From: an uncultured archaeon
GTDB taxonomy: Archaea > Thermoplasmatota > Thermoplasmata > Thermoplasmatales > Thermoplasmataceae
DNA length: 64,000 nucleotides
Direction of reading: 5' to 3'
NCBI GenBank assembly: GCA_000965745.1
Contig: CP009479.1
Coordinates: 754,457 to 818,456 of the forward strand
Shown: positions 1 through 64,000 of the stretch, in pieces
How positions within the stretch are numbered: position 1 is the stretch's first letter
Layout of the letters: each line of letters begins with the position of its first letter
Program-made: the position numbers and the translations under genes
Notes under the pieces: generated by a model
The model's database searches: none
What the model saw: the letters and a program-made list of their open reading frames with translations, nothing else
Told to the model about the DNA's origin: nothing

Positions 1-2109
1 AAAACATACGCGTTCCCAGATACGCTGGTAGGAACTGATTCGCACACAACCATGATAAATGGCCTAGGCGTGGTCGGCTGGGGAGTCGGAGGAATTGAAG
101 CGGAGGCTGCAATGCTCGATCAGCCTGTTACTATACTTACCCCAGAAGTCGTTGGGGTCAACCTGCATGGAAAGTTGAAACCAGGAGTTACAGCGACCGA
201 TCTGGTCCTCACCCTGACGGAACTTCTGAGGAGGAACAGAGTAGTCGGAAAGTTCGTAGAATTCTATGGTGAAGGTGTAACATCACTACCGCTCCCTGAC
301 AGGGCAACCCTGTCCAACATGTGCCCTGAATATGGTGCAACGCTGGCACTGTTCCCTGTGGACGATGAGACACTCAAGTATCTCAGGACCACTGGGCGAA
401 GCGATGAACACGTAGAGCTCATTGAGAAATACCTGAAGGCTCAGGGTCTCTATGGCTCTCCTGACAGCCTTGATTACAGCCAGGTGATTGATCTTGACCT
501 TAGCTCTGTCACACCCACAGTTGCCGGCCCCAAGCTTCCCAATCAGAAAGTGGAAATGGGCCATATCAGTAACAGCTTCCTCAACTACATGGAGGGAAAC
601 TCGGACATTCAGATGATGGATAACGGCCAGCGGAGCACAACTGTATCCCTGAAGAGTGTCCCTGTATCCGTTAAGGGCGAAGATACAAAACTTTCTGATG
701 GAGATGTTGTAATCGCAGCTATCACAAGCTGCACAAACACTAGCAATCCGCAGGTAATGGTAGCAGCTGGCCTGCTTGCAAAGAAGGCCGCTGAGAAGGG
801 CCTTACGGTAAGCAAGAAGGTGAAGACAAGCCTCGCACCTGGATCACGTGTTGTTACCGACTACCTTGGAAAATCCGGCCTTCAGGAGTACCTGGACAAG
901 CTGGGATTCTATCTTGTAGGGTACGGCTGCACCACGTGCATAGGGAACAGCGGCCCTCTGGATGAGAACATAGAAAAAGCGATAGTCGACAATAACCTCA
1001 GCACTGCGGCGGTACTGTCCGGGAACAGGAATTTCGAAGCTAGGATACACAAGAACGTGAGAGCCAATTACCTGATGTCCCCGCCGCTTGTTGTTGCTTT
1101 TGCTATCGCGGGGAAAGTCACTATCAACCTAGAGAAAGAGCCGATAGGGAAAGACAGGGATGGCAAGGATGTCTTTCTGAAGGAAATATGGCCATCTGAC
1201 GATGAAATATCTAATGTCATTAACGAGACAATAAACGTGAAGATGTTCAGGGAGAAATACAAGAATCTGGACATCTACAATGAGAAATGGTCTAAGCTAA
1301 ATGCTCCAACGGGAACCACATACGACTGGGAAGATTCAAGCACATACATAAGAAACCCACCCTTCTTCGACGACTTCTCACCTGACAAGTCTGTAGAAAT
1401 GACCGAAGTCTCTGAGGCCCGGCCGCTTCTGATACTAGGGGATTCAGTTACGACCGACCACATTTCCCCCGCTGGTGCCATATCCAAGAACAGCCCCGCG
1501 GGAAAGTATCTAATGGAGAACGGTGTGGAACCTGTAGACTTCAATTCATTCGGATCAAGAAGGGGAAACCATGAAGTAATGATGCGCGGAACATTCGGGA
1601 ATGTCAGGATCAGGAACAAGCTTGTGGACAAGGAAGGTGGATTCACCCTTCACCTCCCGGATAAGAAAGAGACCACTGTGTATGACGCTGCTATGCAGTA
1701 CGTGAAGGAGAAAACACCCCTGCTTGTATTTGCCGGTATAGAGTACGGGACAGGAAGCTCAAGGGACTGGGCTGCAAAGGGAACCATGCTTCTTGGGGTG
1801 AAGGCCGTAGTTGCAAGAAGCTATGAAAGAATACACAGAAGCAACCTGATAGGCATGGGTGTATTGCCTCTCCAGTTCAAGGAAGGGGAAGAATTCGGCA
1901 AACTGGATGCAGACTGGAACAAGCCCTTTACAGTTAAGGTACCGGAAAACCTGGAGCCGGGAACTCAGGCAGAACTAAGCTATACGGATAACTCCGGAAA
2001 CCGGAAGAAAGTGGCTGTTGGCATAAGGCTTGACACGCCGATCGAGGTTGAATATTTCAAGAGTGGTGGAATACTTCAGTATGTGTTGAGAAAAATCCTG
2101 CAAAACTGA
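1..2109 (+). CDS. acn: Aconitate hydratase, 5' end beyond the window
   Basis: This [4Fe-4S] enzyme interconverts citrate and isocitrate in the TCA cycle. The frame is open from base 1 and reads VGTDSHTTMINGLG before the first ATG at 52, so that ATG is internal and the true start lies left of the window. The three cluster ligands are the Cys codons at 730, 928 and 937, in ITSCTN and GYGCTTCIG. The C-terminal swivel domain follows, with GDSVTTDHISPAGAI, SRRGNHEVMMRG and the substrate-binding EYGTGSSRDW. The layout matches the monomeric AcnA/IRP type. A T-rich tract follows the stop. Citrate synthase, the preceding step of the cycle, is encoded at 32046 but not in the same operon. The function is very likely; an iron-responsive RNA-binding role is possible in this family but nothing here shows it. 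Confidence 0.96.
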   Translation, partial: KTYAFPDTLVGTDSHTTMINGLGVVGWGVGGIEAEAAMLDQPVTILTPEVVGVNLHGKLKPGVTATDLVLTLTELLRRNRVVGKFVEFYGEGVTSLPLPDRATLSNMCPEYGATLALFPVDDETLKYLRTTGRSDEHVELIEKYLKAQGLYGSPDSLDYSQVIDLDLSSVTPTVAGPKLPNQKVEMGHISNSFLNYMEGNSDIQMMDNGQRSTTVSLKSVPVSVKGEDTKLSDGDVVIAAITSCTNTSNPQVMVAAGLLAKKAAEKGLTVSKKVKTSLAPGSRVVTDYLGKSGLQEYLDKLGFYLVGYGCTTCIGNSGPLDENIEKAIVDNNLSTAAVLSGNRNFEARIHKNVRANYLMSPPLVVAFAIAGKVTINLEKEPIGKDRDGKDVFLKEIWPSDDEISNVINETINVKMFREKYKNLDIYNEKWSKLNAPTGTTYDWEDSSTYIRNPPFFDDFSPDKSVEMTEVSEARPLLILGDSVTTDHISPAGAISKNSPAGKYLMENGVEPVDFNSFGSRRGNHEVMMRGTFGNVRIRNKLVDKEGGFTLHLPDKKETTVYDAAMQYVKEKTPLLVFAGIEYGTGSSRDWAAKGTMLLGVKAVVARSYERIHRSNLIGMGVLPLQFKEGEEFGKLDADWNKPFTVKVPENLEPGTQAELSYTDNSGNRKKVAVGIRLDTPIEVEYFKSGGILQYVLRKILQN

Positions 2110-2120
2110 TTTTTCTTAAC

Positions 2121-2136
2121 ATGCGAAATGCGAAAT
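2121..2136 (+). promoter_or_regulatory. Overlapping direct repeat ATGCGAAAT upstream of the TPR gene
   Basis: Two copies of ATGCGAAAT overlap by two bases and end 7 nt before an AT-rich TATA-like run at 2144-2156. The same 9-mer occurs before glnA (3886) and before the GNAT gene (33269). It could extend the BRE or be an activator site. Its function is unknown. Confidence 0.35.
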
Positions 2137-2183
2137 ACCACACTTAAAAATTTAAACAACCAGATTATTATCTGTAACTAGGT

Positions 2184-3491
2184 ATGTATATAAGTGCTCC
2201 ACCAGGGACGGTGGAACTGGCCAGGCTTATTATTCCGAAAGATGAATATGAGAGATTGTCGAGCCTTGGCTTTAACTCCTATGGTGAATCTAAGTCAATG
2301 ACAATCCTGCAGTTTCTGCGTGATCTTGACTGGATATATATTTCATATGAAGAGTCCGAAGTGCTTTCGCTCAAGCCTACCCAGCTGGGCCTGGAGGTAT
2401 TTGAAAGGGGAGTTGCCGCCGACAACAAGGAAGATCTGGACACACTTGTAGAACTCATCAGGAAATACCTCTCTGTTTTCCTTAAAGACGGGCAGAATGT
2501 TGCTGAGGTTATGCAGGAACTGGCGGAATATTATCTGAAAATTGGAAATTATACCCGGGCCATAGATCTGGGTTCCGATCTCATTACGCTCGGCAACGAG
2601 CACAATGACTCCAAGGTGCTGGGAAAGGCGCATGATATTTACGGAGTCATAAATCTCTACAGGCAGGATCTCGATTTTGCTCAGAACCACTTCGAGAAAT
2701 CGGTTTTCTATGGTGGGCTGTGCAACGATCTTGCTACTGTTGCCAAGGGGCATGTCGGCCTCGGGTCGGTGAACGGCTACAAACAGAAATTCGAAGAAGC
2801 GATAACAAATTTTGAAAAAGCTTTCCTTCTGTTCAAGGAGATAGGGGACGAATCCGGAATAAACCAGGTTAAACTCAACGAGGCATTCACCTACGCCAAC
2901 ATGGGGGACCTGAACGTGTTCTTCAAGATGAACCATGAGGCAATAACTTACTTCGAGTCAGTAGGTGACAAGCAAAAACTTGAGTACTGCTATATCAATG
3001 AATCAACTGCTCTTCTGAGCATCGGCAAGATAGACGAGGCAATAGACAGCATTGTAGAAGCTCACGAACTCGCAAAGGAAGTTGGAAACAAGAGAATTCT
3101 TCATATGTCTGGATTGAACATCGCCAGGATCTACGTTCTGACAAACAGGCCCGGGGACGCCTATGAATACATACTTCAGGCTCATGAGTACTTCAGGAAG
3201 AACTTTGACACTAATTCAGTTGGAGCTTGCAATGACCTCCTCGCTTCTTATTTCGTTGCAATGAAGGACATGGACACAGCGGCAGAACATCTTGAGAAGA
3301 TGGAGAAGAACTTCCTTATCAAGAACAACAAGAGGGGGATCGTGGATGGGTTTGCCTATTTTATAAAGACAATGAAAACTTATTCATACGACGATGAAAC
3401 AGTCAACAGGAAAATCAAGGAACTTGAAGAAAAGGTTCAGGATGAAAAGTATAAAGAAATATTCAAACAAAGTTTGGATGAAGAATTATAG
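2184..3491 (+). CDS. Tetratricopeptide-repeat protein
   Basis: A 435-residue soluble protein with no signal peptide or membrane segment. Residues 1-80 form a separate N-terminal region without a motif I recognise. From about residue 100 to 400 it consists of paired amphipathic helices of TPR type, for example the segments starting at YLKIGNYTRAIDL, GVINLYRQDLDFAQNHF, GLGSVNGYKQKFEEA and IARIYVLTNRPGDA. Such proteins are scaffolds or adaptors; the sequence does not reveal the partner. The gene is single, with a TATA-like run near 2144-2156 and ATG at 2184. The fold call is good and the role is unknown. Confidence 0.85.
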   Translation: MYISAPPGTVELARLIIPKDEYERLSSLGFNSYGESKSMTILQFLRDLDWIYISYEESEVLSLKPTQLGLEVFERGVAADNKEDLDTLVELIRKYLSVFLKDGQNVAEVMQELAEYYLKIGNYTRAIDLGSDLITLGNEHNDSKVLGKAHDIYGVINLYRQDLDFAQNHFEKSVFYGGLCNDLATVAKGHVGLGSVNGYKQKFEEAITNFEKAFLLFKEIGDESGINQVKLNEAFTYANMGDLNVFFKMNHEAITYFESVGDKQKLEYCYINESTALLSIGKIDEAIDSIVEAHELAKEVGNKRILHMSGLNIARIYVLTNRPGDAYEYILQAHEYFRKNFDTNSVGACNDLLASYFVAMKDMDTAAEHLEKMEKNFLIKNNKRGIVDGFAYFIKTMKTYSYDDETVNRKIKELEEKVQDEKYKEIFKQSLDEEL

Positions 3492-3519
3492 ATTTGTGGT
3501 TTAAAAAGATTATTAAATT

Positions 3520-3681
3520 TTACTCTGCGCAGTAAGATCCGCCAGTCATTACGAACTTCAGCTTCTGCTTTGGTATTTCAATCTCTTCTATCATTTTCAG
3601 TTTTCCCTTCATAGCTATCAAATGAGTTACCATGGCAAAACTAAAGACCTTTGTGTGACAGGAAATGCAGTCCCGATACTG
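3520..3681 (-). pseudogene. Short open frame with a CxxCH motif, possible gene remnant or mini-protein
   Basis: Read on the minus strand, the frame is open from just after a stop at 3682-3684 to a stop at 3520-3522. The start of the open stretch contains DCISCHTK, a CxxCH pattern, and the end reads MTGGSYCAE. The first ATG in frame is at 3633-3631 and would give 37 residues without the CxxCH part; no ATG, GTG or TTG precedes it. The amino-acid composition looks protein-like, so this may be the decayed 3' end of a larger cysteine-containing gene. It could also be chance. I do not recognise the family. Confidence 0.25.
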
Positions 3682-3879
3682 TTACATAGACAAAACACTT
3701 GCATTATGTATGTGCAAATTTTTATCGTAACTTTTCCAAGGTTAGATTTCAGTCAAGCCAGTTTTTAAGGCATTACACCTGAAGTTGATATTATATTCTC
3801 TTTCGAGTTTATATCATTTTTTTGCATACTGTTGTGTAGGTATGAACTGTCGAGAAAACCGTCGATATATGTTAAATTG

Positions 3880-3915
3880 GACGGAATGCGAAATATTTCA
3901 TGCATAACATCCGTC
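3880..3915. promoter_or_regulatory. Imperfect inverted repeat upstream of the glnA promoter
   Basis: The left arm GACGGA-ATGC-GAAA (3880-3893) faces the right arm TTTC-at-GCAT-aaca-TCCGTC (3896-3915) across a TA centre. It ends about 40 nt before the TATA box. Position and symmetry fit a binding site for a dimeric regulator of glutamine synthetase expression. The regulator is not identified. Confidence 0.45.
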
Positions 3916-3954
3916 AATGCACCGAATTCAAAAATCGTCATTTGAGAAACTAAA

Positions 3955-3965
3955 GTTATATATTA
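3955..3965 (+). promoter_or_regulatory. TATA box of glnA
   Basis: The GTTATATATTA run is centred 27 nt before the ATG at 3987, the spacing of a leaderless archaeal transcript. It is only 12 nt before the alternative ATG at 3972, which argues for the downstream start. Confidence 0.6.
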
Positions 3966-3986
3966 CTGGCAATGTTCCACTTTTGC

Positions 3987-5321
3987 ATGGATGAAGGAGT
4001 ATCATCTGCGCTGAAACAGCTTGAAAAAGATGGAGTTGGATTCTTACAGTTACAGTTTACCGATATCCTGGGAGCGGTAAAGACTCTCACAATACCAAAA
4101 AACCGTTTTGAGAGTGCCCTGACTGAGGGCGTGGTTTTCGACGGAAGTTCTGTTGCAGGCTATGCACAGATCGAAGAATCAGATATGAGGGCAATACCGG
4201 ATCTTTCAACATACACGGTGTTCCCTCAGGGAAACGGATTTTCCAAAACTGCCAGATACATATGCACGATCCACAACCCTGACGGTGAAAGGTTCAACGG
4301 AGATCCGAGGTATGTTCTTGAGAGCGTCCTTTCAAAGCTACATGAGAAGAAAATGGACTTCTACGTCGGTCCGGAGTTCGAGTTTTTCATCTTCAAACGT
4401 GATGAAAAGGGAAATCCCACTACCATACCGAGTGACTATGGAGGCTACTTTGACAACACTCCCCTGGATGCGGCCAGTGAAATAAGGCAGGAAATACTGA
4501 TGCAGCTCAACAACCTGGGGTACCAGCCGGAGGCAGCACATCACGAGGTGGCTTACGGTCAGCATGAAATAGATCTCAGGTATGGGAAAGCGCTTGTAAT
4601 GGCTGACAGAGTTGCCATGCTGAAGAATATAATCAAGAACGTGTCACAGAAGCATGGCATGTATGCAACTTTCATGCCAAAGCCGATAAACGGGGTCAAC
4701 GGCTCCGGAATGCACGTCCATCAGAGCATTATGAACAGCGAGGAATCAACCAACCTGTTCTACGATGAAAAATCGAAGTACGGCATCAGCGAACTCGGAC
4801 TGCATTATCTCGGGGGGATATTGTCCAACATATCCCAGGGTTCAGCGATCCTTGCTTCCTGGGTTAATTCCTACAAGAGGCTTATACCGGGCTATGAGGC
4901 TCCGGTTTACATTTCGTGGGCCAACAAGAACAGGACAGCCCTTGTCAGAGTTCCCGCGGGTGTAAGGATGAGAAAGAGGATGGAACTCAGATGCCCGGAT
5001 TCGGCAGGTAACCCATATCTGCAGTTTGCGGTAATGCTTGGGATGGGTCTTGACGGAATAAACAGGAAACTTGAGCCGCCTGATCCGGTCGAAAAGGATA
5101 TATTCCACATGACCAGCGAGGAAAGGAAGGAGCAAAGGATAGATTCCATGCCCGAAAGCCTGGGAGAGGCTCTGCACCACTTCAGAAACAGCAAGCTCAT
5201 GAAAGAAATACTTGGCGAGCACGTCTTCAACAATTTCATAACGGTGAAACAGAGGGAATGGGACGCATTCAGGTCACACGTGACCGAATGGGAGACAAAC
5301 AGGTATCTTCCCATCCTCTAA
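3987..5321 (+). CDS. glnA: Glutamine synthetase type I
   Basis: It condenses ammonium and glutamate to glutamine using ATP. The 444-residue protein has the beta-grasp N-terminal domain (FTDILGAVK, FDGSSVAGY) and the catalytic domain: the metal-binding GPEFEFFIF, HHEVAYGQHEIDLRY, the ammonium/glutamate-site NGSGMHVHQS and the phosphate-binding NKNRTALVRVP. Length and motifs fit the short archaeal GSI-alpha form; I see no adenylylation-type extension. An upstream in-frame ATG at 3972 would add MFHFC, but the TATA spacing favours 3987. The gene is single and lies behind a long upstream region with an inverted repeat at 3880-3915, so transcriptional control by nitrogen status is plausible. Confidence 0.96.
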   Translation: MDEGVSSALKQLEKDGVGFLQLQFTDILGAVKTLTIPKNRFESALTEGVVFDGSSVAGYAQIEESDMRAIPDLSTYTVFPQGNGFSKTARYICTIHNPDGERFNGDPRYVLESVLSKLHEKKMDFYVGPEFEFFIFKRDEKGNPTTIPSDYGGYFDNTPLDAASEIRQEILMQLNNLGYQPEAAHHEVAYGQHEIDLRYGKALVMADRVAMLKNIIKNVSQKHGMYATFMPKPINGVNGSGMHVHQSIMNSEESTNLFYDEKSKYGISELGLHYLGGILSNISQGSAILASWVNSYKRLIPGYEAPVYISWANKNRTALVRVPAGVRMRKRMELRCPDSAGNPYLQFAVMLGMGLDGINRKLEPPDPVEKDIFHMTSEERKEQRIDSMPESLGEALHHFRNSKLMKEILGEHVFNNFITVKQREWDAFRSHVTEWETNRYLPIL

Positions 5322-5338
5322 TTTTTATTTTCAAAAAA
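5322..5338. terminator. Bidirectional T/A-rich terminator between glnA and a convergent gene
   Basis: The sequence just after the glnA stop is T-rich (5322-5331) and is followed by six A (5333-5338), which is a T-run on the other strand. It can therefore end both glnA and the convergent gene whose stop is at 5353, by the oligo-T mechanism of archaeal RNA polymerase. Confidence 0.5.
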
Positions 5339-5352
5339 GAACGCTGGTCAGA

Positions 5353-6153
5353 CTATTCTGAAAACTCCCTTAGATGCTTTCTTTTTCTTTCTCTCCTCAG
5401 GGCATATGCATAGGCACTCAGGAAAGCAATGCCTCCCGGCAGCAGCACAAAACCGAAGATAGTCATTCCAAGTGCAGCATAACTCGCATCGCCGATGCTA
5501 ACTGAAAGGTTTACGGGAAGCTCTCCGCTGTTGTTTATCTGGATCTTCCATTCTCCCGACACAGGGACAATAATGGTGTCCGAACCGGATGATGCAGAGG
5601 AAAGGTGAATGGATGAATGCTGCGCCCCGTCAGGGGATAGAAGCATAGCGGTGATGTTTCCAACCTGGTTGGGGGACATAGAATAGACAAGATTGCTCCC
5701 CGATGAAACCTTCGGGTCATAGAATCTCGTATAGTTTCCAGGGGCTATGGGTACGCCTTTGTGCGTAATTGAATCGTAAACCACGCTAATGTTGACATTG
5801 TATCCGCCGTCGTTTGCTATTTGCAGAGTCCAGTTTCCGCTCGAGGGTGCCAGTATTGTGTTAGTCCCGGTCGGAAGCTGGTTGAATGTTATGACCGAAT
5901 AGCTTGTTCCGTTCTGTGAGATCAGGCTCGCAACAAGATCAAAATTCTGATGGAATGAAACCTTGTATGTCAGATCGTCGCCTGCACTTACTCCTGCCTT
6001 CGAAAAACTCACTGTTTTGCCCGGGTCAGAATTCACGCTGTATTCCGAAGTTCCGGCTGATAACAAGTACACAGAGACCGCAAACAGTACGATTGAGGCC
6101 ACTATCATTATCAGGCCAATCTGTCTCAACCTTCTCTTATTGGATCTTATCAT
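5353..6153 (-). CDS. Envelope protein with a duplicated extracellular domain
   Basis: A 266-residue protein of unknown function. It starts with a very basic tail, then a membrane segment (about residues 13-33). A Ser/Asn/Gly-rich outer region follows, then a second membrane segment (about 228-250) and a basic cytoplasmic tail (RRERKRKHLREFSE). The outer region is two tandem copies of about 85 residues, each ending in a similar beta pattern (SGNWTLQIANDGGYNVNISV and SGEWKIQINNSGELPVNLSV). This resembles PPC-like or GOLD-like beta-sandwich domains. Several N-x-S/T sites suggest glycosylation outside the cell. The gene is transcribed toward glnA and stands alone. Confidence 0.75.
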   Translation of the reverse strand: MIRSNKRRLRQIGLIMIVASIVLFAVSVYLLSAGTSEYSVNSDPGKTVSFSKAGVSAGDDLTYKVSFHQNFDLVASLISQNGTSYSVITFNQLPTGTNTILAPSSGNWTLQIANDGGYNVNISVVYDSITHKGVPIAPGNYTRFYDPKVSSGSNLVYSMSPNQVGNITAMLLSPDGAQHSSIHLSSASSGSDTIIVPVSGEWKIQINNSGELPVNLSVSIGDASYAALGMTIFGFVLLPGGIAFLSAYAYALRRERKRKHLREFSE

Positions 6154-6210
6154 TCGGCACCCTGACTACCTTAAGCCTAACGAAACAGCTGTTTAAGTTT
6201 TCTTCGGCTG

Positions 6211-8595
6211 TTACTCCCCCGACTCAACATTAATCTCGTCAGACTCTGAAATGCTGATGTTTTCAATCTTCATAAGACTCTTTATGACTTCCTGAAAGCT
6301 CATGAGTGTGCTGCTTCTGCCGGAAATGTTCAGGGAATCAAGTTTCGCTCCCATGGACAGTTTCATTGAAGTTTTGAGGCTCCTTATTTTTCCTATTACT
6401 TCAATTACATACTCCATTTCCTTCTCATCCTCCGGAAACATTCTGTCATCCGAGAACTCAGGCCAGCTCTCAAGGTGAACGCTCTTCTTCATCCGGGAAA
6501 ATGGTACCATGTGGTATGCTTCTTCAGTTATGAATGGCATGACAGGCGCATAGAGACACAGCGTCTTCCTGAACGTGGAAAATGCAACTGTGAGTATTTC
6601 TTTCTTGAGATCCTCATCCTCCGACGATGAGAGTACCCCCTTTATCATTTCCAAATAATTGTCGCAGAACGTGTTCCAGAAGAAATTGTCGAGTGATGCC
6701 CTTCCTCTGGAGACATTAAATTTTTCATACTCGGAAGTAACCTCCATGAGGGTTCGCTCGAATTTTGTAGTTATCCACCTGTTCAGGCTGGACTTCAATT
6801 CTAAGGTCTCATCTCCTATATCTGTATCTCCCTTGAGCATAAGGATCAGCTTTGCGGCATTATAGATCTTTATTACGGTCCTCCTGCCCCTAACGAAGTC
6901 CTGCTCCTTTATCTTGATGTCTTCACCAGGGATGGTTGTGGATGCCCAGAATCTCAGGGCATCTGCACCATATTCATCTATGACCGTTCTTGGCTCAACC
7001 ACATTGCCCTTGCTTTTGCTCATTTTGGCCCCGAATGGATCATACACGTTCCCGCTGATGAATATAGTCTTCCATGGGACCAGGTCGTCGTGAATCCTTG
7101 ACCTTACAATTGTGGTGAATGCCCAGAATGAAATGATATCATGGCCCTGAAACCGTATATCCATGGGATAAAGCTCGTCCAGAAGGCCTAAAGGCATTAG
7201 AGCCAGTCTCGGGGAAAGCGAAGAGGTTGCCCAGGTATCCATAATGTCTGTTTCAGGCGTAAGATCATCTGAGCCGCAATTCTTGCATTTCCTCGCCGCC
7301 ATTTCCAGCCTCGGGTCAACAGGAAGCTCATTCTCATCTGCTACTACAGTCTCTCCGCAGTTGTCGCAATACCATAGTGGGAAAGGTACTCCGTAAAATC
7401 TCTGCCTTGAAATGCACCAGTCCCATTTCAATCCAAGCACCCAGTTGTCGTACCTGGTTTTCATGTATGGCGGGAGCCAGTCTACACTGGCACCGTTTTT
7501 AAGGAAATCATCCTTGAGGTCAAGATATCTCAGGAACCATTGCTTACTGATGCCTATTTCTATTGGAGTTCCGCACCTTTCATGAGTGTTCACGGAATGC
7601 TTTATTCTTTCAGTCCTGCTGATGAGGCCCTCACTCTTCAGGAGCTTTTTGATGACGCTTCTCGCTTCCTGAACAGTCTTGCCTTCAAGCGGCCCGGATA
7701 GTGCATTCATTTTTCCGTTGTCTTCTATAAGGTTCCTCAGATCCAGGGAATATTTTTTCCATAGCTCCAGATCGTTCTGGTCCCCGAAAGTGCAGATCAT
7801 CTCAGCCCCTGTTCCCTTCTCGGGGTCCACGTATTCATCCTCTATAATCTTCACTTCATGGCCGTAAAGCGGGACTTTAGCAGTTTTCCCAACCAGGCCC
7901 CTGTACCTATCATCATCAGGGCTCACGCAAACCGCCACGCAGGCTCCTATCAGTTCAGGCCTCGTTGTGGCAACTGGCACAGACCCCCCGCCATTAATTG
8001 CAAAATCAAGATACACAAAATCTGTGTTCTGCACGACATCCCTCATCTCTATCTGCGATATGGCAGTATGGCATACAGGGCATTTTATGGTTGGAGCCTC
8101 CTCTCTATAAGCCCTGTCTTTCTTGAGAAGATCAATGAACATCTTCTGGGATATCGTTCTGGATTCCTCAGACACTGTTCTGTAAGGGTGTCTGAAATCA
8201 GCACTCATCCCTATGTCCGACCAGGTCTTGAGGAGTTCCTCCTCTGATTTGTCTGATGCTTCTTTGCATGCCTCTATAAATTCTTCAAGGGGCATTCTTT
8301 CTGCCTTTATTCCAAGAGTCTTTTCAGCATACCTCTCAGTGGGGAGGCCATTATCATCAAACCCCCATGGGTAGAAAACACCAAAACCCTTCATTCTCTT
8401 GTACCTGGCAATAAAATCCTGATGAGGGTATGAAAACGCATGCCCCATGTGCATTTTGCCGGATATTGTTGGAGGCGGGGTATCAATTACAAAGTACTCT
8501 GATCGATCTCCTCCATGATAATTGAACTTGTAAATATCATTGTTGTCCCAGAATTCTCTCCATTTTGCCTCCATTTCGGGAATATTTAGGTCCAT
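6211..8595 (-). CDS. valS: Valyl-tRNA synthetase
   Basis: This class I synthetase charges tRNA-Val. The HIGH-type signature is GKMHMGHA near residue 46 and the KMSKS signature is KMSKSKGN near residue 523. Between them lies the editing (CP1) domain with TTRPELIGACVAV. Two zinc-ribbon pairs are visible: CPVCHTAI near residue 170 and CDNCGE / CKNCGS near residues 410-440. The C-terminal anticodon-binding helical domain follows, with no long coiled-coil tail, as in archaeal ValRS. At 794 residues it is compact. The opening residues PPTISGKMHMGHAFSYPHQD are typical of valine rather than isoleucine or leucine enzymes. It is divergently transcribed from the ferritin-like gene at 8735. Confidence 0.96.
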   Translation of the reverse strand: MDLNIPEMEAKWREFWDNNDIYKFNYHGGDRSEYFVIDTPPPTISGKMHMGHAFSYPHQDFIARYKRMKGFGVFYPWGFDDNGLPTERYAEKTLGIKAERMPLEEFIEACKEASDKSEEELLKTWSDIGMSADFRHPYRTVSEESRTISQKMFIDLLKKDRAYREEAPTIKCPVCHTAISQIEMRDVVQNTDFVYLDFAINGGGSVPVATTRPELIGACVAVCVSPDDDRYRGLVGKTAKVPLYGHEVKIIEDEYVDPEKGTGAEMICTFGDQNDLELWKKYSLDLRNLIEDNGKMNALSGPLEGKTVQEARSVIKKLLKSEGLISRTERIKHSVNTHERCGTPIEIGISKQWFLRYLDLKDDFLKNGASVDWLPPYMKTRYDNWVLGLKWDWCISRQRFYGVPFPLWYCDNCGETVVADENELPVDPRLEMAARKCKNCGSDDLTPETDIMDTWATSSLSPRLALMPLGLLDELYPMDIRFQGHDIISFWAFTTIVRSRIHDDLVPWKTIFISGNVYDPFGAKMSKSKGNVVEPRTVIDEYGADALRFWASTTIPGEDIKIKEQDFVRGRRTVIKIYNAAKLILMLKGDTDIGDETLELKSSLNRWITTKFERTLMEVTSEYEKFNVSRGRASLDNFFWNTFCDNYLEMIKGVLSSSEDEDLKKEILTVAFSTFRKTLCLYAPVMPFITEEAYHMVPFSRMKKSVHLESWPEFSDDRMFPEDEKEMEYVIEVIGKIRSLKTSMKLSMGAKLDSLNISGRSSTLMSFQEVIKSLMKIENISISESDEINVESGE

Positions 8596-8704
8596 TTCGT
8601 TGGTTATGGAGCTTCATGTTAAAACGTTTGCTCATGGGGCATGTCATATAGCCCTGATCTCAGGCTTATTATGAAAAACAACGTCAGATTTGTCCGGGAT
8701 AAGA

Positions 8705-8712
8705 TTTTATAA
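8705..8712 (+). promoter_or_regulatory. TATA box of the ferritin-like gene
   Basis: TTTTATAA is centred 26 nt before the ATG at 8735. This excludes the longer frame that begins with TTG at 8690, which lies upstream of the box. Confidence 0.55.
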
Positions 8713-8734
8713 GAATATTGCATGGTTCAATACT

Positions 8735-9196
8735 ATGGTTATGTCATCTCCGATTGAAGACCTTATTAAAGATGCAATTGAAAAGGAGGACAAGGCCTTC
8801 ATGGAGTACAAGGAACTTGCAGAAAAGGCTCCCAAGAGCAATATAAGGTGGTTTCTTGAATCATTCTCTGATGCCCGCAAAAGGATTAGGGATAAATTAA
8901 CCAATGTACTCGAAAACAGAGTTGATGATGAATTCGGTTACCCCGAGGAAAAGATATTGCACATCCAGGCAACCGAACATCTTCACTTCAGCGGAAATGT
9001 TGACCAGAACAGCCTTCAGAGCGTTCTCCTGTACATTTCAAAAAAGGAATCTGAGGACCTGGAGTATTTCAGATCTCTGATAGAGAAATCCGAAAGCCAA
9101 GAAGTGGAAAAATTCCTAAAGCCCATTCTGGCAGAAAAGGAAAATATACACATTAAAGCTGACAGGCTTTATCACGATCTTATAGAAATCTACTGA
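8735..9196 (+). CDS. Ferritin-like (rubrerythrin-type) four-helix protein
   Basis: A 153-residue all-helical protein. The sequence follows the rubrerythrin four-helix pattern: helix A with EKEDKAFMEYKEL, helix B with FLESFSDARKRIRDKL, helix C with SKKESEDLEYFRSL and helix D with EKENIHIKADRLYHDL. An ExxH ligand pair is present in the last helix (ENIH), but helix B lacks the usual ExxH, so a complete diiron site is doubtful. It may bind iron weakly or be a structural relative. The open frame extends upstream to a TTG at 8690, but the TATA box at 8705 supports ATG 8735, with a second ATG at 8741. It is divergent from valS. Confidence 0.65.
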   Translation: MVMSSPIEDLIKDAIEKEDKAFMEYKELAEKAPKSNIRWFLESFSDARKRIRDKLTNVLENRVDDEFGYPEEKILHIQATEHLHFSGNVDQNSLQSVLLYISKKESEDLEYFRSLIEKSESQEVEKFLKPILAEKENIHIKADRLYHDLIEIY

Positions 9197-9268
9197 CCGG
9201 CAGGCTCATTTTCAGACCCTTCATGATAGAAAGCAATATTTTGAGTAATAGTAGCGAATACTGGACAA

Positions 9269-10063
9269 ATGCACCTTATCGTAGCTTCCAGAGCAGATAA
9301 AGCAAGCATGTCTATGGAAAAATACATTCTGGAAAATGTTCCGTTCAGTGAACCTGATTCAGACAATGGCATGTATGAATATGGAAATTACCGCCTGAAA
9401 CTTATAAATGAAAGGCATCTCAATTATGATCAAATACCGGCAGAAGAAAAGGGTTTAACACCTGACATTTCAGACGTCACATTTCTCTCCAGCCATTCCT
9501 CATCGGCAGAAGTGAAATCTCTTACAGTGCATCCGACGGGTAATTTTGCAGAAGCCATTCTGGGTGGAAAAGAAAAGACTCTCTCGGTTAGCTCACCGGA
9601 GAAGATGACACCCGCCCTGAGGATGCTCGCGGAAGCATACGAAGGCAATGGTTTTGAGATCACACTGGAGTCAACGCATCATGGCCCGTACCTGGAGCTG
9701 CCAAATTACTACATAGAGATAGGAACAACCGAGAATGAGTGGAAGGATGAAGCAGCATTGAGAGCAGTAAAAGAGGCAGTTTTCACGGAACCCGACACCG
9801 CATCGGAAAACTTTGTTGGAATAGGCGGAGGCCATTATGTTCCCAAGATAACGAAGTACGTAATGGAAAACTCCGTTAATATAGGCCATCTTATTTCAAA
9901 GCACGACCAGGATACTATCACAAGGCAACAGATCGAGGAAGCTGTTGACAAGACCCCTAAGTGTCGTGGATTCGTCATGGACAGGAAGGGGTGCAGAGGT
10001 CCGGTAAGAGCCATTGTGAGGGAAATTTCAGACGATCGTGGTATTGAAATAATTAAATTATAA
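9269..10063 (+). CDS. dtdA: D-aminoacyl-tRNA deacylase (archaeal DtdA/GEK1 type)
   Basis: It hydrolyses D-amino acids wrongly attached to tRNA and so keeps D-residues out of protein. The 264-residue sequence shows the family hallmarks: the N-terminal LIVASRADKASM, FLSSHSSSAEVKSLTVHPTGN, the metal-site STHHGPYL, and ENFVGIGGGHYVPKIT near the C-terminal half. Length is normal. It is followed after a promoter region by the three-gene operon at 10226-13664 that I suspect handles epimerised or N-acylated amino acids. DtdA is common in archaea, so the adjacency alone proves nothing. Confidence 0.92.
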   Translation: MHLIVASRADKASMSMEKYILENVPFSEPDSDNGMYEYGNYRLKLINERHLNYDQIPAEEKGLTPDISDVTFLSSHSSSAEVKSLTVHPTGNFAEAILGGKEKTLSVSSPEKMTPALRMLAEAYEGNGFEITLESTHHGPYLELPNYYIEIGTTENEWKDEAALRAVKEAVFTEPDTASENFVGIGGGHYVPKITKYVMENSVNIGHLISKHDQDTITRQQIEEAVDKTPKCRGFVMDRKGCRGPVRAIVREISDDRGIEIIKL

Positions 10064-10168
10064 ATTATTAAAAATATCTATATAAAAATAATTAAAATTA
10101 GATTTTTAAAAATATGCTATTACAATGGTTCTTCTGACTGTTATGGAAGTCGATTTTGAGCATTAATG

Positions 10169-10176
10169 TTTAAATA
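10169..10176 (+). promoter_or_regulatory. TATA box of the PLP / DUF1611 / PP-loop operon
   Basis: TTTAAATA is centred about 53 nt before the ATG at 10226. Transcription would start near 10200, giving an unusual short 5' leader of about 25 nt that contains a hairpin (10202-10216) and a Shine-Dalgarno sequence. Confidence 0.45.
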
Positions 10177-10201
10177 CTCAATGACTCTAACTTCCAATTA
10201 A

Positions 10202-10216
10202 CCAGAACAGATCTGG
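10202..10216 (+). promoter_or_regulatory. Leader hairpin overlapping the ribosome-binding site
   Basis: CCAGA-acaga-TCTGG can form a 5-bp stem. Its 3' arm runs into the GGTGG Shine-Dalgarno at 10215-10219 before the ATG at 10226. The stem lies at the predicted very 5' end of the mRNA. It could be an operator or a weak translation switch. The stem is short. Confidence 0.35.
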
Positions 10217-10225
10217 TGGAAACAG

Positions 10226-11194
10226 ATGGAAGAAGTTGTAAGTGAAGAAGAACCCCCCGGCGGTACGCCTTTTTTCAAGGCTACCAGGCTAGGAAAACAG
10301 CTCAATTTGGACAATCTTTTTGTAAAATTCGAGGGAGCTAACACAACTGGAACACAGAAAGACAGGATTTCACGGCTTCATGTAAGGAATGCCATAGAAG
10401 GGGGTTTTGATACCGTCTCGGTTGCGACGTGCGGCAATTATGGGGCATCAATATCTCACTACGCTAGCTTGAATGGTGTCAGGAGTGTAGTGGGTATACC
10501 TGAAGGATATTCTAACTCAAGGCTGGATGAGATCAGGCGGAATGGCTCAGAGATTCTGACGATACCGGGCAGATACGAAGAGGCCGTTGAATACATGTCC
10601 CGGTTGGCAGGAGCTGAAGCTTGGTACGACTCCAATCCCGGATCTCCAAACGCGTCGGCTGATATTTCCGGTTACGAGACAATCGCCTATGAGATCGTGG
10701 AGCAGCTCGGCCACCCGCCTGAATTTGTGGCTGTACCCGTGGGAAACGGCACCACATTGTCTGGAATATTCTCAGGTTTCAGGCGCATGAAGCGTGACGG
10801 TGCAATAAGCGATTTGCCCAGAATGGTGGCATCAAGCACGTCCAACGGAAATCCTGTAGTTGATTCATGGAACCGGGGTTCCAGAAAGGTTATTGATCTC
10901 AACCCGGAAACTATTCATGAGACCGCTGTAAATGAGCCACTGATTGCATACAGGGCAATAGACGGGCAGAATGCGCTTGATGCCATATATGAAAGCAGGG
11001 GAATGGCCTTTTATGTGAGTGATTTTGACATGGTGCGTTATTCAAGAATAGCAGAAGATCTCGAAAGCCTGTCAGTTCTTCCAGCCTCTGCATCAACAAT
11101 TGCGGCAGCCCACAGCAGGCTGGGAAATTGCTGCAGAGGAAGCGAGATCGTGGTTGTACTCACCGGGAGGAATCAGATATGGACAACGCGGTAG
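10226..11194 (+). CDS. Threonine-synthase-like PLP enzyme (fold type II)
   Basis: A 322-residue beta-family PLP enzyme. The Schiff-base lysine is K45 in TGTQKDR; asparagine in ATCGNYGAS is the PLP-ring contact, and VGNGTTLSG is the phosphate-binding loop. The stretch SADISGYETIAYEI is typical of threonine synthases. It is shorter than a canonical ThrC (usually over 350 residues) and has no N-terminal zinc or helical extension, so the substrate is uncertain: it may be a threonine synthase, a dehydratase or a lyase/synthase of another amino acid. Its stop lies inside the next gene (16-nt overlap), and the three genes to 13664 form one coupled unit behind one promoter. The joint context favours a role in modifying an amino acid. 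Confidence 0.82.
   Translation: MEEVVSEEEPPGGTPFFKATRLGKQLNLDNLFVKFEGANTTGTQKDRISRLHVRNAIEGGFDTVSVATCGNYGASISHYASLNGVRSVVGIPEGYSNSRLDEIRRNGSEILTIPGRYEEAVEYMSRLAGAEAWYDSNPGSPNASADISGYETIAYEIVEQLGHPPEFVAVPVGNGTTLSGIFSGFRRMKRDGAISDLPRMVASSTSNGNPVVDSWNRGSRKVIDLNPETIHETAVNEPLIAYRAIDGQNALDAIYESRGMAFYVSDFDMVRYSRIAEDLESLSVLPASASTIAAAHSRLGNCCRGSEIVVVLTGRNQIWTTR
11165..11170 (+). promoter_or_regulatory. Shine-Dalgarno site that fixes the DUF1611 start
   Basis: GGGAGG lies 8 nt before the ATG at 11179, inside the end of the preceding gene. It supports that ATG over the upstream in-frame ATG at 11128. Confidence 0.6.
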
Positions 11195-12213
11195 TTCTAG
11201 CAGAAGGAGTATTTGGAACAACTTATGGAAAGACTGCCAACGGGCTCGTCAGATACAGCACAAGATTCCGGATCAAAGCGGTCATAGATTCAAGATTTGA
11301 AGGGAAGGATGCGGGAATGATCCTGTCCGGAAAAACAAGTGGGATTCCAGTGGTATCTGGAGTTGAACAGGGGCTGTTGCTCGGTGCGGACACGCTTGTC
11401 ATAGGTGTGGCCACGGATGGGGGTTTCATCCCGGAAACTTACAGGCAGTTTATCTCCGATGCCCTCAAGAGAGGTATGAATGTTGTCAGCGGCCTTCACG
11501 AGTTCATAGGGGATGATCAGGAATTTTCAGAGCTGGCTTTAAGCTCCGGCTCAAGAATCACAGACGTAAGGAGGTTGTTCAGGGACCTGAAGATACCTTT
11601 TACAGGAAAGATCGAGGAGGTCAGGGCCAAGAAAATTGCTATTCTTGGAACAGACAGTGCCATAGGCAAGAGGACGACCTCTGTTTTTCTCACGAGGGAG
11701 ATGAACATGGCAGGACACAAATCTGTTATGGTTGGGACAGGCCAGACTTCATGGATGCAGGGATTCAAGTATACCGTGGTAGTCGATTCAATGATCAATG
11801 ACTTCGTTCCGGGGGCTCTGGAAGAAATCACTTACCAAGCGTGGGTTAACGAGAAGCCTGAGTACATATTCATCGAGGGGCAGGGTTCAGTTCTTCATCC
11901 TGCGTATCCGGGCAGCTTCGAGATAATCGGGGCTTGCAGGCCGGACGGGATAATCCTTCAGCATGCCCCCGCAAGGAAATACTTCGACGGTTTTGGAAAA
12001 TACAGGATACCCGATTTAGGAAAGTACGTCAGAATACTGGAAGAGCTCTCGGACAGGCGGGTCATTGCTATTGCGCTCAATACTGAGAACATGACGCGGC
12101 ATGAAGTCATCAAGGAGAGAAATGCTCTTGAAAGAAGGTTCGGCATTCCAGTGTTTGACCCTCTTGGGAAACTCCTGAACGTTACCAGGGAAATCTCAGT
12201 AATGAACCTGTGA
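11179..12213 (+). CDS. DUF1611 family P-loop protein (DgcN-like)
   Basis: A 344-residue two-domain protein. The N-terminal part (VLAEGVFGTTYGKTANGL, IDSRFEGKDAG, GADTLVIGVATDGGFIP) matches the Rossmann-like N-domain of DUF1611. The C-terminal part begins with a Walker A motif, GTDSAIGKRTTS (about residues 157-168), and contains GTGQTSWMQG and FIEGQGSVLHPAY. From family knowledge, one studied branch (DgcN) is an N-acetyltransferase in D-glutamate catabolism, paired with an enolase-type racemase DgcA; other branches are uncharacterised. Here the partner is not an enolase-type epimerase but the PP-loop protein at 12210, whose GTG start overlaps this stop by 4 nt. The exact reaction is unknown. 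Confidence 0.83.
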   Translation: MDNAVVLAEGVFGTTYGKTANGLVRYSTRFRIKAVIDSRFEGKDAGMILSGKTSGIPVVSGVEQGLLLGADTLVIGVATDGGFIPETYRQFISDALKRGMNVVSGLHEFIGDDQEFSELALSSGSRITDVRRLFRDLKIPFTGKIEEVRAKKIAILGTDSAIGKRTTSVFLTREMNMAGHKSVMVGTGQTSWMQGFKYTVVVDSMINDFVPGALEEITYQAWVNEKPEYIFIEGQGSVLHPAYPGSFEIIGACRPDGIILQHAPARKYFDGFGKYRIPDLGKYVRILEELSDRRVIAIALNTENMTRHEVIKERNALERRFGIPVFDPLGKLLNVTREISVMNL

Positions 12214-13664
12214 TTATCTTGAAAAACACATACATGAGCAGAGTTGCCGCATTCAGATCATTCTCGGTTGGAGACATACGGATAAGGAAAAAGCAGATAT
12301 CGGGCAGAGTTTCTATATCCCACAAGGACGGGATGGAAGAGAATTTCAGGCTCATTTTCTCGTATTCCGAGGAAATAGAGGCAGACCTCAACACAGCGGG
12401 ACTGATGCTTACAATGCCCCTGATCAATTTTACATATTTTTCTGAGAAACTGATCCTTGATTATCCGGTATCTGGACAGGACAGAATACTACTGGAAAAA
12501 TTTCTGAAGATCAATGCCAGGGAAGTGTTTGTAAACAAGATATGCAGGAGAAGATACGAATTCTTCCTTCAGGAGGCAATTCCTTCCAAAAAGGAAATAA
12601 CCGAAGAAAATGCTGACGGCAGGACTGAGCTGGTCACCACTTCAACGTTCGAAGACACTTGTGCTGTAATATCGCATTCGAGCTCTGCGCTCATACTATC
12701 TTCAGGCGGAAAAGAGAGCCTCCTGACATTTGGAATGATGAAGGATCTGAATCCCAGGACGCATGCATATTTCTTCAACGAATCCGGAGGGCACTGGAGA
12801 GCGGCAAAGACTTCGTATGACTATTTCAGGGCAAATTATAAGGGCGTTTCGAAGGTCTGGTCAAATGTAGACAGGTTCTACAGATTCATGCTGGAGAGGC
12901 TGCCTGTTCTGAACATGGAGACTGTGAAAAAAAGGGCCGACACCTACCCGGTGCAGCTTTTCATCTTTCCGGTATACATATTTGCTGCAATTCCTCTTGT
13001 CAGAAAGCACAATATTGGAAATATCCTGATGGGGAACGAGTTTGACGATCCCAAGGACATGCCTTTGTACAGGGGAATCAGGCATTATTTCGGTGTGTTT
13101 GACCAGAGCAGCGACTTCATGGAGATGATGACCGGGTATTTCCAGGGAAAAGGAATATCCACAAGGTTATGGTCCGCTGTGTATCCCATATCGGGAACAG
13201 TGGTCGAGGACATACTTGTGAAAAGGTACCGGAACCTCTTCCTACAGCAAAGATCCTGCCACTCGTGCAGGTACGAGGAAGGGGCAATAAGGCCATGCGG
13301 CTCCTGCACAAAATGCCTCGGAGTGGCAATGTTCGTACTTGCAGCTGGCGGCAGTCCGGAGGAAATTCTGTATGACAGAACCTCAATCTCTGACCTTGAA
13401 AGGAACGTGAACGAGTCGAGGATGAGGCTGGATCCGGATGAACTCAGTTACCTGAAGAACGTTCTCTGGGGACACCCTGATAAGGGAAATGCAGATCACG
13501 TCCGGGGCATTCATATTCTTCCCGGTGAGTCGGAACCTTTGCTCCAGATTCCAGAGGACTTCAGGAGAGGTATCGGATTGATTTATGAACAATACTGCAA
13601 AGGCTATTACAGATTGGACGGTGAACACTGGGAAAAGGCGATAATTCAGAAATATGAATCCTGA
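12210..13664 (+). CDS. PP-loop ATP-pyrophosphatase protein resembling MurL glutamyl epimerase
   Basis: A 484-residue protein with an N-terminal region of about 150 residues, then a PP-loop, LILSSGGKESLLTFG (about residues 160-175, SGGKES in place of SGGKDS). Two Cys pairs follow near residues 349-371 in CHSCRYE and CGSCTKCLGVAMFVLAAGG. A PP-loop followed by a C-x2-C-x2-C block ahead of a hydrophobic helix resembles what I recall of MurL, the bacterial enzyme that epimerises the terminal L-Glu of a peptidoglycan precursor with ATP. Thermoplasmatales lack peptidoglycan, so the substrate must differ. GTG at 12210 overlaps the previous stop as GTGA; ATG at 12234 is an alternative. The family link is inferred by eye and could be wrong; PP-loop tRNA thiolases and amide ligases are alternatives. 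Confidence 0.7.
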   Translation: MIILKNTYMSRVAAFRSFSVGDIRIRKKQISGRVSISHKDGMEENFRLIFSYSEEIEADLNTAGLMLTMPLINFTYFSEKLILDYPVSGQDRILLEKFLKINAREVFVNKICRRRYEFFLQEAIPSKKEITEENADGRTELVTTSTFEDTCAVISHSSSALILSSGGKESLLTFGMMKDLNPRTHAYFFNESGGHWRAAKTSYDYFRANYKGVSKVWSNVDRFYRFMLERLPVLNMETVKKRADTYPVQLFIFPVYIFAAIPLVRKHNIGNILMGNEFDDPKDMPLYRGIRHYFGVFDQSSDFMEMMTGYFQGKGISTRLWSAVYPISGTVVEDILVKRYRNLFLQQRSCHSCRYEEGAIRPCGSCTKCLGVAMFVLAAGGSPEEILYDRTSISDLERNVNESRMRLDPDELSYLKNVLWGHPDKGNADHVRGIHILPGESEPLLQIPEDFRRGIGLIYEQYCKGYYRLDGEHWEKAIIQKYES

Positions 13665-14152
13665 ACTTCTTCAACATCCTTCTGTGTCCTGCATTCTGAA
13701 TAATCGTTCAGAAGATTCAGGTTCATTTCAAGAAACGTTGGCCCCCATTTGAACTTGGACATTATTTCGCTTGCCTCGTCCACAAGCCCCATTATGAACA
13801 ATGCAGACGATACTGCCTCCGAAGAGCTGAGTTTGCCGGGCTTTCCATAGTTGACGGGATTTGCAGGTACTAACACAGGAAGGAGCCTTTCCTCCTGCCC
13901 CCTTATGTCCTTAACCGAGTCAATCCTGTTCCAGGAACCTTCTATGATGCAGATCCCCTTTCTCCTGTACAGCTTCACGTCATCTCTGAGAAGGTACCTG
14001 TCGGCAAATGGAGTAAGCATAAGTGAACTCTTGCACCTCCTCAAGTTTACACGTTCCGCCAGGTTGAACCTCTCCAGCTTTTTCATGGTGGATTTCTTGG
14101 GATCGTCCTGTCCCATGTAGACGAAGTAAACCTTTCGGGGTCTTGGAATCAA
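13646..14152 (-). CDS. tsr3: rRNA aminocarboxypropyltransferase Tsr3 (DUF367)
   Basis: It transfers the 3-amino-3-carboxypropyl group of SAM to a hypermodified base of small-subunit rRNA. Family landmarks in the 168-residue protein are YMGQDDPKKST, LTPFADRYLL, the SAM-site IIEGSWNRID, LLPVLVPANPVNYGKPGKL and FKWGPTFLEMN. The start is a TTG at 14152, needed to include the conserved first strand (KVYFVY); the next ATG would remove it. The 3' end overlaps the convergent PP-loop gene by 19 nt. It is an isolated ribosome-biogenesis gene. Confidence 0.92.
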   Translation of the reverse strand: MIPRPRKVYFVYMGQDDPKKSTMKKLERFNLAERVNLRRCKSSLMLTPFADRYLLRDDVKLYRRKGICIIEGSWNRIDSVKDIRGQEERLLPVLVPANPVNYGKPGKLSSSEAVSSALFIMGLVDEASEIMSKFKWGPTFLEMNLNLLNDYSECRTQKDVEEVQDSYF

Positions 14153-14258
14153 ATTATATCATCACAACATGTTCTTGGGATTAATATCAGTACGTTGCTG
14201 AACAGGCTGTCAGACAACCTGACCGAAAGTAAAATAAAATGACTTTTGTTATAGAATA

Positions 14259-15881
14259 ATGCATTATGTTGTGATAACAGGCGGAGTATTGTCAGGCCTG
14301 GGGAAGGGAACTATAACATCAAGCTTATCACACCTTTTGAAAAACAGCGGCCTTAAAGTCACTGCAATGAAAATTGATCCCTACATAAACTACGATGCCG
14401 GGACGATGAATCCATACCAGCACGGAGAGGTATTCGTGCTGGACGATGGAAGTGAAGTTGATCTGGACCTTGGAAACTATGAGAGGTTTCTGGATGTTGA
14501 TTTGACCGGAAACAGCAACATAACTACCGGCAAAGTGTACAGGGAAGTCATTGAAAAGGAAAGAAGGGGCGAGTATCTTGGAAGCACTGTTCAGATTATA
14601 CCGCATATTACCAACGAGATAAAGAGAAGAATCAGGGATGTTGCCAACAAGAGCGGGGCAGATATAGTTCTTATTGAAGTTGGAGGAACAGTGGGAGACA
14701 TAGAGTCTATGCCTTTCCTGGAAGCCCTAAGGCAGCTGAAAAGGGAGGAAGGGGACAGATCAGTTCTGTTCGGCCACGTTACCCTTGTGCCTGAGATGGG
14801 CGCAGCAGGGGAACAGAAAACAAAGCCCACTCAGCACAGTGTAAAGGAACTGAGAGAGATCGGTATTCAACCGGACATACTTTTCTGCAGATCAAAATCG
14901 CCCCTCACACCAGATACCAAGAGAAGGCTATCACTTTTCACAGACGTTCCAGAGGAAGGCATCGTAAGTGTAGTTGATGTAGCAAACGTTTATCTTCTTC
15001 CAGAACTGATGCAGTCCCAGGGAATCCTGAGATATGTTATTGACCATTTTTCATTGAAGGGCCACAGTTTCAGGGAAGTGTGGAAAGATTACAAGTATAA
15101 TATCAGGAACCCTTCGGAAAGGGTAACAATTGCAACAGTGGGAAAATACACCGAGCTTCAGGACGCATATATAAGCCATAAAGAAGCATTTTCACACGTT
15201 ACAGGGAACAATGGAATCGCTGTTGACATTAAATGGGTCGATTCGGACACCCTTATTGAGAGTGATGAACTGCTCAAGGATGTGGATGGAATCCTGATCC
15301 CGGGAGGCTTCGGCTACAGGGGAGTTGAGGGCAAGATAAAGGCAGCAAAGTACTCAAGAGAAAATGATATTCCATTCCTTGGAATATGCCTCGGTTTTCA
15401 GGTTGCAGTGATTGAGGTTGCCAGAAACCTGCTCAATTACAAGGATGCAAACAGCACGGAATTTGACCCTGCGACGGGCAACCCGGTAATAGATATTCTC
15501 CCTGAGCAGAAGGGCATAAAAGACATGGGAGGAACAATGAGGCTCGGCTCAAAAAAAGTACTAATCAAGGAAAACACTCTTGCAAGCAAGATTTATGGGT
15601 CCCGGGAGATATGGGAAAGACACAGGCACAGATTTGAAGTAAACCCTGATTATATTGATGCGTTGACCAGCAAAGGGGCAGTATTCTCCGGTGTAGATGA
15701 TGAAGGGATAAGGATGGAGGTGCTTGAATTCAACGACAGGGAAAACGCGATAGCAACCCAGTATCATAGCGAATTCAAGTCCAGGCCCCTCTCACCATCA
15801 AGGGTGCATACGCACCTTGTAGAGCACGCCCTGCAGTACAAGCTGAAGAGGATAGGTGGTATTAGTGAAAGAAGTGCTTGA
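14259..15881 (+). CDS. pyrG: CTP synthase
   Basis: It makes CTP from UTP, ATP and glutamine. The 540-residue protein has the synthetase domain ([18 protein letters not shown]-loop, [33 protein letters not shown]) and a C-terminal glutaminase domain with the Cys nucleophile in LGICLGFQ (near residue 377). The His/Glu end of the triad reads [10 protein letters not shown], where most enzymes have HPEF. Its last 17 bases overlap the next gene, starting a four-gene coupled operon with SCP2, polD large subunit and a GPN GTPase. CTP feeds both DNA/RNA synthesis and archaeal lipid head-group activation (see carS at 42544). Confidence 0.97.
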
Positions 15882-16194
15882 TAATCTTGTTGAAAAAGTA
15901 AATAAAAGAATAGCTGATGATGAGAAATACAAGAAAAAGCTGAATGATGTCGTAAAGACTGTTCTAGTTCAGTTTGATCAGGACAAGTTCTACAACTTCA
16001 AACTCGACAAAGGCCAGATTTCTCCGGTGTCCAAGGGAGAAGTAGAGGCGGACATAAGGATTCAGGTGCCTTTCGAAACGTTCAACAAGATAATGAACAA
16101 AGAGACTGACGCCCTCACCGCATATTTTGAGAAAAAGTTACAGATAAAAGCCTCTCTTATGGACAAGCTGCTTCTGCAAGATCTGCTGAAATGA
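15865..16194 (+). CDS. SCP2-domain protein
   Basis: A 109-residue protein that is a single sterol-carrier-protein-2 domain: an N-terminal helix, then the [14 protein letters not shown] and [17 protein letters not shown] strands, and a C-terminal helix rich in Leu/Lys. SCP2 domains bind lipids or acyl-CoA in a hydrophobic tunnel. I chose the GTG at 15865 because GGTGG at 15855-15859 fits as its Shine-Dalgarno; GTG at 15856 overlaps that site. It overlaps pyrG upstream by 17 nt and shares ATGA with the polymerase gene downstream. Why a lipid-binding domain is coupled to these genes is not evident. Confidence 0.75.
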
Positions 16195-19100
16195 TAACCC
16201 TTAAAGACAGGACGGACAAGTATTCGGGTGAACTGGAACGGGATGTCAGGGCATGCTATGATCTCGCAAGCAGGGTCCGTTCCCAGGGGAAGGATGTTGT
16301 AGACAGGGTGGAGATCCCTCTTGCTACGGATATGGCTGACAGAATTGAGGAACTTATCGGGATAAGCGGTGTTGCCGGAAAGATAAGGGAATTGAGCCAG
16401 ACACTATCCAGGGAAGAAATTTCAATTGATATATCCCGCAAAGTGGCAGAAATGTACCAGGACAAGGGGAAGATCTTTGCCCTGGACAAAGCTGTGAGGG
16501 TTGGCCTGGCCATACTTACAGAAGGAATCCTTGTCGCGCCTCTTGAGGGAATCTCAAAGGTCGCTATTGAGTACAACAACGACGGGTCTGATTACGTTTC
16601 TGTACTGTACGCTGGCCCCATAAGAGGAGCAGGCGGCACAGCCCAGGCAATGAGCGTACTCATAGCGGACATAGTCAGAAGGGACCTTGGAATTCAGAAA
16701 TACATTCCAACTGAGGACGAGATTGAAAGGTACATTGAAGAGATTCAGGCTTACAACAGGGTAAAGCACCTGCAATATCTCCCGTCACCCGAAGAGATAC
16801 GCCTGATTATCAGGAATTCCCCTATATGCATTGATGGAGAGGGGAGCGAAGAGGAAGAAGTTTCAGGACACCGGGACATGGAAAGAGTAAAGACAAACCG
16901 AATAAGGGGTGGGATGTGCCTTGTTCTCGGCGAGGGGCTCATCCAGAAATACAGGAAAATCCTGAAACACACTAAACAGCTCAATCTTACGGACTGGAAT
17001 TTCCTTGAGGACCTCGACTCAAAAAAAGCATCGGAAGGCAGCGAAAATAAGGCATCCAACAAGAAATCGGAGAAATTCTTGAATGATCTAGTAGCCGGAA
17101 GGCCCGTGTTCAGCCATCCAGGGAGACCAGGGGGGTTCAGGCTGAGATACGGGCGGTCAAGGGTATCCGGCCTTGCAGCATCTTCTATGAATCCTGCCAC
17201 AATGTATGTTCTCGGGGGGTTCATCGCCATAGGCTCACAGCTGAAAATCGAGCTCCCGGGAAAGGCGGCAGCCATCACACCATGCGATCAGATCGAGGGT
17301 CCGACCGTACTCCTGAAGGACGGCTCACTTGAGCGGATCGACACTGTCGAAAGAGCCAAGGAGGTCGCTGGCCAGATTGACACGATAACGGACGTCGGTG
17401 AGATACTCATCTCCTACGGGGATTTTATTGAAAACAACTACAACCTGGTCCCATCATCATTCACGGCTGAATGGTGGGTGGAATACCTGAAAGGAAAGCC
17501 AGAACTTGAAAAATACTATAATGTGACGCCTGACCAGTTTGAGGCGGTTGAAATCTCAAGGAAATACGGCTTGCCCCTGCATCCTGATTATGATTACCTT
17601 TGGCACGATATTTCTGCCGAGGAGTTCAAGCATCTGCGAGAGGAAGTTAAAAAAGGATCTGTGTCTGATTCTGGCCTTGAGATAAGGCACACAGAAGAGC
17701 TCTCTTCTATACTGGTGAAGCTCGCCAGGCAGTACAGAAAGGAAAATGATACAGTCGTTATTCGGGATTACTATCCGCTGGTGGCAACCCTTGGTCTTAG
17801 GGTGGAAGGTTCATCAGTAATGGGAGAGGACATGGAAATTTCTGGAGAAGTCATGGATATAATAAACAGAGTTTCCGGAATGATCATAAAACCAAGGGCA
17901 CCAACGAGGGTTGGTGCAAGGCTCGGGCGGCCGGAAAAAGCTGGCGACCGGAAAATGAAGCCCAAAGTGCACTCCCTGTTTCCAATTGAAAGCTGGGGCG
18001 ACGTAAGGAGATCAATTCTTAACGCAGTGAAAAACAAGCCGGAATATCAGGTGGAAGTGGCATCAAGGGAATGCCAGACGTGCGGAAGTGAACTCCCTGT
18101 TCCGGTATGCCCAAAATGTGGTGGCCATACATTGATGAAAGGGACCACCAAAAAGCTGACAGTCAACCTGAAGGCAATACTGAAGAGGGCTGAGGACACA
18201 ACAGGGCTTCACGCAGACGAATTGAAGGAATTCAAGGGCGTCAAGAAACTGATGTCACGGAACAAAGTGGCCGAACCTCTCGAAAAGGGAATGTTCAGGT
18301 CGCTGCATGATGTATCCACGAACAAGGATGGAACTTGCAGATACGATATGACGGATATCCCCGTGACGCATTTCAGGGCAGAGGAGATTGGAGCATCCAG
18401 GGAGAAGCTGATCTCACTTGGTTATGACGATAAAGAAATCAACGAGATCTTTACACAGGACATCATAATCCCAAAAGACTCCGCGGAGTACCTTCTCAAC
18501 GTTTCAAAATACATAGACGACCTTCTGATGAAGTACTACAATGTTGAACCATTCTATAAGTGCGAAACTAAGGAAGATCTGATTGGGCACCTCGTAATAG
18601 GGCTCGCACCGCACACTTCAGGTGGAATTGTAGGCAGGATCATCGGATTCTCAGGCGCAAGCGGGTGCTATGCACACCCGTTCTTTCATGCTGCAAAAAG
18701 GAGAAACTGTGATGGCGATGAGGACAGCATTATGCTGCTCATGGACGGGTTGCTTAACTTCTCAATGGAATACCTTCCCTCCACAACCGGGGGGCTCATG
18801 GACGCACCACTCGTCCTCTCCCTGAAGATAAACCCAGAGGAAGTTGACAAGGAAGCCATGAACCTTGATACTTTGTGGAAATACCCTCTGGAATTCTATG
18901 AAGCCACGGAGAAATCCACTCCCGCGTCTGAGCTCGAGGATATGATGAAGACGATCAAGGTGAAGATCAAGACCGAGAACACCTACTTGGGTACAGGATT
19001 CACCTTTGACACAAAGGACATCAGTGAAGGGGTCCCGGTATCATCGTACAAGACAATTGGCTCGATGGAGGAAAAGATTGACACGCAGCTTTCCCTTGCA

Positions 19101-19478
19101 CGGATAATACGGGCGGTTGATCACGACGATGTTGCGGCAAGAGTGCTTTCATCGCACTTCCTGCCTGACATGTACGGAAATTTCCGGAAGTTCTTCTCCC
19201 AGGAGTTCAGGTGTACGAAGTGCAACACAAAGTACAGGAGAATACCACTCTCAGGAAAATGCCAGAAGTGCGGGAAGGAAGGGCTGATATTGACCATCCA
19301 CAGGGGAAGCATCGTCAAGTACCTCAATTCGACCGTAAAAGTTTCCAGGGAGTTCGCCCTGCCATGGTACCTTCAGGTCAGGATTGAAAACCTCGTAAAC
19401 ACAATAGAGGGTACATTTGCTGTTAAGGAAGAGGAAAAGAAAGTTGTGCTTGAATCATATTGGGGTGAGGAAGAATGA
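16191..19478 (+). CDS. polC: DNA polymerase D large subunit (DP2)
   Basis: This is the catalytic subunit of the replicative archaeal family-D DNA polymerase. The 1095-residue protein has the double-psi-barrel active site with NCDGDEDSIMLLMDG near residue 838, where the aspartates bind the catalytic metals. A zinc module CQTCGSELPVPVCPKCGG lies near residue 627, and a C-terminal one, CTKCNTKY...CQKCGK, lies near residues 1008-1030. Upstream motifs include YAGPIRGAGGTAQAMSVL and IRGGMCLVLGEG. No intein interrupts it. It starts inside the SCP2 stop (ATGA) and its own stop overlaps the GPN gene start (ATGA). The small subunit DP1 is not in this window. Confidence 0.97.
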   Translation: MITLKDRTDKYSGELERDVRACYDLASRVRSQGKDVVDRVEIPLATDMADRIEELIGISGVAGKIRELSQTLSREEISIDISRKVAEMYQDKGKIFALDKAVRVGLAILTEGILVAPLEGISKVAIEYNNDGSDYVSVLYAGPIRGAGGTAQAMSVLIADIVRRDLGIQKYIPTEDEIERYIEEIQAYNRVKHLQYLPSPEEIRLIIRNSPICIDGEGSEEEEVSGHRDMERVKTNRIRGGMCLVLGEGLIQKYRKILKHTKQLNLTDWNFLEDLDSKKASEGSENKASNKKSEKFLNDLVAGRPVFSHPGRPGGFRLRYGRSRVSGLAASSMNPATMYVLGGFIAIGSQLKIELPGKAAAITPCDQIEGPTVLLKDGSLERIDTVERAKEVAGQIDTITDVGEILISYGDFIENNYNLVPSSFTAEWWVEYLKGKPELEKYYNVTPDQFEAVEISRKYGLPLHPDYDYLWHDISAEEFKHLREEVKKGSVSDSGLEIRHTEELSSILVKLARQYRKENDTVVIRDYYPLVATLGLRVEGSSVMGEDMEISGEVMDIINRVSGMIIKPRAPTRVGARLGRPEKAGDRKMKPKVHSLFPIESWGDVRRSILNAVKNKPEYQVEVASRECQTCGSELPVPVCPKCGGHTLMKGTTKKLTVNLKAILKRAEDTTGLHADELKEFKGVKKLMSRNKVAEPLEKGMFRSLHDVSTNKDGTCRYDMTDIPVTHFRAEEIGASREKLISLGYDDKEINEIFTQDIIIPKDSAEYLLNVSKYIDDLLMKYYNVEPFYKCETKEDLIGHLVIGLAPHTSGGIVGRIIGFSGASGCYAHPFFHAAKRRNCDGDEDSIMLLMDGLLNFSMEYLPSTTGGLMDAPLVLSLKINPEEVDKEAMNLDTLWKYPLEFYEATEKSTPASELEDMMKTIKVKIKTENTYLGTGFTFDTKDISEGVPVSSYKTIGSMEEKIDTQLSLARIIRAVDHDDVAARVLSSHFLPDMYGNFRKFFSQEFRCTKCNTKYRRIPLSGKCQKCGKEGLILTIHRGSIVKYLNSTVKVSREFALPWYLQVRIENLVNTIEGTFAVKEEEKKVVLESYWGEEE

Positions 19479-20254
19479 TAGGATCACTTTTTGTTACGGG
19501 ACCCGCAGGAACAGGAAAATCGACCTTTTGCGCATCTATGAAGGAATGGCTCATAAAGAACGGCTATGACGCCGCAGTATTCAATCTGGACCCTGGTGCC
19601 GAATTCATACCATACGAGTCTGAATTTGACATAAGGGAAATGATCTCCCTAGAACAGATAATGTCTGAATACAACCTTGGGCCAAATGGGGCGCAGATAG
19701 TCGCGGCCGATCTGCTTCTCGAGAACCTTTCAAGGATTGAGTCGATAGTAGAGCAGTTTCAGGATTATTACGTAATATTCGACACTCCAGGCCAGATAGA
19801 GCTTTTCACCTTCAGGCATGGGGGGCCAATTCTCGTGGACAAGCTATCATCAGGAAAAGCGATGCTTGCTTTCGTGGCAGATTCTGTCCTGGCATCCTCA
19901 CCATCAGGATACATATCACAGAAAATGCTCTTTGCATCTGTTATGAGCAGGTTCTACAAACCAATGCTTTTTGTCCTGAACAAAACCGATCTGGTACTGG
20001 AATCTGACGTAGAGAACATGATCCGGTGGGAAGCTGACACCGAACTGCTTAAGGACGCATTCCTTGAGGAGAAGCAGGACATGGTGAAGGACTACTTCTC
20101 GTCAATACTGGATGCTTTCAGGGATAGCGACATGCTGACGAGACTTTTTCCGGTCTCATCCAGGGACCTCACAGGATTTGAGGACATTTACTCGGAAATG
20201 TCCATGTTCTTCAAGGGCGGGGAAGACGTCGATACAGCCTACAGAGACGACTGA
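19475..20254 (+). CDS. GPN-loop GTPase
   Basis: A 259-residue GTPase of the GPN family. The P-loop is GPAGTGKST (residues 9-17), the family-defining GPN triplet is in YNLGPNGAQ near residue 70, the DxxG-type motif reads FDTPGQIELF, and the base-specificity motif is NKTD. Eukaryotic relatives (Npa3/Gpn1-3) help assemble RNA polymerase II. The archaeal single-copy protein is a homodimer whose client is not settled. It is the last gene of the pyrG-SCP2-polD operon, with ATGA coupling to polD. Confidence 0.93.
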   Translation: MIGSLFVTGPAGTGKSTFCASMKEWLIKNGYDAAVFNLDPGAEFIPYESEFDIREMISLEQIMSEYNLGPNGAQIVAADLLLENLSRIESIVEQFQDYYVIFDTPGQIELFTFRHGGPILVDKLSSGKAMLAFVADSVLASSPSGYISQKMLFASVMSRFYKPMLFVLNKTDLVLESDVENMIRWEADTELLKDAFLEEKQDMVKDYFSSILDAFRDSDMLTRLFPVSSRDLTGFEDIYSEMSMFFKGGEDVDTAYRDD

Positions 20255-20421
20255 ATCATCTATGAAATCCGTATTCATAATATTCTATGCACATTAAAAA
20301 AAAGAGGCTAACCCCATTCATATTCTTCCTTTTAAAGCTGTCACAGGTTATATTTAAAACAGTGTCAGCCAGCTTGTCTGCTCCAAAAAACGTTTTAATA
20401 GAGCCCCGATGAGAGTTGCAC

Positions 20422-20631
20422 ATGACAGCCAAACACCACTGCTTAATTTGCACATCCCTGATTTATTCTGGCATGTATTGCTCAGGCTGTTATAGGGAGA
20501 TACTCCGCACCAGAACAATAGATGACGAAAGCTTCGAGGAATGGCTCTCCAGGAAAAGGGAGTTCCGGATAAGCTTTGAGAGAATGTCTGTTTCCAACAA
20601 CAGCCAGCTGGAAGATTTCTTCAAAGCCTGA
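20422..20631 (+). CDS. Zinc-ribbon mini-protein
   Basis: A 69-residue protein with CLICTSLIYSGMYCSGCYREI near the N-terminus, four cysteines in two CxxC pairs, followed by a charged helix (FEEWLSRKREFRISFE). This is a zinc-ribbon fold with a helical tail. Function is unknown; small zinc ribbons often bind nucleic acid or a transcription or translation partner. The TATA-like TTTTAATA at 20393-20400 is 25 nt before ATG 20422, supporting a leaderless start rather than the TTG at 20416. Confidence 0.65.
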   Translation: MTAKHHCLICTSLIYSGMYCSGCYREILRTRTIDDESFEEWLSRKREFRISFERMSVSNNSQLEDFFKA

Positions 20632-20708
20632 ATTGCACACGGAACCCGATTTTATCGCATTTTGACAAAATATTTAAACCAGAAGTTAATAATCTAACAG
20701 GTGAAAAA

Positions 20709-21323
20709 ATGGCAGAAGACTGGCAAGCAAAAGACAAGTTGAAACCAAAAGGACTCGACGGAATTTCTGACCAGCAGGTTGAGTACCATTTTGAGACACA
20801 CTATAAGGGCTATGTTAAGAAGCTGAACGAAATCTGGGAGAAGCTCCCTGGAGCAGACAGGAGCAAGGCAAACCAGAATTACAGCGAATTCAGGGCACTT
20901 AAGCTTGAAGAGACCTTCAATTACGACGGCGCACTTCTTCATGAGATCTACTTCGGAAACCTTACCAGTGAGCACACACAGGTTCCGGAATCACTTAAGA
21001 AGCAGATAGAGAAGGATTTCGGCTCCTATGAGAATTGGGTGGAAGATTTCAAGGCAACCGGAACTGCTTTCAGGGGCTGGGCTCTCCTCGTTTTCGATCT
21101 CAACACTGGTAAGCTCAGGAACATAGGGGCAGATATCCACAACACAAACGGAATCTGGAATGCCATAGTGATCATGGCGCTGGATGTCTACGAGCATGCC
21201 TACTACGTTGACTATGGGCCCAAGAGAGCACCATATCTCGATGCCTTCCTCAAGAACGTAAACTGGAAGGACGCAGAAAAAATGCTTGAAAAAGCTCACA
21301 AGATGTACGAGATTTTCAAGTAA
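20709..21323 (+). CDS. sod: Superoxide dismutase (Fe/Mn family)
   Basis: It converts superoxide to peroxide and oxygen in the cytoplasm. The 204-residue protein carries the expected metal ligands: His in the first helix (YHFETHYKGYV), His in GALLHEIYFGN, and Asp and His in LDVYEHAYYVDYG. Iron is the more likely metal in this group, but residues alone do not decide it. A TATA-like AAAATATTTAAA lies at about 20667, and AGGTGA precedes the ATG. A strong T-run follows the gene. It is monocistronic. Confidence 0.95.
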   Translation: MAEDWQAKDKLKPKGLDGISDQQVEYHFETHYKGYVKKLNEIWEKLPGADRSKANQNYSEFRALKLEETFNYDGALLHEIYFGNLTSEHTQVPESLKKQIEKDFGSYENWVEDFKATGTAFRGWALLVFDLNTGKLRNIGADIHNTNGIWNAIVIMALDVYEHAYYVDYGPKRAPYLDAFLKNVNWKDAEKMLEKAHKMYEIFK

Positions 21324-21332
21324 ACCCACCAA

Positions 21333-21348
21333 TTTTTTTTCTTTTTTT
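21333..21348 (+). terminator. Oligo-T terminator of sod
   Basis: Eight T, one C and seven T begin 9 nt after the sod stop, without a stem. This is the typical archaeal intrinsic terminator. Confidence 0.6.
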
Positions 21349-21381
21349 GCTGTCTGAATATATTTTTAAGCTGCTGCCAGG

Positions 21382-21762
21382 TCAGTTCCCGTCCGGAGAC
21401 CATATTATTCCAAGAACGCCGCCGACCAGGCCGAGTATCAGCCCTATGAAGAAGCCCCCAAGTGAACCGAATATGCTTATGAGTGAAAACACAAGCACAA
21501 GTGTTCCCCAGAGTGCGTGCTGCTGCGGCCTGTTGTAGATCATTATGGCACTGATTATTATGATGATTCCCCATAGTACCCCGAAAGTACCGAATATTCC
21601 ACCTATTCCTCCTATATGGAGTGTAACAACTGCACCGGCAAGCGCTATGATGAATCCTACCAGAAGTATGATTATTCCTGCTATAAGTGAGAAAACGAAC
21701 GAGGCTACGGGCCTGGGGACGCTGTACGCCATATTGATATACCCCATCAGCGTATTTATCAT
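21382..21762 (-). CDS. Small polytopic membrane protein
   Basis: A 126-residue, glycine- and isoleucine-rich protein with four predicted membrane segments (about residues 19-44, 48-75, 84-100 and 104-120). The short polar loop YNRPQQHALWG lies between segments 2 and 3, and the tail WSPDGN is polar. No catalytic motif is visible. It resembles small four-helix proteins of the DUF4064/DUF6114 kind only in general form. It is transcribed toward sod. Confidence 0.65.
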   Translation of the reverse strand: MINTLMGYINMAYSVPRPVASFVFSLIAGIIILLVGFIIALAGAVVTLHIGGIGGIFGTFGVLWGIIIIISAIMIYNRPQQHALWGTLVLVFSLISIFGSLGGFFIGLILGLVGGVLGIIWSPDGN

Positions 21763-21867
21763 TTATCCGTGGATGTTAACCCGCCAATGAGGCGGAATTC
21801 CGGAATAAGTTTTCAGAACATGAAAAATGGAGCCTGTGAAATAATCGGTGTGATGTTGCAGAACTTC

Positions 21868-21887
21868 TATATACGTCGTGGTATATA
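21868..21887. promoter_or_regulatory. Palindrome over the TATA box of the first alcohol dehydrogenase
   Basis: TATATAC-gtcgtg-GTATATA is a perfect 7-bp inverted repeat. Its right arm is also the TATA element of the gene starting at 21905. A dimer bound here would block TBP, so it looks like a repressor operator. Confidence 0.45.
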
Positions 21888-21904
21888 TTAACACGGGTGC
21901 TATT

Positions 21905-22939
21905 TTGAGAGCAGTCAGGCTGGAAGATTATGGTAAGAATGTTGTCGTCAGGGAAGTGCCCGAACCGGCTGTGGAACGGAATGACGATGTAGTCGTAAAA
22001 GTACAGGCAGCGGGTGTCTGCAGGACAGATCTCCACATCATCGGCGGAATGATGAAAGAAGCAACGGGCAATCCCGGGCTTCCGTTCACATTGGGGCATG
22101 AGAATGTGGGAACGGTCCATGCCAGGGGCAGCGGAGTAAGCGGGCTGGAACTTGGGGACCAGGTCATTTTGCATCCCCAGATCAGCTGTGGAATATGCCT
22201 CCCCTGCAGAAACGGAGACGACATGCATTGCGTGCATTCCAGATCCCCGGGGCTGGATGGAACAGATGGAGGCTTCGCGGAGTATGTGAAGGCTTCGGAA
22301 AGATCGGTTGTCAAGCTCAAGAAAGGCACTGATCCGGTTGAAGTCGCACCACTAGCAGATGCAGGAGTGACAGTTTATCATGCAGTACGGAAAATACTTC
22401 CTTATGCCAGGCCGGATTCATATATAGCAGTCATAGGCCTGGGGGCGCTGGGCCAGATTGCGGTCCAGCTCCTGAAGAACATGACGAATTCAAACATAAT
22501 AGGGATTGACAAATCGGAACAAAAGCTTGGAATGGCTGAAAAACTGGGGGCGAACTGGGTTTTCCCTTCAGGCGATGATGGTGGCGTGAAAGAAGCGTTG
22601 AAGGTGACAGGCGCAAAAGGTGCAGACATTGTAATGGATTTTGTGGGTGAGAACAACACACCAGCGAGTGCTTTATCCATGATCGGCAGAGGGGGAATAT
22701 ATTCAGTAGTTGGCTATGGGGGCGAAATCAACCTCAAGACCCTTCAACTCGTTGGAATGGAGCTTTCTGTGCTGGGAAACCTCGTGGGAACATACAGGGA
22801 CTTGGTAGACCTCATGTCCCTATATTATCAGGGTAAGGTGAAAATCGAGACCAGAACATTCTCCCTTGATGATGCATCAACGGCACTTTCCGAACTCTCT
22901 AGGGGAGAAATAAGAGGCAGGGCTGTCCTTTTGCCCTGA
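21905..22939 (+). CDS. Zinc-dependent alcohol dehydrogenase (MDR family)
   Basis: A 344-residue medium-chain dehydrogenase. The catalytic-zinc ligands are Cys in GVCRTDLH and His-Glu in LGHENVG; the structural-zinc lobe has all four cysteines in CGICLPCRNGDDMHC. The NAD-binding Rossmann motif is GLGALGQIAV, followed by the acidic GIDKSEQK, suggesting NAD preference. The substrate is not evident. I chose the TTG at 21905 because the TATA element (21881-21889) lies inside the longer frame that begins at GTG 21878. It is convergent with the GMC oxidoreductase gene and may belong to the same alcohol/sugar oxidation set. Confidence 0.9.
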   Translation: MRAVRLEDYGKNVVVREVPEPAVERNDDVVVKVQAAGVCRTDLHIIGGMMKEATGNPGLPFTLGHENVGTVHARGSGVSGLELGDQVILHPQISCGICLPCRNGDDMHCVHSRSPGLDGTDGGFAEYVKASERSVVKLKKGTDPVEVAPLADAGVTVYHAVRKILPYARPDSYIAVIGLGALGQIAVQLLKNMTNSNIIGIDKSEQKLGMAEKLGANWVFPSGDDGGVKEALKVTGAKGADIVMDFVGENNTPASALSMIGRGGIYSVVGYGGEINLKTLQLVGMELSVLGNLVGTYRDLVDLMSLYYQGKVKIETRTFSLDDASTALSELSRGEIRGRAVLLP

Positions 22940-22987
22940 AGTTTCTGGCTAAAACGCATAGAATAGGAGGCGGTTGTCGCAGAAAGG

Positions 22988-24475
22988 CTACTGCGGTTTG
23001 AGGTAACCGCACCTTTTTGCAAGGTAATCTGCCAGAATGTCTGCCATTGCGTAGATAGTCAGCGAAGGATTGGCGTCTATGATCGAGGGAAACACGCTGG
23101 CATCACAGGCAAAGAGCCTGCCCACGTCATGAGATTCAAGGTTTGAGTCCACAACAGATTTGTTCCGGTCTTCTCCCGCAGCACACGTTCCCTGTGGATG
23201 GTGTGATATGTATATTGCGCCGTATGTCTCTTCAGCACCTGCTGCGTAAAATGCCTCATCCACAAGTTTTCGTGCTCTTGAGAACTTGTCCCGGTCACTG
23301 CCGGTCACTGGTTTGTGGTACTTTACATTCCCGCCTTCATCAATGAATATCCTGCCATCATTGTGATCGTGTATGGCAATAAGGACCCCTGCCATATTCT
23401 TGTAATGCTTGAGTGCATTGGTCAGCTCTTTCCCAATCATTGGCCTTGAATCATTGTCCAGAATCACCTCGGAAAAACCAAGAGGTCCATCCATGATTTC
23501 TGACATTTCAAGTATGAAACCGCCGTTCTTTTCGAGCGAGAATTCAGTTACGTGTGCAGATAAGGGATGAATAAGCCAGTTGTTCAATGTCTCTTTGAAC
23601 TTGCCGAAGACGAAAGTATTGGTATTTACTGCCATGTTCTCCCCTATCCTCATTGAACTCCCAGAATAGTCCGCCAGCTCCCTTATTTTGGATTTTAGAA
23701 GTAGCTGCGGTGTCTGGAGGGCGCCGGCACTCACAATAACGATCTTAGCCGTGATCTGTTTGATCTCACCATTGTTGCTGTATTTTACGCCATACGCCTC
23801 TAATGGCTTTCCAGAGCTGCTCTTTCGAATAAGAACCTCTTCAACAAAGGAGTTTTGGTATAGTGTAAGCCCGTCATAGATTCCCGGGATGATGTATGAA
23901 AGAAGGCTTCCTTTCTTTGACCCCGTGGGACATCCAAAGATGCAGCCATTGTGATCACAATTCTGGTCTATGTATGCATTCACTGCCTCGATTTCAATTC
24001 CAAGCTTTGAATACCCTTCCTTGAGCCTCTGCACTCCAAGGTCCCAGTCCGTGTATTTCCTTACTCCAGTCTCACCTTCGACTCTATCGTAGTGACTCTC
24101 GACATCCCTGTATGAAAAAGGCTCGGAATTTTCATTCTTCAATCCCGTGGCATTTGACCAGTCGTCGAAGTTCTCGTTTGGAGCCCTGTGCGCCACGGCG
24201 GTGAATATAGTTGTGCCTCCGCCAACTACTCTCCCTCCACCGAGATTTATCTCATCAACACTTTTGCCCCCATTCAGCTCGAAGTTTGTTGTCCATTGTG
24301 GTTTCCACCAGAGTTTCCTTATGGCATCGAGTTCGAATCTGTTGAACTGGTCACTGTTGTACGCACTTCCAGTGTCAAGGAGCGCAACTTTTAGCCCTGC
24401 CTTTGTCAATTTATATGCGACAGATCCTCCGCCTGCGCCTGATCCAACAACAATTACATCATAATCATAACTCAA
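22988..24475 (-). CDS. GMC-type FAD oxidoreductase (gluconate/sugar dehydrogenase large subunit-like)
   Basis: A 495-residue flavoprotein of the glucose-methanol-choline family. The FAD dinucleotide motif is VVGSGAGGGSVAYKL at residues 9-23, GGGRVVGGGT is the second flavin motif, and the C-terminal active-site region contains HHPQGTCAAG and DASVFPSIIDANPSLT. It oxidises an alcohol or sugar hydroxyl. The gene follows its likely small subunit (24491) by 15 nt and begins with TTG at 24475, which keeps the intact N-terminal strand. No Tat or Sec signal is visible on either subunit, and no cytochrome c subunit is encoded nearby. The electron acceptor is therefore unclear. Confidence 0.9.
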   Translation of the reverse strand: MSYDYDVIVVGSGAGGGSVAYKLTKAGLKVALLDTGSAYNSDQFNRFELDAIRKLWWKPQWTTNFELNGGKSVDEINLGGGRVVGGGTTIFTAVAHRAPNENFDDWSNATGLKNENSEPFSYRDVESHYDRVEGETGVRKYTDWDLGVQRLKEGYSKLGIEIEAVNAYIDQNCDHNGCIFGCPTGSKKGSLLSYIIPGIYDGLTLYQNSFVEEVLIRKSSSGKPLEAYGVKYSNNGEIKQITAKIVIVSAGALQTPQLLLKSKIRELADYSGSSMRIGENMAVNTNTFVFGKFKETLNNWLIHPLSAHVTEFSLEKNGGFILEMSEIMDGPLGFSEVILDNDSRPMIGKELTNALKHYKNMAGVLIAIHDHNDGRIFIDEGGNVKYHKPVTGSDRDKFSRARKLVDEAFYAAGAEETYGAIYISHHPQGTCAAGEDRNKSVVDSNLESHDVGRLFACDASVFPSIIDANPSLTIYAMADILADYLAKRCGYLKPQ

Positions 24476-24490
24476 GGCAACATCACACTC

Positions 24491-24994
24491 CTACACCTTT
24501 TCCTTACTATCTGAGTAAATTCTTAGAAAGCTCCAGTCCTTGTCCAATTCAGATATCCTCGGCCCACCGAACTCAAGGAGTTTCCAGGCAGTAACCCCGT
24601 TATAATCAGGGTCATGGTAGTCTGAGTAGAAGCCTTCAAGGCACAATGACCTGAGAAATATATAGGCATCCTTGGTCTTTCCGCGGTCAAATAGCCCATT
24701 AAGCAGAAGATGTTTCTTTTCTGCGGAGAGCTCCCTGAAATCCACAGCCCCTTGACGCCTTGTCTCTGATCTTATCGCGGAAAGAACATCTCGCAGCATT
24801 TTCATCTCTGCATCTTCAGCGTCAAGCAGAACGGAATCTATGTAATTTATCGTTCCGACTTCCCTGGAGCCAGGCTCTTCATCCGGGTTGTCTCCTGATG
24901 GAACAATGGCTTCGGCAATATCAGAAATTAATTCATAATCTTCCTTATTAAGCAGAAATGGTGCCCCATCTTTATTTTCTTTCATTGTAACCAT
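24491..24994 (-). CDS. Gluconate 2-dehydrogenase subunit 3 family protein
   Basis: A 167-residue helical protein with the family pattern: an LISDIAEAIVPSGDNPDEEPGS opening, YIDSVLLDAED, FRELSAEKKHLLLNGLF and SDYHDPDYNGVTAWKLLEFGG near the end. In bacteria this small subunit escorts the GMC flavoprotein through the Tat system. Here the usual twin-arginine leader is absent, so the complex may be cytoplasmic. GTG at 25003 opens the frame, but ATG at 24994 lies 25 nt after the TATA box and is preferred. It is the first gene of the two-gene operon. Confidence 0.82.
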   Translation of the reverse strand: MVTMKENKDGAPFLLNKEDYELISDIAEAIVPSGDNPDEEPGSREVGTINYIDSVLLDAEDAEMKMLRDVLSAIRSETRRQGAVDFRELSAEKKHLLLNGLFDRGKTKDAYIFLRSLCLEGFYSDYHDPDYNGVTAWKLLEFGGPRISELDKDWSFLRIYSDSKEKV

Positions 24995-25012
24995 GCGTGG
25001 CACGAAGTTTCG

Positions 25013-25026
25013 AAATATATATTTTT
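25013..25026 (-). promoter_or_regulatory. TATA box of the GMC oxidoreductase operon
   Basis: On the minus strand AAAAATATATATTT is centred 25 nt before the ATG at 24994. Confidence 0.5.
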
Positions 25027-25187
25027 CTATTCCACAGTTTAGTAGATGATAAATGTATATATCTGATAAGATATTAGCTTCATTATAGTCATGCGCACTA
25101 TGTCAGTGTGATAAAGATGAGCGGTAAGCATATTGATTCACAAATAAAATTAGAAAGTCCAATTGCCCCACTACATGGAGGCACAAG

Positions 25188-26207
25188 ATGAAAGCTGCGC
25201 AACTTGTATCTTATAGAAAACCTCTGGAGATTAGGGAAGTAGATACACCAGAACCGTCAGGAGAACAGGTTCTGGTAAGGATTGCAGGTGCAGGTGTATG
25301 CCACAGTGATCTTCATCTCATCGAAGGAATGTTTCCACTTCCGTTCCTCCCACTCACTCTGGGCCATGAAAATACCGGGTATGTCGAGAATATCGGAAGC
25401 AGAGTAACCGGATTCGAACAGGGCGCTCCAGTCGCCGTTTACGGCGCTTGGAACAGGAGAAGTGATCGGTTCAGCTGGAAAGGTGAAGGCAATCTTTCCA
25501 ACGTCAACGACTGGGTTGGAGTAGGGCATAATGGCGGTTACGCTGAGTATCTGCTGGTTCCCACCTACAAATATCTGCTTCCCCTTAACGAGATAGATCC
25601 TGTCCGCGCGACGCCTCTAGTTGACGCTGGTCTCACTTCATACAGGGCTATTAACAAGCTCAGATCAAATGTCTACCCCGGGAGCACCGTAGTGTTAATA
25701 GGGATAGGCGGGCAAGGGCAGTATGCAGTGCAATATTCAAAGCTGATGCTGCCTCAGGTGAAAACAGTGGCAATTGACATAGACGACAGCAAACTTGCAG
25801 CAGCCAGGAAACTGGGGGCAGACGAGATTATAAACAGCGCTTGCGACAACCCGCTGAAGATCATCAAGGATATTACCAACGACGAAGGATGCCAGGGAGT
25901 GGTAGATTTCGTCGGGTCCTCGGAAACAATGAATATGGCCTACTCACTTCTCGGGAGACAGGGGAAGATGGTAATAGTCGGCTTGAATGGGGGGAAACTG
26001 GAGATTGTGCCTGACATGTTGGTCAATGAAGCCGAAGTTACAACCAGCAACTGGGGGACCATGCTCGAGTTGAGTGAAGTAATATCTCTTGCAGAAAGCG
26101 GAAAACTGAAAATCCAGTTTGAAAAAATGGGACTGGACAGTGTGAATGAAGCTCTTGAAAAACTTTCCTCCGGCTCGGTGAATGGCAGGATGATACTTAC
26201 TCCGTGA
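25188..26207 (+). CDS. Alcohol/sugar dehydrogenase, MDR family, without structural zinc
   Basis: A 339-residue medium-chain dehydrogenase. Catalytic-zinc residues are present (GVCHSDLH and LGHENTG), and the Rossmann motif is GIGGQGQYAV followed by AIDIDDSK, consistent with NAD. The lobe that normally binds the structural zinc (C-x2-C-x2-C-x7-C) is replaced by GAWNRRSDRFSWKGEGNLS, with no cysteine. Members lacking this zinc are known. GGAGG at 25176-25180 is a clear Shine-Dalgarno. The gene is divergent from the GMC operon across a promoter region of about 190 bp. The substrate is unknown. Confidence 0.9.
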   Translation: MKAAQLVSYRKPLEIREVDTPEPSGEQVLVRIAGAGVCHSDLHLIEGMFPLPFLPLTLGHENTGYVENIGSRVTGFEQGAPVAVYGAWNRRSDRFSWKGEGNLSNVNDWVGVGHNGGYAEYLLVPTYKYLLPLNEIDPVRATPLVDAGLTSYRAINKLRSNVYPGSTVVLIGIGGQGQYAVQYSKLMLPQVKTVAIDIDDSKLAAARKLGADEIINSACDNPLKIIKDITNDEGCQGVVDFVGSSETMNMAYSLLGRQGKMVIVGLNGGKLEIVPDMLVNEAEVTTSNWGTMLELSEVISLAESGKLKIQFEKMGLDSVNEALEKLSSGSVNGRMILTP

Positions 26208-26279
26208 TAAAGCATTAGCTATTGCTTTACACAGTCCAAAAACTCCCATTTTTATAGGCCGCATTGCGCATAGGAGCTT

Positions 26280-26372
26280 GTGAACCTGCACCTCTCTGTA
26301 CTAATCTTATTGTTACTATATCGAAAAGGACGTTCTGCAGTAAGTAAAAGCTTTGCGATCCTCCAATATTAG
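26280..26372 (+). CDS. Possible 30-residue leader or small protein
   Basis: A GTG-started frame encodes a hydrophobic stretch (LHLSVLILLLLY) and a basic tail (RKGRSAVSK). A TATA-like TTTTTATA lies about 27 nt upstream and TAGGAG at 26271-26276 precedes the GTG. It lies between an alcohol dehydrogenase and the APC permease. Too short to be certain; it may be chance. Confidence 0.2.
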   Translation: MNLHLSVLILLLLYRKGRSAVSKSFAILQY

Positions 26373-26435
26373 TGTTTCAGAGAACAAAATTCCCTAATAA
26401 CAAAACTTAAATATTTAATTGAAGTAGAATAGGTA

Positions 26436-27872
26436 ATGGTTAACACGTCACTAACTAAATCCACAGTTGGCATGCCTTTTCTCCTGGCACAAAGCATAGC
26501 CAGTGTGGCACCGATGGGAGCGGCTCTGGGAACATTGCTGGGAACAGCTGCTTATGCGGGTGCAGCATTCCCTCTGTCAATGATTGTAGGGTTGCTGATA
26601 ACTCTGTTATGGGTAAACACACCGTATCAGTTCTCAAAGAAGATTGTAGGGGCAGGTGGATTCTATCATTTTGCAAGCGAAGGCGTATCGCCTACCTTTG
26701 GATCTTTCGACGGATGGTACTACATCGCCAATTATGTGATGTTCATAGCACCAGGCGGACTACTTATATTCGGTGTAGTACTGCCGGGCATACTGCCAAT
26801 ACTAGGGATAACCTGGTATCCAACCATTCTCTGGATTCCTCTGAGTATAGTATTCATAATAATTGCATCGGCGCTCGCCTATTACGGAATCAAGCCTTCA
26901 CTGAAATTCAGCCTGGTTGCTTCAATATTGGAAATAGGATTCCTTCTTATTCTGAGCATAGTCATAATAACGTCAAGCCATACAACCAACACTCTTGCGG
27001 TATACTCTCCAGTTCTTTCCCCAGACGGTTTCAGTGGAATATTCCTGGGAGCAATATTTGCCCTTACTGCTGTGGGCGGGGTCAGCTCTGCGGTTTATCT
27101 AGGGGAAGAAGCAAGAGCTCCATTGAAGAACGTGAAGATAGCAGTGATAGTGGCCTATCTTGTTAATGCACTCACCTTTGTACTGTTCTCATATGCAGCC
27201 ACAGTTGGTTGGGGAATAAGCAACATGGGTGCATTTGCAAACTCAGGCGTGCCTGGAATTATCCTGGCCCAGCAGTATATGGGGGAAGCAGGATTGATCA
27301 TAATCAGCCTGCTTATTGTCAACAGTGTTTTTGCAGCAATACTCGCACCTATAAACGCAACATCTCGCCTTATACATTCGATGGCCAGGGACAAAGTTCT
27401 CCCTGAATGGCTCTCTGTTCTGCATCCAAAGAGGAACACTCCGTCAAGGCCGATACTTATCCTGGGGGTGGCAGCTATTTTCATCTCAACCGTATTGGGA
27501 CTTATAATGGGACCACTTAATGCGTTCATATTCATATTCCTGCTGGCGGGTACATCTGCCCTCGTAGCACATGTAATGGGTTCAGCCGCACTTCCAAAAT
27601 TCTATTCAAAAATAAAGGCACTGAATCCGCTTTATCATGTTATTGGACCCATACTTTTCATAATTTCAGCGATAGGGATAGGATACAGTCTCTTTGTTCC
27701 ATTTGTCTTTCCAGTGTACTATGCTCCTCTGTTCATAATAGCCTGGTCTCTTTTCGGAGGCCTGATATTCTTCAGCGCGAGAAAGAGGCTATCCACCTGG
27801 AATGAAGTCGGCAAGTCAAAATGGACAGAGACACCGGAAGTGCCCATTATACCAGAACCTGAAGAAGAGTGA
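26436..27872 (+). CDS. APC-superfamily amino acid permease
   Basis: A 478-residue membrane protein with about 12 hydrophobic segments. The first segment carries the family motif AQSIASVAPMGAALGTLLG and the second region GAGGFYHFASEGV; AVGGVSSAVYLGEEARAP matches segment 6 and the following loop of APC transporters. The substrate is an amino acid or related amine, unspecified. The TATA-like CTTAAATATTTAA at 26406-26418 is about 23 nt before the ATG, so the transcript is probably leaderless. It is monocistronic, with T-runs after the stop. Confidence 0.9.
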   Translation: MVNTSLTKSTVGMPFLLAQSIASVAPMGAALGTLLGTAAYAGAAFPLSMIVGLLITLLWVNTPYQFSKKIVGAGGFYHFASEGVSPTFGSFDGWYYIANYVMFIAPGGLLIFGVVLPGILPILGITWYPTILWIPLSIVFIIIASALAYYGIKPSLKFSLVASILEIGFLLILSIVIITSSHTTNTLAVYSPVLSPDGFSGIFLGAIFALTAVGGVSSAVYLGEEARAPLKNVKIAVIVAYLVNALTFVLFSYAATVGWGISNMGAFANSGVPGIILAQQYMGEAGLIIISLLIVNSVFAAILAPINATSRLIHSMARDKVLPEWLSVLHPKRNTPSRPILILGVAAIFISTVLGLIMGPLNAFIFIFLLAGTSALVAHVMGSAALPKFYSKIKALNPLYHVIGPILFIISAIGIGYSLFVPFVFPVYYAPLFIIAWSLFGGLIFFSARKRLSTWNEVGKSKWTETPEVPIIPEPEEE

Positions 27873-28009
27873 ATACAAACATTCTTTTTCACCATATATT
27901 TTTATTCACGCCCCATGGTTTTCCACCTTTTTTGAATGGCCACCCAATCCAGCTTAAGGATTATTTACGATAACAATATCTCACCATAGTAAAGAGGTGA
28001 AACAGGTAA

Positions 28010-28633
28010 TTGCCCATTCTTGAAGATGTTACAAGGCTAATGAATTCCGATATCTCAAGGATAATCGACTCTAAGGCAAATGAGTTTCAGGAAATGGGGA
28101 AAAGGGGAAAGGAAGAGATATTCGGCGAGCTGTGCTTCTGCCTGCTGACAGCCAACACCTCGGCTGAAATGGGGATAAGGACGCAGAACCTCATTGGGCT
28201 GGAAGGATTCATAACCTACGACCAGAACTTTCTCAGTGAGGAACTCAAGAGGATAAAATACAGATTCTACAATGTGAGGAGCAATTTTATAGTGCAAGCA
28301 AGGTGGATCATCGATGAACTGCCCGGTCTTCTCAGATCAAACAAAAGAGACGAAGTCAGGGAATATCTTGTTGAGAACGTAAAGGGAATCGGATACAAAG
28401 AGGCCTCACATTTTCTGAGGAATGTCGGAATCTTCAATTTTGCAATACTCGACAAGCACATCATGCGAATGCTGTCTGAGGAGTATAAGTTCCAGGTGCC
28501 CAAGGCAGTTCTGAGGAAGGACTATTACAAGAACGAGAAGATAGTTGCGGCCCTTTCAGAAAAGGTGAGCCTTGAGCCAGGGATATTCGACCTTTACATG
28601 TGGAAAATTGCGACTGGAAAGATAATCAAGTAA
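28010..28633 (+). CDS. ogg: 8-oxoguanine DNA glycosylase/lyase, Ogg2 type
   Basis: It removes 8-oxoguanine and nicks the strand. The 207-residue protein shows the helix-hairpin-helix-GPD core VKGIGYKEASHFLRN (catalytic Lys in GYKEA) and the conserved Asp in FAILDKHIM. FGELCFCLLTANTSAE is the N-terminal helix shared by archaeal Ogg2 enzymes. The start is TTG at 28010, with GAGGTG at 27994-27999; the first ATG is at 28040. It is followed by nnr after a 49-nt gap, perhaps in one transcript. Both enzymes repair oxidation or heat damage, one in DNA and one in cofactors. Confidence 0.92.
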   Translation: MPILEDVTRLMNSDISRIIDSKANEFQEMGKRGKEEIFGELCFCLLTANTSAEMGIRTQNLIGLEGFITYDQNFLSEELKRIKYRFYNVRSNFIVQARWIIDELPGLLRSNKRDEVREYLVENVKGIGYKEASHFLRNVGIFNFAILDKHIMRMLSEEYKFQVPKAVLRKDYYKNEKIVAALSEKVSLEPGIFDLYMWKIATGKIIK

Positions 28634-28682
28634 TTGTCTCTGTACATACGGCAACCTTTTTTCAAACAGTGGCACTTTCATC

Positions 28683-30086
28683 ATGATGATGGACTACCTG
28701 GATGTGAAGAGAGACGATATCAACTATATGCATCTCTACGGGGACGCGACTAAGCTCATGGAAAATGCGGCCAGGCAGTTGAGCGACTTTGTTAGAAAGA
28801 CATTCGTCCCAGGGTCCAGGATATGTGCAGTCTGCGGCACAGGAAATAATGCAGGTGACGGGATAGCAGCACTCGAAAACCTCAGAGGTGATTATGATGT
28901 GTCAGCAGTACTTGTGAAGGGCAAAGGGTCGCTAAAGACGGACGAGGCAAAGTGGGCAATCAAGAGATACAAGGGCAGGGTTTCAGGCATAAGATCGCTC
29001 AAGCAGGAGCTTGCAGGCTCAGACATCATTCTTGACTGCATGTTTGGTGTAGGGATATCGGGAGAGCCCAGGGAGCCCTATGCCAAAGCTATTGAGCAAA
29101 TCAACAAATCAGGAAAAAAGATTGTATCTATTGACGTCCCATCCGGCCTTGGGACAAAAAGATCTGTAATGCCGGATTACACGGTAACCTTCACCGACGT
29201 TAAAAAAGGAATGGCACCTGAAAACAGTGGGGACATAACTGTATGCGACATAGGCATCCCTGAATCCGTGAGGAAATATGCAGGTCCGGGAGACATGGTT
29301 TACTACACCAGGCCCGACCCCTCATCACACAAAGGCATGAACGGATCACTTTCAATAATTGGTGGCTGGGAATACTACGGCTCCTCAGTTATAGCGGCCC
29401 TTGGGGCGAATGCCATGGCCATAGACCTGGTCAAGATTTACACGACTCCGCTGAATTATGAAATAATTGCGACTTACAGCCCTTTCATAATCGTTAGAAA
29501 TATTGCGAAGCTTGGAAATAATTGGAAAGAGGACGCCCTTAGAGGTACTGCGCTGCTTATAGGGCCGGGGCTGGGCATTTCGGATGAAGCACAGAAAGAT
29601 GTAAAGCAGATGTTAGGAAAAGCCAAGATGCCGATAATAGTGGATGCTGACGGCATCAAGCTCATGTCGGATAAAATTTCATGGACAAGGGGCAGGAACA
29701 TGATATTCACACCCCATCGAAGGGAATTCGAGATCCTCACAGGCTTGGATGCAAACGAGGAAAATGCAGTAAAGTTTGCAGAAAAGCACTCGGTGGTCAT
29801 CGTGCTGAAAGGGGTCAGGGACATAGTTACAGACGGTTCCAGGACAATATACGTTGAAGGTGGTAACGTAAGAATGACGATGGGTGGAACGGGAGATCTG
29901 CTGGCTGGCCTTATTTCTGCAATGGCTTCCAGGAACATTGACCCCTTCCGATCGGCCGTTATGGGCGCCTACATAAACAAGAAAATTGCAGAACGTGCTT
30001 TTTCTTCCAAATCGTACTGGTACAGCATCGATGACATGATTGATGCAGTACCCGGATTCATGAAAGAATCAGCCAACTGGGCTTGA
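28683..30086 (+). CDS. nnr: Bifunctional NAD(P)H-hydrate epimerase / ADP- or ATP-dependent dehydratase
   Basis: It repairs damaged NAD(P)HX. Residues 1-205 form the YjeF_N epimerase domain (MENAARQL, VCGTGNNAGDGIAAL, SIDVPSGLG). Residues 215-467 form the ribokinase-like dehydratase domain, with GPGLGISDEA, VDADGIKLM, TPHRREFEILTG and the phosphate-binding MGGTGDLLAGLI. The fusion is the standard form. The ATG at 28683 is the first of two adjacent ATGs. It lies downstream of ogg. Confidence 0.95.
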   Translation: MMMDYLDVKRDDINYMHLYGDATKLMENAARQLSDFVRKTFVPGSRICAVCGTGNNAGDGIAALENLRGDYDVSAVLVKGKGSLKTDEAKWAIKRYKGRVSGIRSLKQELAGSDIILDCMFGVGISGEPREPYAKAIEQINKSGKKIVSIDVPSGLGTKRSVMPDYTVTFTDVKKGMAPENSGDITVCDIGIPESVRKYAGPGDMVYYTRPDPSSHKGMNGSLSIIGGWEYYGSSVIAALGANAMAIDLVKIYTTPLNYEIIATYSPFIIVRNIAKLGNNWKEDALRGTALLIGPGLGISDEAQKDVKQMLGKAKMPIIVDADGIKLMSDKISWTRGRNMIFTPHRREFEILTGLDANEENAVKFAEKHSVVIVLKGVRDIVTDGSRTIYVEGGNVRMTMGGTGDLLAGLISAMASRNIDPFRSAVMGAYINKKIAERAFSSKSYWYSIDDMIDAVPGFMKESANWA

Positions 30087-30125
30087 ACCATCCTATGGCG
30101 AATCAAATTTCACATTCCCGAAAAA

Positions 30126-30134
30126 CTTTATTAT
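30126..30134 (+). promoter_or_regulatory. TATA box of the acyl-CoA-synthetase-like gene
   Basis: CTTTATTAT is centred 26 nt before the GTG at 30156, supporting a leaderless GTG start. Confidence 0.5.
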
Positions 30135-30155
30135 CGCATTGCGAGTTCGTAATCC

Positions 30156-31823
30156 GTGCCGGAAAAGTCAAAGGATCAGTCTTCCCGCGAATCAGCTATG
30201 GATTCAGGAATCGCTGCAGATACAAAGTCACTGTACTCAATGCTGAAAGAAACAGCAGAAAAGAACAGAAGCATGCCGGCTTTTATATTCTGGAAACGCA
30301 GATTTACATACGATGCACTTCTTAAAATGGTTGACTCACTCGCTGAATCCCTTCGGTCAAGGTTCTCCATACCTAAGGGTGCAAGGTTGGGGTTGCTCTT
30401 GCCAAATTCCCCTCCGCTTGTTGTATCGCTCTATGCAATCTCAAAGATTTCTGCAGTGGGCGTCCCAATAAATCCAAAGAGCAGCCTGAGAGAAATAGAG
30501 AATGTTGTTAGGCACAGTGGAATGCGCTGCCTGATCACCACGGATACCAACCTGGAGAAAGTTAAGGGCCTGGCATCAGAGGACTTGATAATAATAGTCG
30601 CAAGGATGCAGGACTTCATTTCATTCGGGTCTGCCATCCGTCGTTCATTCCGCCATGGCCTCAAATACCTCGATCAGGAAGAGCTCAGTGAAGGTGTGGC
30701 CAAATTTTCCGACCTCATATACACGGGAGATAACGGGGCAGAAGAAGACTACTCCCCTTCGGAAGTTGCTCTGCTTGCCTACTCGGGAAGCACATCACTG
30801 TCGCCTAAGGCGGCCAGCCTGACCCACAACAATCTTTACGTTAACATCAAGAACCTTGCAGAGTGGTTTCCGAAAATAGAGAGAAGGACGATTACGATAG
30901 CTGCGGTACCGTTCCACCATATGTTCAGCCTTCTGATTGCATTGCTTGTACCAATTTCATCAGGCTCAACAATAGTTCTCATCGAAGACTACCGGAACGT
31001 AGATGATATTCTGAATTCAATAACAGAGTATCTGTGCGACTACTTTGTAGGGAACCCCTCTGTATTCAAGGAACTGCTGGAAAGAAAGGACCTCCTGAAA
31101 TACAGGATAGGGACTGTCAAGGTCTTCATAGCCGGTGGGGACACGGTAACTGAGGAGTTTGCCAGGCATTTCGAGGAAATCACAGGGTCCAGCATTGTAA
31201 CAACATACGGGACCAAGGAGGTCACCGGAGTCTCGCACATTAACCCGCTTGACAAGAGAAGGAGAAAATACAGCTCAATAGGAAGGCTGGTAAATAACAC
31301 AGAAGCCAGGATAGTTGACGATGAGACCGGGGAGGAAGCAGCGGAAGGTTCAGTTGGCCTTCTCTGGATTAGAGGGCCTCAAGTGATGAAGGAATATTGG
31401 AAGAACAAAGAAGCGACAGAGGAGGTTCTGAAGGATGGGTGGTTCCTGACAGGCGATATGGCACGCATCGACTCGGACGGCTTCTATTTCCTGTATCAGA
31501 GAAAAAGGGAGGCGATTGTGTCAGACAGTTCAATGGTTTATGCGGTGGAAGTGGAGGAAGTCCTGAAGCAGAACCCAAGCGTGGACGAAGTAGCGGTTAT
31601 AGGGCTTCCGGATGAAAAGCGCGGTGAAATCATAAAGGCATACATTATCGCGAAAGAAGGCGAGAAGATTTCAGAAAAGGAGCTGAGAGAGCTATGCGAC
31701 TCACAGCTTTCAGAGTACAAGAGGCCAACCATTTATGAATTCAGGTCTGAACTTCCAAAGAACATGGAAGGCCAGGTGATAAAGAGAATTCTGAGGGAGG
31801 AATCCCTCAAGGAAGGAGAATAA
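30156..31823 (+). CDS. AMP-binding (acyl-CoA synthetase-like) enzyme with altered catalytic motifs
   Basis: A 555-residue member of the adenylate-forming superfamily. Most core motifs are present: VGVPINPKSS, the A3 P-loop as AYSGSTSLSPKAASLTH, YGTKEVTGVS, SSIGRL, and FLTGDMARIDSDGFYFL. Two late motifs are unusual. The hinge region reads YQRKREAIVSDSSMVYAVEVEE, where the glycine-rich GRxKD-xI-xxGG-x-NV is expected. The A10 motif reads PKNMEGQVIKRIL, with Gln where the catalytic Lys of PKTxxGK normally sits. It may be unable to make acyl-adenylates efficiently, or it may catalyse only the thioester step. The start is GTG. The natural substrate is unknown. Confidence 0.85.
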   Translation: MPEKSKDQSSRESAMDSGIAADTKSLYSMLKETAEKNRSMPAFIFWKRRFTYDALLKMVDSLAESLRSRFSIPKGARLGLLLPNSPPLVVSLYAISKISAVGVPINPKSSLREIENVVRHSGMRCLITTDTNLEKVKGLASEDLIIIVARMQDFISFGSAIRRSFRHGLKYLDQEELSEGVAKFSDLIYTGDNGAEEDYSPSEVALLAYSGSTSLSPKAASLTHNNLYVNIKNLAEWFPKIERRTITIAAVPFHHMFSLLIALLVPISSGSTIVLIEDYRNVDDILNSITEYLCDYFVGNPSVFKELLERKDLLKYRIGTVKVFIAGGDTVTEEFARHFEEITGSSIVTTYGTKEVTGVSHINPLDKRRRKYSSIGRLVNNTEARIVDDETGEEAAEGSVGLLWIRGPQVMKEYWKNKEATEEVLKDGWFLTGDMARIDSDGFYFLYQRKREAIVSDSSMVYAVEVEEVLKQNPSVDEVAVIGLPDEKRGEIIKAYIIAKEGEKISEKELRELCDSQLSEYKRPTIYEFRSELPKNMEGQVIKRILREESLKEGE

Positions 31824-31992
31824 CTTCTCCAGACTCTATTTCCCAAGTGGCGGGTGAAATGTGCGCATAAACCATGCGGAATATCAATCGTCAATGATCG
31901 TTTTCCGGCAATTACAATCCATAAATATTACTCTCTGAAACTTCGCCAGAAATTAATCCTTTTTAAATGAAGCCTTATATTTCGCGGATGCG

Positions 31993-32037
31993 TTATAAAT
32001 ATATATTAACGATTTTGGCATTACCATACCGAAGGTG
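31993..32037 (+). promoter_or_regulatory. Promoter and ribosome-binding site of citrate synthase
   Basis: The TATA run TTATAAATATATATTAA starts at 31993. GAAGGTG at 32031-32037 is 8 nt before the ATG at 32046, so this transcript appears to have a short leader with a Shine-Dalgarno, unlike most single genes here. Confidence 0.45.
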
Positions 32038-32045
32038 TTATTATT

Positions 32046-33200
32046 ATGTCTGACGAAAGTATTCAGGAAACTCAATTTTCAAGAGGCCTGGAGGGAATTA
32101 TTGCTGCTGAAACAAAAATTGGTTATGTCGACGGTCTTAATGGCAAGCTTGTTTATCGCGGATATGACATAAACGTTCTCGCTGAGCAATCAAATTACGA
32201 AGAAGTGTCTTACCTGCTTTTGAAGGGCCATCTCCCATCCAAGGATGAGTATGATCAGTACGTTGCAGGGTTGAAGAAGTCCATGGACTTGGAGAAGGAC
32301 GAGTACGACCTTATATCACAGGTCTCAAAAACCTCGCATCCCATGTCTACCCTTCGAACTATGGTTTCATATATAGGCGGGAAAGACTCAGGCAGTGTGG
32401 AACCAGATCTGGAAAAGCAGGAGGACATAAGTGTTAATCTCATTGCAAAACTTCCCACAATAGTGGCTGCGATCAACAGGGCAACACAGGGAAGGGAATT
32501 TGTTAAGCCGGATCCAGATCTCTCATATTCATCAAACTTCTTCTATATGTCAACAGGCAGGAAGCCTGACACTGTTGAAGCCAGGATGCTTGACACAGCT
32601 CTGATGCTTCATGCAGATCATGGAATGAACGCCTCAACCTTTGCAGCCATGCTGACGATCTCGACACTATCCGACATGTATTCTGCTGTAACTTCTGCTG
32701 TATCAACCCTTAAGGGACCGCTTCACGGAGGTGCAAACGAGAGGGCACTTGCATTGATCAGAAAGGTTGGAACCCCTGAAAATGCGGACAAGGTAATCGG
32801 TGACATGATAGAAAAAAAGGAAAAGATCATGGGATTCGGGCACAGGGTGTACAAGGTATATGACCCCAGGGCCAAAATTCTCAAGGAATATGCGAAATAT
32901 GTTGCTGAGAAGAATAACAAGCCTGAGCTGTTCCATACAGCAGAGAAGATAGAAGAAGTCATGATAAACAAGCTTGGCAGCAAGGGAATTTTCCCAAATG
33001 TCGACTTCTATTCGGGAATGATCTATTATTCCATGGGCTTTGAGCCTGAGATATTCACACCGATATTTGCAGTAGGAAGAATATCTGGCTGGGTATCCAG
33101 GGCACTTGAGTACCTCTCAGACAACAGGCTTTTCAGGCCAAAGGCGAGGTATATCGGGGAATCTGAGCTCAGGAAATACACGCCTATAAACGAACGCTGA
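32046..33200 (+). CDS. gltA: Citrate synthase
   Basis: It condenses oxaloacetate and acetyl-CoA. The 384-residue protein has the active-site triad regions: His in LHADHGMNASTF, His in GFGHRVYKVYDPRA and Asp in PNVDFYSGMIYYSMG. PLHGGANERAL also fits. Length and motifs match the archaeal/Gram-positive dimeric type; 2-methylcitrate synthase activity cannot be excluded by sequence. It is monocistronic, with a leader-type promoter upstream and a hairpin plus T-tract at the end. Confidence 0.95.
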   Translation: MSDESIQETQFSRGLEGIIAAETKIGYVDGLNGKLVYRGYDINVLAEQSNYEEVSYLLLKGHLPSKDEYDQYVAGLKKSMDLEKDEYDLISQVSKTSHPMSTLRTMVSYIGGKDSGSVEPDLEKQEDISVNLIAKLPTIVAAINRATQGREFVKPDPDLSYSSNFFYMSTGRKPDTVEARMLDTALMLHADHGMNASTFAAMLTISTLSDMYSAVTSAVSTLKGPLHGGANERALALIRKVGTPENADKVIGDMIEKKEKIMGFGHRVYKVYDPRAKILKEYAKYVAEKNNKPELFHTAEKIEEVMINKLGSKGIFPNVDFYSGMIYYSMGFEPEIFTPIFAVGRISGWVSRALEYLSDNRLFRPKARYIGESELRKYTPINER

Positions 33201-33231
33201 TTGAATCGATCAGCGCCTTTCATATTTTTTT
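33195..33231 (+). terminator. Hairpin and T-tract at the end of citrate synthase
   Basis: CGCTGAT-tgaatcg-ATCAGCG (33195-33215) overlaps the stop codon. Nine bases later there are seven T (33225-33231). The stem is 7 bp. This resembles a bacterial-type terminator and should at least act as an archaeal oligo-T terminator. Confidence 0.5.
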
Positions 33232-33268
33232 GAAACAAGACTGGAAAAAGCTGTTAAAGCAACCTCAT

Positions 33269-33290
33269 ATGCGAAATTCTAAAAATTTAT
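33269..33290 (+). promoter_or_regulatory. ATGCGAAAT motif and TATA box of the GNAT gene
   Basis: ATGCGAAAT at 33269-33277 is followed 3 nt later by AAAAATTTAT (33281-33290), which is about 28 nt before the ATG at 33314. This is the same motif as at 2121-2136, also just ahead of a TATA run. Confidence 0.4.
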
Positions 33291-33313
33291 CTTTATCCCC
33301 GATATAAATTTTC

Positions 33314-33775
33314 ATGGTCTATTTTGAGCCATTCAAGGAAGATGAATTTAAGCAATACTGGAATTATTCTGTGAACTCCTGGAAAAAAGACATGGTAAGG
33401 GCGGGACTAATAGACGAAAGAGTAACATTTAAAGAAGCAGAAGAACAGATTAAAAGATTTGTCCCTAATGGCCTGAAAACTCCGAACCACTATTTCATGC
33501 ACATAGTATCCGAAGGCCAGAAAATCGGCAATTTATGGTTGGAGATCAGGAAAAGAGGAGCCACTGAAGCTTACCTTTGGGACATACTCATCAACGAAGA
33601 TCAAAGAGGGAAAGGTTACGGAAAGTCTACCACGGCAAAAATACATCAGTTTGCAAAGGAGAAGGGTGCTGCAAAAATCTCACTGAATGTTTTTGCTTAC
33701 AATGGTGTTGCCAGGAACCTCTACGAAACGCTTGGATATCACGAAGCAGCCATAACGATGATCAAATTTCTCTGA
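33314..33775 (+). CDS. GNAT-family N-acetyltransferase
   Basis: A 153-residue acetyltransferase. The acetyl-CoA pyrophosphate-binding loop is DQRGKGYGKSTTAKI (R/Q-x-x-G-x-G pattern) near residues 96-110, preceded by the beta4 strand AYLWDILINE. KISLNVFAYNGVARNLYETLGY is the usual motif B end. The acceptor is unknown; the fold is shared by enzymes acting on small amines and on protein N-termini. It is a single gene, convergent with an APH-type kinase gene. Confidence 0.88.
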   Translation: MVYFEPFKEDEFKQYWNYSVNSWKKDMVRAGLIDERVTFKEAEEQIKRFVPNGLKTPNHYFMHIVSEGQKIGNLWLEIRKRGATEAYLWDILINEDQRGKGYGKSTTAKIHQFAKEKGAAKISLNVFAYNGVARNLYETLGYHEAAITMIKFL

Positions 33776-33827
33776 CTTCCTGCTACAGTAACCTCAGGCA
33801 GACAGCACACCCCCTCTTGTACAGATC

Positions 33828-34799
33828 TCATTCTGTCAAAGTCCTGGTGATAAGGGACCTTATATCTTCAACTCTTCTTGGAGCTTCAGTGGTGGACCTG
33901 TTAAGAAGGTCGCACAATGCCACTAGATCCTGCAGTTTAGCGAGCATTCTCCAGTTCGGATCGAGAAAGCATCCTCCCTCCCTGTAGCCTTTGATGAAAT
34001 GCCTCTCAAAGGCAGATCCCTCCTCCTCATAACGGAGCAAGTTCCCAATATCGGCATATCTGCTTCCTGAGAAAGCAAACTCCCAGTCAAGAACTGCAGA
34101 AACAGATACATCCGGTGTGTCACCTTCTATCAGAATATTAAGGCCATTGTAGTCAGAGTGAACCAGGGCAGGTTCCTCTTCGTTTTCCATCAATGCGTAG
34201 CTGTTCTTTATGCAGAATTTCCACAGGCTGTCTCTGATCGTATGTCCCAGAAATTCTCCACACCTCTCATTCAAAAATTTCCCGGTAAGTTGAAGAAAAT
34301 GCGTCTCGTCTAGTCTGAATGGGGTCACAACTTCAAGGCTTGGCCCTAAGAATCCATGCTCACTGAATTTATACTTGTGTATCTCTGCCAGAGTCCTCCC
34401 TACCGGGTTTGCATATGAAGCTATATCGGAGGAGTCTCCAATTTTCATCAACTCTGACAATGCAGTACCGGGTTTCCACTCCAAGATTGCCCAAGGAATA
34501 TCCAAAAGTCTGGAGCTAGTATCGACATGGATGTAATCTGCTGTAGGCACAGTCTTTCTTACTAGTCTTGAAATGCTCATTTCCTTCCCGGCGGTGTCTT
34601 TGCCTCCTTTATAGAGGCGAAGAACCAAAGGCTCAGAAAAATCTTCAAGAAATATCATGTAATTGGAATTTCTAAATCCTGTGCCCAGAAGATTGAATGA
34701 ATCTACCTTACTGTTTTTGAAAACAGATTCTATGACTCTTGAAATCTGGTCAAGTCCGAGTGGGTAGTATTTTTCATGCCTTTCCCAGTTGTCTTTCAT
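33828..34799 (-). CDS. APH/choline-kinase-like phosphotransferase
   Basis: A 323-residue protein-kinase-fold small-molecule kinase. The catalytic loop reads HSDYNGLNILI (usual HxDxxxxN) near residue 220 and the metal-binding motif is VLDWEFAFSG near 245. The N-terminal lobe has LLGTGFRNSNYMIFLED and LVLRLYKG, with the ATP-contacting Lys less clear. The family includes aminoglycoside, homoserine, choline and methylthioribose kinases; the sequence does not separate these. No resistance role should be assumed. It is monocistronic. Confidence 0.85.
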   Translation of the reverse strand: MKDNWERHEKYYPLGLDQISRVIESVFKNSKVDSFNLLGTGFRNSNYMIFLEDFSEPLVLRLYKGGKDTAGKEMSISRLVRKTVPTADYIHVDTSSRLLDIPWAILEWKPGTALSELMKIGDSSDIASYANPVGRTLAEIHKYKFSEHGFLGPSLEVVTPFRLDETHFLQLTGKFLNERCGEFLGHTIRDSLWKFCIKNSYALMENEEEPALVHSDYNGLNILIEGDTPDVSVSAVLDWEFAFSGSRYADIGNLLRYEEEGSAFERHFIKGYREGGCFLDPNWRMLAKLQDLVALCDLLNRSTTEAPRRVEDIRSLITRTLTE

Positions 34800-34885
34800 T
34801 CTTCATTCATCCTTTATCCTTGGACAGTAAGTTAGCCTAAGGATAGTTCATTATGTTTTCACTGGAATTTTTGCCGAGCGCAATG

Positions 34886-34895
34886 CTTAATTTAT
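34886..34895 (+). promoter_or_regulatory. TATA box of nob1
   Basis: CTTAATTTAT is centred 28 nt before the ATG at 34918. The upstream in-frame ATG at 34894 overlaps the box, so it is not the start. Confidence 0.5.
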
Positions 34896-34917
34896 GCGCC
34901 CGCTTTTCAATTCAGTA

Positions 34918-35403
34918 ATGAGCTACGTTCTGGACACATCGGCCATTATATCGAGGAGATTCAACTTAGCAGGTCCTGATGTATTGATCCCGGATTCTGT
35001 TATCGAAGAGATCAGGAAGGGAAAACTCAAATCAATGCTCGATGCAATGGATGAAACGATCAAGGTAATGTCACCTTCACGCGAATCAATCAAAGCTGTA
35101 AGAGAGAAGGCACGCATCTCTGGTGACCTGGACGAGCTAAGCGATACCGACATTGACGTTATTGCACTTGCCTATGAAACCAAGTCGAAGATCATATCGG
35201 ACGATTTTGCCATTCAGAATGTGGCATCGCTCCTGTCTATCGATTTCATGGGTGCGGATATCTCAGAAATTAGGCAGCAGGTAATCTGGAATTACAGGTG
35301 CACCGGCTGTAGGAAGTTTTTTACAACGCCCATAGGGCTATGCCCTGTCTGCGGGCACGAGGTTGTTAGGTCTAGAGCGGTCTCCAGAAAGAAGAAGAAA
35401 TAA
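34918..35403 (+). CDS. nob1: rRNA maturation endonuclease Nob1
   Basis: It cleaves the 3' end of pre-16S rRNA. The 161-residue protein starts with a PIN domain: Asp in LDTSAIIS, ELSDTDIDVIALA and ISDDFAIQN are the acidic catalytic positions. A C-terminal zinc ribbon follows, YRCTGCRKFFTT...CPVCGHE. A Lys-rich tail ends the protein. Length and order match archaeal Nob1. The start is ATG 34918, set by the TATA position. A cyclase gene follows after 37 nt with its own AT-rich region. Confidence 0.93.
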   Translation: MSYVLDTSAIISRRFNLAGPDVLIPDSVIEEIRKGKLKSMLDAMDETIKVMSPSRESIKAVREKARISGDLDELSDTDIDVIALAYETKSKIISDDFAIQNVASLLSIDFMGADISEIRQQVIWNYRCTGCRKFFTTPIGLCPVCGHEVVRSRAVSRKKKK

Positions 35404-35440
35404 AGGAAATATTAAAGATTCAATAGAGCAATACTAAATC

Positions 35441-36031
35441 ATGATCGACATAAGCCTTCCCCTGAACAGGGATCTTATAACCTACCCCGGAGACGCAAAG
35501 TATGAAGAGTACGAGTACTACACCCATGAGAAGAACCATGTCCATATTATGCGGATCCTGATGGAAACCCACAGTGGAACCCATTTTGACGCACCATACC
35601 ACATGATCCCGGATGGAATGAAGGCAGATGAGATCGACCTGGACAGATTCATTGGGAAAGCAACAATTGTAAAGGTTGATGGAAACTCAATTGATGCGGA
35701 AGACATACCGGATTCCCATAACGAGATCGTCCTTTTCAAGACAAGAAACTCGGAAATGTATGATCGCTTCGACACAACTTTCACCTATCTTTCTCCAGAG
35801 GGTGCTGACAAGCTAGTTGACCATAATGTGAAACTGGTTGGTATTGATTACCTGTCAATAGAAAAATTCGGCAGCCATGAGCCAGTAGTGCACAGAAAAC
35901 TGCTCGGCAATGACGTTGTTATCATCGAAGGGTTGAACATGAAGGATGTCATTCCGGGAGACTACGAATTCATATGCCTGCCTCTGAGGATGTCAGAAGA
36001 CGGTGCACCCTGCAGAGCCGTCCTGAGGTAG
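35441..36031 (+). CDS. Cyclase / kynurenine formamidase-like metal hydrolase
   Basis: A 196-residue protein of the cyclase family (PF04199 type). The zinc-binding signature HSGTHFDAPYH is at about residues 46-56, the opening strand is DISLPLNRDLITYPGD, and GIDYLSIEKFG and IIEGLNMKDV are further family blocks. Members hydrolyse N-formylkynurenine, isatin and related cyclic amides. No tryptophan-catabolism genes are adjacent, so the substrate is open. It follows nob1 on the same strand. Confidence 0.9.
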   Translation: MIDISLPLNRDLITYPGDAKYEEYEYYTHEKNHVHIMRILMETHSGTHFDAPYHMIPDGMKADEIDLDRFIGKATIVKVDGNSIDAEDIPDSHNEIVLFKTRNSEMYDRFDTTFTYLSPEGADKLVDHNVKLVGIDYLSIEKFGSHEPVVHRKLLGNDVVIIEGLNMKDVIPGDYEFICLPLRMSEDGAPCRAVLR

Positions 36032-36124
36032 CCTGCAGGATGCCGGAGAGGAATTATGCGGGACTTACTATTTTTTCGCACTCTCCCTATAATATTTAAT
36101 AAAGTAAGCAGTTACTCTCAGTGA

Positions 36125-36763
36125 ATGAGCTTCCTCCCCTTCTCACTTTCCAGCCTTGAGTACTACCTGTATCACTGGGCGTACTTCCCAAGCATATTTC
36201 CGCATCCGTACTCTCTCATTTCTCTTCTTGTCCTTTTCACCATAGGATTGGCCCTCATGTTTAAGGGAAACTATTCATGGAACGTTATTTTCGGAGCTCT
36301 TGGAGCCTATTTCGGCTTCATCATGGGCCATTACATCACCACAGTAGTCCCAATTGCCCCATTTCCGTCCCTTCTGGCTTATGTTGCAGGAGCAGTTCTG
36401 GGGGCAATATTGCTCATATTTCTTGTTAGGGTATTCCTGTCACTGGGCATTTCCTACCTTGCGTACATGGCAGTCCAGACACTCTTTCCGGGGCACATCG
36501 TTACAGGAGGGATCGTCCTTCTCGCGGTATTTCTTGTTGCTTTCATACTTTACAGGAAAATAGTGACAGGGATAGCAGCCGTCATAGGCGCATTCATTGT
36601 CTGGTTTACGGTCATGAATTTCGGTGTCCCCACACTGACTGCTCAGGTCTTAGCAGCAATCATGTTCGCGCTGGGGCTGTTTATCCAGATCAATGGCAAA
36701 AGCTCATCAAGAGAGAAAAGAAAGGGAATTCGGCCCTTCGATCAGGACACAAAATGGGAGTGA
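36125..36763 (+). CDS. DUF4203-like multi-pass membrane protein
   Basis: A 212-residue protein with about seven membrane segments between residues 28 and 196. There is a short aromatic outer start, glycine-rich helices (GALGAYFGFIMGHYI, AGAVLGAILLIFL), and a polar, basic C-terminal tail after IQINGKSSS. The pattern resembles DUF4203/TMEM198-type proteins. No function can be read. A TATA-like AATATTTAATAA lies about 30 nt upstream of the ATG. Confidence 0.7.
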   Translation: MSFLPFSLSSLEYYLYHWAYFPSIFPHPYSLISLLVLFTIGLALMFKGNYSWNVIFGALGAYFGFIMGHYITTVVPIAPFPSLLAYVAGAVLGAILLIFLVRVFLSLGISYLAYMAVQTLFPGHIVTGGIVLLAVFLVAFILYRKIVTGIAAVIGAFIVWFTVMNFGVPTLTAQVLAAIMFALGLFIQINGKSSSREKRKGIRPFDQDTKWE

Positions 36764-36782
36764 TTCATCGGCCATTGTATTC

Positions 36783-38522
36783 TCAGGCATTCTGCTGCTT
36801 AGCAAGGTAATCGTTGAACCTTGAAACGAACTCATTTGCATCCGCTATGATGCCGAAGTCAGCATACCTGAATATCGGGGCCTTGCTGTCCGTATTTATG
36901 GCAATAATCTTGCCCGCATACCTTATTCCAACGACATGATTGTCCTGGCCAGATACTCCAAGGGAAATGTACGTCTTCGGTGAAATTGATACCCCCGTCA
37001 GCCCTATCTGCTGTTGCCTGGGCATCCATCTCATATCAACTATAGGTCTCGTCCCTCCAACGCTTGCAGAGAGTCTTGATGCAAGCTCCATCACAGGGGC
37101 AAGATTGTTCCTGCTCTTCAGTCCTCTTCCTGCACCTATCACCGTATCGGAGTAGCCAAGAGGCTTGAAGTCGGAAGACACAGGCTCAAAATTCAGCTTT
37201 TCAATGGAACTTCTGGCTGTTACCGCAAACTCTTCAACCGCAAACTCCTTTTTTCCTTTCACGAGCTTGAACATGCCAGGCCTTGCAGTAGCCATCCGTG
37301 GTGAAGTCTTTGAGGTTATTGAGGCAACTATGCCGCCACCAAAGGCAGGTTTGTACTGAATAAGCTCCTCACCTTTTATTGTCACGTCTATACAGTCTGC
37401 GGTGAGCCCAAGGCCAAGTTTTGCAGCAATCATTGCTGACACCTCCCTCCCTTTGACAGTGGAGGGAAATATGACGTGCTTCGGGTTGAGTTTCTTGATG
37501 AGCTCGGCTATTTCGGCAGCCAAGACATCACTTTCCCCTGCATTGAGGTAGTAGTATTTGTGGCACAACATCCCCTTGATCAGATCAGCCCTGATATTTC
37601 CGACCATTACTGCGTTAAGGCCGTTTTCTTCTGCAAGATTTGAGATTTTGGAAGCAATCTCGAGAGACACTTCAGCATCGTCCAGGGCGATACCCCAGAT
37701 GGATTTCCTGCTCTCTTCGAAGTCATCAAGTGCAACCTGTTCCATTTCATTTTCTTCTGAAGCTTCCCTGTTTATGATTCTTAAAATTCTGTCAAACAGA
37801 TTGTCGTCGTAATCGAGATATTCGACACTCCTGCCACTTTCTATACTTTCCGTGCCTGTTACAACTGTGGGAGAGTCCCTGCTTCCGACAATATCCAGGC
37901 CGAGTCTTTCAGCGTTCAGAGTTTGTATTCTTTCATACATCGGGGGAACATCTTCTTTTATTGCCCTGGCTCTGTTTATCTTCTCACTCACTGAAAATAC
38001 GGCGGGGAACTTCACCCTGTAATCGGCCAGGCCCGACTCATTCTCGTGCTGCACGATACAGGATTCTGAATCTTCTTCAATCTGAATCTTTGAAATTGAT
38101 GACTTGAAGTTATAGCCTGACAGTACCGCAACTTCCGGGGGAACCTGTGAAGTCTCACCGTCAAGTGAATACTTGCCCATCAGGACAATATCCGGCTTTA
38201 CGAGATCTACCACATTTGCAAGGATTCTTGATGTTACAAGTGTGTCAGATCCTCCAAAAACCCTGTCGGTAACAAGGAAGGCTTTGTCTATTCCCATCCT
38301 AAGAGAGTCGTTAAGGATCTCCTTGGACTGCGGAGGCCCCATTGTCGCAACAAAGGTCTCACAACCGTGGTTTTCTTTTAGGCGTATGGCCTCCTCTACT
38401 GCTTTCTTGTCAAAAGAGTTGATCAGCAAGGGAACATTCTCCCTTACTATTCGTTTAGTCTCAGGGTCGAAGGAAATCTGATTAACGTCCGGGATCTGCT
38501 TGGCAAAGACGAGAACCTTCAT
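36783..38522 (-). CDS. etfBA: Electron transfer flavoprotein, fused beta and alpha subunits
   Basis: A 579-residue fusion. Residues 1 to about 255 are ETF-beta (VLVFAKQIPD, LMGKYSLDGETSQVPPEVA). From about 265 to the end it is ETF-alpha, with the FAD-binding C-terminus IGAGRGLKSRNN, TRPIVDMRWMPRQQQIG, SVSGQDNHVVGIRY-like residues and AINTDSKAPIFRYADFG. The protein passes electrons from acyl-CoA or other dehydrogenases to the membrane. Its ATG overlaps the stop of the upstream Rieske gene (ATGA), so the two are co-translated. No ETF:quinone oxidoreductase (FixC) or FixX is adjacent. The fused form is known in Thermoplasmatales-type genomes. Confidence 0.93.
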   Translation of the reverse strand: MKVLVFAKQIPDVNQISFDPETKRIVRENVPLLINSFDKKAVEEAIRLKENHGCETFVATMGPPQSKEILNDSLRMGIDKAFLVTDRVFGGSDTLVTSRILANVVDLVKPDIVLMGKYSLDGETSQVPPEVAVLSGYNFKSSISKIQIEEDSESCIVQHENESGLADYRVKFPAVFSVSEKINRARAIKEDVPPMYERIQTLNAERLGLDIVGSRDSPTVVTGTESIESGRSVEYLDYDDNLFDRILRIINREASEENEMEQVALDDFEESRKSIWGIALDDAEVSLEIASKISNLAEENGLNAVMVGNIRADLIKGMLCHKYYYLNAGESDVLAAEIAELIKKLNPKHVIFPSTVKGREVSAMIAAKLGLGLTADCIDVTIKGEELIQYKPAFGGGIVASITSKTSPRMATARPGMFKLVKGKKEFAVEEFAVTARSSIEKLNFEPVSSDFKPLGYSDTVIGAGRGLKSRNNLAPVMELASRLSASVGGTRPIVDMRWMPRQQQIGLTGVSISPKTYISLGVSGQDNHVVGIRYAGKIIAINTDSKAPIFRYADFGIIADANEFVSRFNDYLAKQQNA

Positions 38523-38839
38523 TCCACATCTACCATGACTTCTCCGTTCTCCACCTTGGTCTCGTACGATTTGAGGGGAGAGATGTCGCCGGAACCTTCC
38601 GGTGGGCTTTTAACGGAGCCGTCAGCAGGGTTGAATGTAGCGAAATGATTCGGGCAGATTAGATCGCCATCATCCAGGAACGCTTCAGACAGGTCATACT
38701 CTTCATGCGTGCAGTAGGATGAGGTGGCAAAGTATTTTCCCTTATCTTTTATTACCAGAATCTCAACATCATTAACAGTGCCCTTGAAGAGGTCACCATC
38801 TTTCATAACATCGTCCTTGACTAGTTTGTACCATGCCAT
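38519..38839 (-). CDS. Rieske [2Fe-2S] ferredoxin
   Basis: A 106-residue soluble Rieske domain. The cluster ligands are in CTHEEYDLS (Cys-x-His) and CPNHFATFNPADG (Cys-x-x-His). There is no membrane helix or signal peptide, so it resembles the biphenyl-dioxygenase-type ferredoxins rather than the bc1 subunit. The stop overlaps the start of the fused ETF (ATGA). This implies a partner role, perhaps as electron donor to or acceptor from the flavoprotein. The divergent region to 39005 holds the promoter (AT-rich, 38850-38875). Confidence 0.9.
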   Translation of the reverse strand: MAWYKLVKDDVMKDGDLFKGTVNDVEILVIKDKGKYFATSSYCTHEEYDLSEAFLDDGDLICPNHFATFNPADGSVKSPPEGSGDISPLKSYETKVENGEVMVDVE

Positions 38840-39004
38840 AGTTCGTTATATTAACCAATTTATTATATTTTATCTTGCACAAAAAGCCACATTAATGAAA
38901 CCATTTGAAGCTCTTTTTCACAAGTATGTTCGGAATGAACAGGGCGGCTTCATGACCTAATCAATTAGGTTTCTGGTATTTATCTGAATGTAAGTTAAAA
39001 AAAT

Positions 39005-39286
39005 ATGGACGAAACATCAAAGCTTGCACTCGCGATAAGCATTCCCCTCTGGGCATCCCTTGCAGCCATGGTTGCATTTGCGGCTTACTACACTGGGCTG
39101 GCTGGAGTTGGTATTATGTTCGTAATAGTGATTGTTGCCACATTCTATTGGTTTAAGGCCCTTGAAAATTTTACCACCCGAACTCAGGCAGGAAAGGAAC
39201 AGGAGATTGTATCCCGTTCTGAGGAAAACAGGCTGAACGACATTGAGGCAAAGCTGGAGGAAATATCGCGGAAGATGAAGCCGTAA
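39005..39286 (+). CDS. Small membrane protein with coiled-coil tail
   Basis: A 93-residue protein: two closely spaced membrane segments (about residues 6-28 and 32-52), then a charged helical tail rich in Glu/Lys (SRSEENRLNDIEAKLEEISRK) likely to form a coiled coil in the cytoplasm. No family recognised. The ATG at 39005 is preceded by AT-rich sequence without a clear Shine-Dalgarno. Confidence 0.6.
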   Translation: MDETSKLALAISIPLWASLAAMVAFAAYYTGLAGVGIMFVIVIVATFYWFKALENFTTRTQAGKEQEIVSRSEENRLNDIEAKLEEISRKMKP

Positions 39287-39422
39287 TGCTGCGTATCTGT
39301 TCAGAAAAGCAGGAAAAGTTTGCCTTATAGCTTGTATGAGGAAACTGCAATTCAAGTAATTGCACGATCCAGATGCAATTAGAAGCCCTGAGGAATAATT
39401 AATTAAATTATCTCAATACACA

Positions 39423-40319
39423 ATGGTCACAGAAGGTATGCCAAAAATGGACGCAGAGGTTAAGCACAGTTATCTGAAAGCAGGAGAGATCGGAAGGAAA
39501 GCACTGGAGTACGCGGTAAGCATGATTGAACCTGGGGCGACGTTCTATGACGTGGCAGAAAAAGCCGAGCAGTTTATACGCGATGAAGGGGCAAAGCCCT
39601 CTTTCCCGCTCAATCTCTCTGTAAACAATGAGGCTGCACACTACACTCCCTCCGAGGGTGATAAAAAGAAATTCCGCAGGGGGGACCTCGTGAAGGTGGA
39701 CCTGGGTGCAGAAGTGGACGGGTACCCCTCAGATAATGCAATGACAATTGAAGTCGGTGAAACGGGAAAATACTCAGATCTGATTGACGCTTCAAGAGAA
39801 GCCCTGAATGCCGCCATCAAGAGGATGAGGCCAATGCTGCAGGCACGCCAGATAGGGGCAGAGATAGAACGCCAGATAACAAACAGGGGGTTCAAGCCCA
39901 TAAAGAACCTGGGTGGGCACGGAATAAACCGTTATGATCTCCACTCTTCAATATTCATCCCGAATTACGATGACGGAAATGCAGCTTTGATCAAGCCGGA
40001 CACTGTGATTGCAATCGAGCCTTTTGCGAGCACTGGAATAGGCATGGTTCACAACGGCCAGAACGGCAACATCTACATACTCAGCGGAACCAAGAAGGAA
40101 GAGGACGAGATAATCTACAAAAACTTCAGCACCCTTCCATTTGCTGAGAGGTGGCTGGCCAAGGTCAGGCCAGACTACAAGAACTACTTGAGATCCATGG
40201 CATCGAGGAGCCAAGTGTCTGCTTTTCCTGTGTTGAAGGAACACTCATCCGCAAGGATCTCGCAGGCAGAGCATACCCTGCTCATACTGTCTGATGAAAT
40301 AATTGTTACAACAAAATAG
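39423..40319 (+). CDS. map: Methionine aminopeptidase, type II
   Basis: It removes the initiator methionine from nascent proteins. The 298-residue protein has the dinuclear metal site: Asp in KVDLGAEVDGYPSDNA (two Asp), His in NLGGHGINRYDLH, Glu in IAIEPFAS and Glu in QAEHTLLI. The insertion after the second metal block (FIPNYDDGN to HNGQNGNIY) marks it as type II, as expected in archaea. It is single, with the next gene (tmk) convergent and only 5 nt away. Confidence 0.95.
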   Translation: MVTEGMPKMDAEVKHSYLKAGEIGRKALEYAVSMIEPGATFYDVAEKAEQFIRDEGAKPSFPLNLSVNNEAAHYTPSEGDKKKFRRGDLVKVDLGAEVDGYPSDNAMTIEVGETGKYSDLIDASREALNAAIKRMRPMLQARQIGAEIERQITNRGFKPIKNLGGHGINRYDLHSSIFIPNYDDGNAALIKPDTVIAIEPFASTGIGMVHNGQNGNIYILSGTKKEEDEIIYKNFSTLPFAERWLAKVRPDYKNYLRSMASRSQVSAFPVLKEHSSARISQAEHTLLILSDEIIVTTK

Positions 40320-40324
40320 GATTC

Positions 40325-40921
40325 TTAACACAATTTCTTCACTATATATTCTAAAGCATTTTCAGCAACTTCTTCCATATCCCCGGTACTGTCCAGGAAG
40401 AGTGTGTTCCGGTCAAGCACTATTCTGTAATACTCCCTGACTTTTGACAGGTAGGCCGCATTTTCAAACCCGGAATATTTCCCCCTGTTTCCTATCCTCT
40501 TCAACGCAGTTTCCGGTTCAATATCCAGGTAAATTGTAATGTCGGGCAGCACCTCTATGATCCTTGAAACCTGCAGCATCCATTCAACAGTCTCCTGGGG
40601 GCTGCCGAAGACAGGCTCTATAAGGACTCCCTGGTATGCAAGGGAAGAAGCAATGTATCTGTCGGTCAGGACTATATTTCCAATTTCCAGATTCTCCCGT
40701 ATGGAGGCCTGGTGGTGGAAACGGTCTTCTGTAAATCTGAAAAACAGCTCAATCGCTGTCTGGACATCATGCCTGGTGCTTTCATCATCAGACATCCTGA
40801 ATCTCTCAGTAGGCTCCCTTGTGAGGTGGACTTTGTGGCCACCTTTGGAAAGCCTGTCGCCTATCAGCCTGGTAAGGGTTGTTTTGCCGCTTCCATCAAT
40901 CCCTTCTACTGCGATGAACAC
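40325..40921 (-). CDS. tmk: Thymidylate kinase
   Basis: It phosphorylates dTMP to dTDP. The 198-residue protein has the P-loop EGIDGSGKTTLTRL (residues 5-18), the DR-Y motif LTDRYIASSLAYQG, LTREPTE for dTMP contact and a short lid near RIGNRGKYSGF. Length is normal. It lies head-to-tail against map (5-nt gap between stops) and is divergent from the Cys/Met PLP enzyme gene across 63 nt. Confidence 0.94.
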   Translation of the reverse strand: MFIAVEGIDGSGKTTLTRLIGDRLSKGGHKVHLTREPTERFRMSDDESTRHDVQTAIELFFRFTEDRFHHQASIRENLEIGNIVLTDRYIASSLAYQGVLIEPVFGSPQETVEWMLQVSRIIEVLPDITIYLDIEPETALKRIGNRGKYSGFENAAYLSKVREYYRIVLDRNTLFLDSTGDMEEVAENALEYIVKKLC

Positions 40922-40984
40922 AGAAGATTATTACTCAGTTTCATTAAAACAGTTTCCTGCCATGGATTTTCCACCATACTTTAT

Positions 40985-42193
40985 ATGAACAAAGACATTG
41001 ATGACATTGTGTCATCAGAGAGCAGGGCCAAAGGATTCAACACCATTGCGACCCATTCGGGAGAATTCAAGGACGCCAGATTCGGCAATGTTACCACACC
41101 AATATTCCAGACCTCCACTTTTGTTTTCCCAAATTATGATGAGAACGCATATCTGGATCACACCAGAAATGAGCCATATATATACAGCAGGTGGGGTAAC
41201 CCAACGCTTGAGGCTCTGGAGAAGAAATATTCATCACTCGAAGGCACGGAATTCGGCCTCTCATTCTCATCAGGAATGGCAGCAATAGTCGCCGCCCTGA
41301 CCACCCTCGCAGGAAAAGGTGGAAGAATACTCTCAATAAAGGAGCTTTACGGCCAGACATCATCACTAATGTCCGGTCTGTTCAGCAAGTGGGGGATTGA
41401 AGTTGATTTCATGCCAACAGCCCATCTAAACCAGGCCGAAGGAATAGGGAAGAACTATGATCTTGTATACACGGAGTCAGTCAGCAACCCTACCCTACAG
41501 GTATCCGATATACGGCACATATCCGATATAGCATCCGAAAAGGGCATACCGGTAGTGGTAGATGCAACCTTTGCTTCTCCGTACAACCAGAAGCCCCTGG
41601 ACCTGGGAGCATCAGTGTCAGTCCATAGCGGAACGAAATATATTGCTGGACACAGCGATGTTATCATAGGCGTGCTTGCCACAGGCGAAGAACTCTTCAA
41701 CAGGATCCAGGCAACAAGAAAGGCTCTGGGAGGAACTCCCGATCCCTTGCAGGCTTTCCTTGCGAGCAGAGGGTTAAAGACACTCGGCCTCCGGATGGAG
41801 AAACATAACAGGAACGGGATGGAAGTCGCCAGATTTCTGGATCAGCACAACAAGGTGAAGAAGGTGTTTTACCCAGGACTTGAAAGTTTTGAAACGCACA
41901 ATGTTGCAAAAAAGGTCCTTAAAGGCTACGGAGGAATGATCTCTTTTGAGGTGCCAGGAGGAACAGATGCGGCAAGGAAGTTCATGAAGAACCTCACAAT
42001 AGCAGCTCCGGCACCGAGCCTTGGCGGTGTCGAAAGCCTGGTTACACTCCCGGTCGATACGAGCCATTCCACTATTCCAAAGGAAATCAGGAAAGAGATG
42101 GGCATAGGGGACGGCCTGATTAGATTCTCACTCGGTATCGAGGATCACGAGGACATAATCGAGGACATTCAGAGCGCGTTGGGGCAGCTTTGA
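40985..42193 (+). CDS. Cys/Met-metabolism PLP enzyme (cystathionine gamma-synthase/lyase or methionine gamma-lyase type)
   Basis: A 402-residue fold-type-I PLP enzyme. The internal-aldimine lysine is in HSGTKYIAGHSD, the cofactor-phosphate motif is FSSGMAAI, YSRWGNPT contacts PLP, and VVDATFASPYNQKPLDLG holds the ring aspartate. The family performs gamma-synthase, gamma-lyase or beta-lyase chemistry on sulfur amino acids, and motifs alone do not separate these. The frame is open far upstream to 40712, but that part overlaps tmk; ATG 40985 gives the proper N-terminus. The stop directly abuts the pth2 stop on the other strand. Confidence 0.92.
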   Translation: MNKDIDDIVSSESRAKGFNTIATHSGEFKDARFGNVTTPIFQTSTFVFPNYDENAYLDHTRNEPYIYSRWGNPTLEALEKKYSSLEGTEFGLSFSSGMAAIVAALTTLAGKGGRILSIKELYGQTSSLMSGLFSKWGIEVDFMPTAHLNQAEGIGKNYDLVYTESVSNPTLQVSDIRHISDIASEKGIPVVVDATFASPYNQKPLDLGASVSVHSGTKYIAGHSDVIIGVLATGEELFNRIQATRKALGGTPDPLQAFLASRGLKTLGLRMEKHNRNGMEVARFLDQHNKVKKVFYPGLESFETHNVAKKVLKGYGGMISFEVPGGTDAARKFMKNLTIAAPAPSLGGVESLVTLPVDTSHSTIPKEIRKEMGIGDGLIRFSLGIEDHEDIIEDIQSALGQL

Positions 42194-42550
42194 TCACAGG
42201 AGCTTGAAGTTGCTTGTTATCGGATCTATAACGTCTTCCTCTGCAGGACCCAGGCCGAGGCATGTTACAGTACCGGGCGCAATCTGCGTGAGTCCGGCAT
42301 CGGTTATCAGGGAGGTCACCACTCCGGCTCTTTCAGCCATATCCTTCAGCCTGTAGATGGTCTCAAGATTCTCGATCTTGACAACTATCTTCTTCTGCCC
42401 GGTTCTTATCCATTCCTTGAAAACCTTCTTGTCATCCTTCTCGGACTTCAGGGCACACGAGACTGCAGCGTGGGCAACCTGGGCTGCCATCTTTCCCTTG
42501 CCCAGATCCACGTCTTTCCTGACTGCTATGATCATCTTTACTTCTACCAT
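42194..42550 (-). CDS. pth2: Peptidyl-tRNA hydrolase, Pth2 type
   Basis: It frees tRNA from peptidyl-tRNA dropped by ribosomes. The 118-residue protein matches Pth2 throughout: VRKDVDLGKGKMAAQVAHAA at the N-terminus, KIVVKIENLETIYRLKDMAERAG and DAGLTQIAPGTVTCLGLGP. It is the last gene of the minus-strand trio HTH-CBS / carS / pth2, overlapping carS by 7 nt. Its stop touches the convergent PLP gene stop, so TGA and TCA form TGATCA. Confidence 0.95.
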   Translation of the reverse strand: MVEVKMIIAVRKDVDLGKGKMAAQVAHAAVSCALKSEKDDKKVFKEWIRTGQKKIVVKIENLETIYRLKDMAERAGVVTSLITDAGLTQIAPGTVTCLGLGPAEEDVIDPITSNFKLL

Positions 42551-43107
42551 GGAACATCCTTCTTGTTAAGCTTGTACCCAATCACATTTATGGCCCTGTG
42601 GAGCGGGGGCGTTATGAAAAGTATAGCAAGCGCCCCTACTATGTTTCCGTAGTAATTCATGAAGAATTCCGTGGCAAATATGTAGACAAGCAGAAACGAA
42701 ACCAGTGCAAATGGCCATTGGTCAAGTAGGAATCCCTTATCCCCGCTCTTAAGCCCCAGCCTTCTCTTGACGAAAGAACCTGCCATGTCCCCCAGCAGGG
42801 ACCCGAAAGACATCGGTATCACTACAACCAGTGTTGCAGCCACTGAAGGCCCAAACGTCCCAAAATAGCCCAGAGGCGGTATACTCGTTATGAAGAACAG
42901 GATTACCCCAACTGCAACGCCTATGAGTGAACCACCGAAAAAACCGCTCCAGGTTTTCCCGTCTCCGAAAATTCTCCTCCCGTCTATGAAATTTCTTCCA
43001 AAATCCACTTTTCCGTACCCACCGGTCACGACTGCACCAGGGTTTGCGGTGAAAGCAGGCAGGAACAGAATGAACGCATCAATGATGTCTTTGGCAAGAT
43101 TAAGCAT
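42544..43107 (-). CDS. carS: CDP-archaeol synthase
   Basis: It activates unsaturated archaetidic acid with CTP to make CDP-archaeol, the precursor of archaeal polar lipids. The 187-residue membrane protein has about five hydrophobic segments and conserved polar motifs: FTANPGAVVTGG, FGDGKTWSGFFGG near residue 50, and SFGSLLGDMAGSFVKRRLGLK. These match the CarS (formerly DUF46) family. It overlaps the upstream regulator gene by 8 nt and pth2 by 7 nt, so the three are translated together. Confidence 0.9.
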   Translation of the reverse strand: MLNLAKDIIDAFILFLPAFTANPGAVVTGGYGKVDFGRNFIDGRRIFGDGKTWSGFFGGSLIGVAVGVILFFITSIPPLGYFGTFGPSVAATLVVVIPMSFGSLLGDMAGSFVKRRLGLKSGDKGFLLDQWPFALVSFLLVYIFATEFFMNYYGNIVGALAILFITPPLHRAINVIGYKLNKKDVPW

Positions 43108-43678
43108 ATTCTTCTACGGCCTTGAGTATGTCAGCCTTAGTTATTATTCCTTTCAGGTCTCCGCTTTCGACAATCAAAACCGCATTGGAAAACTTCAGTA
43201 TCGGATAAATCATTGAAATCGGGCTGGTCTTGTCAACCTGTGGAAGAGTTGGGCCCATGACCTTCTTGACGGTGAATCCCCTTAGGGAATCTATCGATGC
43301 CCCTTTTATGAGGAGCTCGTTGACATCGGTTTCCGTGATTGTCCCGAGAACCTTCTTTTCAGGGGTTACAACAGGAAGCTGCGAGTATCCCTTCTCTCTC
43401 ATGAGATTCAGGGCAGAGATAACGGAATCGGTGGGGGAACAGGTCACGACCTTGATACTCATAATGCTCTCACAGGTCAGATCTATGTTCCCCGCCCTCT
43501 GGCCGGATTTATTTAGGTATTCAAAAATTCTCCTGACTTTGTCATAGGTTGGGTTCAGGCTCCCTTTCTCGAGCCTTGCGATATAAGACTGGCTGACCCC
43601 GCTTATGTTAGCCAGCTCTTTCTGGCTTATCCCGAGGTTCTTCCTCATTTTTCTCAGCTCTTCTATGGACGGCAGCAT
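43100..43678 (-). CDS. HTH-XRE transcriptional regulator with two CBS domains
   Basis: A 192-residue protein: a Cro/C1-type helix-turn-helix at residues 5-60 (LGISQKELANISGVSQSYIARLEKG), then a CBS pair (about 70-190). The pair shows SVISALNLMREKGYSQLPVV, VLGTITETDVNELLI and KGIITKADILKAV. CBS pairs usually bind adenosyl ligands such as AMP, ATP or SAM, so this should be a ligand-sensing regulator. It is the first gene of the carS-pth2 operon and may regulate it. A short palindrome TGATAATCA lies upstream near 43690. Confidence 0.9.
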   Translation of the reverse strand: MLPSIEELRKMRKNLGISQKELANISGVSQSYIARLEKGSLNPTYDKVRRIFEYLNKSGQRAGNIDLTCESIMSIKVVTCSPTDSVISALNLMREKGYSQLPVVTPEKKVLGTITETDVNELLIKGASIDSLRGFTVKKVMGPTLPQVDKTSPISMIYPILKFSNAVLIVESGDLKGIITKADILKAVEEYA

Positions 43679-43808
43679 AATTCTTTAGTGATAATCATTT
43701 CCGATATTAATTATTGTTGCTCATCGATTTGCATAATTTTAGCACTTTCAGTAATAGGCATTACATTCCAAGGCAAAAGAGATTAACCAACAAACACTAT
43801 GGGCATGA

Positions 43809-44594
43809 ATGAACGGGCGTTCCGAAAGCTCTGTCAGGAAGTTCCTGATTGATCACAATTCAATATTCGTCCTTGTAATATCAATACTCATAGGAGTGCT
43901 GATAACATACCTTGCCTATGATATTCTCCAGACTCTCGACATAATATTCCTGCTTCCAATCGTGTCATTTGCGGTTATGCACTTCCTGAAACTGAAGGGC
44001 ATAAAGCAGAGGCTTCTCGCAGGGCTGATCATATTTCTTGTTGTAGGGATCGTTTCAGCGGGGCTGACTTCTGCCACGTACTACAAGGAAGACCACCCAA
44101 TATCGTACAGCCTTTCGAATGGTGCACAGGCAACCCTTAAGGTGAGCCCGTTCGGAGGAAACAACCAGAATTATAACTTCTCACTCTATCTGACCGACTG
44201 GCCCTCCAGCTCCGCTTTCTCCACCTCGCTTAACGTATCTGCAAGCCCTACCTCATCAGTCCTCTACAACTTTGACAAACTGAGCTATGTTCCAATGGGG
44301 AACGGTACGATTCTAGTCTACAAGAACATAAATGACCTCTCTCAGGGGATCTACAGTTTCAACTTCAATATTGCAAACGGGACTTCTTCGCCGATCATAG
44401 TCGGATCTACAGGTCCAGTCAATGCTGGCTCATCATCGCTCTTTGCCTTCATTCTTCCGGGATTTGTGATCCTGTACCTGATCCCGATGGAAATAATTCT
44501 TCTGGCAATAGTGTTCCTCGCGAGAAGTTTTGACAGAACAAGATCCTTCCGGAGACCCCCTCCACCGGAACATGGTGACTCTAAACAGCAATAG
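43809..44594 (+). CDS. Membrane protein with an outer Ser/Asn-rich domain
   Basis: A 261-residue protein of unknown function. Three membrane segments occur in the first 90 residues, then an outer domain (about 92-212) rich in Ser, Asn and Thr with several N-x-S/T sites. A final membrane segment (about 213-240) and a basic, Pro-rich cytoplasmic tail (RTRSFRRPPPPEHG) follow. The outer region shows no repeat as clear as in the protein at 5353. The gene is divergent from the HTH-CBS regulator. Confidence 0.65.
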   Translation: MNGRSESSVRKFLIDHNSIFVLVISILIGVLITYLAYDILQTLDIIFLLPIVSFAVMHFLKLKGIKQRLLAGLIIFLVVGIVSAGLTSATYYKEDHPISYSLSNGAQATLKVSPFGGNNQNYNFSLYLTDWPSSSAFSTSLNVSASPTSSVLYNFDKLSYVPMGNGTILVYKNINDLSQGIYSFNFNIANGTSSPIIVGSTGPVNAGSSSLFAFILPGFVILYLIPMEIILLAIVFLARSFDRTRSFRRPPPPEHGDSKQQ

Positions 44595-44638
44595 CGCCTT
44601 GAATATAAATATATAGATGTTTTCGATTTCTATATATC

Positions 44639-45616
44639 ATGGCCACCATAAGAAAGATCCAGTTAACCGGAGGTTCCACGTATATCGTTTCTCTCCCTTC
44701 CAAATGGATAAAGAGGAACAAGCTCTCCAAAGGGAGTGAGGTCGAACTCGATGAAATCAACGGAGATTTGCTGATCTCAGGAATGAATTCTTCAAAGAAA
44801 ACTGAAATAATACGTACAGTGAACCTTACGGAAAAAGTTGACAAGGGAAACCTGATCAGAGTCCTCACGTCGATATACATAGCCAATTTCGACACTCTGG
44901 TGATCAAGAGCAAGGAATACATAAGCCCGAAAATACGGGAGGAGATCAAGAAATTCTCCAAGGTTGTCATGGGAGTGGAGATCTTTGAAGAATCGTCCCG
45001 GTCAATGGTTCTCCAGAACGTTCTCAACTCTGAATCCTTCCCCATCTCAAACGCGGTGAGGAGGATGTCCCTGAATGTTGAAACAATGCTGGAAGATACA
45101 ATCAACGGGATTGCCAACAACGACATTGAACTCCTCGACAGTGTTATCCACAGGGACGATGATGTTGACAGGTACCAGTGGTACATATACAGGGAAGCCA
45201 GGGTAAGAAGCAGCCAAGCGGAGAAGAACGTATATTACCTGATTCTTTCACGGATACTTGAGAGGATAGCAGATCACTCGTCAAACATCTGCGGCCTCTG
45301 GAAAGCCGTGAAGAAGCCTGAGGACATGCCAATCGAAATCCTGGAAGAGAATCTCTCGCATTCAATGGAAATGTACAAATCAGCAGTGGAGGCTTTCTAT
45401 TCCAACAATTTCGGAATATTGAACAGCCTGATAGACATGAAAGCTGAAGTAATATCAAGGAAGCAGAAGCTTATAGGGGAATCACGAGGAAAGGCAGGGA
45501 TTTCGACAATCTCATCTATGTCAGAGGAGTCATCAAGAATCGGCCTGTATTCCACCGATATTGCAGAACTGGCCATGGACAACATACTGTCGAACCAGTT
45601 CGAGGTGGACGTCTAA
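44639..45616 (+). CDS. PhoU-domain regulator with N-terminal AbrB-type DNA-binding domain
   Basis: A 325-residue protein. Residues 1-47 form a SpoVT/AbrB swapped-hairpin domain (RKIQLTGGSTYIVSLPSKWI), followed by helical PhoU repeats (about 100-325) with the metal-site-type acidic helices (DSVIHRDDDVDRYQ, ERIADHSSNIC). Archaeal fusions of this kind are thought to control phosphate uptake genes. No pst transporter genes lie in the window. The 3' end overlaps the convergent MBL gene by 4 nt. The TATA-like AATATAAATATAT near 44600 suggests a short leader or leaderless mRNA. Confidence 0.87.
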   Translation: MATIRKIQLTGGSTYIVSLPSKWIKRNKLSKGSEVELDEINGDLLISGMNSSKKTEIIRTVNLTEKVDKGNLIRVLTSIYIANFDTLVIKSKEYISPKIREEIKKFSKVVMGVEIFEESSRSMVLQNVLNSESFPISNAVRRMSLNVETMLEDTINGIANNDIELLDSVIHRDDDVDRYQWYIYREARVRSSQAEKNVYYLILSRILERIADHSSNICGLWKAVKKPEDMPIEILEENLSHSMEMYKSAVEAFYSNNFGILNSLIDMKAEVISRKQKLIGESRGKAGISTISSMSEESSRIGLYSTDIAELAMDNILSNQFEVDV

Positions 45617-46434
45617 AGCTCCACTGGCTCAATCTCTATATTGTTAACATCACCCTTCAGATATGCCGTCTTTACCTGTGAGTCATGATTGAATACACAG
45701 ACGTACTGCTTTTCAATGGCCAGCTTGAACAGGCTCTTCTTCATTTCAAGGGTGTCAAGGGGAAACGTGTCAATTGCTGTTATGTATGGCAGTTTAAGGT
45801 TGAAGGTGCTTGGGACGATATCGCCAAAATAAATCAGGCCTTTTCCGCCATTTTCATAGATTATAGCCTGGTGGCCGGAAGTATGCCCGCCAGTCTTGAC
45901 AACCCTGAGGCCATCTCTTATTCTAACTGATCCCGATATTTCCGACATGTTGAATCTTCCATCGAGGCTGACGTTGCTCAGGTAGCTTCCGCGAGTTACT
46001 TCGTTAGTATTCCTGAAGTTATGGTACTCATCCTTCTGGGCCACTCTAACGGCGTTCGGGAACGATACTCTCCCGTCGGCGGTTTCAAAGGAGTGCCCCA
46101 TATGGTCAAAGTGAAGGTGCGAATGGACGATATAGTCAACATTTTCCTGGCCTATGCTGTTTTCCACCTGCCTCATCAGATCCGTTTCCTTTTCGATCTC
46201 GTAAATCTTTTTCATGCGTTCATCAGGCCTGGAGCCGACTCCTGTATCTATGAGTGCAGACCATCCATGAGCTTTTATGAGTGGTATGTTAAGTGCCATC
46301 CTGACCCTGTTGTTCTCATTCTCTTTAACAACTCTGGACCATATCTTCCTGGGGACAACACCGAAACACGCACCCACTTCAAGCGTGAACGAGCCGTCGG
46401 CAAGAAGCTCAATTTCAGTACTTCCAAATTTCAT
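45613..46434 (-). CDS. Metallo-beta-lactamase-fold hydrolase
   Basis: A 273-residue MBL-fold protein. The zinc motif is VHSHLHFDHMGH near residue 104 (HxHxDH); further ligands are His in KTGGHTSGHQAI, Asp in YFGDIVPS and His in FNHDSQ near the end. The fold covers lactonases, thioesterases and glyoxalases; the layout is closest to the AHL-lactonase-like group, which does not fix the substrate. It follows the acetyl-CoA synthetase gene by 16 nt, with GGTGA before the ATG, so the two share an operon. A role in hydrolysing a CoA ester or lactone is possible. Confidence 0.88.
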   Translation of the reverse strand: MKFGSTEIELLADGSFTLEVGACFGVVPRKIWSRVVKENENNRVRMALNIPLIKAHGWSALIDTGVGSRPDERMKKIYEIEKETDLMRQVENSIGQENVDYIVHSHLHFDHMGHSFETADGRVSFPNAVRVAQKDEYHNFRNTNEVTRGSYLSNVSLDGRFNMSEISGSVRIRDGLRVVKTGGHTSGHQAIIYENGGKGLIYFGDIVPSTFNLKLPYITAIDTFPLDTLEMKKSLFKLAIEKQYVCVFNHDSQVKTAYLKGDVNNIEIEPVEL

Positions 46435-46450
46435 TCAAGTTTCACCATAC

Positions 46451-48331
46451 TCAAGCTGAAAGTTTCAGCCCTATCTCCCTGATATGCTCAAGGGCACCTG
46501 CATCCTCAATCGTACTAGTGTCTCCAGGGTCAAGGTTGAGAAAAACATTTCTTATGACCCGTCTGAGAATCTTGCCGTTTTTAGTCTTCGGAAGGGAATC
46601 AAGGTATACTATGTATTTAGGTGAGAACGACTTTCCAAGGTCCGATTTTATCTGGTCCCTCACTTTCTTTTGCACATCATCTGATGATTTACCCGTGTAG
46701 AATATCACAACTGCTTCACCTTTCAGCTTGTCGGGAACACCTGCTGCTGCACATTCTGTTACTTCCCTGACTTTCAGGGCTGAATCCTCAATCTCATTTG
46801 GCCCCACTCTCTTTCCTGCAACTTTTATCACTTCATCCGCACGTCCGTAAAGGAAGAAGTAGCCTTCCCGGTCCATCTCTGCCCAGTCACCCTGGAACCA
46901 TGCATCCTCATATTTTCCCCAGTATGTTTCAAGATATCTCTCCTTCTGCTTCCATATGCCCCTTGTCATTGAGGGGCAGTGTTTTCTAGCAACAAGATAC
47001 CCAACACTTCCGTAAACATCGTTTCCGTCCTCGTCGTACACTGATACATTCATTCCCAGGCCTCTGTAGAGGCATCTTGGCTTGAGTGGGATTGCAGCGG
47101 TCGAAGCCAGGAAACAGCCAATTATGTCAGTCCCGCCGGATATGTTGGCTATAGGGGTACTCCCCCTTCCAATCTTCTCGAAGAGCCACAGCCAACTTTC
47201 CTCATCCCATGGCTCGCCAGTGGAGGCGAAAAGCCTGACACCATCCATCGGCCTGTCGATTCCGTTGAATTTGGCGAGCCTTACAAAGGTTGGAGAGAGG
47301 CCAAGGAGCGTAATTCCGTTGTCTGCAACAATATCCCATACCCTGTCCTCATCAGGGTAATTGGCGGCCCCGTCATACACAAACACAGTAGCCCCGAGGG
47401 CATGCGTCCCGATTATTGACCATGGCCCCATCATCCAGCCCAGGTCTGTAATCCAGTAAAGCGTATCTCCAGGCTTCACGTCCATGTAATACTTCACCTC
47501 TTTTGCTGTGTTTACAAGGGCTCCCCCGTGAACGTGAACCGTTCCTTTGGGCTTTCCCGTGGTGCCGGAAGTATAAAGCATTATTGCAGGGTCCTCTGAT
47601 CCGGTGTACTCACTTTTCGCATATTCTCCGTTTTCGACAAGAGCATAGAAATCATGCTCGTTATCTCGCAGCTCACTGCTGTTGTGTACTATAAGCGTAA
47701 CGTCATTGATGGTTCTTGCAGTCTCGATCATGCGAACTGGCCTCCCTTTCCTGCTGTAGGATTCCGTTATGAAGAGTGTCTTTATGCCTCCGTCCCTGAC
47801 CCTGCTTCTTACGGCTTCTGCGCCGTATCCGGAAAACATGGGTACAGCCACGGCCCCGATTCGCATTATGGAATAGAAGGCTAGGACGCACTCAGGGTTA
47901 AGCGGCATGTAGATCCCTACACGGTCCCCTTTGCCGACTCCGATTTCTTTCAATGATCCTGCAAGCTTTCCGGTCATCCTGTCCATTTCGCGATAGCTTA
48001 TGGAGGATTTTTTGCCACTTTCAGACTCATATTTTATTGCGGGCTTGTCAAGGTCTGAAAACCGTTCAACGCAGTTGTAGGTTATATTTATCTTTCCACC
48101 GGTGAACCACCTGGTGAACTGCACCCCCTCACTGGAGTCCATGACTTTCTCATAGTCTTTGAAGAAATCAAGCCCACAGTCCTCAATCACAGAAGGCCAG
48201 AACCACTCAGGCTCATCGTCCGCCTTCCTGTAAAGCTCCTTGAGATCTCTTACTCCGTGTTTCAAGGCGAACTGCATGATGTTTGTTTCTCTTACCTGAT
48301 CGGGTGAGGGTGTGTAGACATAATCTTCCAT
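46451..48331 (-). CDS. acs: Acetyl-/acyl-CoA synthetase (AMP-forming)
   Basis: It activates acetate or a short acid to its CoA ester. The 626-residue protein has all core motifs intact: P-loop MLYTSGTTGKPKGTVH, DLGWMMGPW, GDWAEMDREGYFFLYGRAD, hinge DEVIKVAGKRVGPNEIED and A10 PKTKNGKILRRV with the catalytic Lys. The N-terminal ACS domain (FTGGKINITYNCVER) places it in the acetyl/propionyl-CoA group. Compare the aberrant relative at 30156. It is first in an operon with the MBL hydrolase and is divergent from the thermopsin gene. Confidence 0.93.
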   Translation of the reverse strand: MEDYVYTPSPDQVRETNIMQFALKHGVRDLKELYRKADDEPEWFWPSVIEDCGLDFFKDYEKVMDSSEGVQFTRWFTGGKINITYNCVERFSDLDKPAIKYESESGKKSSISYREMDRMTGKLAGSLKEIGVGKGDRVGIYMPLNPECVLAFYSIMRIGAVAVPMFSGYGAEAVRSRVRDGGIKTLFITESYSRKGRPVRMIETARTINDVTLIVHNSSELRDNEHDFYALVENGEYAKSEYTGSEDPAIMLYTSGTTGKPKGTVHVHGGALVNTAKEVKYYMDVKPGDTLYWITDLGWMMGPWSIIGTHALGATVFVYDGAANYPDEDRVWDIVADNGITLLGLSPTFVRLAKFNGIDRPMDGVRLFASTGEPWDEESWLWLFEKIGRGSTPIANISGGTDIIGCFLASTAAIPLKPRCLYRGLGMNVSVYDEDGNDVYGSVGYLVARKHCPSMTRGIWKQKERYLETYWGKYEDAWFQGDWAEMDREGYFFLYGRADEVIKVAGKRVGPNEIEDSALKVREVTECAAAGVPDKLKGEAVVIFYTGKSSDDVQKKVRDQIKSDLGKSFSPKYIVYLDSLPKTKNGKILRRVIRNVFLNLDPGDTSTIEDAGALEHIREIGLKLSA

Positions 48332-48446
48332 ATGAATGGAGAACGGAAAAAGGAATCATATACCTTTTGCATCAGCCTAATGGCATAAGGTCTGCTGAAA
48401 GGAGAAGCTGCACGGAATCAGGATTCCCACCATCTCCGGGACAAAT

Positions 48447-48477
48447 AATTTTATTACCTGTATTTCGGCTAACCGAA
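48447..48477 (+). promoter_or_regulatory. Thermopsin promoter with a palindrome near the start site
   Basis: The TATA element AATTTTATTA (48447-48456) is followed by TTCGG-ctaa-CCGAA (48464-48477). The predicted transcription start is near 48477, so the palindrome sits between TATA and start, where a bound protein would block initiation. Confidence 0.4.
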
Positions 48478-48484
48478 GAGTATC

Positions 48485-51400
48485 ATGAATGGAAGGAAGG
48501 TTCTCATACTCATTTCCACCGTGGTTGTCCTCATGACTGTGGCGCAGTCTTTTGCTGTCATAGATCACCACACTGCAACCCCTAATGTCGTGGCATCTCC
48601 TTCTTACAACGGAGGAAATTCATCGAATTCATTTTACGGCTCTGCAGTATCAAATAACAGCATAACCACCAGGGGCGGGTACGGCGGCTTTTATCTGTCA
48701 AACGGATCAAAGGTTCCGTCTAAGTACATCTACCTCCCTAACATGCACCCATCACTGGAAAACAAGAACGGTGCGTTAATCCCGTCTTACAGCTCTTCCC
48801 CCGCACCAATGGGCATAGGGGATTACGGAGTGTACAACAATTCAAGTAAACTGGTAAGCTACAGCTATTATACCAGCAGTTTTGAAGGCTCCATCTCTGT
48901 CACTAACATGACACCGCTATACGTTCTCAACGATGCGCCACAGAGCCTTGGGATCCAGTTGAATGCAATCCTGAACAATGTAACTGTAGGTTCGGCCTCA
49001 AACAACGCATACTGGACGCAGAATGTGATGCTCTACTCTGCAAGGACGCACCAGATACAGTTCATTGACAACATATGGAATTTCTCCAGCCCGGGCGCCG
49101 GCATGACCAATTCTACACTCTCTGGCCATGGAAGCAGGGGGACACTGGTACCAAACTCATTGTATTATGCCATTGGTCCGGCGATCAATGTCACGTACCC
49201 TTTCAAGGTGAACCTTTACCTCAATTCCACACTATCAGGCGGCTCTGATGAAATATTCTTCAATTATTCTGTATCTTCACAGGCACAGGGCGGAAAGACT
49301 GTAACAGGTTCTTATGACAACGCCACATTCAACTCAACCACCAGTGCGGCAAATCCTGCTTATTACTATATCAGCGGAAACCAGTACGCACCTATCGGAG
49401 GCATCCCATACGACGCTGAGTTTGTCATAGGCGGCCCTGGAGGAGGAAGCACAACCTCTCTCTACGGGATGAATGCCACAATGGGCCTCAGATACCTTTC
49501 CCAATCTACCGGTTCATACCAGAACGTCAAATCAGCATATGATGCAGGCTCATCCACAGGGGAAACGTCCAACGGCATAGCAGTATCATGGAACAGCAAG
49601 GACCAGGCAGTCCTGACTCCGGGACCGTCTATAGTTTATGGAATGTGGGGGATATCAAACTCCAAGATGAACAGGTTCTCTGGAAAGATCAGCCCGTCTG
49701 AATCATTCCTGTTCGTAAGCAACAGCTTGAGCTTCAACAACACCACTTCTTCATGGGCTCCTTTGGCAAGGAACGGTTCATACTCATTTTCCCTGCCTGT
49801 AGGGCCATATTCTGCCGGAGTCTTTTCAAACTGGAACAACCCGGTCTATGAATCTCTCTCAAATATTGCGGGTCAAACTGTCACTTTGCATTCCAATTCA
49901 TCAATGGGGGTATACGCTCCAATATACATTTTCGGGAATAGGCAGTTATCTGATGTTTCAAGTGCCGGATCCGGCACCGCAGGCAGCCCGTACATTGTCA
50001 CAGGCAGCCAGAACGGTTCCATGATGCCGGTATTCGGCAAATTCAATGACTATGCGTTTCCTGTGTTTTCCGGGCTGCTTGTGTCCGGAACCAGTGCACA
50101 TGCATATTTCAGCAGCCTCCCCTCCTTCTATATTTATTATTCCCAGGACTTGCAGGCGTTTCTGAATTATTACGGCCTCCCATCCGTAAACTATCTCAAC
50201 ATGGAGTTCTATAACGACAGCAATGTTGCCATACTGAACAGCAGTTTCATCTCCGGATGGTTCTCGACCAATCTCGCGGGATTCTTCCCGGCAGCCAACC
50301 TGCTCCTCTGGAACGTTACAAACTCAATCATAGCTTCGAATTACTTCTCCTCAATGGATTCCTCTCTCCTCATTTACAACCATAACAGCACAAATTCCAA
50401 CGTTACTGTCTGGGGCAATTATTTCAAGCAGGACAGTCTAGCCAGTTCTTCCTTATATTATAGCATAAACGTCATGGGCGCACCTTCCGGCCTTGCACTG
50501 TTCTCCTCGGGGGATCTTGTATACAACAACGTATTCGACGTGTATTTCACCGCCATCAGCCCCGGAATAAGCATATATTCAGGATCCAGCGTTAATTACA
50601 CGGATATGTGGAATATTTCAAGAGAGCCGACCACCTATTACAGGGAAGTTCTTGGGCTGAACCTCACCGGGGGAATTATGTCGTCCGGACCGAACGGGAT
50701 TGAATACCAGGCAGGGAACTACTGGTGGAATTATATCGGAAATGGCTCTATAGTGTACAACAACAGCGGTCTGATTCACAAGGGCGGGGACATGCAACCG
50801 CTCATTTATCATGTGTACAGAATAACATTCAGTGAGACTGGCCTGCCCTCAGGAATGAGCTGGCTTCTTTACATTGGAACCAGCCCGGTTGTTATTCGCG
50901 GAAATGGAAGCTCAATCAGTTTCTATGAACCCAATGGGACATACTTCATCCAGATATATGCAAATGGTTACCTCGCAAACCAGTCCTCAGGCTTCGTGAT
51001 AGTTTCCGGGAAGGGCCAGTCTTTCAATCTGGTGTTCAGGCAGCTGTTCCTCCTCACGTTCATTGAAACCGGCCTTTCGCAGGAGGGAACTGCGTGGTCT
51101 ATTACAGTCAACGGTGTAACAGGATATTCCACCACCAATACCGTCGAATATCTCGCCACAAACGGTTCGTATCGTTATAATGTCAGCAGTGTGGGCAGTT
51201 ATTATCCCGAACAGGTCTCAGGAACCTTCACCATATACGGCGCAAACACTACTGTCAACGTCAGGTACCTTCCCTTCACATATCCGGTAACGTTCCGTGA
51301 GACGGGCCTTGCAGCAGGAACCGAATGGGGGATTTTCTCCGACGGGCAGAAGTCCATCGTCAGATCCCAGTCAATATCCCTGAACCTTCCAAATGGAACA

Positions 51401-51835
51401 TACAGCTATTCCGTCATAGGGGCCAAGGGGTACCTGCCGGACAACCCTTACGGCACGGTTCAGGTGGACAATGGCAGCAGCATGGTTTCCCTGATATTCA
51501 GGTCGGCCAACTACACTCTTACATTCACACAGAGTGGCCTTCCATCAGGTGCGGCATGGTCAGTGACTGTGGGCGGAACAAAACTAACTTCCACAAACAG
51601 GTCTGCATCCATCCAGGAATCCACGGGGATCTACAACTACAGCATAACTGGGCCTTCCGGTTATGTAGCTTCTCAGGGGGCAGGCTCGGTTGACGTGAAC
51701 GCAAACATAAGCGTTCCGGTGAATTTCAAGAGTGCAGGCCCAATAAGCCTGCTCCATGTATTTGATTACGCCCTCTTCGGAGTTTCCATTGCTGTGCTGG
51801 CCTATGCAGTATACACGGTAAGGAAGAGAAGTTGA
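48485..51835 (+). CDS. Thermopsin-family acid protease with four C-terminal repeats
   Basis: A 1116-residue secreted or wall-anchored protein. A signal peptide covers about residues 1-25 (VLILISTVVVLMTVAQSFA). The thermopsin (peptidase A5) region follows, with APMGIGDYGV, YYTSSFEGSI, LGIQLNAILNNVT and YWTQNVMLY. The middle part is Ser/Asn-rich with many N-glycosylation sites. About residues 777-1082 hold four beta-rich repeats of about 76 residues, each starting like ITFSETGLPSGMSW. A membrane helix (about 1090-1110) and a KRS end anchor it. It would degrade protein outside the cell at low pH and high temperature. Catalytic residues of this family are not firmly known, so I name none. Confidence 0.88.
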   Translation: MNGRKVLILISTVVVLMTVAQSFAVIDHHTATPNVVASPSYNGGNSSNSFYGSAVSNNSITTRGGYGGFYLSNGSKVPSKYIYLPNMHPSLENKNGALIPSYSSSPAPMGIGDYGVYNNSSKLVSYSYYTSSFEGSISVTNMTPLYVLNDAPQSLGIQLNAILNNVTVGSASNNAYWTQNVMLYSARTHQIQFIDNIWNFSSPGAGMTNSTLSGHGSRGTLVPNSLYYAIGPAINVTYPFKVNLYLNSTLSGGSDEIFFNYSVSSQAQGGKTVTGSYDNATFNSTTSAANPAYYYISGNQYAPIGGIPYDAEFVIGGPGGGSTTSLYGMNATMGLRYLSQSTGSYQNVKSAYDAGSSTGETSNGIAVSWNSKDQAVLTPGPSIVYGMWGISNSKMNRFSGKISPSESFLFVSNSLSFNNTTSSWAPLARNGSYSFSLPVGPYSAGVFSNWNNPVYESLSNIAGQTVTLHSNSSMGVYAPIYIFGNRQLSDVSSAGSGTAGSPYIVTGSQNGSMMPVFGKFNDYAFPVFSGLLVSGTSAHAYFSSLPSFYIYYSQDLQAFLNYYGLPSVNYLNMEFYNDSNVAILNSSFISGWFSTNLAGFFPAANLLLWNVTNSIIASNYFSSMDSSLLIYNHNSTNSNVTVWGNYFKQDSLASSSLYYSINVMGAPSGLALFSSGDLVYNNVFDVYFTAISPGISIYSGSSVNYTDMWNISREPTTYYREVLGLNLTGGIMSSGPNGIEYQAGNYWWNYIGNGSIVYNNSGLIHKGGDMQPLIYHVYRITFSETGLPSGMSWLLYIGTSPVVIRGNGSSISFYEPNGTYFIQIYANGYLANQSSGFVIVSGKGQSFNLVFRQLFLLTFIETGLSQEGTAWSITVNGVTGYSTTNTVEYLATNGSYRYNVSSVGSYYPEQVSGTFTIYGANTTVNVRYLPFTYPVTFRETGLAAGTEWGIFSDGQKSIVRSQSISLNLPNGTYSYSVIGAKGYLPDNPYGTVQVDNGSSMVSLIFRSANYTLTFTQSGLPSGAAWSVTVGGTKLTSTNRSASIQESTGIYNYSITGPSGYVASQGAGSVDVNANISVPVNFKSAGPISLLHVFDYALFGVSIAVLAYAVYTVRKRS

Positions 51836-51924
51836 GTGTGGGGAACCCGAACTCACTTTTTCAGGATGCAGCATGGAAACACGGGAAAATTAAATAACTA
51901 ACAGCTTATGAAAGTTGGAGCAAC

Positions 51925-52440
51925 TTGAACGGAAGCATTTACGAAAGAGAACTTGCCGGTATCCTTTCAGGATCTCCAAAGGTGCTGGAAAAGCTAGCCA
52001 AGAAAGTTGATGCCCCCTCCAAGGCAGCTGTTGAAACTCTGCTGGAACGGCCATTTTATGTCACAAGGGCAGCGGGGTCGCTAGGTGCTGATATAATTGC
52101 CATCAGGCACGATTATTCAATGGTTATTGAGGTAAAATCCTCAATTAATTCAACTATCACTTTCACAGAGGCTTCAGGAATGCGTCAGGAACAGGCTGAA
52201 AGGCTCCAGGAGAAGTGCCTGAAATCAGGCCTGTTCATCATATACGCATTCAGGTTGAAAAACGCTCCCGGTGACCCATGGAGGATGTTTTCACTTCCGG
52301 GCGACCCCAAGGGAAGAATGAGGTTCCTTTACAACATACTTTCAGATATCGGGCTGTCCAGGAATGGGAACTACGTTCTCAAATGGGGAGACGGAACTCC
52401 TCTTTCAAAATTGGTTGATTATCTTAACCAGACAATCTAG
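51925..52440 (+). CDS. hjc: Holliday junction resolvase Hjc with an insertion
   Basis: It cleaves four-way junctions in recombination. The 171-residue protein keeps the endonuclease core: Glu in YERELAGIL (residue 8), GADIIAIRHD (Asp) and VIEVKSS (Glu-x-Lys). Most Hjc proteins have only a few residues between the first Glu helix and the RAAGS strand; here about 30 extra residues (LEKLAKKVDAPSKAAVETL) are inserted. The start is TTG at 51925, with GGAG at 51917-51920 and a TATA-like run at 51887-51896. A T-run follows directly after the stop. Confidence 0.85.
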   Translation: MNGSIYERELAGILSGSPKVLEKLAKKVDAPSKAAVETLLERPFYVTRAAGSLGADIIAIRHDYSMVIEVKSSINSTITFTEASGMRQEQAERLQEKCLKSGLFIIYAFRLKNAPGDPWRMFSLPGDPKGRMRFLYNILSDIGLSRNGNYVLKWGDGTPLSKLVDYLNQTI

Positions 52441-52447
52441 GTTTTTT
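52441..52447 (+). terminator. Oligo-T terminator of hjc
   Basis: A run of six T begins one base after the hjc stop codon. The next 200 bases contain no supported gene. Confidence 0.45.
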
Positions 52448-52659
52448 CGATCAATGGAATTGGCAATCTACAAGAAGGGGTAAATGTGGTGTTTCCCTCG
52501 CAGTTGCTTCCCAGGCAAGCATTTATCTGAGGATCAACCCCGTAGCGCACATGAGAAAATACGAGCTTCTTTCACTTCGGATGCTTCAGAACCGGTGTAT
52601 CCACTATGGCAAAATGACCAAATTTAAAGCCACCGTCAGGACAAACTGCGGACAAAAAG

Positions 52660-52667
52660 AAAAAAAA
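52660..52667 (-). terminator. Oligo-T terminator of the aminotransferase gene
   Basis: Eight A on the plus strand give eight T on the minus strand, starting 4 nt after the stop codon of the gene at 52671. Confidence 0.5.
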
Positions 52668-52670
52668 TGT

Positions 52671-54044
52671 TTAGAGGGAAGCCTTGATGGCTTTATCAAG
52701 TGCTTCTACTCCCATGTCTACCTGCTCCTCTGTAATAATGAGGGGCGGAATGAACCTTATTGCGCTAAGGCCAGTCGGAAGAACTATCATCCCATGCTCG
52801 AACGTGCTCTTTTCAACCTTATCCCTTAGTTTCGCATCGGGCTCCCTGGTATTCCTGTCCTTGACGAAATCGATTGCCTGCATTAGCCCAAGACCTCTGA
52901 CATCTCCTATGGCGTCATACTTCTCCTGGAGCTCATGGAGCCTCTTGTTCAGGTGGTTGCCCTGCTTTGTGGAGTTCTCAAGGATGTGGTCCTTCTTCAT
53001 CACTTCTATGGTTGCCACTGCCGAGGCTGAAGCAAGAAGGTTTCCTCCGAAGGTGTTGGAATGCCTTCCCTGTTCCGGGAAATCAAGCTTGGAATCCATA
53101 ACTACCGCACCCATGGGCACACCGTTTGAGATTGCCTTTGCAAGGGTTATTATCTGAGGCTCTACACCGAAGTGCTCTGAAGCAAAGAATTTTCCAGTTC
53201 TCCCGAAACCGCTCTGGACCTCATCCATTACTACAAGCATTTCATTCTCGTCTGCGAGCTGCCTCAATCTCTTGTGGAACGATTTGGGCGGAACTATGTA
53301 TCCACCTTCGCCCTGTATGGGCTCTATGAAGAACGCAGCTGCATTTTCCCTTGGAATATAGGTTTTCAGGACGTACCTGTCTATGAACTCAATGGTTCTG
53401 TTCACAAGCTCTTCCGGCTCTTCATAGCCGTCGATTCCAAACGGGTTCCTGAAAGGGTTGGGGTAAGGAACATGCTCAACACCGGGCATAGTCGGGAAGA
53501 ATCCCTTCCTCTGCACCGGCTTAGAGGCTGTCAGGGAGAGGGCACCGAGAGTCCTTCCATGAAATGCTCCAATGAATCCTATAAACTGCTGCTTCTTGGT
53601 GCTTGCTTTTGATATCTTTATGGCAGCCTCAATGCTTTCTGCCCCGCTGTTGGTGAAGAATGTCTTCTTGCTGAATTTCCCGGGAGTGACCTCAGCAAGT
53701 GCCTTGGCAGCATCCACCTGCTCTTTGTAGTAGAAATCTGTGCCTGCAAAATGCCAGAGCTTGTGGAGTTGTTCCTCAACCTTCTTGGCTACGTATGGAT
53801 GCACATGACCAAGATTCGTCACTCCTATTCCACTGGCGAAATCGATGAAAACGTTTCCGTCAACGTCTTCAATAAATACTCCCTGTCCTCGCTTGGCTAC
53901 AATATTCATTGATTTGGTGCTTGTGGCAAGAAATTTAGTGTCTTCCTCAATAACCTTCTTGGCCTCCGGCCCTGGCAGTGATGTTTTAATCTCAATCTTT
54001 TCAAGCTTCTTCATGCCCTGGTTTAATTTCTCATCTGACATCAT
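52671..54044 (-). CDS. Class III aminotransferase (4-aminobutyrate/ornithine type) or related racemase
   Basis: A 457-residue PLP enzyme. The Schiff-base Lys is in LAKAISNGVPMGA, the ring Asp in VMDEVQSGFGRTGK, TNSGAESIEAA is the phosphate loop and GAFHGRTLGALS follows. It is close to GabT/ornithine aminotransferases. Thermococcal relatives of the same subfamily are amino-acid racemases, so racemase activity is possible. The open frame extends upstream to 54215, but ATG 54044 sits about 33 nt after an AATATATATT box (54073-54082) and begins with a normal N-terminus. It is monocistronic and divergent from the ferritin-VIT1 gene. Confidence 0.9.
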   Translation of the reverse strand: MMSDEKLNQGMKKLEKIEIKTSLPGPEAKKVIEEDTKFLATSTKSMNIVAKRGQGVFIEDVDGNVFIDFASGIGVTNLGHVHPYVAKKVEEQLHKLWHFAGTDFYYKEQVDAAKALAEVTPGKFSKKTFFTNSGAESIEAAIKISKASTKKQQFIGFIGAFHGRTLGALSLTASKPVQRKGFFPTMPGVEHVPYPNPFRNPFGIDGYEEPEELVNRTIEFIDRYVLKTYIPRENAAAFFIEPIQGEGGYIVPPKSFHKRLRQLADENEMLVVMDEVQSGFGRTGKFFASEHFGVEPQIITLAKAISNGVPMGAVVMDSKLDFPEQGRHSNTFGGNLLASASAVATIEVMKKDHILENSTKQGNHLNKRLHELQEKYDAIGDVRGLGLMQAIDFVKDRNTREPDAKLRDKVEKSTFEHGMIVLPTGLSAIRFIPPLIITEEQVDMGVEALDKAIKASL

Positions 54045-54224
54045 AAAACCACTGTAGATCATTTTGCGTAATAATATATATTTTATCAGATGAAAAACGA
54101 AAGGTATTTGCGATATTCGGATAGAGCACCTTATCACGTATTTTGAAATGTTTTTACCCTGATGCAATTCTGACCACAAATTCACTTTAACTAATTTTAT
54201 TAGACTGAGCAACATTACGTTTCA

Positions 54225-55211
54225 ATGCCTGCAAACGTCAGCATTCCCGCCCAGAAGGAGTTTTACAGGGACGAGATCACTGATCGGGAGTTTTACAGGA
54301 GACTGGCGAAGCAGGTAGACGATGAGAGTTTCAGAGACAATCTTGTAAAGCTTTCGGACGTGGAAGATAGGCACTCAGGATTCTGGAGAAAAAATCTCGA
54401 GAAAGCGGGCGTGGACGTCTCCAGAATAAAGTACAAGAAAGCCAGAGTTCTTTGGCTTCTTTTTCTGTCAAGGCTGATTGGCACATATCTTACAGTCAGG
54501 CTTCTTGAGCACGGGGAGATTAACACTGTAAAGGAGTATAGTGAATTCATCAAGACCTCCAAGGGCACACCTGAATTCAGGGAGGACCTCCAGAAGATAA
54601 TAAAGGAAGAGATAGAGCATGAAGAAGTCTTTGAGAACCAGATGGAGAAGAGCCAGGAACAGATTGAGAAGAACAGGGACATAATTTACGGTGTGAGCGA
54701 CGGCCTTGTTGAAGTCCTTGGCGCTGTAGCAGGACTTGCCGCGATCATAACAAATCACATTTATATAGCTCTTGGAGGCATACTGGTCGGGCTCAGCGGT
54801 ACAATAAGCATGAGCCTTGGCGCGTATCTTGCCAAGAACTCGGAAACCGAGTTCAGGATTAACGAGGAGAGGAAAAGGGAACTGCTTGGCTTCGAGTCTG
54901 ATGAGGAGAGGATAGAGAAGTACTCTAAGCAGTCGAAGAAATCCGCTGCCAGCGTTGGAGGGTCATATATAATCGGGGCGGTAGTCCCCATCCTGCCGTT
55001 TGTATTCTTCCCGCCGATCACAGGGCTAATCATATCCGTCGTTCTTGTGGCAATAAGCCAGGCCATCACCAACGCACTTGTCGCACTTTCCATGAATATA
55101 GGGATTCTCAGGAGCTCTCTTAAGGCATCTCTCCTGTCGCTTTCTGCTGCAGCCGCGGTGTTTGCGCTTGGAGAGCTCTTCCACATTGTGTTTGGCATAA
55201 CTCTGCTGTGA
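54225..55211 (+). CDS. Ferritin-like domain fused to VIT1/CCC1 iron/manganese transporter
   Basis: A 328-residue fusion. Residues 1-140 are a rubrerythrin-like helical domain with ExxH-type ligands (DVEDRHSGFW, KEEIEHEEVFE). Residues 145-328 are a VIT1/CCC1 transporter with GVSDGLVEVLGAVAGLAAI as the first membrane helix and an acidic cytoplasmic loop (ETEFRINEERKRELLG), ending in three or four more helices. The fused form resembles bacterial MbfA, an iron exporter that senses iron through its ferritin-like domain. Iron efflux in an acid, iron-rich habitat is a sensible role. The TATA-like CTAATTTTATTA (54191-54202) suggests a leaderless ATG. Confidence 0.9.
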   Translation: MPANVSIPAQKEFYRDEITDREFYRRLAKQVDDESFRDNLVKLSDVEDRHSGFWRKNLEKAGVDVSRIKYKKARVLWLLFLSRLIGTYLTVRLLEHGEINTVKEYSEFIKTSKGTPEFREDLQKIIKEEIEHEEVFENQMEKSQEQIEKNRDIIYGVSDGLVEVLGAVAGLAAIITNHIYIALGGILVGLSGTISMSLGAYLAKNSETEFRINEERKRELLGFESDEERIEKYSKQSKKSAASVGGSYIIGAVVPILPFVFFPPITGLIISVVLVAISQAITNALVALSMNIGILRSSLKASLLSLSAAAAVFALGELFHIVFGITLL

Positions 55212-55243
55212 TCTCTTCGATCCATGCTGCCAGGCTGGAGCCA

Positions 55244-55256
55244 ATATATTTAATAA
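55244..55256 (+). promoter_or_regulatory. TATA box of the ABC transporter operon
   Basis: ATATATTTAATAA is centred 26 nt before ATG 55276. It abuts the GTG at 55258, which therefore cannot be the start. Confidence 0.5.
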
Positions 55257-55275
55257 AGTGGCTCATAGCAACTCA

Positions 55276-56055
55276 ATGGAGGCATCGATCAGCGTCCGGG
55301 GCCTGTACAAGAAATACGTGGATAATTATGCGCTGAACGACCTAAATCTTGATGTGGAGCCGGGAAAGATCTTCGGGGTACTCGGCCCAAACGGTTCCGG
55401 GAAAACGACACTTCTCAAGATCATATCTGCACTGCTTGAAAGGACTTCAGGGAGCGTAAGTGTCAGGGGACTTGACCCGTCAAAGCATAAGGATCAGGTC
55501 AAGAAGCTTGTCGGCTATGTTCCCGAGGTCCCAACCATGTATGAGTCACTATCACCCGGTGAATTCTTCTCTTTTGTGGCAACTGTTCGCAATATCGAGG
55601 AATCCCTCGTGGAAGAAAGAATAAACAGCATGGTCAGAGCACTTGGAATTTCGGACTCCATTGACAGCTTCATAGGATCCCTCTCATTCGGCACGAGGCA
55701 GAAGGTTGCCATAATTGCGTCACTGCTGCACGATCCCGAAATCATAGTGATGGACGAAGGGATGAACGGTCTCGATCCACGGTCTGCCAAAATACTGAAG
55801 GAACTTATGAGAAGCTTTGCAGAGAGGGGCAAGACCGTGATTTTCTCAACACATATAATGGACGTTGCTGAAAGTGTCTGCGACACAGTTGCGATATTGT
55901 ACAAGGGAAGGATAGTGAGCACCGGGACCATGGATAAACTCAAGGAGAGATCAGGAAAGAGCAGTTCAAATCTTGAGGAAATTTTCCTTAAGCTGACAGG
56001 AAACGAAGATCTTGATCCGCTTATTCACTCTCTTAAGGAATCGTTCAGGTCATGA
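55276..56055 (+). CDS. ABC transporter ATP-binding protein
   Basis: A 259-residue ATPase: Walker A GPNGSGKTT, Q-loop region YVPEVPTMYESLSP, signature LSFGTRQKVAII, Walker B EIIVMDEG followed by MNGLDPRS, and the switch His in STHIMD. The signature is a slight variant (LSFGT instead of LSGGQ). The C-terminal tail (SSNLEEIFLKLTG) is that of ABC-2-type exporters of the DrrA/CcmA group. It is coupled to the membrane gene at 56052 by ATGA. The substrate is unknown. Confidence 0.92.
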   Translation: MEASISVRGLYKKYVDNYALNDLNLDVEPGKIFGVLGPNGSGKTTLLKIISALLERTSGSVSVRGLDPSKHKDQVKKLVGYVPEVPTMYESLSPGEFFSFVATVRNIEESLVEERINSMVRALGISDSIDSFIGSLSFGTRQKVAIIASLLHDPEIIVMDEGMNGLDPRSAKILKELMRSFAERGKTVIFSTHIMDVAESVCDTVAILYKGRIVSTGTMDKLKERSGKSSSNLEEIFLKLTGNEDLDPLIHSLKESFRS

Positions 56056-57665
56056 ACTCGTCTGTCTTATTCCTTGCAAGAATGCTCATGATCGAGCAGC
56101 GCTATCAGGCCATAAAAAAATCTCCAAAATACACATCAGAGGTTGACCAGAAGACAACCAGGAAAAAACTTGGAAACTTCCTCAAGGTGTCCTACGCAGC
56201 AAATTCAATCTCTTTTGCAGTGTTCTCATTCCTTCTTATAACTCCATACATTTTCACTGGCGGTGATGCTGGACGGATCACTAACATTGGTTTCATTGTG
56301 TACATTTACGCTCTGATAATAAGCATCTACAGTTCCGCCCTGTTTTTCAACTCTTTGGGCACCATGAATCTTCTTGGCCCCGTTTCACCGCTACCATATG
56401 AAGGGAGAAAGAAGGCGGTGATGTTTTCATGGTTCATATACAACGGGTCAAGTGCTATCTTTGCCGTCCTTCCAGCTGTTGTCTGGATAGCATGGTCTAC
56501 AGGAAACCCTGCGGTGCTATTCTTCGGGATAATTTGGGGTATTCTTCTAATCATGGCAGGATTCACGATCGGCTCCCTCATAAACGCTTTCATATCAGGA
56601 AACGGAAGGGGGGAAAAAGCAGGATTCATGAGCACAATGAAGAGCACGATCAGGGTTATTATAATCCTCTTTGTGTTCGCTATTTTCGAAATCGGCATAT
56701 ATCTCCCCGGACTGATACCGAATTTCATTCCAGGGATCGCATTTCCTCTGAACAGGTTCCTGCCTCTGGTTAACATTCCTTATGTTGTTTTTCTGGGAAA
56801 TCAGACCCTCCATGGACTTGTTACTGATGCAGCTTCATCAATCCTTTACCTTGCAGCATTCTCCATCTTAGCAGTTGCCACCAACTCCTTTGCCGTTGAA
56901 AGGTCCGTTCTTCTCGGGAAATCTGAAGAGATTTTCAGGCCTGAAAAGTTTGTGAATTACAGGAGGGGAAGCCTTCCAGCATCACTTATAATGAAGGAGG
57001 TCAGGATCGTGGCAAGAAAATCCCAGAACGTCATACTCCTCTTCATTCCAGTCATATTCGTGTTTCCGACAATACTCTCAGTTCTCGTATATGGCAGTGA
57101 AGGAGGGATAGGAAACCTGGGCACATATTTCTCCCTGATATCAATCCTGGTAATATGCTCCAGCTTCTACTCACTCATATTAATGGTTTCCGAAGGAAGT
57201 GGAATTGAGACACTTTTCTCGCTTCCCATCTCAGTCAAGGACATAATATATTCAAAATCGGCTTTTGGACTTCTTGTATTCTCCATCATAATAATTCCCG
57301 TATCACTTCTCATAATAGGCGGCAATTACGGCACATCCACGTATGATATTCTCGTTCCAGCCAATCTTATACTTGGCTTCTCATTCTCCTCGATTTTCAA
57401 CATCAGGAGGCTATTGTTGCGCCTGCCTGCCGAGTCAACAAACGTCAATTTCTACTCCTTCGGTGGTGGATTGTTCATAGCTGCGATGTTTGTGGTTACC
57501 GCCGCAATAGTTCTCATTCCGGTCATTTTATCGGTGTTATTCACAATAGCGCTGACAGGCTCGCTTCAGTCAAACCCCTATATCTTCTACCTTCTGGACA
57601 GTTCCCTGAATTTTGCAGCATTGCTTGGAGTCATATTCATGACCGGAAATACAGTTAAGACATGA
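56052..57665 (+). CDS. ABC transporter membrane protein (ABC-2-like)
   Basis: A 537-residue membrane protein with roughly twelve hydrophobic segments and a basic cytoplasmic start. The segments near residues 55-75, 80-100, 128-150 and 155-175 precede a large loop, then further helices from 330 to 520. There is no typical importer EAA loop; the size and pairing with an exporter-type ATPase suggest an efflux system. It starts inside the stop of the ATPase gene. The exported compound is unknown; lipid, drug-like or surface material are all possible. Confidence 0.82.
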   Translation: MNSSVLFLARMLMIEQRYQAIKKSPKYTSEVDQKTTRKKLGNFLKVSYAANSISFAVFSFLLITPYIFTGGDAGRITNIGFIVYIYALIISIYSSALFFNSLGTMNLLGPVSPLPYEGRKKAVMFSWFIYNGSSAIFAVLPAVVWIAWSTGNPAVLFFGIIWGILLIMAGFTIGSLINAFISGNGRGEKAGFMSTMKSTIRVIIILFVFAIFEIGIYLPGLIPNFIPGIAFPLNRFLPLVNIPYVVFLGNQTLHGLVTDAASSILYLAAFSILAVATNSFAVERSVLLGKSEEIFRPEKFVNYRRGSLPASLIMKEVRIVARKSQNVILLFIPVIFVFPTILSVLVYGSEGGIGNLGTYFSLISILVICSSFYSLILMVSEGSGIETLFSLPISVKDIIYSKSAFGLLVFSIIIIPVSLLIIGGNYGTSTYDILVPANLILGFSFSSIFNIRRLLLRLPAESTNVNFYSFGGGLFIAAMFVVTAAIVLIPVILSVLFTIALTGSLQSNPYIFYLLDSSLNFAALLGVIFMTGNTVKT

Positions 57666-57776
57666 ATCATTCTCCCTCATGAAGAGAAATATTCATGAAG
57701 CAGGAGGAAATTCCACTCGAAAAAATAGTAAAAATTATAAATATTTTTTAAATCAGCCAAGGCTAAGTGATTACAA

Positions 57777-58229
57777 ATGGTAGATGTTAAAAAAGTCCCA
57801 GCCCAATTACTACTTAAGAATCTTGCAAAAAAATTCCAGGACGACAAAAGGGTAAAAGCTGAGGAATGGATGAAATTCGCTAAGGCAGGGATACACAAAG
57901 AGAAAGCATGGGAACAGGATGACTGGTTTTACACAAGGCTGGCATCAACACTGAGAAGGGTGTACCTGATTGGCCCAATAGGATCTTCTAGGTTGAGTGA
58001 ATACTACGGGGGCCGGGTTGATAACGGATCTCAGGGATATCATCCCGCAAAAGGAAGCCGATCCATCGTAAGGCACACACTTATGACCCTTGAAAAACTG
58101 GGTTATGTCAAGAAAGACAAGAATGGGAGATCTGTCTCTCCACAGGGGCAGTCATTGCTTGACCAGGCATCAAAGGAAGTAATGAAGGAACTTGTGGAAA
58201 AGGACAAATCTCTTGAAAAGCTACTGTAA
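57777..58229 (+). CDS. rps19e: Ribosomal protein S19e
   Basis: A 150-residue small-subunit protein of the archaeal/eukaryotic set. The family blocks WMKFAKAGIHKEKAW, WFYTRLASTLRRVYL, and SRSIVRHTLMTLEKLGYV with KKDKNGR are all visible. It opens the cluster S19e-PDCD5-L39e-L31e-aIF6, a conserved archaeal order. The TATA-like TAAAAATTATAAATA about 45 nt upstream suggests a leader. Confidence 0.96.
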   Translation: MVDVKKVPAQLLLKNLAKKFQDDKRVKAEEWMKFAKAGIHKEKAWEQDDWFYTRLASTLRRVYLIGPIGSSRLSEYYGGRVDNGSQGYHPAKGSRSIVRHTLMTLEKLGYVKKDKNGRSVSPQGQSLLDQASKEVMKELVEKDKSLEKLL

Positions 58230-58239
58230 GTGATAGATC

Positions 58240-58587
58240 ATGGAAGATGATGAGGAACTAAGAGAACTGCGAAAAAGAAAGATGCAGGAAATGCAGCGTT
58301 CGGCCGAGGATCAGAGGGCATCCGAGGAGCAGCAGCAGGCCCAGGAGGAAGAACGAGCAAGGAAGCAGCAGATTCTCAGGCAGATCCTCGACCCACAGGC
58401 TCGCGAGAGGCTGGCAAATGTGAGGCTAGTAAGACCTGATCTTGCAGAAAACGTGGAGAACCAGCTAATACAGCTGGCCAGCATGGGCAGAATCAACAGA
58501 GTTCTTACAGAGAAAGAGATAAAGGACATACTGTCCAGAATGACAGAAGGCAAAAGAGATATTAAAATTGAGAGGAGAAGCAAATGA
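58240..58587 (+). CDS. PDCD5-family DNA-binding protein
   Basis: A 115-residue basic helical protein. It starts with a charged, Gln/Glu-rich helix ([20 protein letters not shown]) and continues with the PDCD5 core helix bundle ([22 protein letters not shown]). The eukaryotic homologue is linked to apoptosis and to TRiC/tubulin folding; the archaeal protein binds DNA in vitro. It is 10 nt after S19e and overlaps L39e by ATGA. Confidence 0.92.
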
Positions 58588-58739
58588 GCAGAAACAAGGA
58601 ACTGGGAAGGAAAATAAGACTATTGAACAGAGTTAAGGCTAACAGAAGGGTTCCAGGCTGGGTTATGATGAAGACAGACAGAAAAGTTACCCAGAACCCT
58701 AAGAGAAGAAACTGGAGAAGAAACAACCTCAAGTTGTGA
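58584..58739 (+). CDS. rpl39e: Ribosomal protein L39e
   Basis: A 51-residue, extremely basic protein starting [16 protein letters not shown] and ending [11 protein letters not shown], with [13 protein letters not shown] in the middle, as in all L39e proteins lining the exit tunnel. Its ATG overlaps the stop of the PDCD5-family gene. Confidence 0.95.
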
Positions 58740-58745
58740 TCATAC

Positions 58746-59015
58746 ATGGTTGAAAATCAGGTAAGTAACGAAATCCTTCTCAACATACCGCTGAGGAAGG
58801 CAAAGCTCTCCTCGAGAAAGAGAAGGGCCGACAGCGTAATGGCCATAATTAAGGAATATGTTGCAAGATTCACGAAATCAGAAACCGATAAAATATGGAT
58901 CGATACTAAGGTTAATGAAGCCGTTTGGAGTCGTGGAAGGACAAAGATCCCTTCTTACATTCAGGTGAAGGTTATCAAACTACAGGAAGGGACGACAGAA
59001 GTCATTCTGCCTTAG
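58746..59015 (+). CDS. rpl31e: Ribosomal protein L31e
   Basis: An 89-residue large-subunit protein at the exit-tunnel rim. NIPLRKAKLSSRKRRADSVM, YVARFTKSETDKIWID and NEAVWSRGRTKIPSYIQVK are the family blocks. It lies 6 nt after L39e and 4 nt before aIF6. Confidence 0.95.
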   Translation: MVENQVSNEILLNIPLRKAKLSSRKRRADSVMAIIKEYVARFTKSETDKIWIDTKVNEAVWSRGRTKIPSYIQVKVIKLQEGTTEVILP

Positions 59016-59019
59016 TTTT

Positions 59020-59673
59020 ATGATCAAAAAAATTTCTATCCTTAAAAGCAACTATATTGGTGTTTATGCTAGGGCATGGGAGGATATCGCAATCGTCCCC
59101 CTGACAATTGAAGATGAAGTTGTTTCAGATTTTGAGGAAGTTCTGGGTGTGGAAGTAAAAAAGACACTGGTCAACAACTCAAACCTCATCGGCTCCATGA
59201 CGGTCATGAATTCAAACGGCATCATTGTGGCCCAGAACGGCTGGGAAGGAGGGTTTGAAGTTGAGATGCCCGGGAGAAACACACTTTATCTAAAAGATAA
59301 ATTCAATGCTGTCGGAAACGACATAATTGCCAACAATCACGCAGCACTAATTCATACCGGTTTCAACAACACTTCCAGAAAGAAGATCGAGGATACACTT
59401 GGTGTAGAGGTTCTGAAAGGGACTATAGGCGGAATAAAGACTGTTGGGAGCGTTGGTGTGGTTACACAGAAAGGGATGCTTGTTGCACCGGAGGCTTCAG
59501 AAGAGGAGCAGGAATTTCTTTCAAAACTTTTCAAAGTGCCAGTCAAGGCAGGAACAGCGAATTTTGGGAATATGTACATCGGGTCTTCAATAATAGCCAA
59601 TTCAAAAGGCGTGCTTGTAGGGAAGGACACAACGCCGATTGAACTGGGAAGAATCGACGATATTTTTTCCTGA
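59020..59673 (+). CDS. eif6: Translation initiation factor aIF6
   Basis: A 217-residue anti-association factor that binds the large ribosomal subunit. It has the five-fold pseudosymmetric pattern of eIF6, visible as repeated blocks such as NLIGSMTVMNSNGIIV, TVGSVGVVTQKGMLV and MYIGSSIIANSKGVLV. It ends the translation cluster and its stop directly abuts the convergent pyrE stop. Confidence 0.95.
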   Translation: MIKKISILKSNYIGVYARAWEDIAIVPLTIEDEVVSDFEEVLGVEVKKTLVNNSNLIGSMTVMNSNGIIVAQNGWEGGFEVEMPGRNTLYLKDKFNAVGNDIIANNHAALIHTGFNNTSRKKIEDTLGVEVLKGTIGGIKTVGSVGVVTQKGMLVAPEASEEEQEFLSKLFKVPVKAGTANFGNMYIGSSIIANSKGVLVGKDTTPIELGRIDDIFS

Positions 59674-60177
59674 CTACTTCCCCTTCACGTCAGATATTTT
59701 CACGACTGACACTAGTTCGATGCCGTTCTCCTTGAGCATCTCCTTTCCTCCCTCTTCACGGTCAACAACAACTATTGCCCTTTTCACTACTCCCCCATTG
59801 TCCCTGATTAACTGCGCGGCCTTAAGGAGGGACCCGCCGGTGGTCACAACATCCTCAATAAGCTCAATCTCCTCGCCTTCGCGTAGGTGGCCTATGATGA
59901 GCTTCTTTGTTCCATGGCTTCTCTCTTTTCTCAGCACCAGGTAAGGTATCTTCATCATGACTGCGGTTGCTACTGTTATGGGCACTGCACCGAGCTCCAT
60001 TCCCGCTATCTTTTGCGCACTCACCTTTGAGGCAAGCTCTGATGCGATCTCCTCAAGCGTCGCAGGATCGGTTGCAGCATCCTTTATGTCCACGTAATAA
60101 TTGGATTTCTTTCCGGAAGTGAGTACAAAATCGCCGAATTTAATGGCTCCAGCTTCTACAAGTCTGTCTTTCAGCAT
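59674..60177 (-). CDS. pyrE: Orotate phosphoribosyltransferase
   Basis: It joins orotate and PRPP to OMP. The 167-residue protein has the PRPP motif ELIEDVVTTGGSLLKAAQ near residues 100-118, FVLTSGKKSNYYVDIKD at the N-terminus and IAGMELGAVPI. The next enzyme, pyrF, lies at 62263 but is transcribed the other way with two genes in between. The stop touches the aIF6 stop. Confidence 0.95.
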   Translation of the reverse strand: MLKDRLVEAGAIKFGDFVLTSGKKSNYYVDIKDAATDPATLEEIASELASKVSAQKIAGMELGAVPITVATAVMMKIPYLVLRKERSHGTKKLIIGHLREGEEIELIEDVVTTGGSLLKAAQLIRDNGGVVKRAIVVVDREEGGKEMLKENGIELVSVVKISDVKGK

Positions 60178-60268
60178 TATTATCCTGTATCCTGATCGAA
60201 TTAAAATTGATCTGTTAATCCTGTACCCTATCTGCCCAAGCGAAGCTTATATCAAGCCGAGGTGCCCT

Positions 60269-60427
60269 GTGAGAACAAAGGCTGGAAGGATCGCCCTATA
60301 CGCTGACGGAGTCATGATTGGCTGGCACATGCTCCAGTCAAATATGCTTTATACGAAGATCTTTGGCAGGAAGATTAGAATAATCTTCAGCCCTGCATTC
60401 GGAATCACTATCTTGTCTGGGCTCTAG
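60269..60427 (+). CDS. Short open frame, possibly the 5' part of a frameshifted gene
   Basis: A 52-residue frame starting with GTG and containing GRIALYADGVMIGWHM and KIFGRKIRIIFSPAFG. The codon choice (AGG, ATA, AAG) resembles that of real genes here, and a TATA-like CTTATATC lies about 22 nt upstream. It ends 4 nt before the next frame (60432), which looks like the continuation in another phase. It may therefore be one gene with a frameshift, or a separate mini-protein. Confidence 0.3.
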   Translation: MRTKAGRIALYADGVMIGWHMLQSNMLYTKIFGRKIRIIFSPAFGITILSGL

Positions 60428-60431
60428 ACGG

Positions 60432-60911
60432 TTGCAAGCGGCTAATGCCCTCATCTGTAATAACGAAGAATACAGGGTAATTGGCTGGGTCCCAGAGGTC
60501 GGGCATATGCCTGGGGTTATCAGAGCGAACGATAACAAGCTCATAGCCAAACCCGATGGAAACAGGTCCATGGAAATTGATGATGAGGCAGACCCTGCAC
60601 TGATTGCATTCTCATCAATGTCCATCTGCCTTTCAAGAATTTCGAGCTGCAAACCGACGAGCATCAATGTCGAAGCGATGATACGGTTGCCGGGCAAACG
60701 GAGGATGAAGTGGTTTCCTTTGTTGATCGGGATCAGCACCGTCCTCTTCTTCGGCTTGTTCCAGATATTCAACACTCTTCCATGGTCTAGTGCGCTTATC
60801 GCAGGATATGCCGCTTTTATGATTGGTGCAATGGCTTCCTTCACGGTTTTAAATCTCTTCCACAAAACAACCGTCGTTTACAGCCTGAGGTGGCATCTTC
60901 TTGTTTCATGA
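60432..60911 (+). CDS. Membrane protein with N-terminal soluble domain, start uncertain
   Basis: A frame of 159 residues beginning at a TTG. Residues 1-100 are soluble (YRVIGWVPEVGHMPGVIRA, DGNRSMEIDDEADPALIAF). Two membrane segments follow (about 97-117 and 123-143) and then a short basic end. No Shine-Dalgarno or TATA box is evident at 60432, and the frame is open further upstream to 60384. The N-terminal part in phase 60269-60427 may belong to it. I do not recognise the family. The minus-strand frame across the same region looks less protein-like. Confidence 0.45.
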   Translation: MQAANALICNNEEYRVIGWVPEVGHMPGVIRANDNKLIAKPDGNRSMEIDDEADPALIAFSSMSICLSRISSCKPTSINVEAMIRLPGKRRMKWFPLLIGISTVLFFGLFQIFNTLPWSSALIAGYAAFMIGAMASFTVLNLFHKTTVVYSLRWHLLVS

Positions 60912-60929
60912 AGCAAATGCTCAGCAACA

Positions 60930-60940
60930 TTGTCCGACAA
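60930..60940. promoter_or_regulatory. Palindrome TTGTCCGACAA upstream of ftsZ, copy 1
   Basis: An almost perfect 11-bp palindrome (TTGTC-C-GACAA), repeated 68 nt downstream with one base changed. See copy 2. Confidence 0.5.
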
Positions 60941-60997
60941 CATGAAATAAGCTAAATTTCAATTTTTCTGACATCAAAAATATAAACAAATCTGAAT

Positions 60998-61008
60998 TTG
61001 TTCGACAA
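60998..61008. promoter_or_regulatory. Palindrome TTGTTCGACAA upstream of ftsZ, copy 2
   Basis: It ends just before the TATA run at 61011-61024, at the BRE position. The same palindrome is found at 60930-60940. A regulator of cell division bound to both sites could control ftsZ. Confidence 0.5.
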
Positions 61009-61010
61009 GA

Positions 61011-61024
61011 TTTAAATATTTATT
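61011..61024 (+). promoter_or_regulatory. TATA box of ftsZ
   Basis: TTTAAATATTTATT lies about 26 nt before the ATG at 61044, consistent with a leaderless mRNA. Confidence 0.5.
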
Positions 61025-61043
61025 AGGATTTTATAATTGACAT

Positions 61044-62192
61044 ATGGACGACATAGTTGACCTTTTATTCAAGTCTGCAACTTCAAATGCCCCCGATACG
61101 GGTGAGGAAGACAACGATTTCATGTTTGGACCCTCATCACCGGAGGATGCAGAAATAGCCAATGTTGCAAGACAACTCAGAGTCAGAATCAATATACTCG
61201 GATGCGGCGGGGCCGGATCAAATACAATAAGCAGGCTTTACAAGGAAAAGGTCAGCGGTGCGGACCTAATAGCCCTTAACACGGATGCATCACACCTTTA
61301 TTACATCACTTCCCCGGCAAAACTGCTTATAGGGGAGCGAAGCACACTTGGCAGAGGGACAGGTGCCCAGCCGATGCTGGGTGAGCAAGCAGCCCTCGAG
61401 GACATTTCCAAGATACAGAAGATGGTTCAGAAATCTGATATATGTTTCATCACCTGCGGTCTTGGAGGAGGTACGGGAACGGGCTCTGCCCCGATCATTG
61501 CAAAGGCTGCCAAGGAAGCAGGCTCATTAGTGATATCAGTAGTTACTCTCCCTTTCACGGCAGAAGGTCCGGTAAGGATGAACAACGCAATTCTCGGGCT
61601 GGAAAAGCTGTCGCAGTACTCAGACACAGTTATTGCCATACCAAATGACAAACTCCTGCAGGCTGTACCGAAAAAGCCGCTCGAAGAGGCCTTTGAATAC
61701 GCAGATTCAGTACTTTCCGAAGCAATCAAGGGAATTACAGAGATGATCACCAAGACCGGCCTCATAAACCTGGATTATGCTGACATAAAGACAATCATGA
61801 AGGATGGTGGTGTTGCAATGATAGGCATGGGGGAATCTGCCGGAGGCAATGACCGCGTTCTTTTTTCATTGGACGACGCTATATCATCTCCTCTGGTAGA
61901 AGCGGACATAAGCCAGGCGAAAAACTGCCTTATACGCGTCATAGGGGGGCCAAACATGACCGTCAGTGAAGCGGAGAAGGCAATGAGTGAGATCCAGAAA
62001 CGTATCGACAAGGATGCAAGGATAATCTGGGGAGCCTCTATAGATCAGAGCTATGGAGACAAGATAAAGGTTCTCATCCTCCTTACAGGAGTAAGATCAC
62101 CCTACATGTTGTCAGGCAGGAACGATGCAAGACGCCTCGGGAAGATGATGGGAGGTTATGTCGACGATATTGGGATCGACATGATATCCTGA
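61044..62192 (+). CDS. ftsZ: Cell-division GTPase FtsZ
   Basis: This tubulin-like GTPase forms the division ring. The 382-residue protein has an acidic N-terminal extension (about residues 1-45), then GCGGAGSNTISRL near residue 53, ALNTDASHL, the GTP-binding signature GGGTGTGSAPIIA near 145, and the synergy region NLDYADIKTIMKDGG. The C-terminus is short and lacks a long linker. It is a single gene with a promoter that carries two copies of a palindrome. Confidence 0.96.
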   Translation: MDDIVDLLFKSATSNAPDTGEEDNDFMFGPSSPEDAEIANVARQLRVRINILGCGGAGSNTISRLYKEKVSGADLIALNTDASHLYYITSPAKLLIGERSTLGRGTGAQPMLGEQAALEDISKIQKMVQKSDICFITCGLGGGTGTGSAPIIAKAAKEAGSLVISVVTLPFTAEGPVRMNNAILGLEKLSQYSDTVIAIPNDKLLQAVPKKPLEEAFEYADSVLSEAIKGITEMITKTGLINLDYADIKTIMKDGGVAMIGMGESAGGNDRVLFSLDDAISSPLVEADISQAKNCLIRVIGGPNMTVSEAEKAMSEIQKRIDKDARIIWGASIDQSYGDKIKVLILLTGVRSPYMLSGRNDARRLGKMMGGYVDDIGIDMIS

Positions 62193-62262
62193 TGCCCTCC
62201 CATTTGAATGTGATGCAACTGCAACATCAAACAATTTTTAGCAACATCAGCAATCATAGGTT

Positions 62263-62916
62263 GTGACTCAGGAATCAAGGCTCATTCTGGCCCTCGATGT
62301 TTACGGTGTTGAGAAAGCTGAGGATATAGCAAAACAGGCCGAGGGCAGGGTAAGGGCAATTAAAATAAACTGGCCCCTGGTCATGACATCGGGAATCGGC
62401 GTCGTCCAAAGGCTGTCAAGATATGCTGAGGTTCTATGCGACCTCAAGATCGCTGACATACCGAACACGAACAGGCTCATAACACAGAAAGTCAATGAAA
62501 TGGGGGCATGGGGGATCATAACACACATTTTCACGGGTTCGGATTCCCTGAAGGCGGTTAAGGAGGCTTCCGGCGAAATGAAAGTATTCGGTGTTGTAGC
62601 CATGTCTCACCCGGGAGCATCAGAATTTATGCTTGGTTTCAGGGATCGACTGCTGGCGCTTGCGAAGGAAGCCGGATTATTTGGGATAATTGCACCCGGG
62701 AACAACTACGAGGTCACAAAGGAATTAAGGTCCAGGGCAGGAACCCTGAAGATAGCATCTCCGGGTGTAGGGGCCCAGGGAGGCAGTGCTTCGGATGCTA
62801 TTTTGAGCGGTGCAGACTATATAATTTCGGGCAGAAGCATCTACGAATCTGACAATCCATCAGTAGAGATGGACCTGATTAATGAAGAAATCAAACAAGC
62901 GATCGGATTGAAATAA
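62263..62916 (+). CDS. pyrF: Orotidine 5'-phosphate decarboxylase
   Basis: It forms UMP, the last step of de novo pyrimidine synthesis. The 217-residue protein has LALDVYGVEKAEDI at the start, the catalytic DLKIADIPNTN, and the phosphate-binding SPGVGAQGGSASD and YIISGRSIYESDNP. The start is GTG at 62263. It is followed after 18 nt by the SppA-type gene, perhaps in the same transcript. Confidence 0.95.
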   Translation: MTQESRLILALDVYGVEKAEDIAKQAEGRVRAIKINWPLVMTSGIGVVQRLSRYAEVLCDLKIADIPNTNRLITQKVNEMGAWGIITHIFTGSDSLKAVKEASGEMKVFGVVAMSHPGASEFMLGFRDRLLALAKEAGLFGIIAPGNNYEVTKELRSRAGTLKIASPGVGAQGGSASDAILSGADYIISGRSIYESDNPSVEMDLINEEIKQAIGLK

Positions 62917-62934
62917 TAGTGACCGCTAGTATGC

Positions 62935-63681
62935 ATGATAATCATGTATATAGCTGGTGTTGAACTCAGTGGCCGGATAACGAGAAGAACCGTCAATGAT
63001 TACATTCCGATGCTCAACTACATCAAAAACAAGAACAGGGTCGGTGGCCTCATTCTCGTTCTCAACTCAGAGGGCGGTGATGCAAACGCTTCAGAAATTC
63101 TCTACAATCAGATAAGGGAGATAAAGGAGAAGAAGCCCGTGTACGCCCTGATTGAAGGCATGGGTGCTTCCGGAGCTTACTGGATAGCATCAGCATGCAC
63201 CAAGCTCTTTGCCATGGAAACCTCGCTTGTAGGATCTATCGGTGTGATCAGTTTCTTTCCGAACGTCACTAAATTTCTGGACAAGATAGGCATTTCGGTG
63301 GAAGTAAACAAGATTGGTAATTACAAGGACATGACTTCCCCTTTCAAGGATATGGACCAGGAGTCCAGGGACAAATTCAAGAAGATAATGGAAGCCACAT
63401 TCTCAAAATTCAGGGAGGATGTCATGAAGAACAGGAAGATACCCGAATCGTATCAGGAGGATGTTTTCAACGGTCAGATTTTTGCTTCAAGAGACGCATT
63501 GGAGAATGGGCTGATAGATGAAATCAGCGATATCTCCTCTGTTTCTGAGCAAATGGCAAAGGTACTCTCAATAAAGAGGAAGGTGAAGATGTTCTACCCC
63601 AGAAAGCCATTCATCTCAAGAATGATCACGTCTGAGATGGTGTCGGGCGTCATATCAGACGTCTTCAAAAGGGACCTTTAA
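62935..63681 (+). CDS. SppA-type serine peptidase (S49), short form
   Basis: A 248-residue S49 peptidase with crotonase-like fold. Ser in IEGMGASGAYWIAS is the nucleophile and Lys in NKIGNYKDMTSPF is the general base. VLNSEGGDANASE is the oxyanion region. It lacks the N-terminal membrane segment common in bacterial SppA and is about one domain long, as in archaeal short forms. It should degrade signal peptides or other membrane-released peptides. It lies directly downstream of pyrF. Confidence 0.9.
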   Translation: MIIMYIAGVELSGRITRRTVNDYIPMLNYIKNKNRVGGLILVLNSEGGDANASEILYNQIREIKEKKPVYALIEGMGASGAYWIASACTKLFAMETSLVGSIGVISFFPNVTKFLDKIGISVEVNKIGNYKDMTSPFKDMDQESRDKFKKIMEATFSKFREDVMKNRKIPESYQEDVFNGQIFASRDALENGLIDEISDISSVSEQMAKVLSIKRKVKMFYPRKPFISRMITSEMVSGVISDVFKRDL

Positions 63682-63687
63682 GAACAA

Positions 63688-64000
63688 TCAGAGAGAGATG
63701 AGGTAAAGGATTATCATTATGGGCACGACAAAAATAATCAGGAACGAGTATGCGGAAATATAATACACATTTAGTGCTCGCTTGACATCTGCGACAGTAG
63801 GTGAAAATCCGTTCGGGTTGAGTATGTAGTACCCGACTTTTTCGAGCCTGAGATTCAGCGATGTTGCCATTGCACCCATTGTCCAGCCGGTGTTTATGCT
63901 TTCAGGCATTGCCGCTGCGCGGCTCAGTGGTATGCTCTTCACTTTGTAGTTCATGAGCTCTGAACTGAACATGATCAGGAAGGCAGAGATTCTCGCAGGT
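63688..64000 (-). CDS. cbiB: Cobalamin biosynthesis protein CbiB/CobD, 3' part
   Basis: It amidates adenosylcobyric acid with aminopropanol phosphate to make adenosylcobinamide(-phosphate). Only the C-terminal part lies in the window: the frame is open to the right edge, with PARISAFLI at the edge, ESINTGWTMGAMATSLNLRLEK, NPNGFSPTVADVKRAL and a final membrane helix. The start is beyond 64000. It converges with the SppA-type gene, with 6 nt between the stops. Confidence 0.9.
   Translation of the reverse strand, partial: PARISAFLIMFSSELMNYKVKSIPLSRAAAMPESINTGWTMGAMATSLNLRLEKVGYYILNPNGFSPTVADVKRALNVYYISAYSFLIIFVVPIMIILYLISL

Follow-up and report, generated by a model that had tools for sequence, protein, structure and literature searches.

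In this work, we address the question raised by a run of three overlapping genes in the genome of an uncultured archaeon, contained in a stretch of 64,000 nucleotides here called the window: whether a PLP enzyme, a DUF1611 protein and a protein resembling the epimerase MurL belong together, and what they might do in an organism without peptidoglycan. The genome, a single contig of 2.23 Mb, belongs to an order including both Thermoplasma-like and Aciduliprofundum-like members. All features given below lie on the plus strand. Gene 1 (10226..11194, ATG start, 322 aa) encodes a fold-type II PLP enzyme, PRK06381 threonine-synthase-like; gene 2 (11179..12213, ATG, 344 aa) a DUF1611, DgcN-related protein; gene 3, hereafter P3 (12210..13664, GTG, 484 aa), a MurL-related protein with a PP-loop and a cysteine cluster, whose start may be either the GTG at 12210 or an ATG at 12234, an uncertainty of about 8 codons. 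The overlaps of 16 nt (genes 1 and 2) and 4 nt (gene 2 and P3), claimed in an earlier reading made from the sequence alone, were borne out, with their coordinates, by the ORFs of the window. As read from the sequence, the run is gap-free and separated by 162 bp from the adjacent upstream gene, which encodes a D-aminoacyl-tRNA deacylase (DTD2, 9269..10063). A TATA-like box, TTTAAATA (10169..10176), is the candidate sole promoter of the operon, and DTD2 is probably transcribed separately from the three genes.

The three genes are a conserved archaeal operon rather than a peculiarity of one genome. Of the 117 genomes of the order, 91 contain P3; among the 51 good ones, 40 contain P3 and all contain DUF1611. 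The DUF1611-P3 pair is present in each of 21 inspected neighbourhoods, and in 18 of them the PLP gene adjoins it. Several further families of the phylum also have P3, mostly as PLP-DUF1611-P3. A scan of 84,980 GTDB species genomes resulted in 310 P3 relatives, the best 80 of which were analyzed for neighbourhood: DUF1611 lies directly upstream in 69 of these 80, and the full PLP-DUF1611-P3 order is found in 55, the median spacings being -4 bp, so that the co-occurrence proposed in the sequence-only reading is indeed widespread. These best 80 of 310 span Thermoplasmatota, Thermococcales, Bathyarchaeia, Korarchaeia, Thermofilaceae, Nitrososphaeria and Methanomassiliicoccales, many being MAGs for which single taxon labels are uncertain. 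Since gene order and near-zero spacing recur in several archaeal phyla, the arrangement is not due to chance. Bacterial P3 genes, without DUF1611, were found in Nitrosomonas and in one Myxococcales MAG. No description of the operon was found in the open-access literature on DUF1611 and on MurL in archaea.

When searched alone against Pfam and NCBIfam, P3 gave no family match; the window protein had no match among PDB sequences, where a profile of 24 P3 relatives produced chance-level matches only. The protein features a nearly invariant PP-loop, SSGGKES (residues 164-170, 12699..12719), equivalent to GGGKDS in MurL; a family motif absent from MurL, NESGGHW (residues 190-196, 12777..12797); and a cysteine cluster from SC (349-350) to CGSCTKC (363-369), at 13254..13316, which forms a putative zinc site and shares four cysteines with MurL. 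Its AlphaFold model has a pLDDT of 91. Two sets of candidates were discarded: a Streptomyces match obtained by tblastn of P3 against plasmids (E 0.1), antisense to a HAD-like ORF and attributed to chance, and L099 and L100, initially considered distant P3 proteins, which are QueC/DUF6395-like.

MurL needs ATP, releases AMP and inverts an acylated glutamate one-way (PMC8788868, PMC5808125); among epimerases, it was the first reported to use ATP as a co-substrate, and it was described as lacking known domains (PMC8788868, PMC5808125). To compare the two families, a profile of nine gammaproteobacterial MurL proteins, of which four exceed the NCBIfam NF041275 cut-off, was aligned by hhalign with a profile of 74 P3 sequences. 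MurL is the closest profile match of P3: the 203 columns spanning the PP-loop through the cysteine cluster align with an E-value of 1.5e-7 (3.2e-6 if the alignment is made to cover the full length; 1.8e-7 in a second alignment); in controls, E-values were at least 0.07 for both 20 column-permuted and reversed MurL profiles, and at least 0.1 for six unrelated families. The PP-loop and the SC...CxxCxKC cluster are homologous in the two families, and about 20 positions, including GGK.S, E277, S322, C350, C363, C366 and C369, are conserved in both, at an overall identity of about 16%. The AlphaFold model of MurL (pLDDT 89.5), compared by order of elements, matches that of P3, both having an N-terminal beta-beta-beta-alpha domain before the PP-loop; for both models the best PDB fold match is QatC, with QueC close behind. 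P3 resembles MurL in its PP-loop, C-terminal cysteine cluster, predicted two-domain layout and length.

P3 also differs from MurL. NESGxHW is found in 72 of the 74 P3 proteins and in none of the nine MurL, while the C-terminal KPFECVG is present in all nine MurL and in none of the 74 P3: as the family motifs differ, the catalytic base of P3 cannot be transferred from MurL. Several of the nine MurL genes adjoin, by eye, a MurD-like gene, whereas P3 has no MurD2 partner, its neighbour in the above 69 of the best 80 of 310 loci being DUF1611; and MurL is found in hosts with peptidoglycan, P3 in archaeal hosts without it. Against the NF041275 cut-off of 700 bits, P3 proteins of the order score at most 13.6 bits, and the best one elsewhere 19.3. 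The Xanthomonas MurL model of NCBIfam matches weakly two of 24 P3 relatives (E 0.0076); on whole genomes, the MurL model picks up P3 from nine members of the order, as well as from genomes G467 (E 5.8e-5), G462 and G471 (0.016 and 0.055). The likeness to MurL suggested at the outset therefore stands as far as kinship is concerned, by profile and predicted architecture, but does not extend to identity with MurL (19 bits versus 700, and no KPFECVG): on these grounds, P3 is a relative of MurL, not MurL itself. That a widespread operon carries a MurL-related ATP-loop protein is firm.

Gene 2 contains both DUF1611 domains (PF07755, E 2.6e-62, 210 bits; PF17396, E 5.4e-26, 91 bits), as anticipated for 11179-12213, and a P-loop, GTDSAIGKRT, at 11647-11676. 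Among solved structures, it has a homologue in 7xrj (E 7e-37), which we take to be a DgcN, and it scores 170 bits against the NCBIfam DgcN equivalog, whose cut-off is 480. The DgcN/DgcA D-glutamate pathway, described in part in PMC12363236, combines a DUF1611 protein with an enolase-type epimerase. The operon is similar in pairing a P-loop DUF1611 protein with an epimerase, a putative one in this case; it differs in that its DUF1611 falls below the DgcN cut-off, the partner is MurL-like rather than enolase-like, and a PLP gene is added. No enolase-type DgcA neighbour lies within the operon.

The operon was also compared with a family of the same order lacking P3, f3, presumably Aciduliprofundum-like. 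The DUF1611 of the window is 44-66% identical to operon-linked DUF1611 proteins (53-54% for Thermococcales and Korarchaeia), and 34-37% identical to those of f3, which form a separate clade (support 1.0) in a midpoint-rooted tree. Distances in the DUF1611 and P3 trees are correlated (r 0.83), some correlation being produced by shared ancestry alone. Most f3 genomes contain an orthologue of an enolase-type dipeptide epimerase, located near DUF1611 in at least three inspected loci; used as query, this epimerase found no match in the window genome at 1e-30. Since it is present where P3 is missing, and near DUF1611 in some genomes, P3 may stand in for it: the L-Ala-D/L-Glu epimerase (AEE, a YcjG-like enolase) would then be a possible functional equivalent, with an unrelated fold and no use of ATP. 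The earlier proposal that P3 occupies the place of the epimerase is supported by f3, but only in part, as in some lineages the two genes lie side by side and the replacement is accordingly not strict.

Among the best 80 of 310 loci, 16 have DTD2 in the vicinity of the operon. Two lineages carry, adjoining the operon, genes for an L-Ala-D/L-Glu-epimerase-like enolase and for an M14 peptidase, and the genes after P3 in one Nitrosomonas genome encode a D-Ala-D-Ala-ligase-like protein, a GNAT and a DAP-epimerase-like protein. Together with the DgcN-like partner, DTD2, the epimerases and the D-Ala-D-Ala-ligase-like protein point to D-amino-acid chemistry. A GNAT adjoins P3 in about 34 of the best 80 of 310 loci, on the same strand or convergent depending on the lineage; these proteins were not counted as one conserved partner, because they fall into at least two apparent subfamilies.

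The reading we prefer, with a probability of about 0.45, is that the operon constitutes an ATP-driven module inverting the stereochemistry of an N-acylated and probably acidic amino acid. The DgcN-like DUF1611 protein would acylate the free amino group of the amino acid; P3 would then use ATP to adenylate the alpha-carboxylate, rendering the alpha-proton more acidic so that C-alpha can be inverted; the adenylate would then be hydrolysed, which would make the inversion one-way. The PLP enzyme would either supply or remove the free amino acid. Carboxylate adenylation by P3 is likely; that P3 inverts an N-acyl amino acid is moderately likely, by analogy, given the known reaction of MurL and the recurrence of D-amino-acid neighbours. 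The reaction itself, its substrate and the acylation and PLP steps are inferred, and the inversion may run either from L to D or from D to L. Several observations weigh against the module: the low P3-MurL identity (about 16%) with differing family-specific motifs; the use of the same fold by the amide/nitrile enzymes QueC and QatC; and a DUF1611 far under the DgcN cut-off, together with the presence of both P3 and the enolase epimerase in some lineages. The GNAT adjoining P3 could, counter to the role assigned to DUF1611, be the actual acylating enzyme. We know of no requirement for D-amino acids in archaea bearing P3.

The main rival is the formation of an amide or nitrile, the chemistry of QueC and QatC, which the predicted fold would permit equally. 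P3 would in this case condense an adenylated N-acyl amino acid with ammonia or an amine, producing an amide, a dipeptide or a similar solute, with the DgcN-like and GNAT neighbours capping the amino end, a scheme that we consider, taken as a whole, somewhat unlikely. It is favoured by the best PDB fold matches of the P3 model, QatC (5e-6), QueC and Cap9, with which P3 shares fold and putative zinc site, by the QueC-like four-cysteine cluster, and by the GNATs adjoining P3 in many lineages. The same fold matches are, however, given by MurL, to which the P3 profile is nearer: the similarity of QueC to P3 in hhalign is confined to the ATP loop (46 columns, E 2.3e-6; 49 columns and E 8e-4 between QueC and MurL), and the Pfam QueC model does not match the P3 of the window and matches only weakly, below cut-off, four of 24 relatives (best E 0.0083). 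Moreover, the genome encodes a genuine QueC elsewhere, and D-amino-acid enzymes recur near P3. P3 was not placed in a tRNA-thiolation or amide-ligase family, the result which, like a lack of co-occurrence, the first reading had named as speaking against it; its fold does resemble, as does that of MurL, those of QatC and QueC.

Inversion could also serve catabolism, D-amino acids being recovered by acetylation and conversion of the N-acyl-D into the N-acyl-L form at the cost of ATP; an example would be D-glutamate originating in proofreading or in bacterial wall peptides that the cell scavenges. This directional version of the inversion module, compatible with it, appears unlikely. The AEE and M14 peptidase genes adjoining the operon do resemble a set for wall-peptide salvage, and DTD2 lies upstream. 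On the other hand, the operon of the window contains no deacylase gene, and DTD2 is common in archaea, its position being perhaps plain synteny, which may be local to one lineage. In addition, MurL is reported to work from L to D only (PMC8788868).

Gene 1, described from the start as threonine-synthase-like, belongs to the PALP-fold PLP enzymes (PF00291, E 3e-56), with the putative PLP lysine K45 (10358-10360) in GTQKDR. PLP enzymes of this family score above cut-off in 80 of the 91 genomes of the order with P3 and in 3 of the 26 without, counts which are not independent, since whole families share the same state; some P3-bearing genomes lack the PLP enzyme. In two of the three genomes having the PLP enzyme but not P3, the DUF1611 match is only partial, as expected at a contig end. 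That gene 1 is a plain threonine synthase, and the operon one for amino-acid biosynthesis unrelated to stereochemistry, agrees with its NCBIfam PRK06381 'threonine synthase' score (426 bits, cut-off 266) and with threonine synthases being its closest solved structures, but is very improbable, as three further proteins of the genome exceed a threonine-synthase cut-off (604, 488 and 243 bits) and gene 1 tracks P3 in the order.

Returning to the inversion module, we tentatively propose that archaea without peptidoglycan possess a widely conserved and so far undescribed pathway, in which a D-amino acid would be made or removed by N-acylation and ATP-driven, MurL-type epimerisation. If this is true, a D-amino-acid metabolite or cell component would exist in the archaea bearing P3, and MurL chemistry would have an evolutionary context apart from wall synthesis. 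With MurL and the large archaeal P3 family placed together in the fold group of QueC and QatC, this chemistry would acquire a structural framework, as well as a second setting, one without a wall. As the operon is found in several archaeal phyla, and its thermophilic members should express well, the use of D-amino acids by archaea would become directly testable.

The gene for P3, the MurL-related PP-loop/cysteine-cluster protein, is convergent with a minus-strand TSR3/DUF367 rRNA aminocarboxypropyltransferase gene (window 13646-14152), whose position relative to P3 is kept in 19 of the 21 relatives within the same archaeal order; the adjacency is probably a matter of synteny only. Elsewhere in the window, a minus-strand GMC-type oxidoreductase gene (22988-24475) sits between two zinc-type alcohol-dehydrogenase-like genes (21878-22939 and 25188-26207), all three recognised by eye only.

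Thermococcales, Korarchaeia, Thermofilaceae and Nitrososphaeria have a GNAT acetyltransferase gene that reads in the same direction as P3 and overlaps its 3' end (L108, L112, L118, L121, L125, L129, L136 and L151); in other lineages GNAT genes are convergent with P3. Two Thermoplasmatota loci (L099:2916-4151 and L100:437-1855) encode distant P3 relatives, PP-loop proteins about 410-470 aa long that are QueC/DUF6395-like.

In Nitrosomonas MAG_42 (L157:4995-9027), the genes that come after P3 on its strand encode an ATP-grasp protein resembling D-Ala-D-Ala ligase, a GNAT and a protein resembling DAP epimerase, apparently forming with P3 a bacterial gene set, of which we know no description. The archaeal operon of PLP enzyme, DUF1611 and P3 genes is adjoined, at L111, L114, L115, L116, L128, L130, L131 and L146, by genes for a dipeptide-epimerase-like enolase and an M14 peptidase, which resemble a wall-peptide salvage pair.
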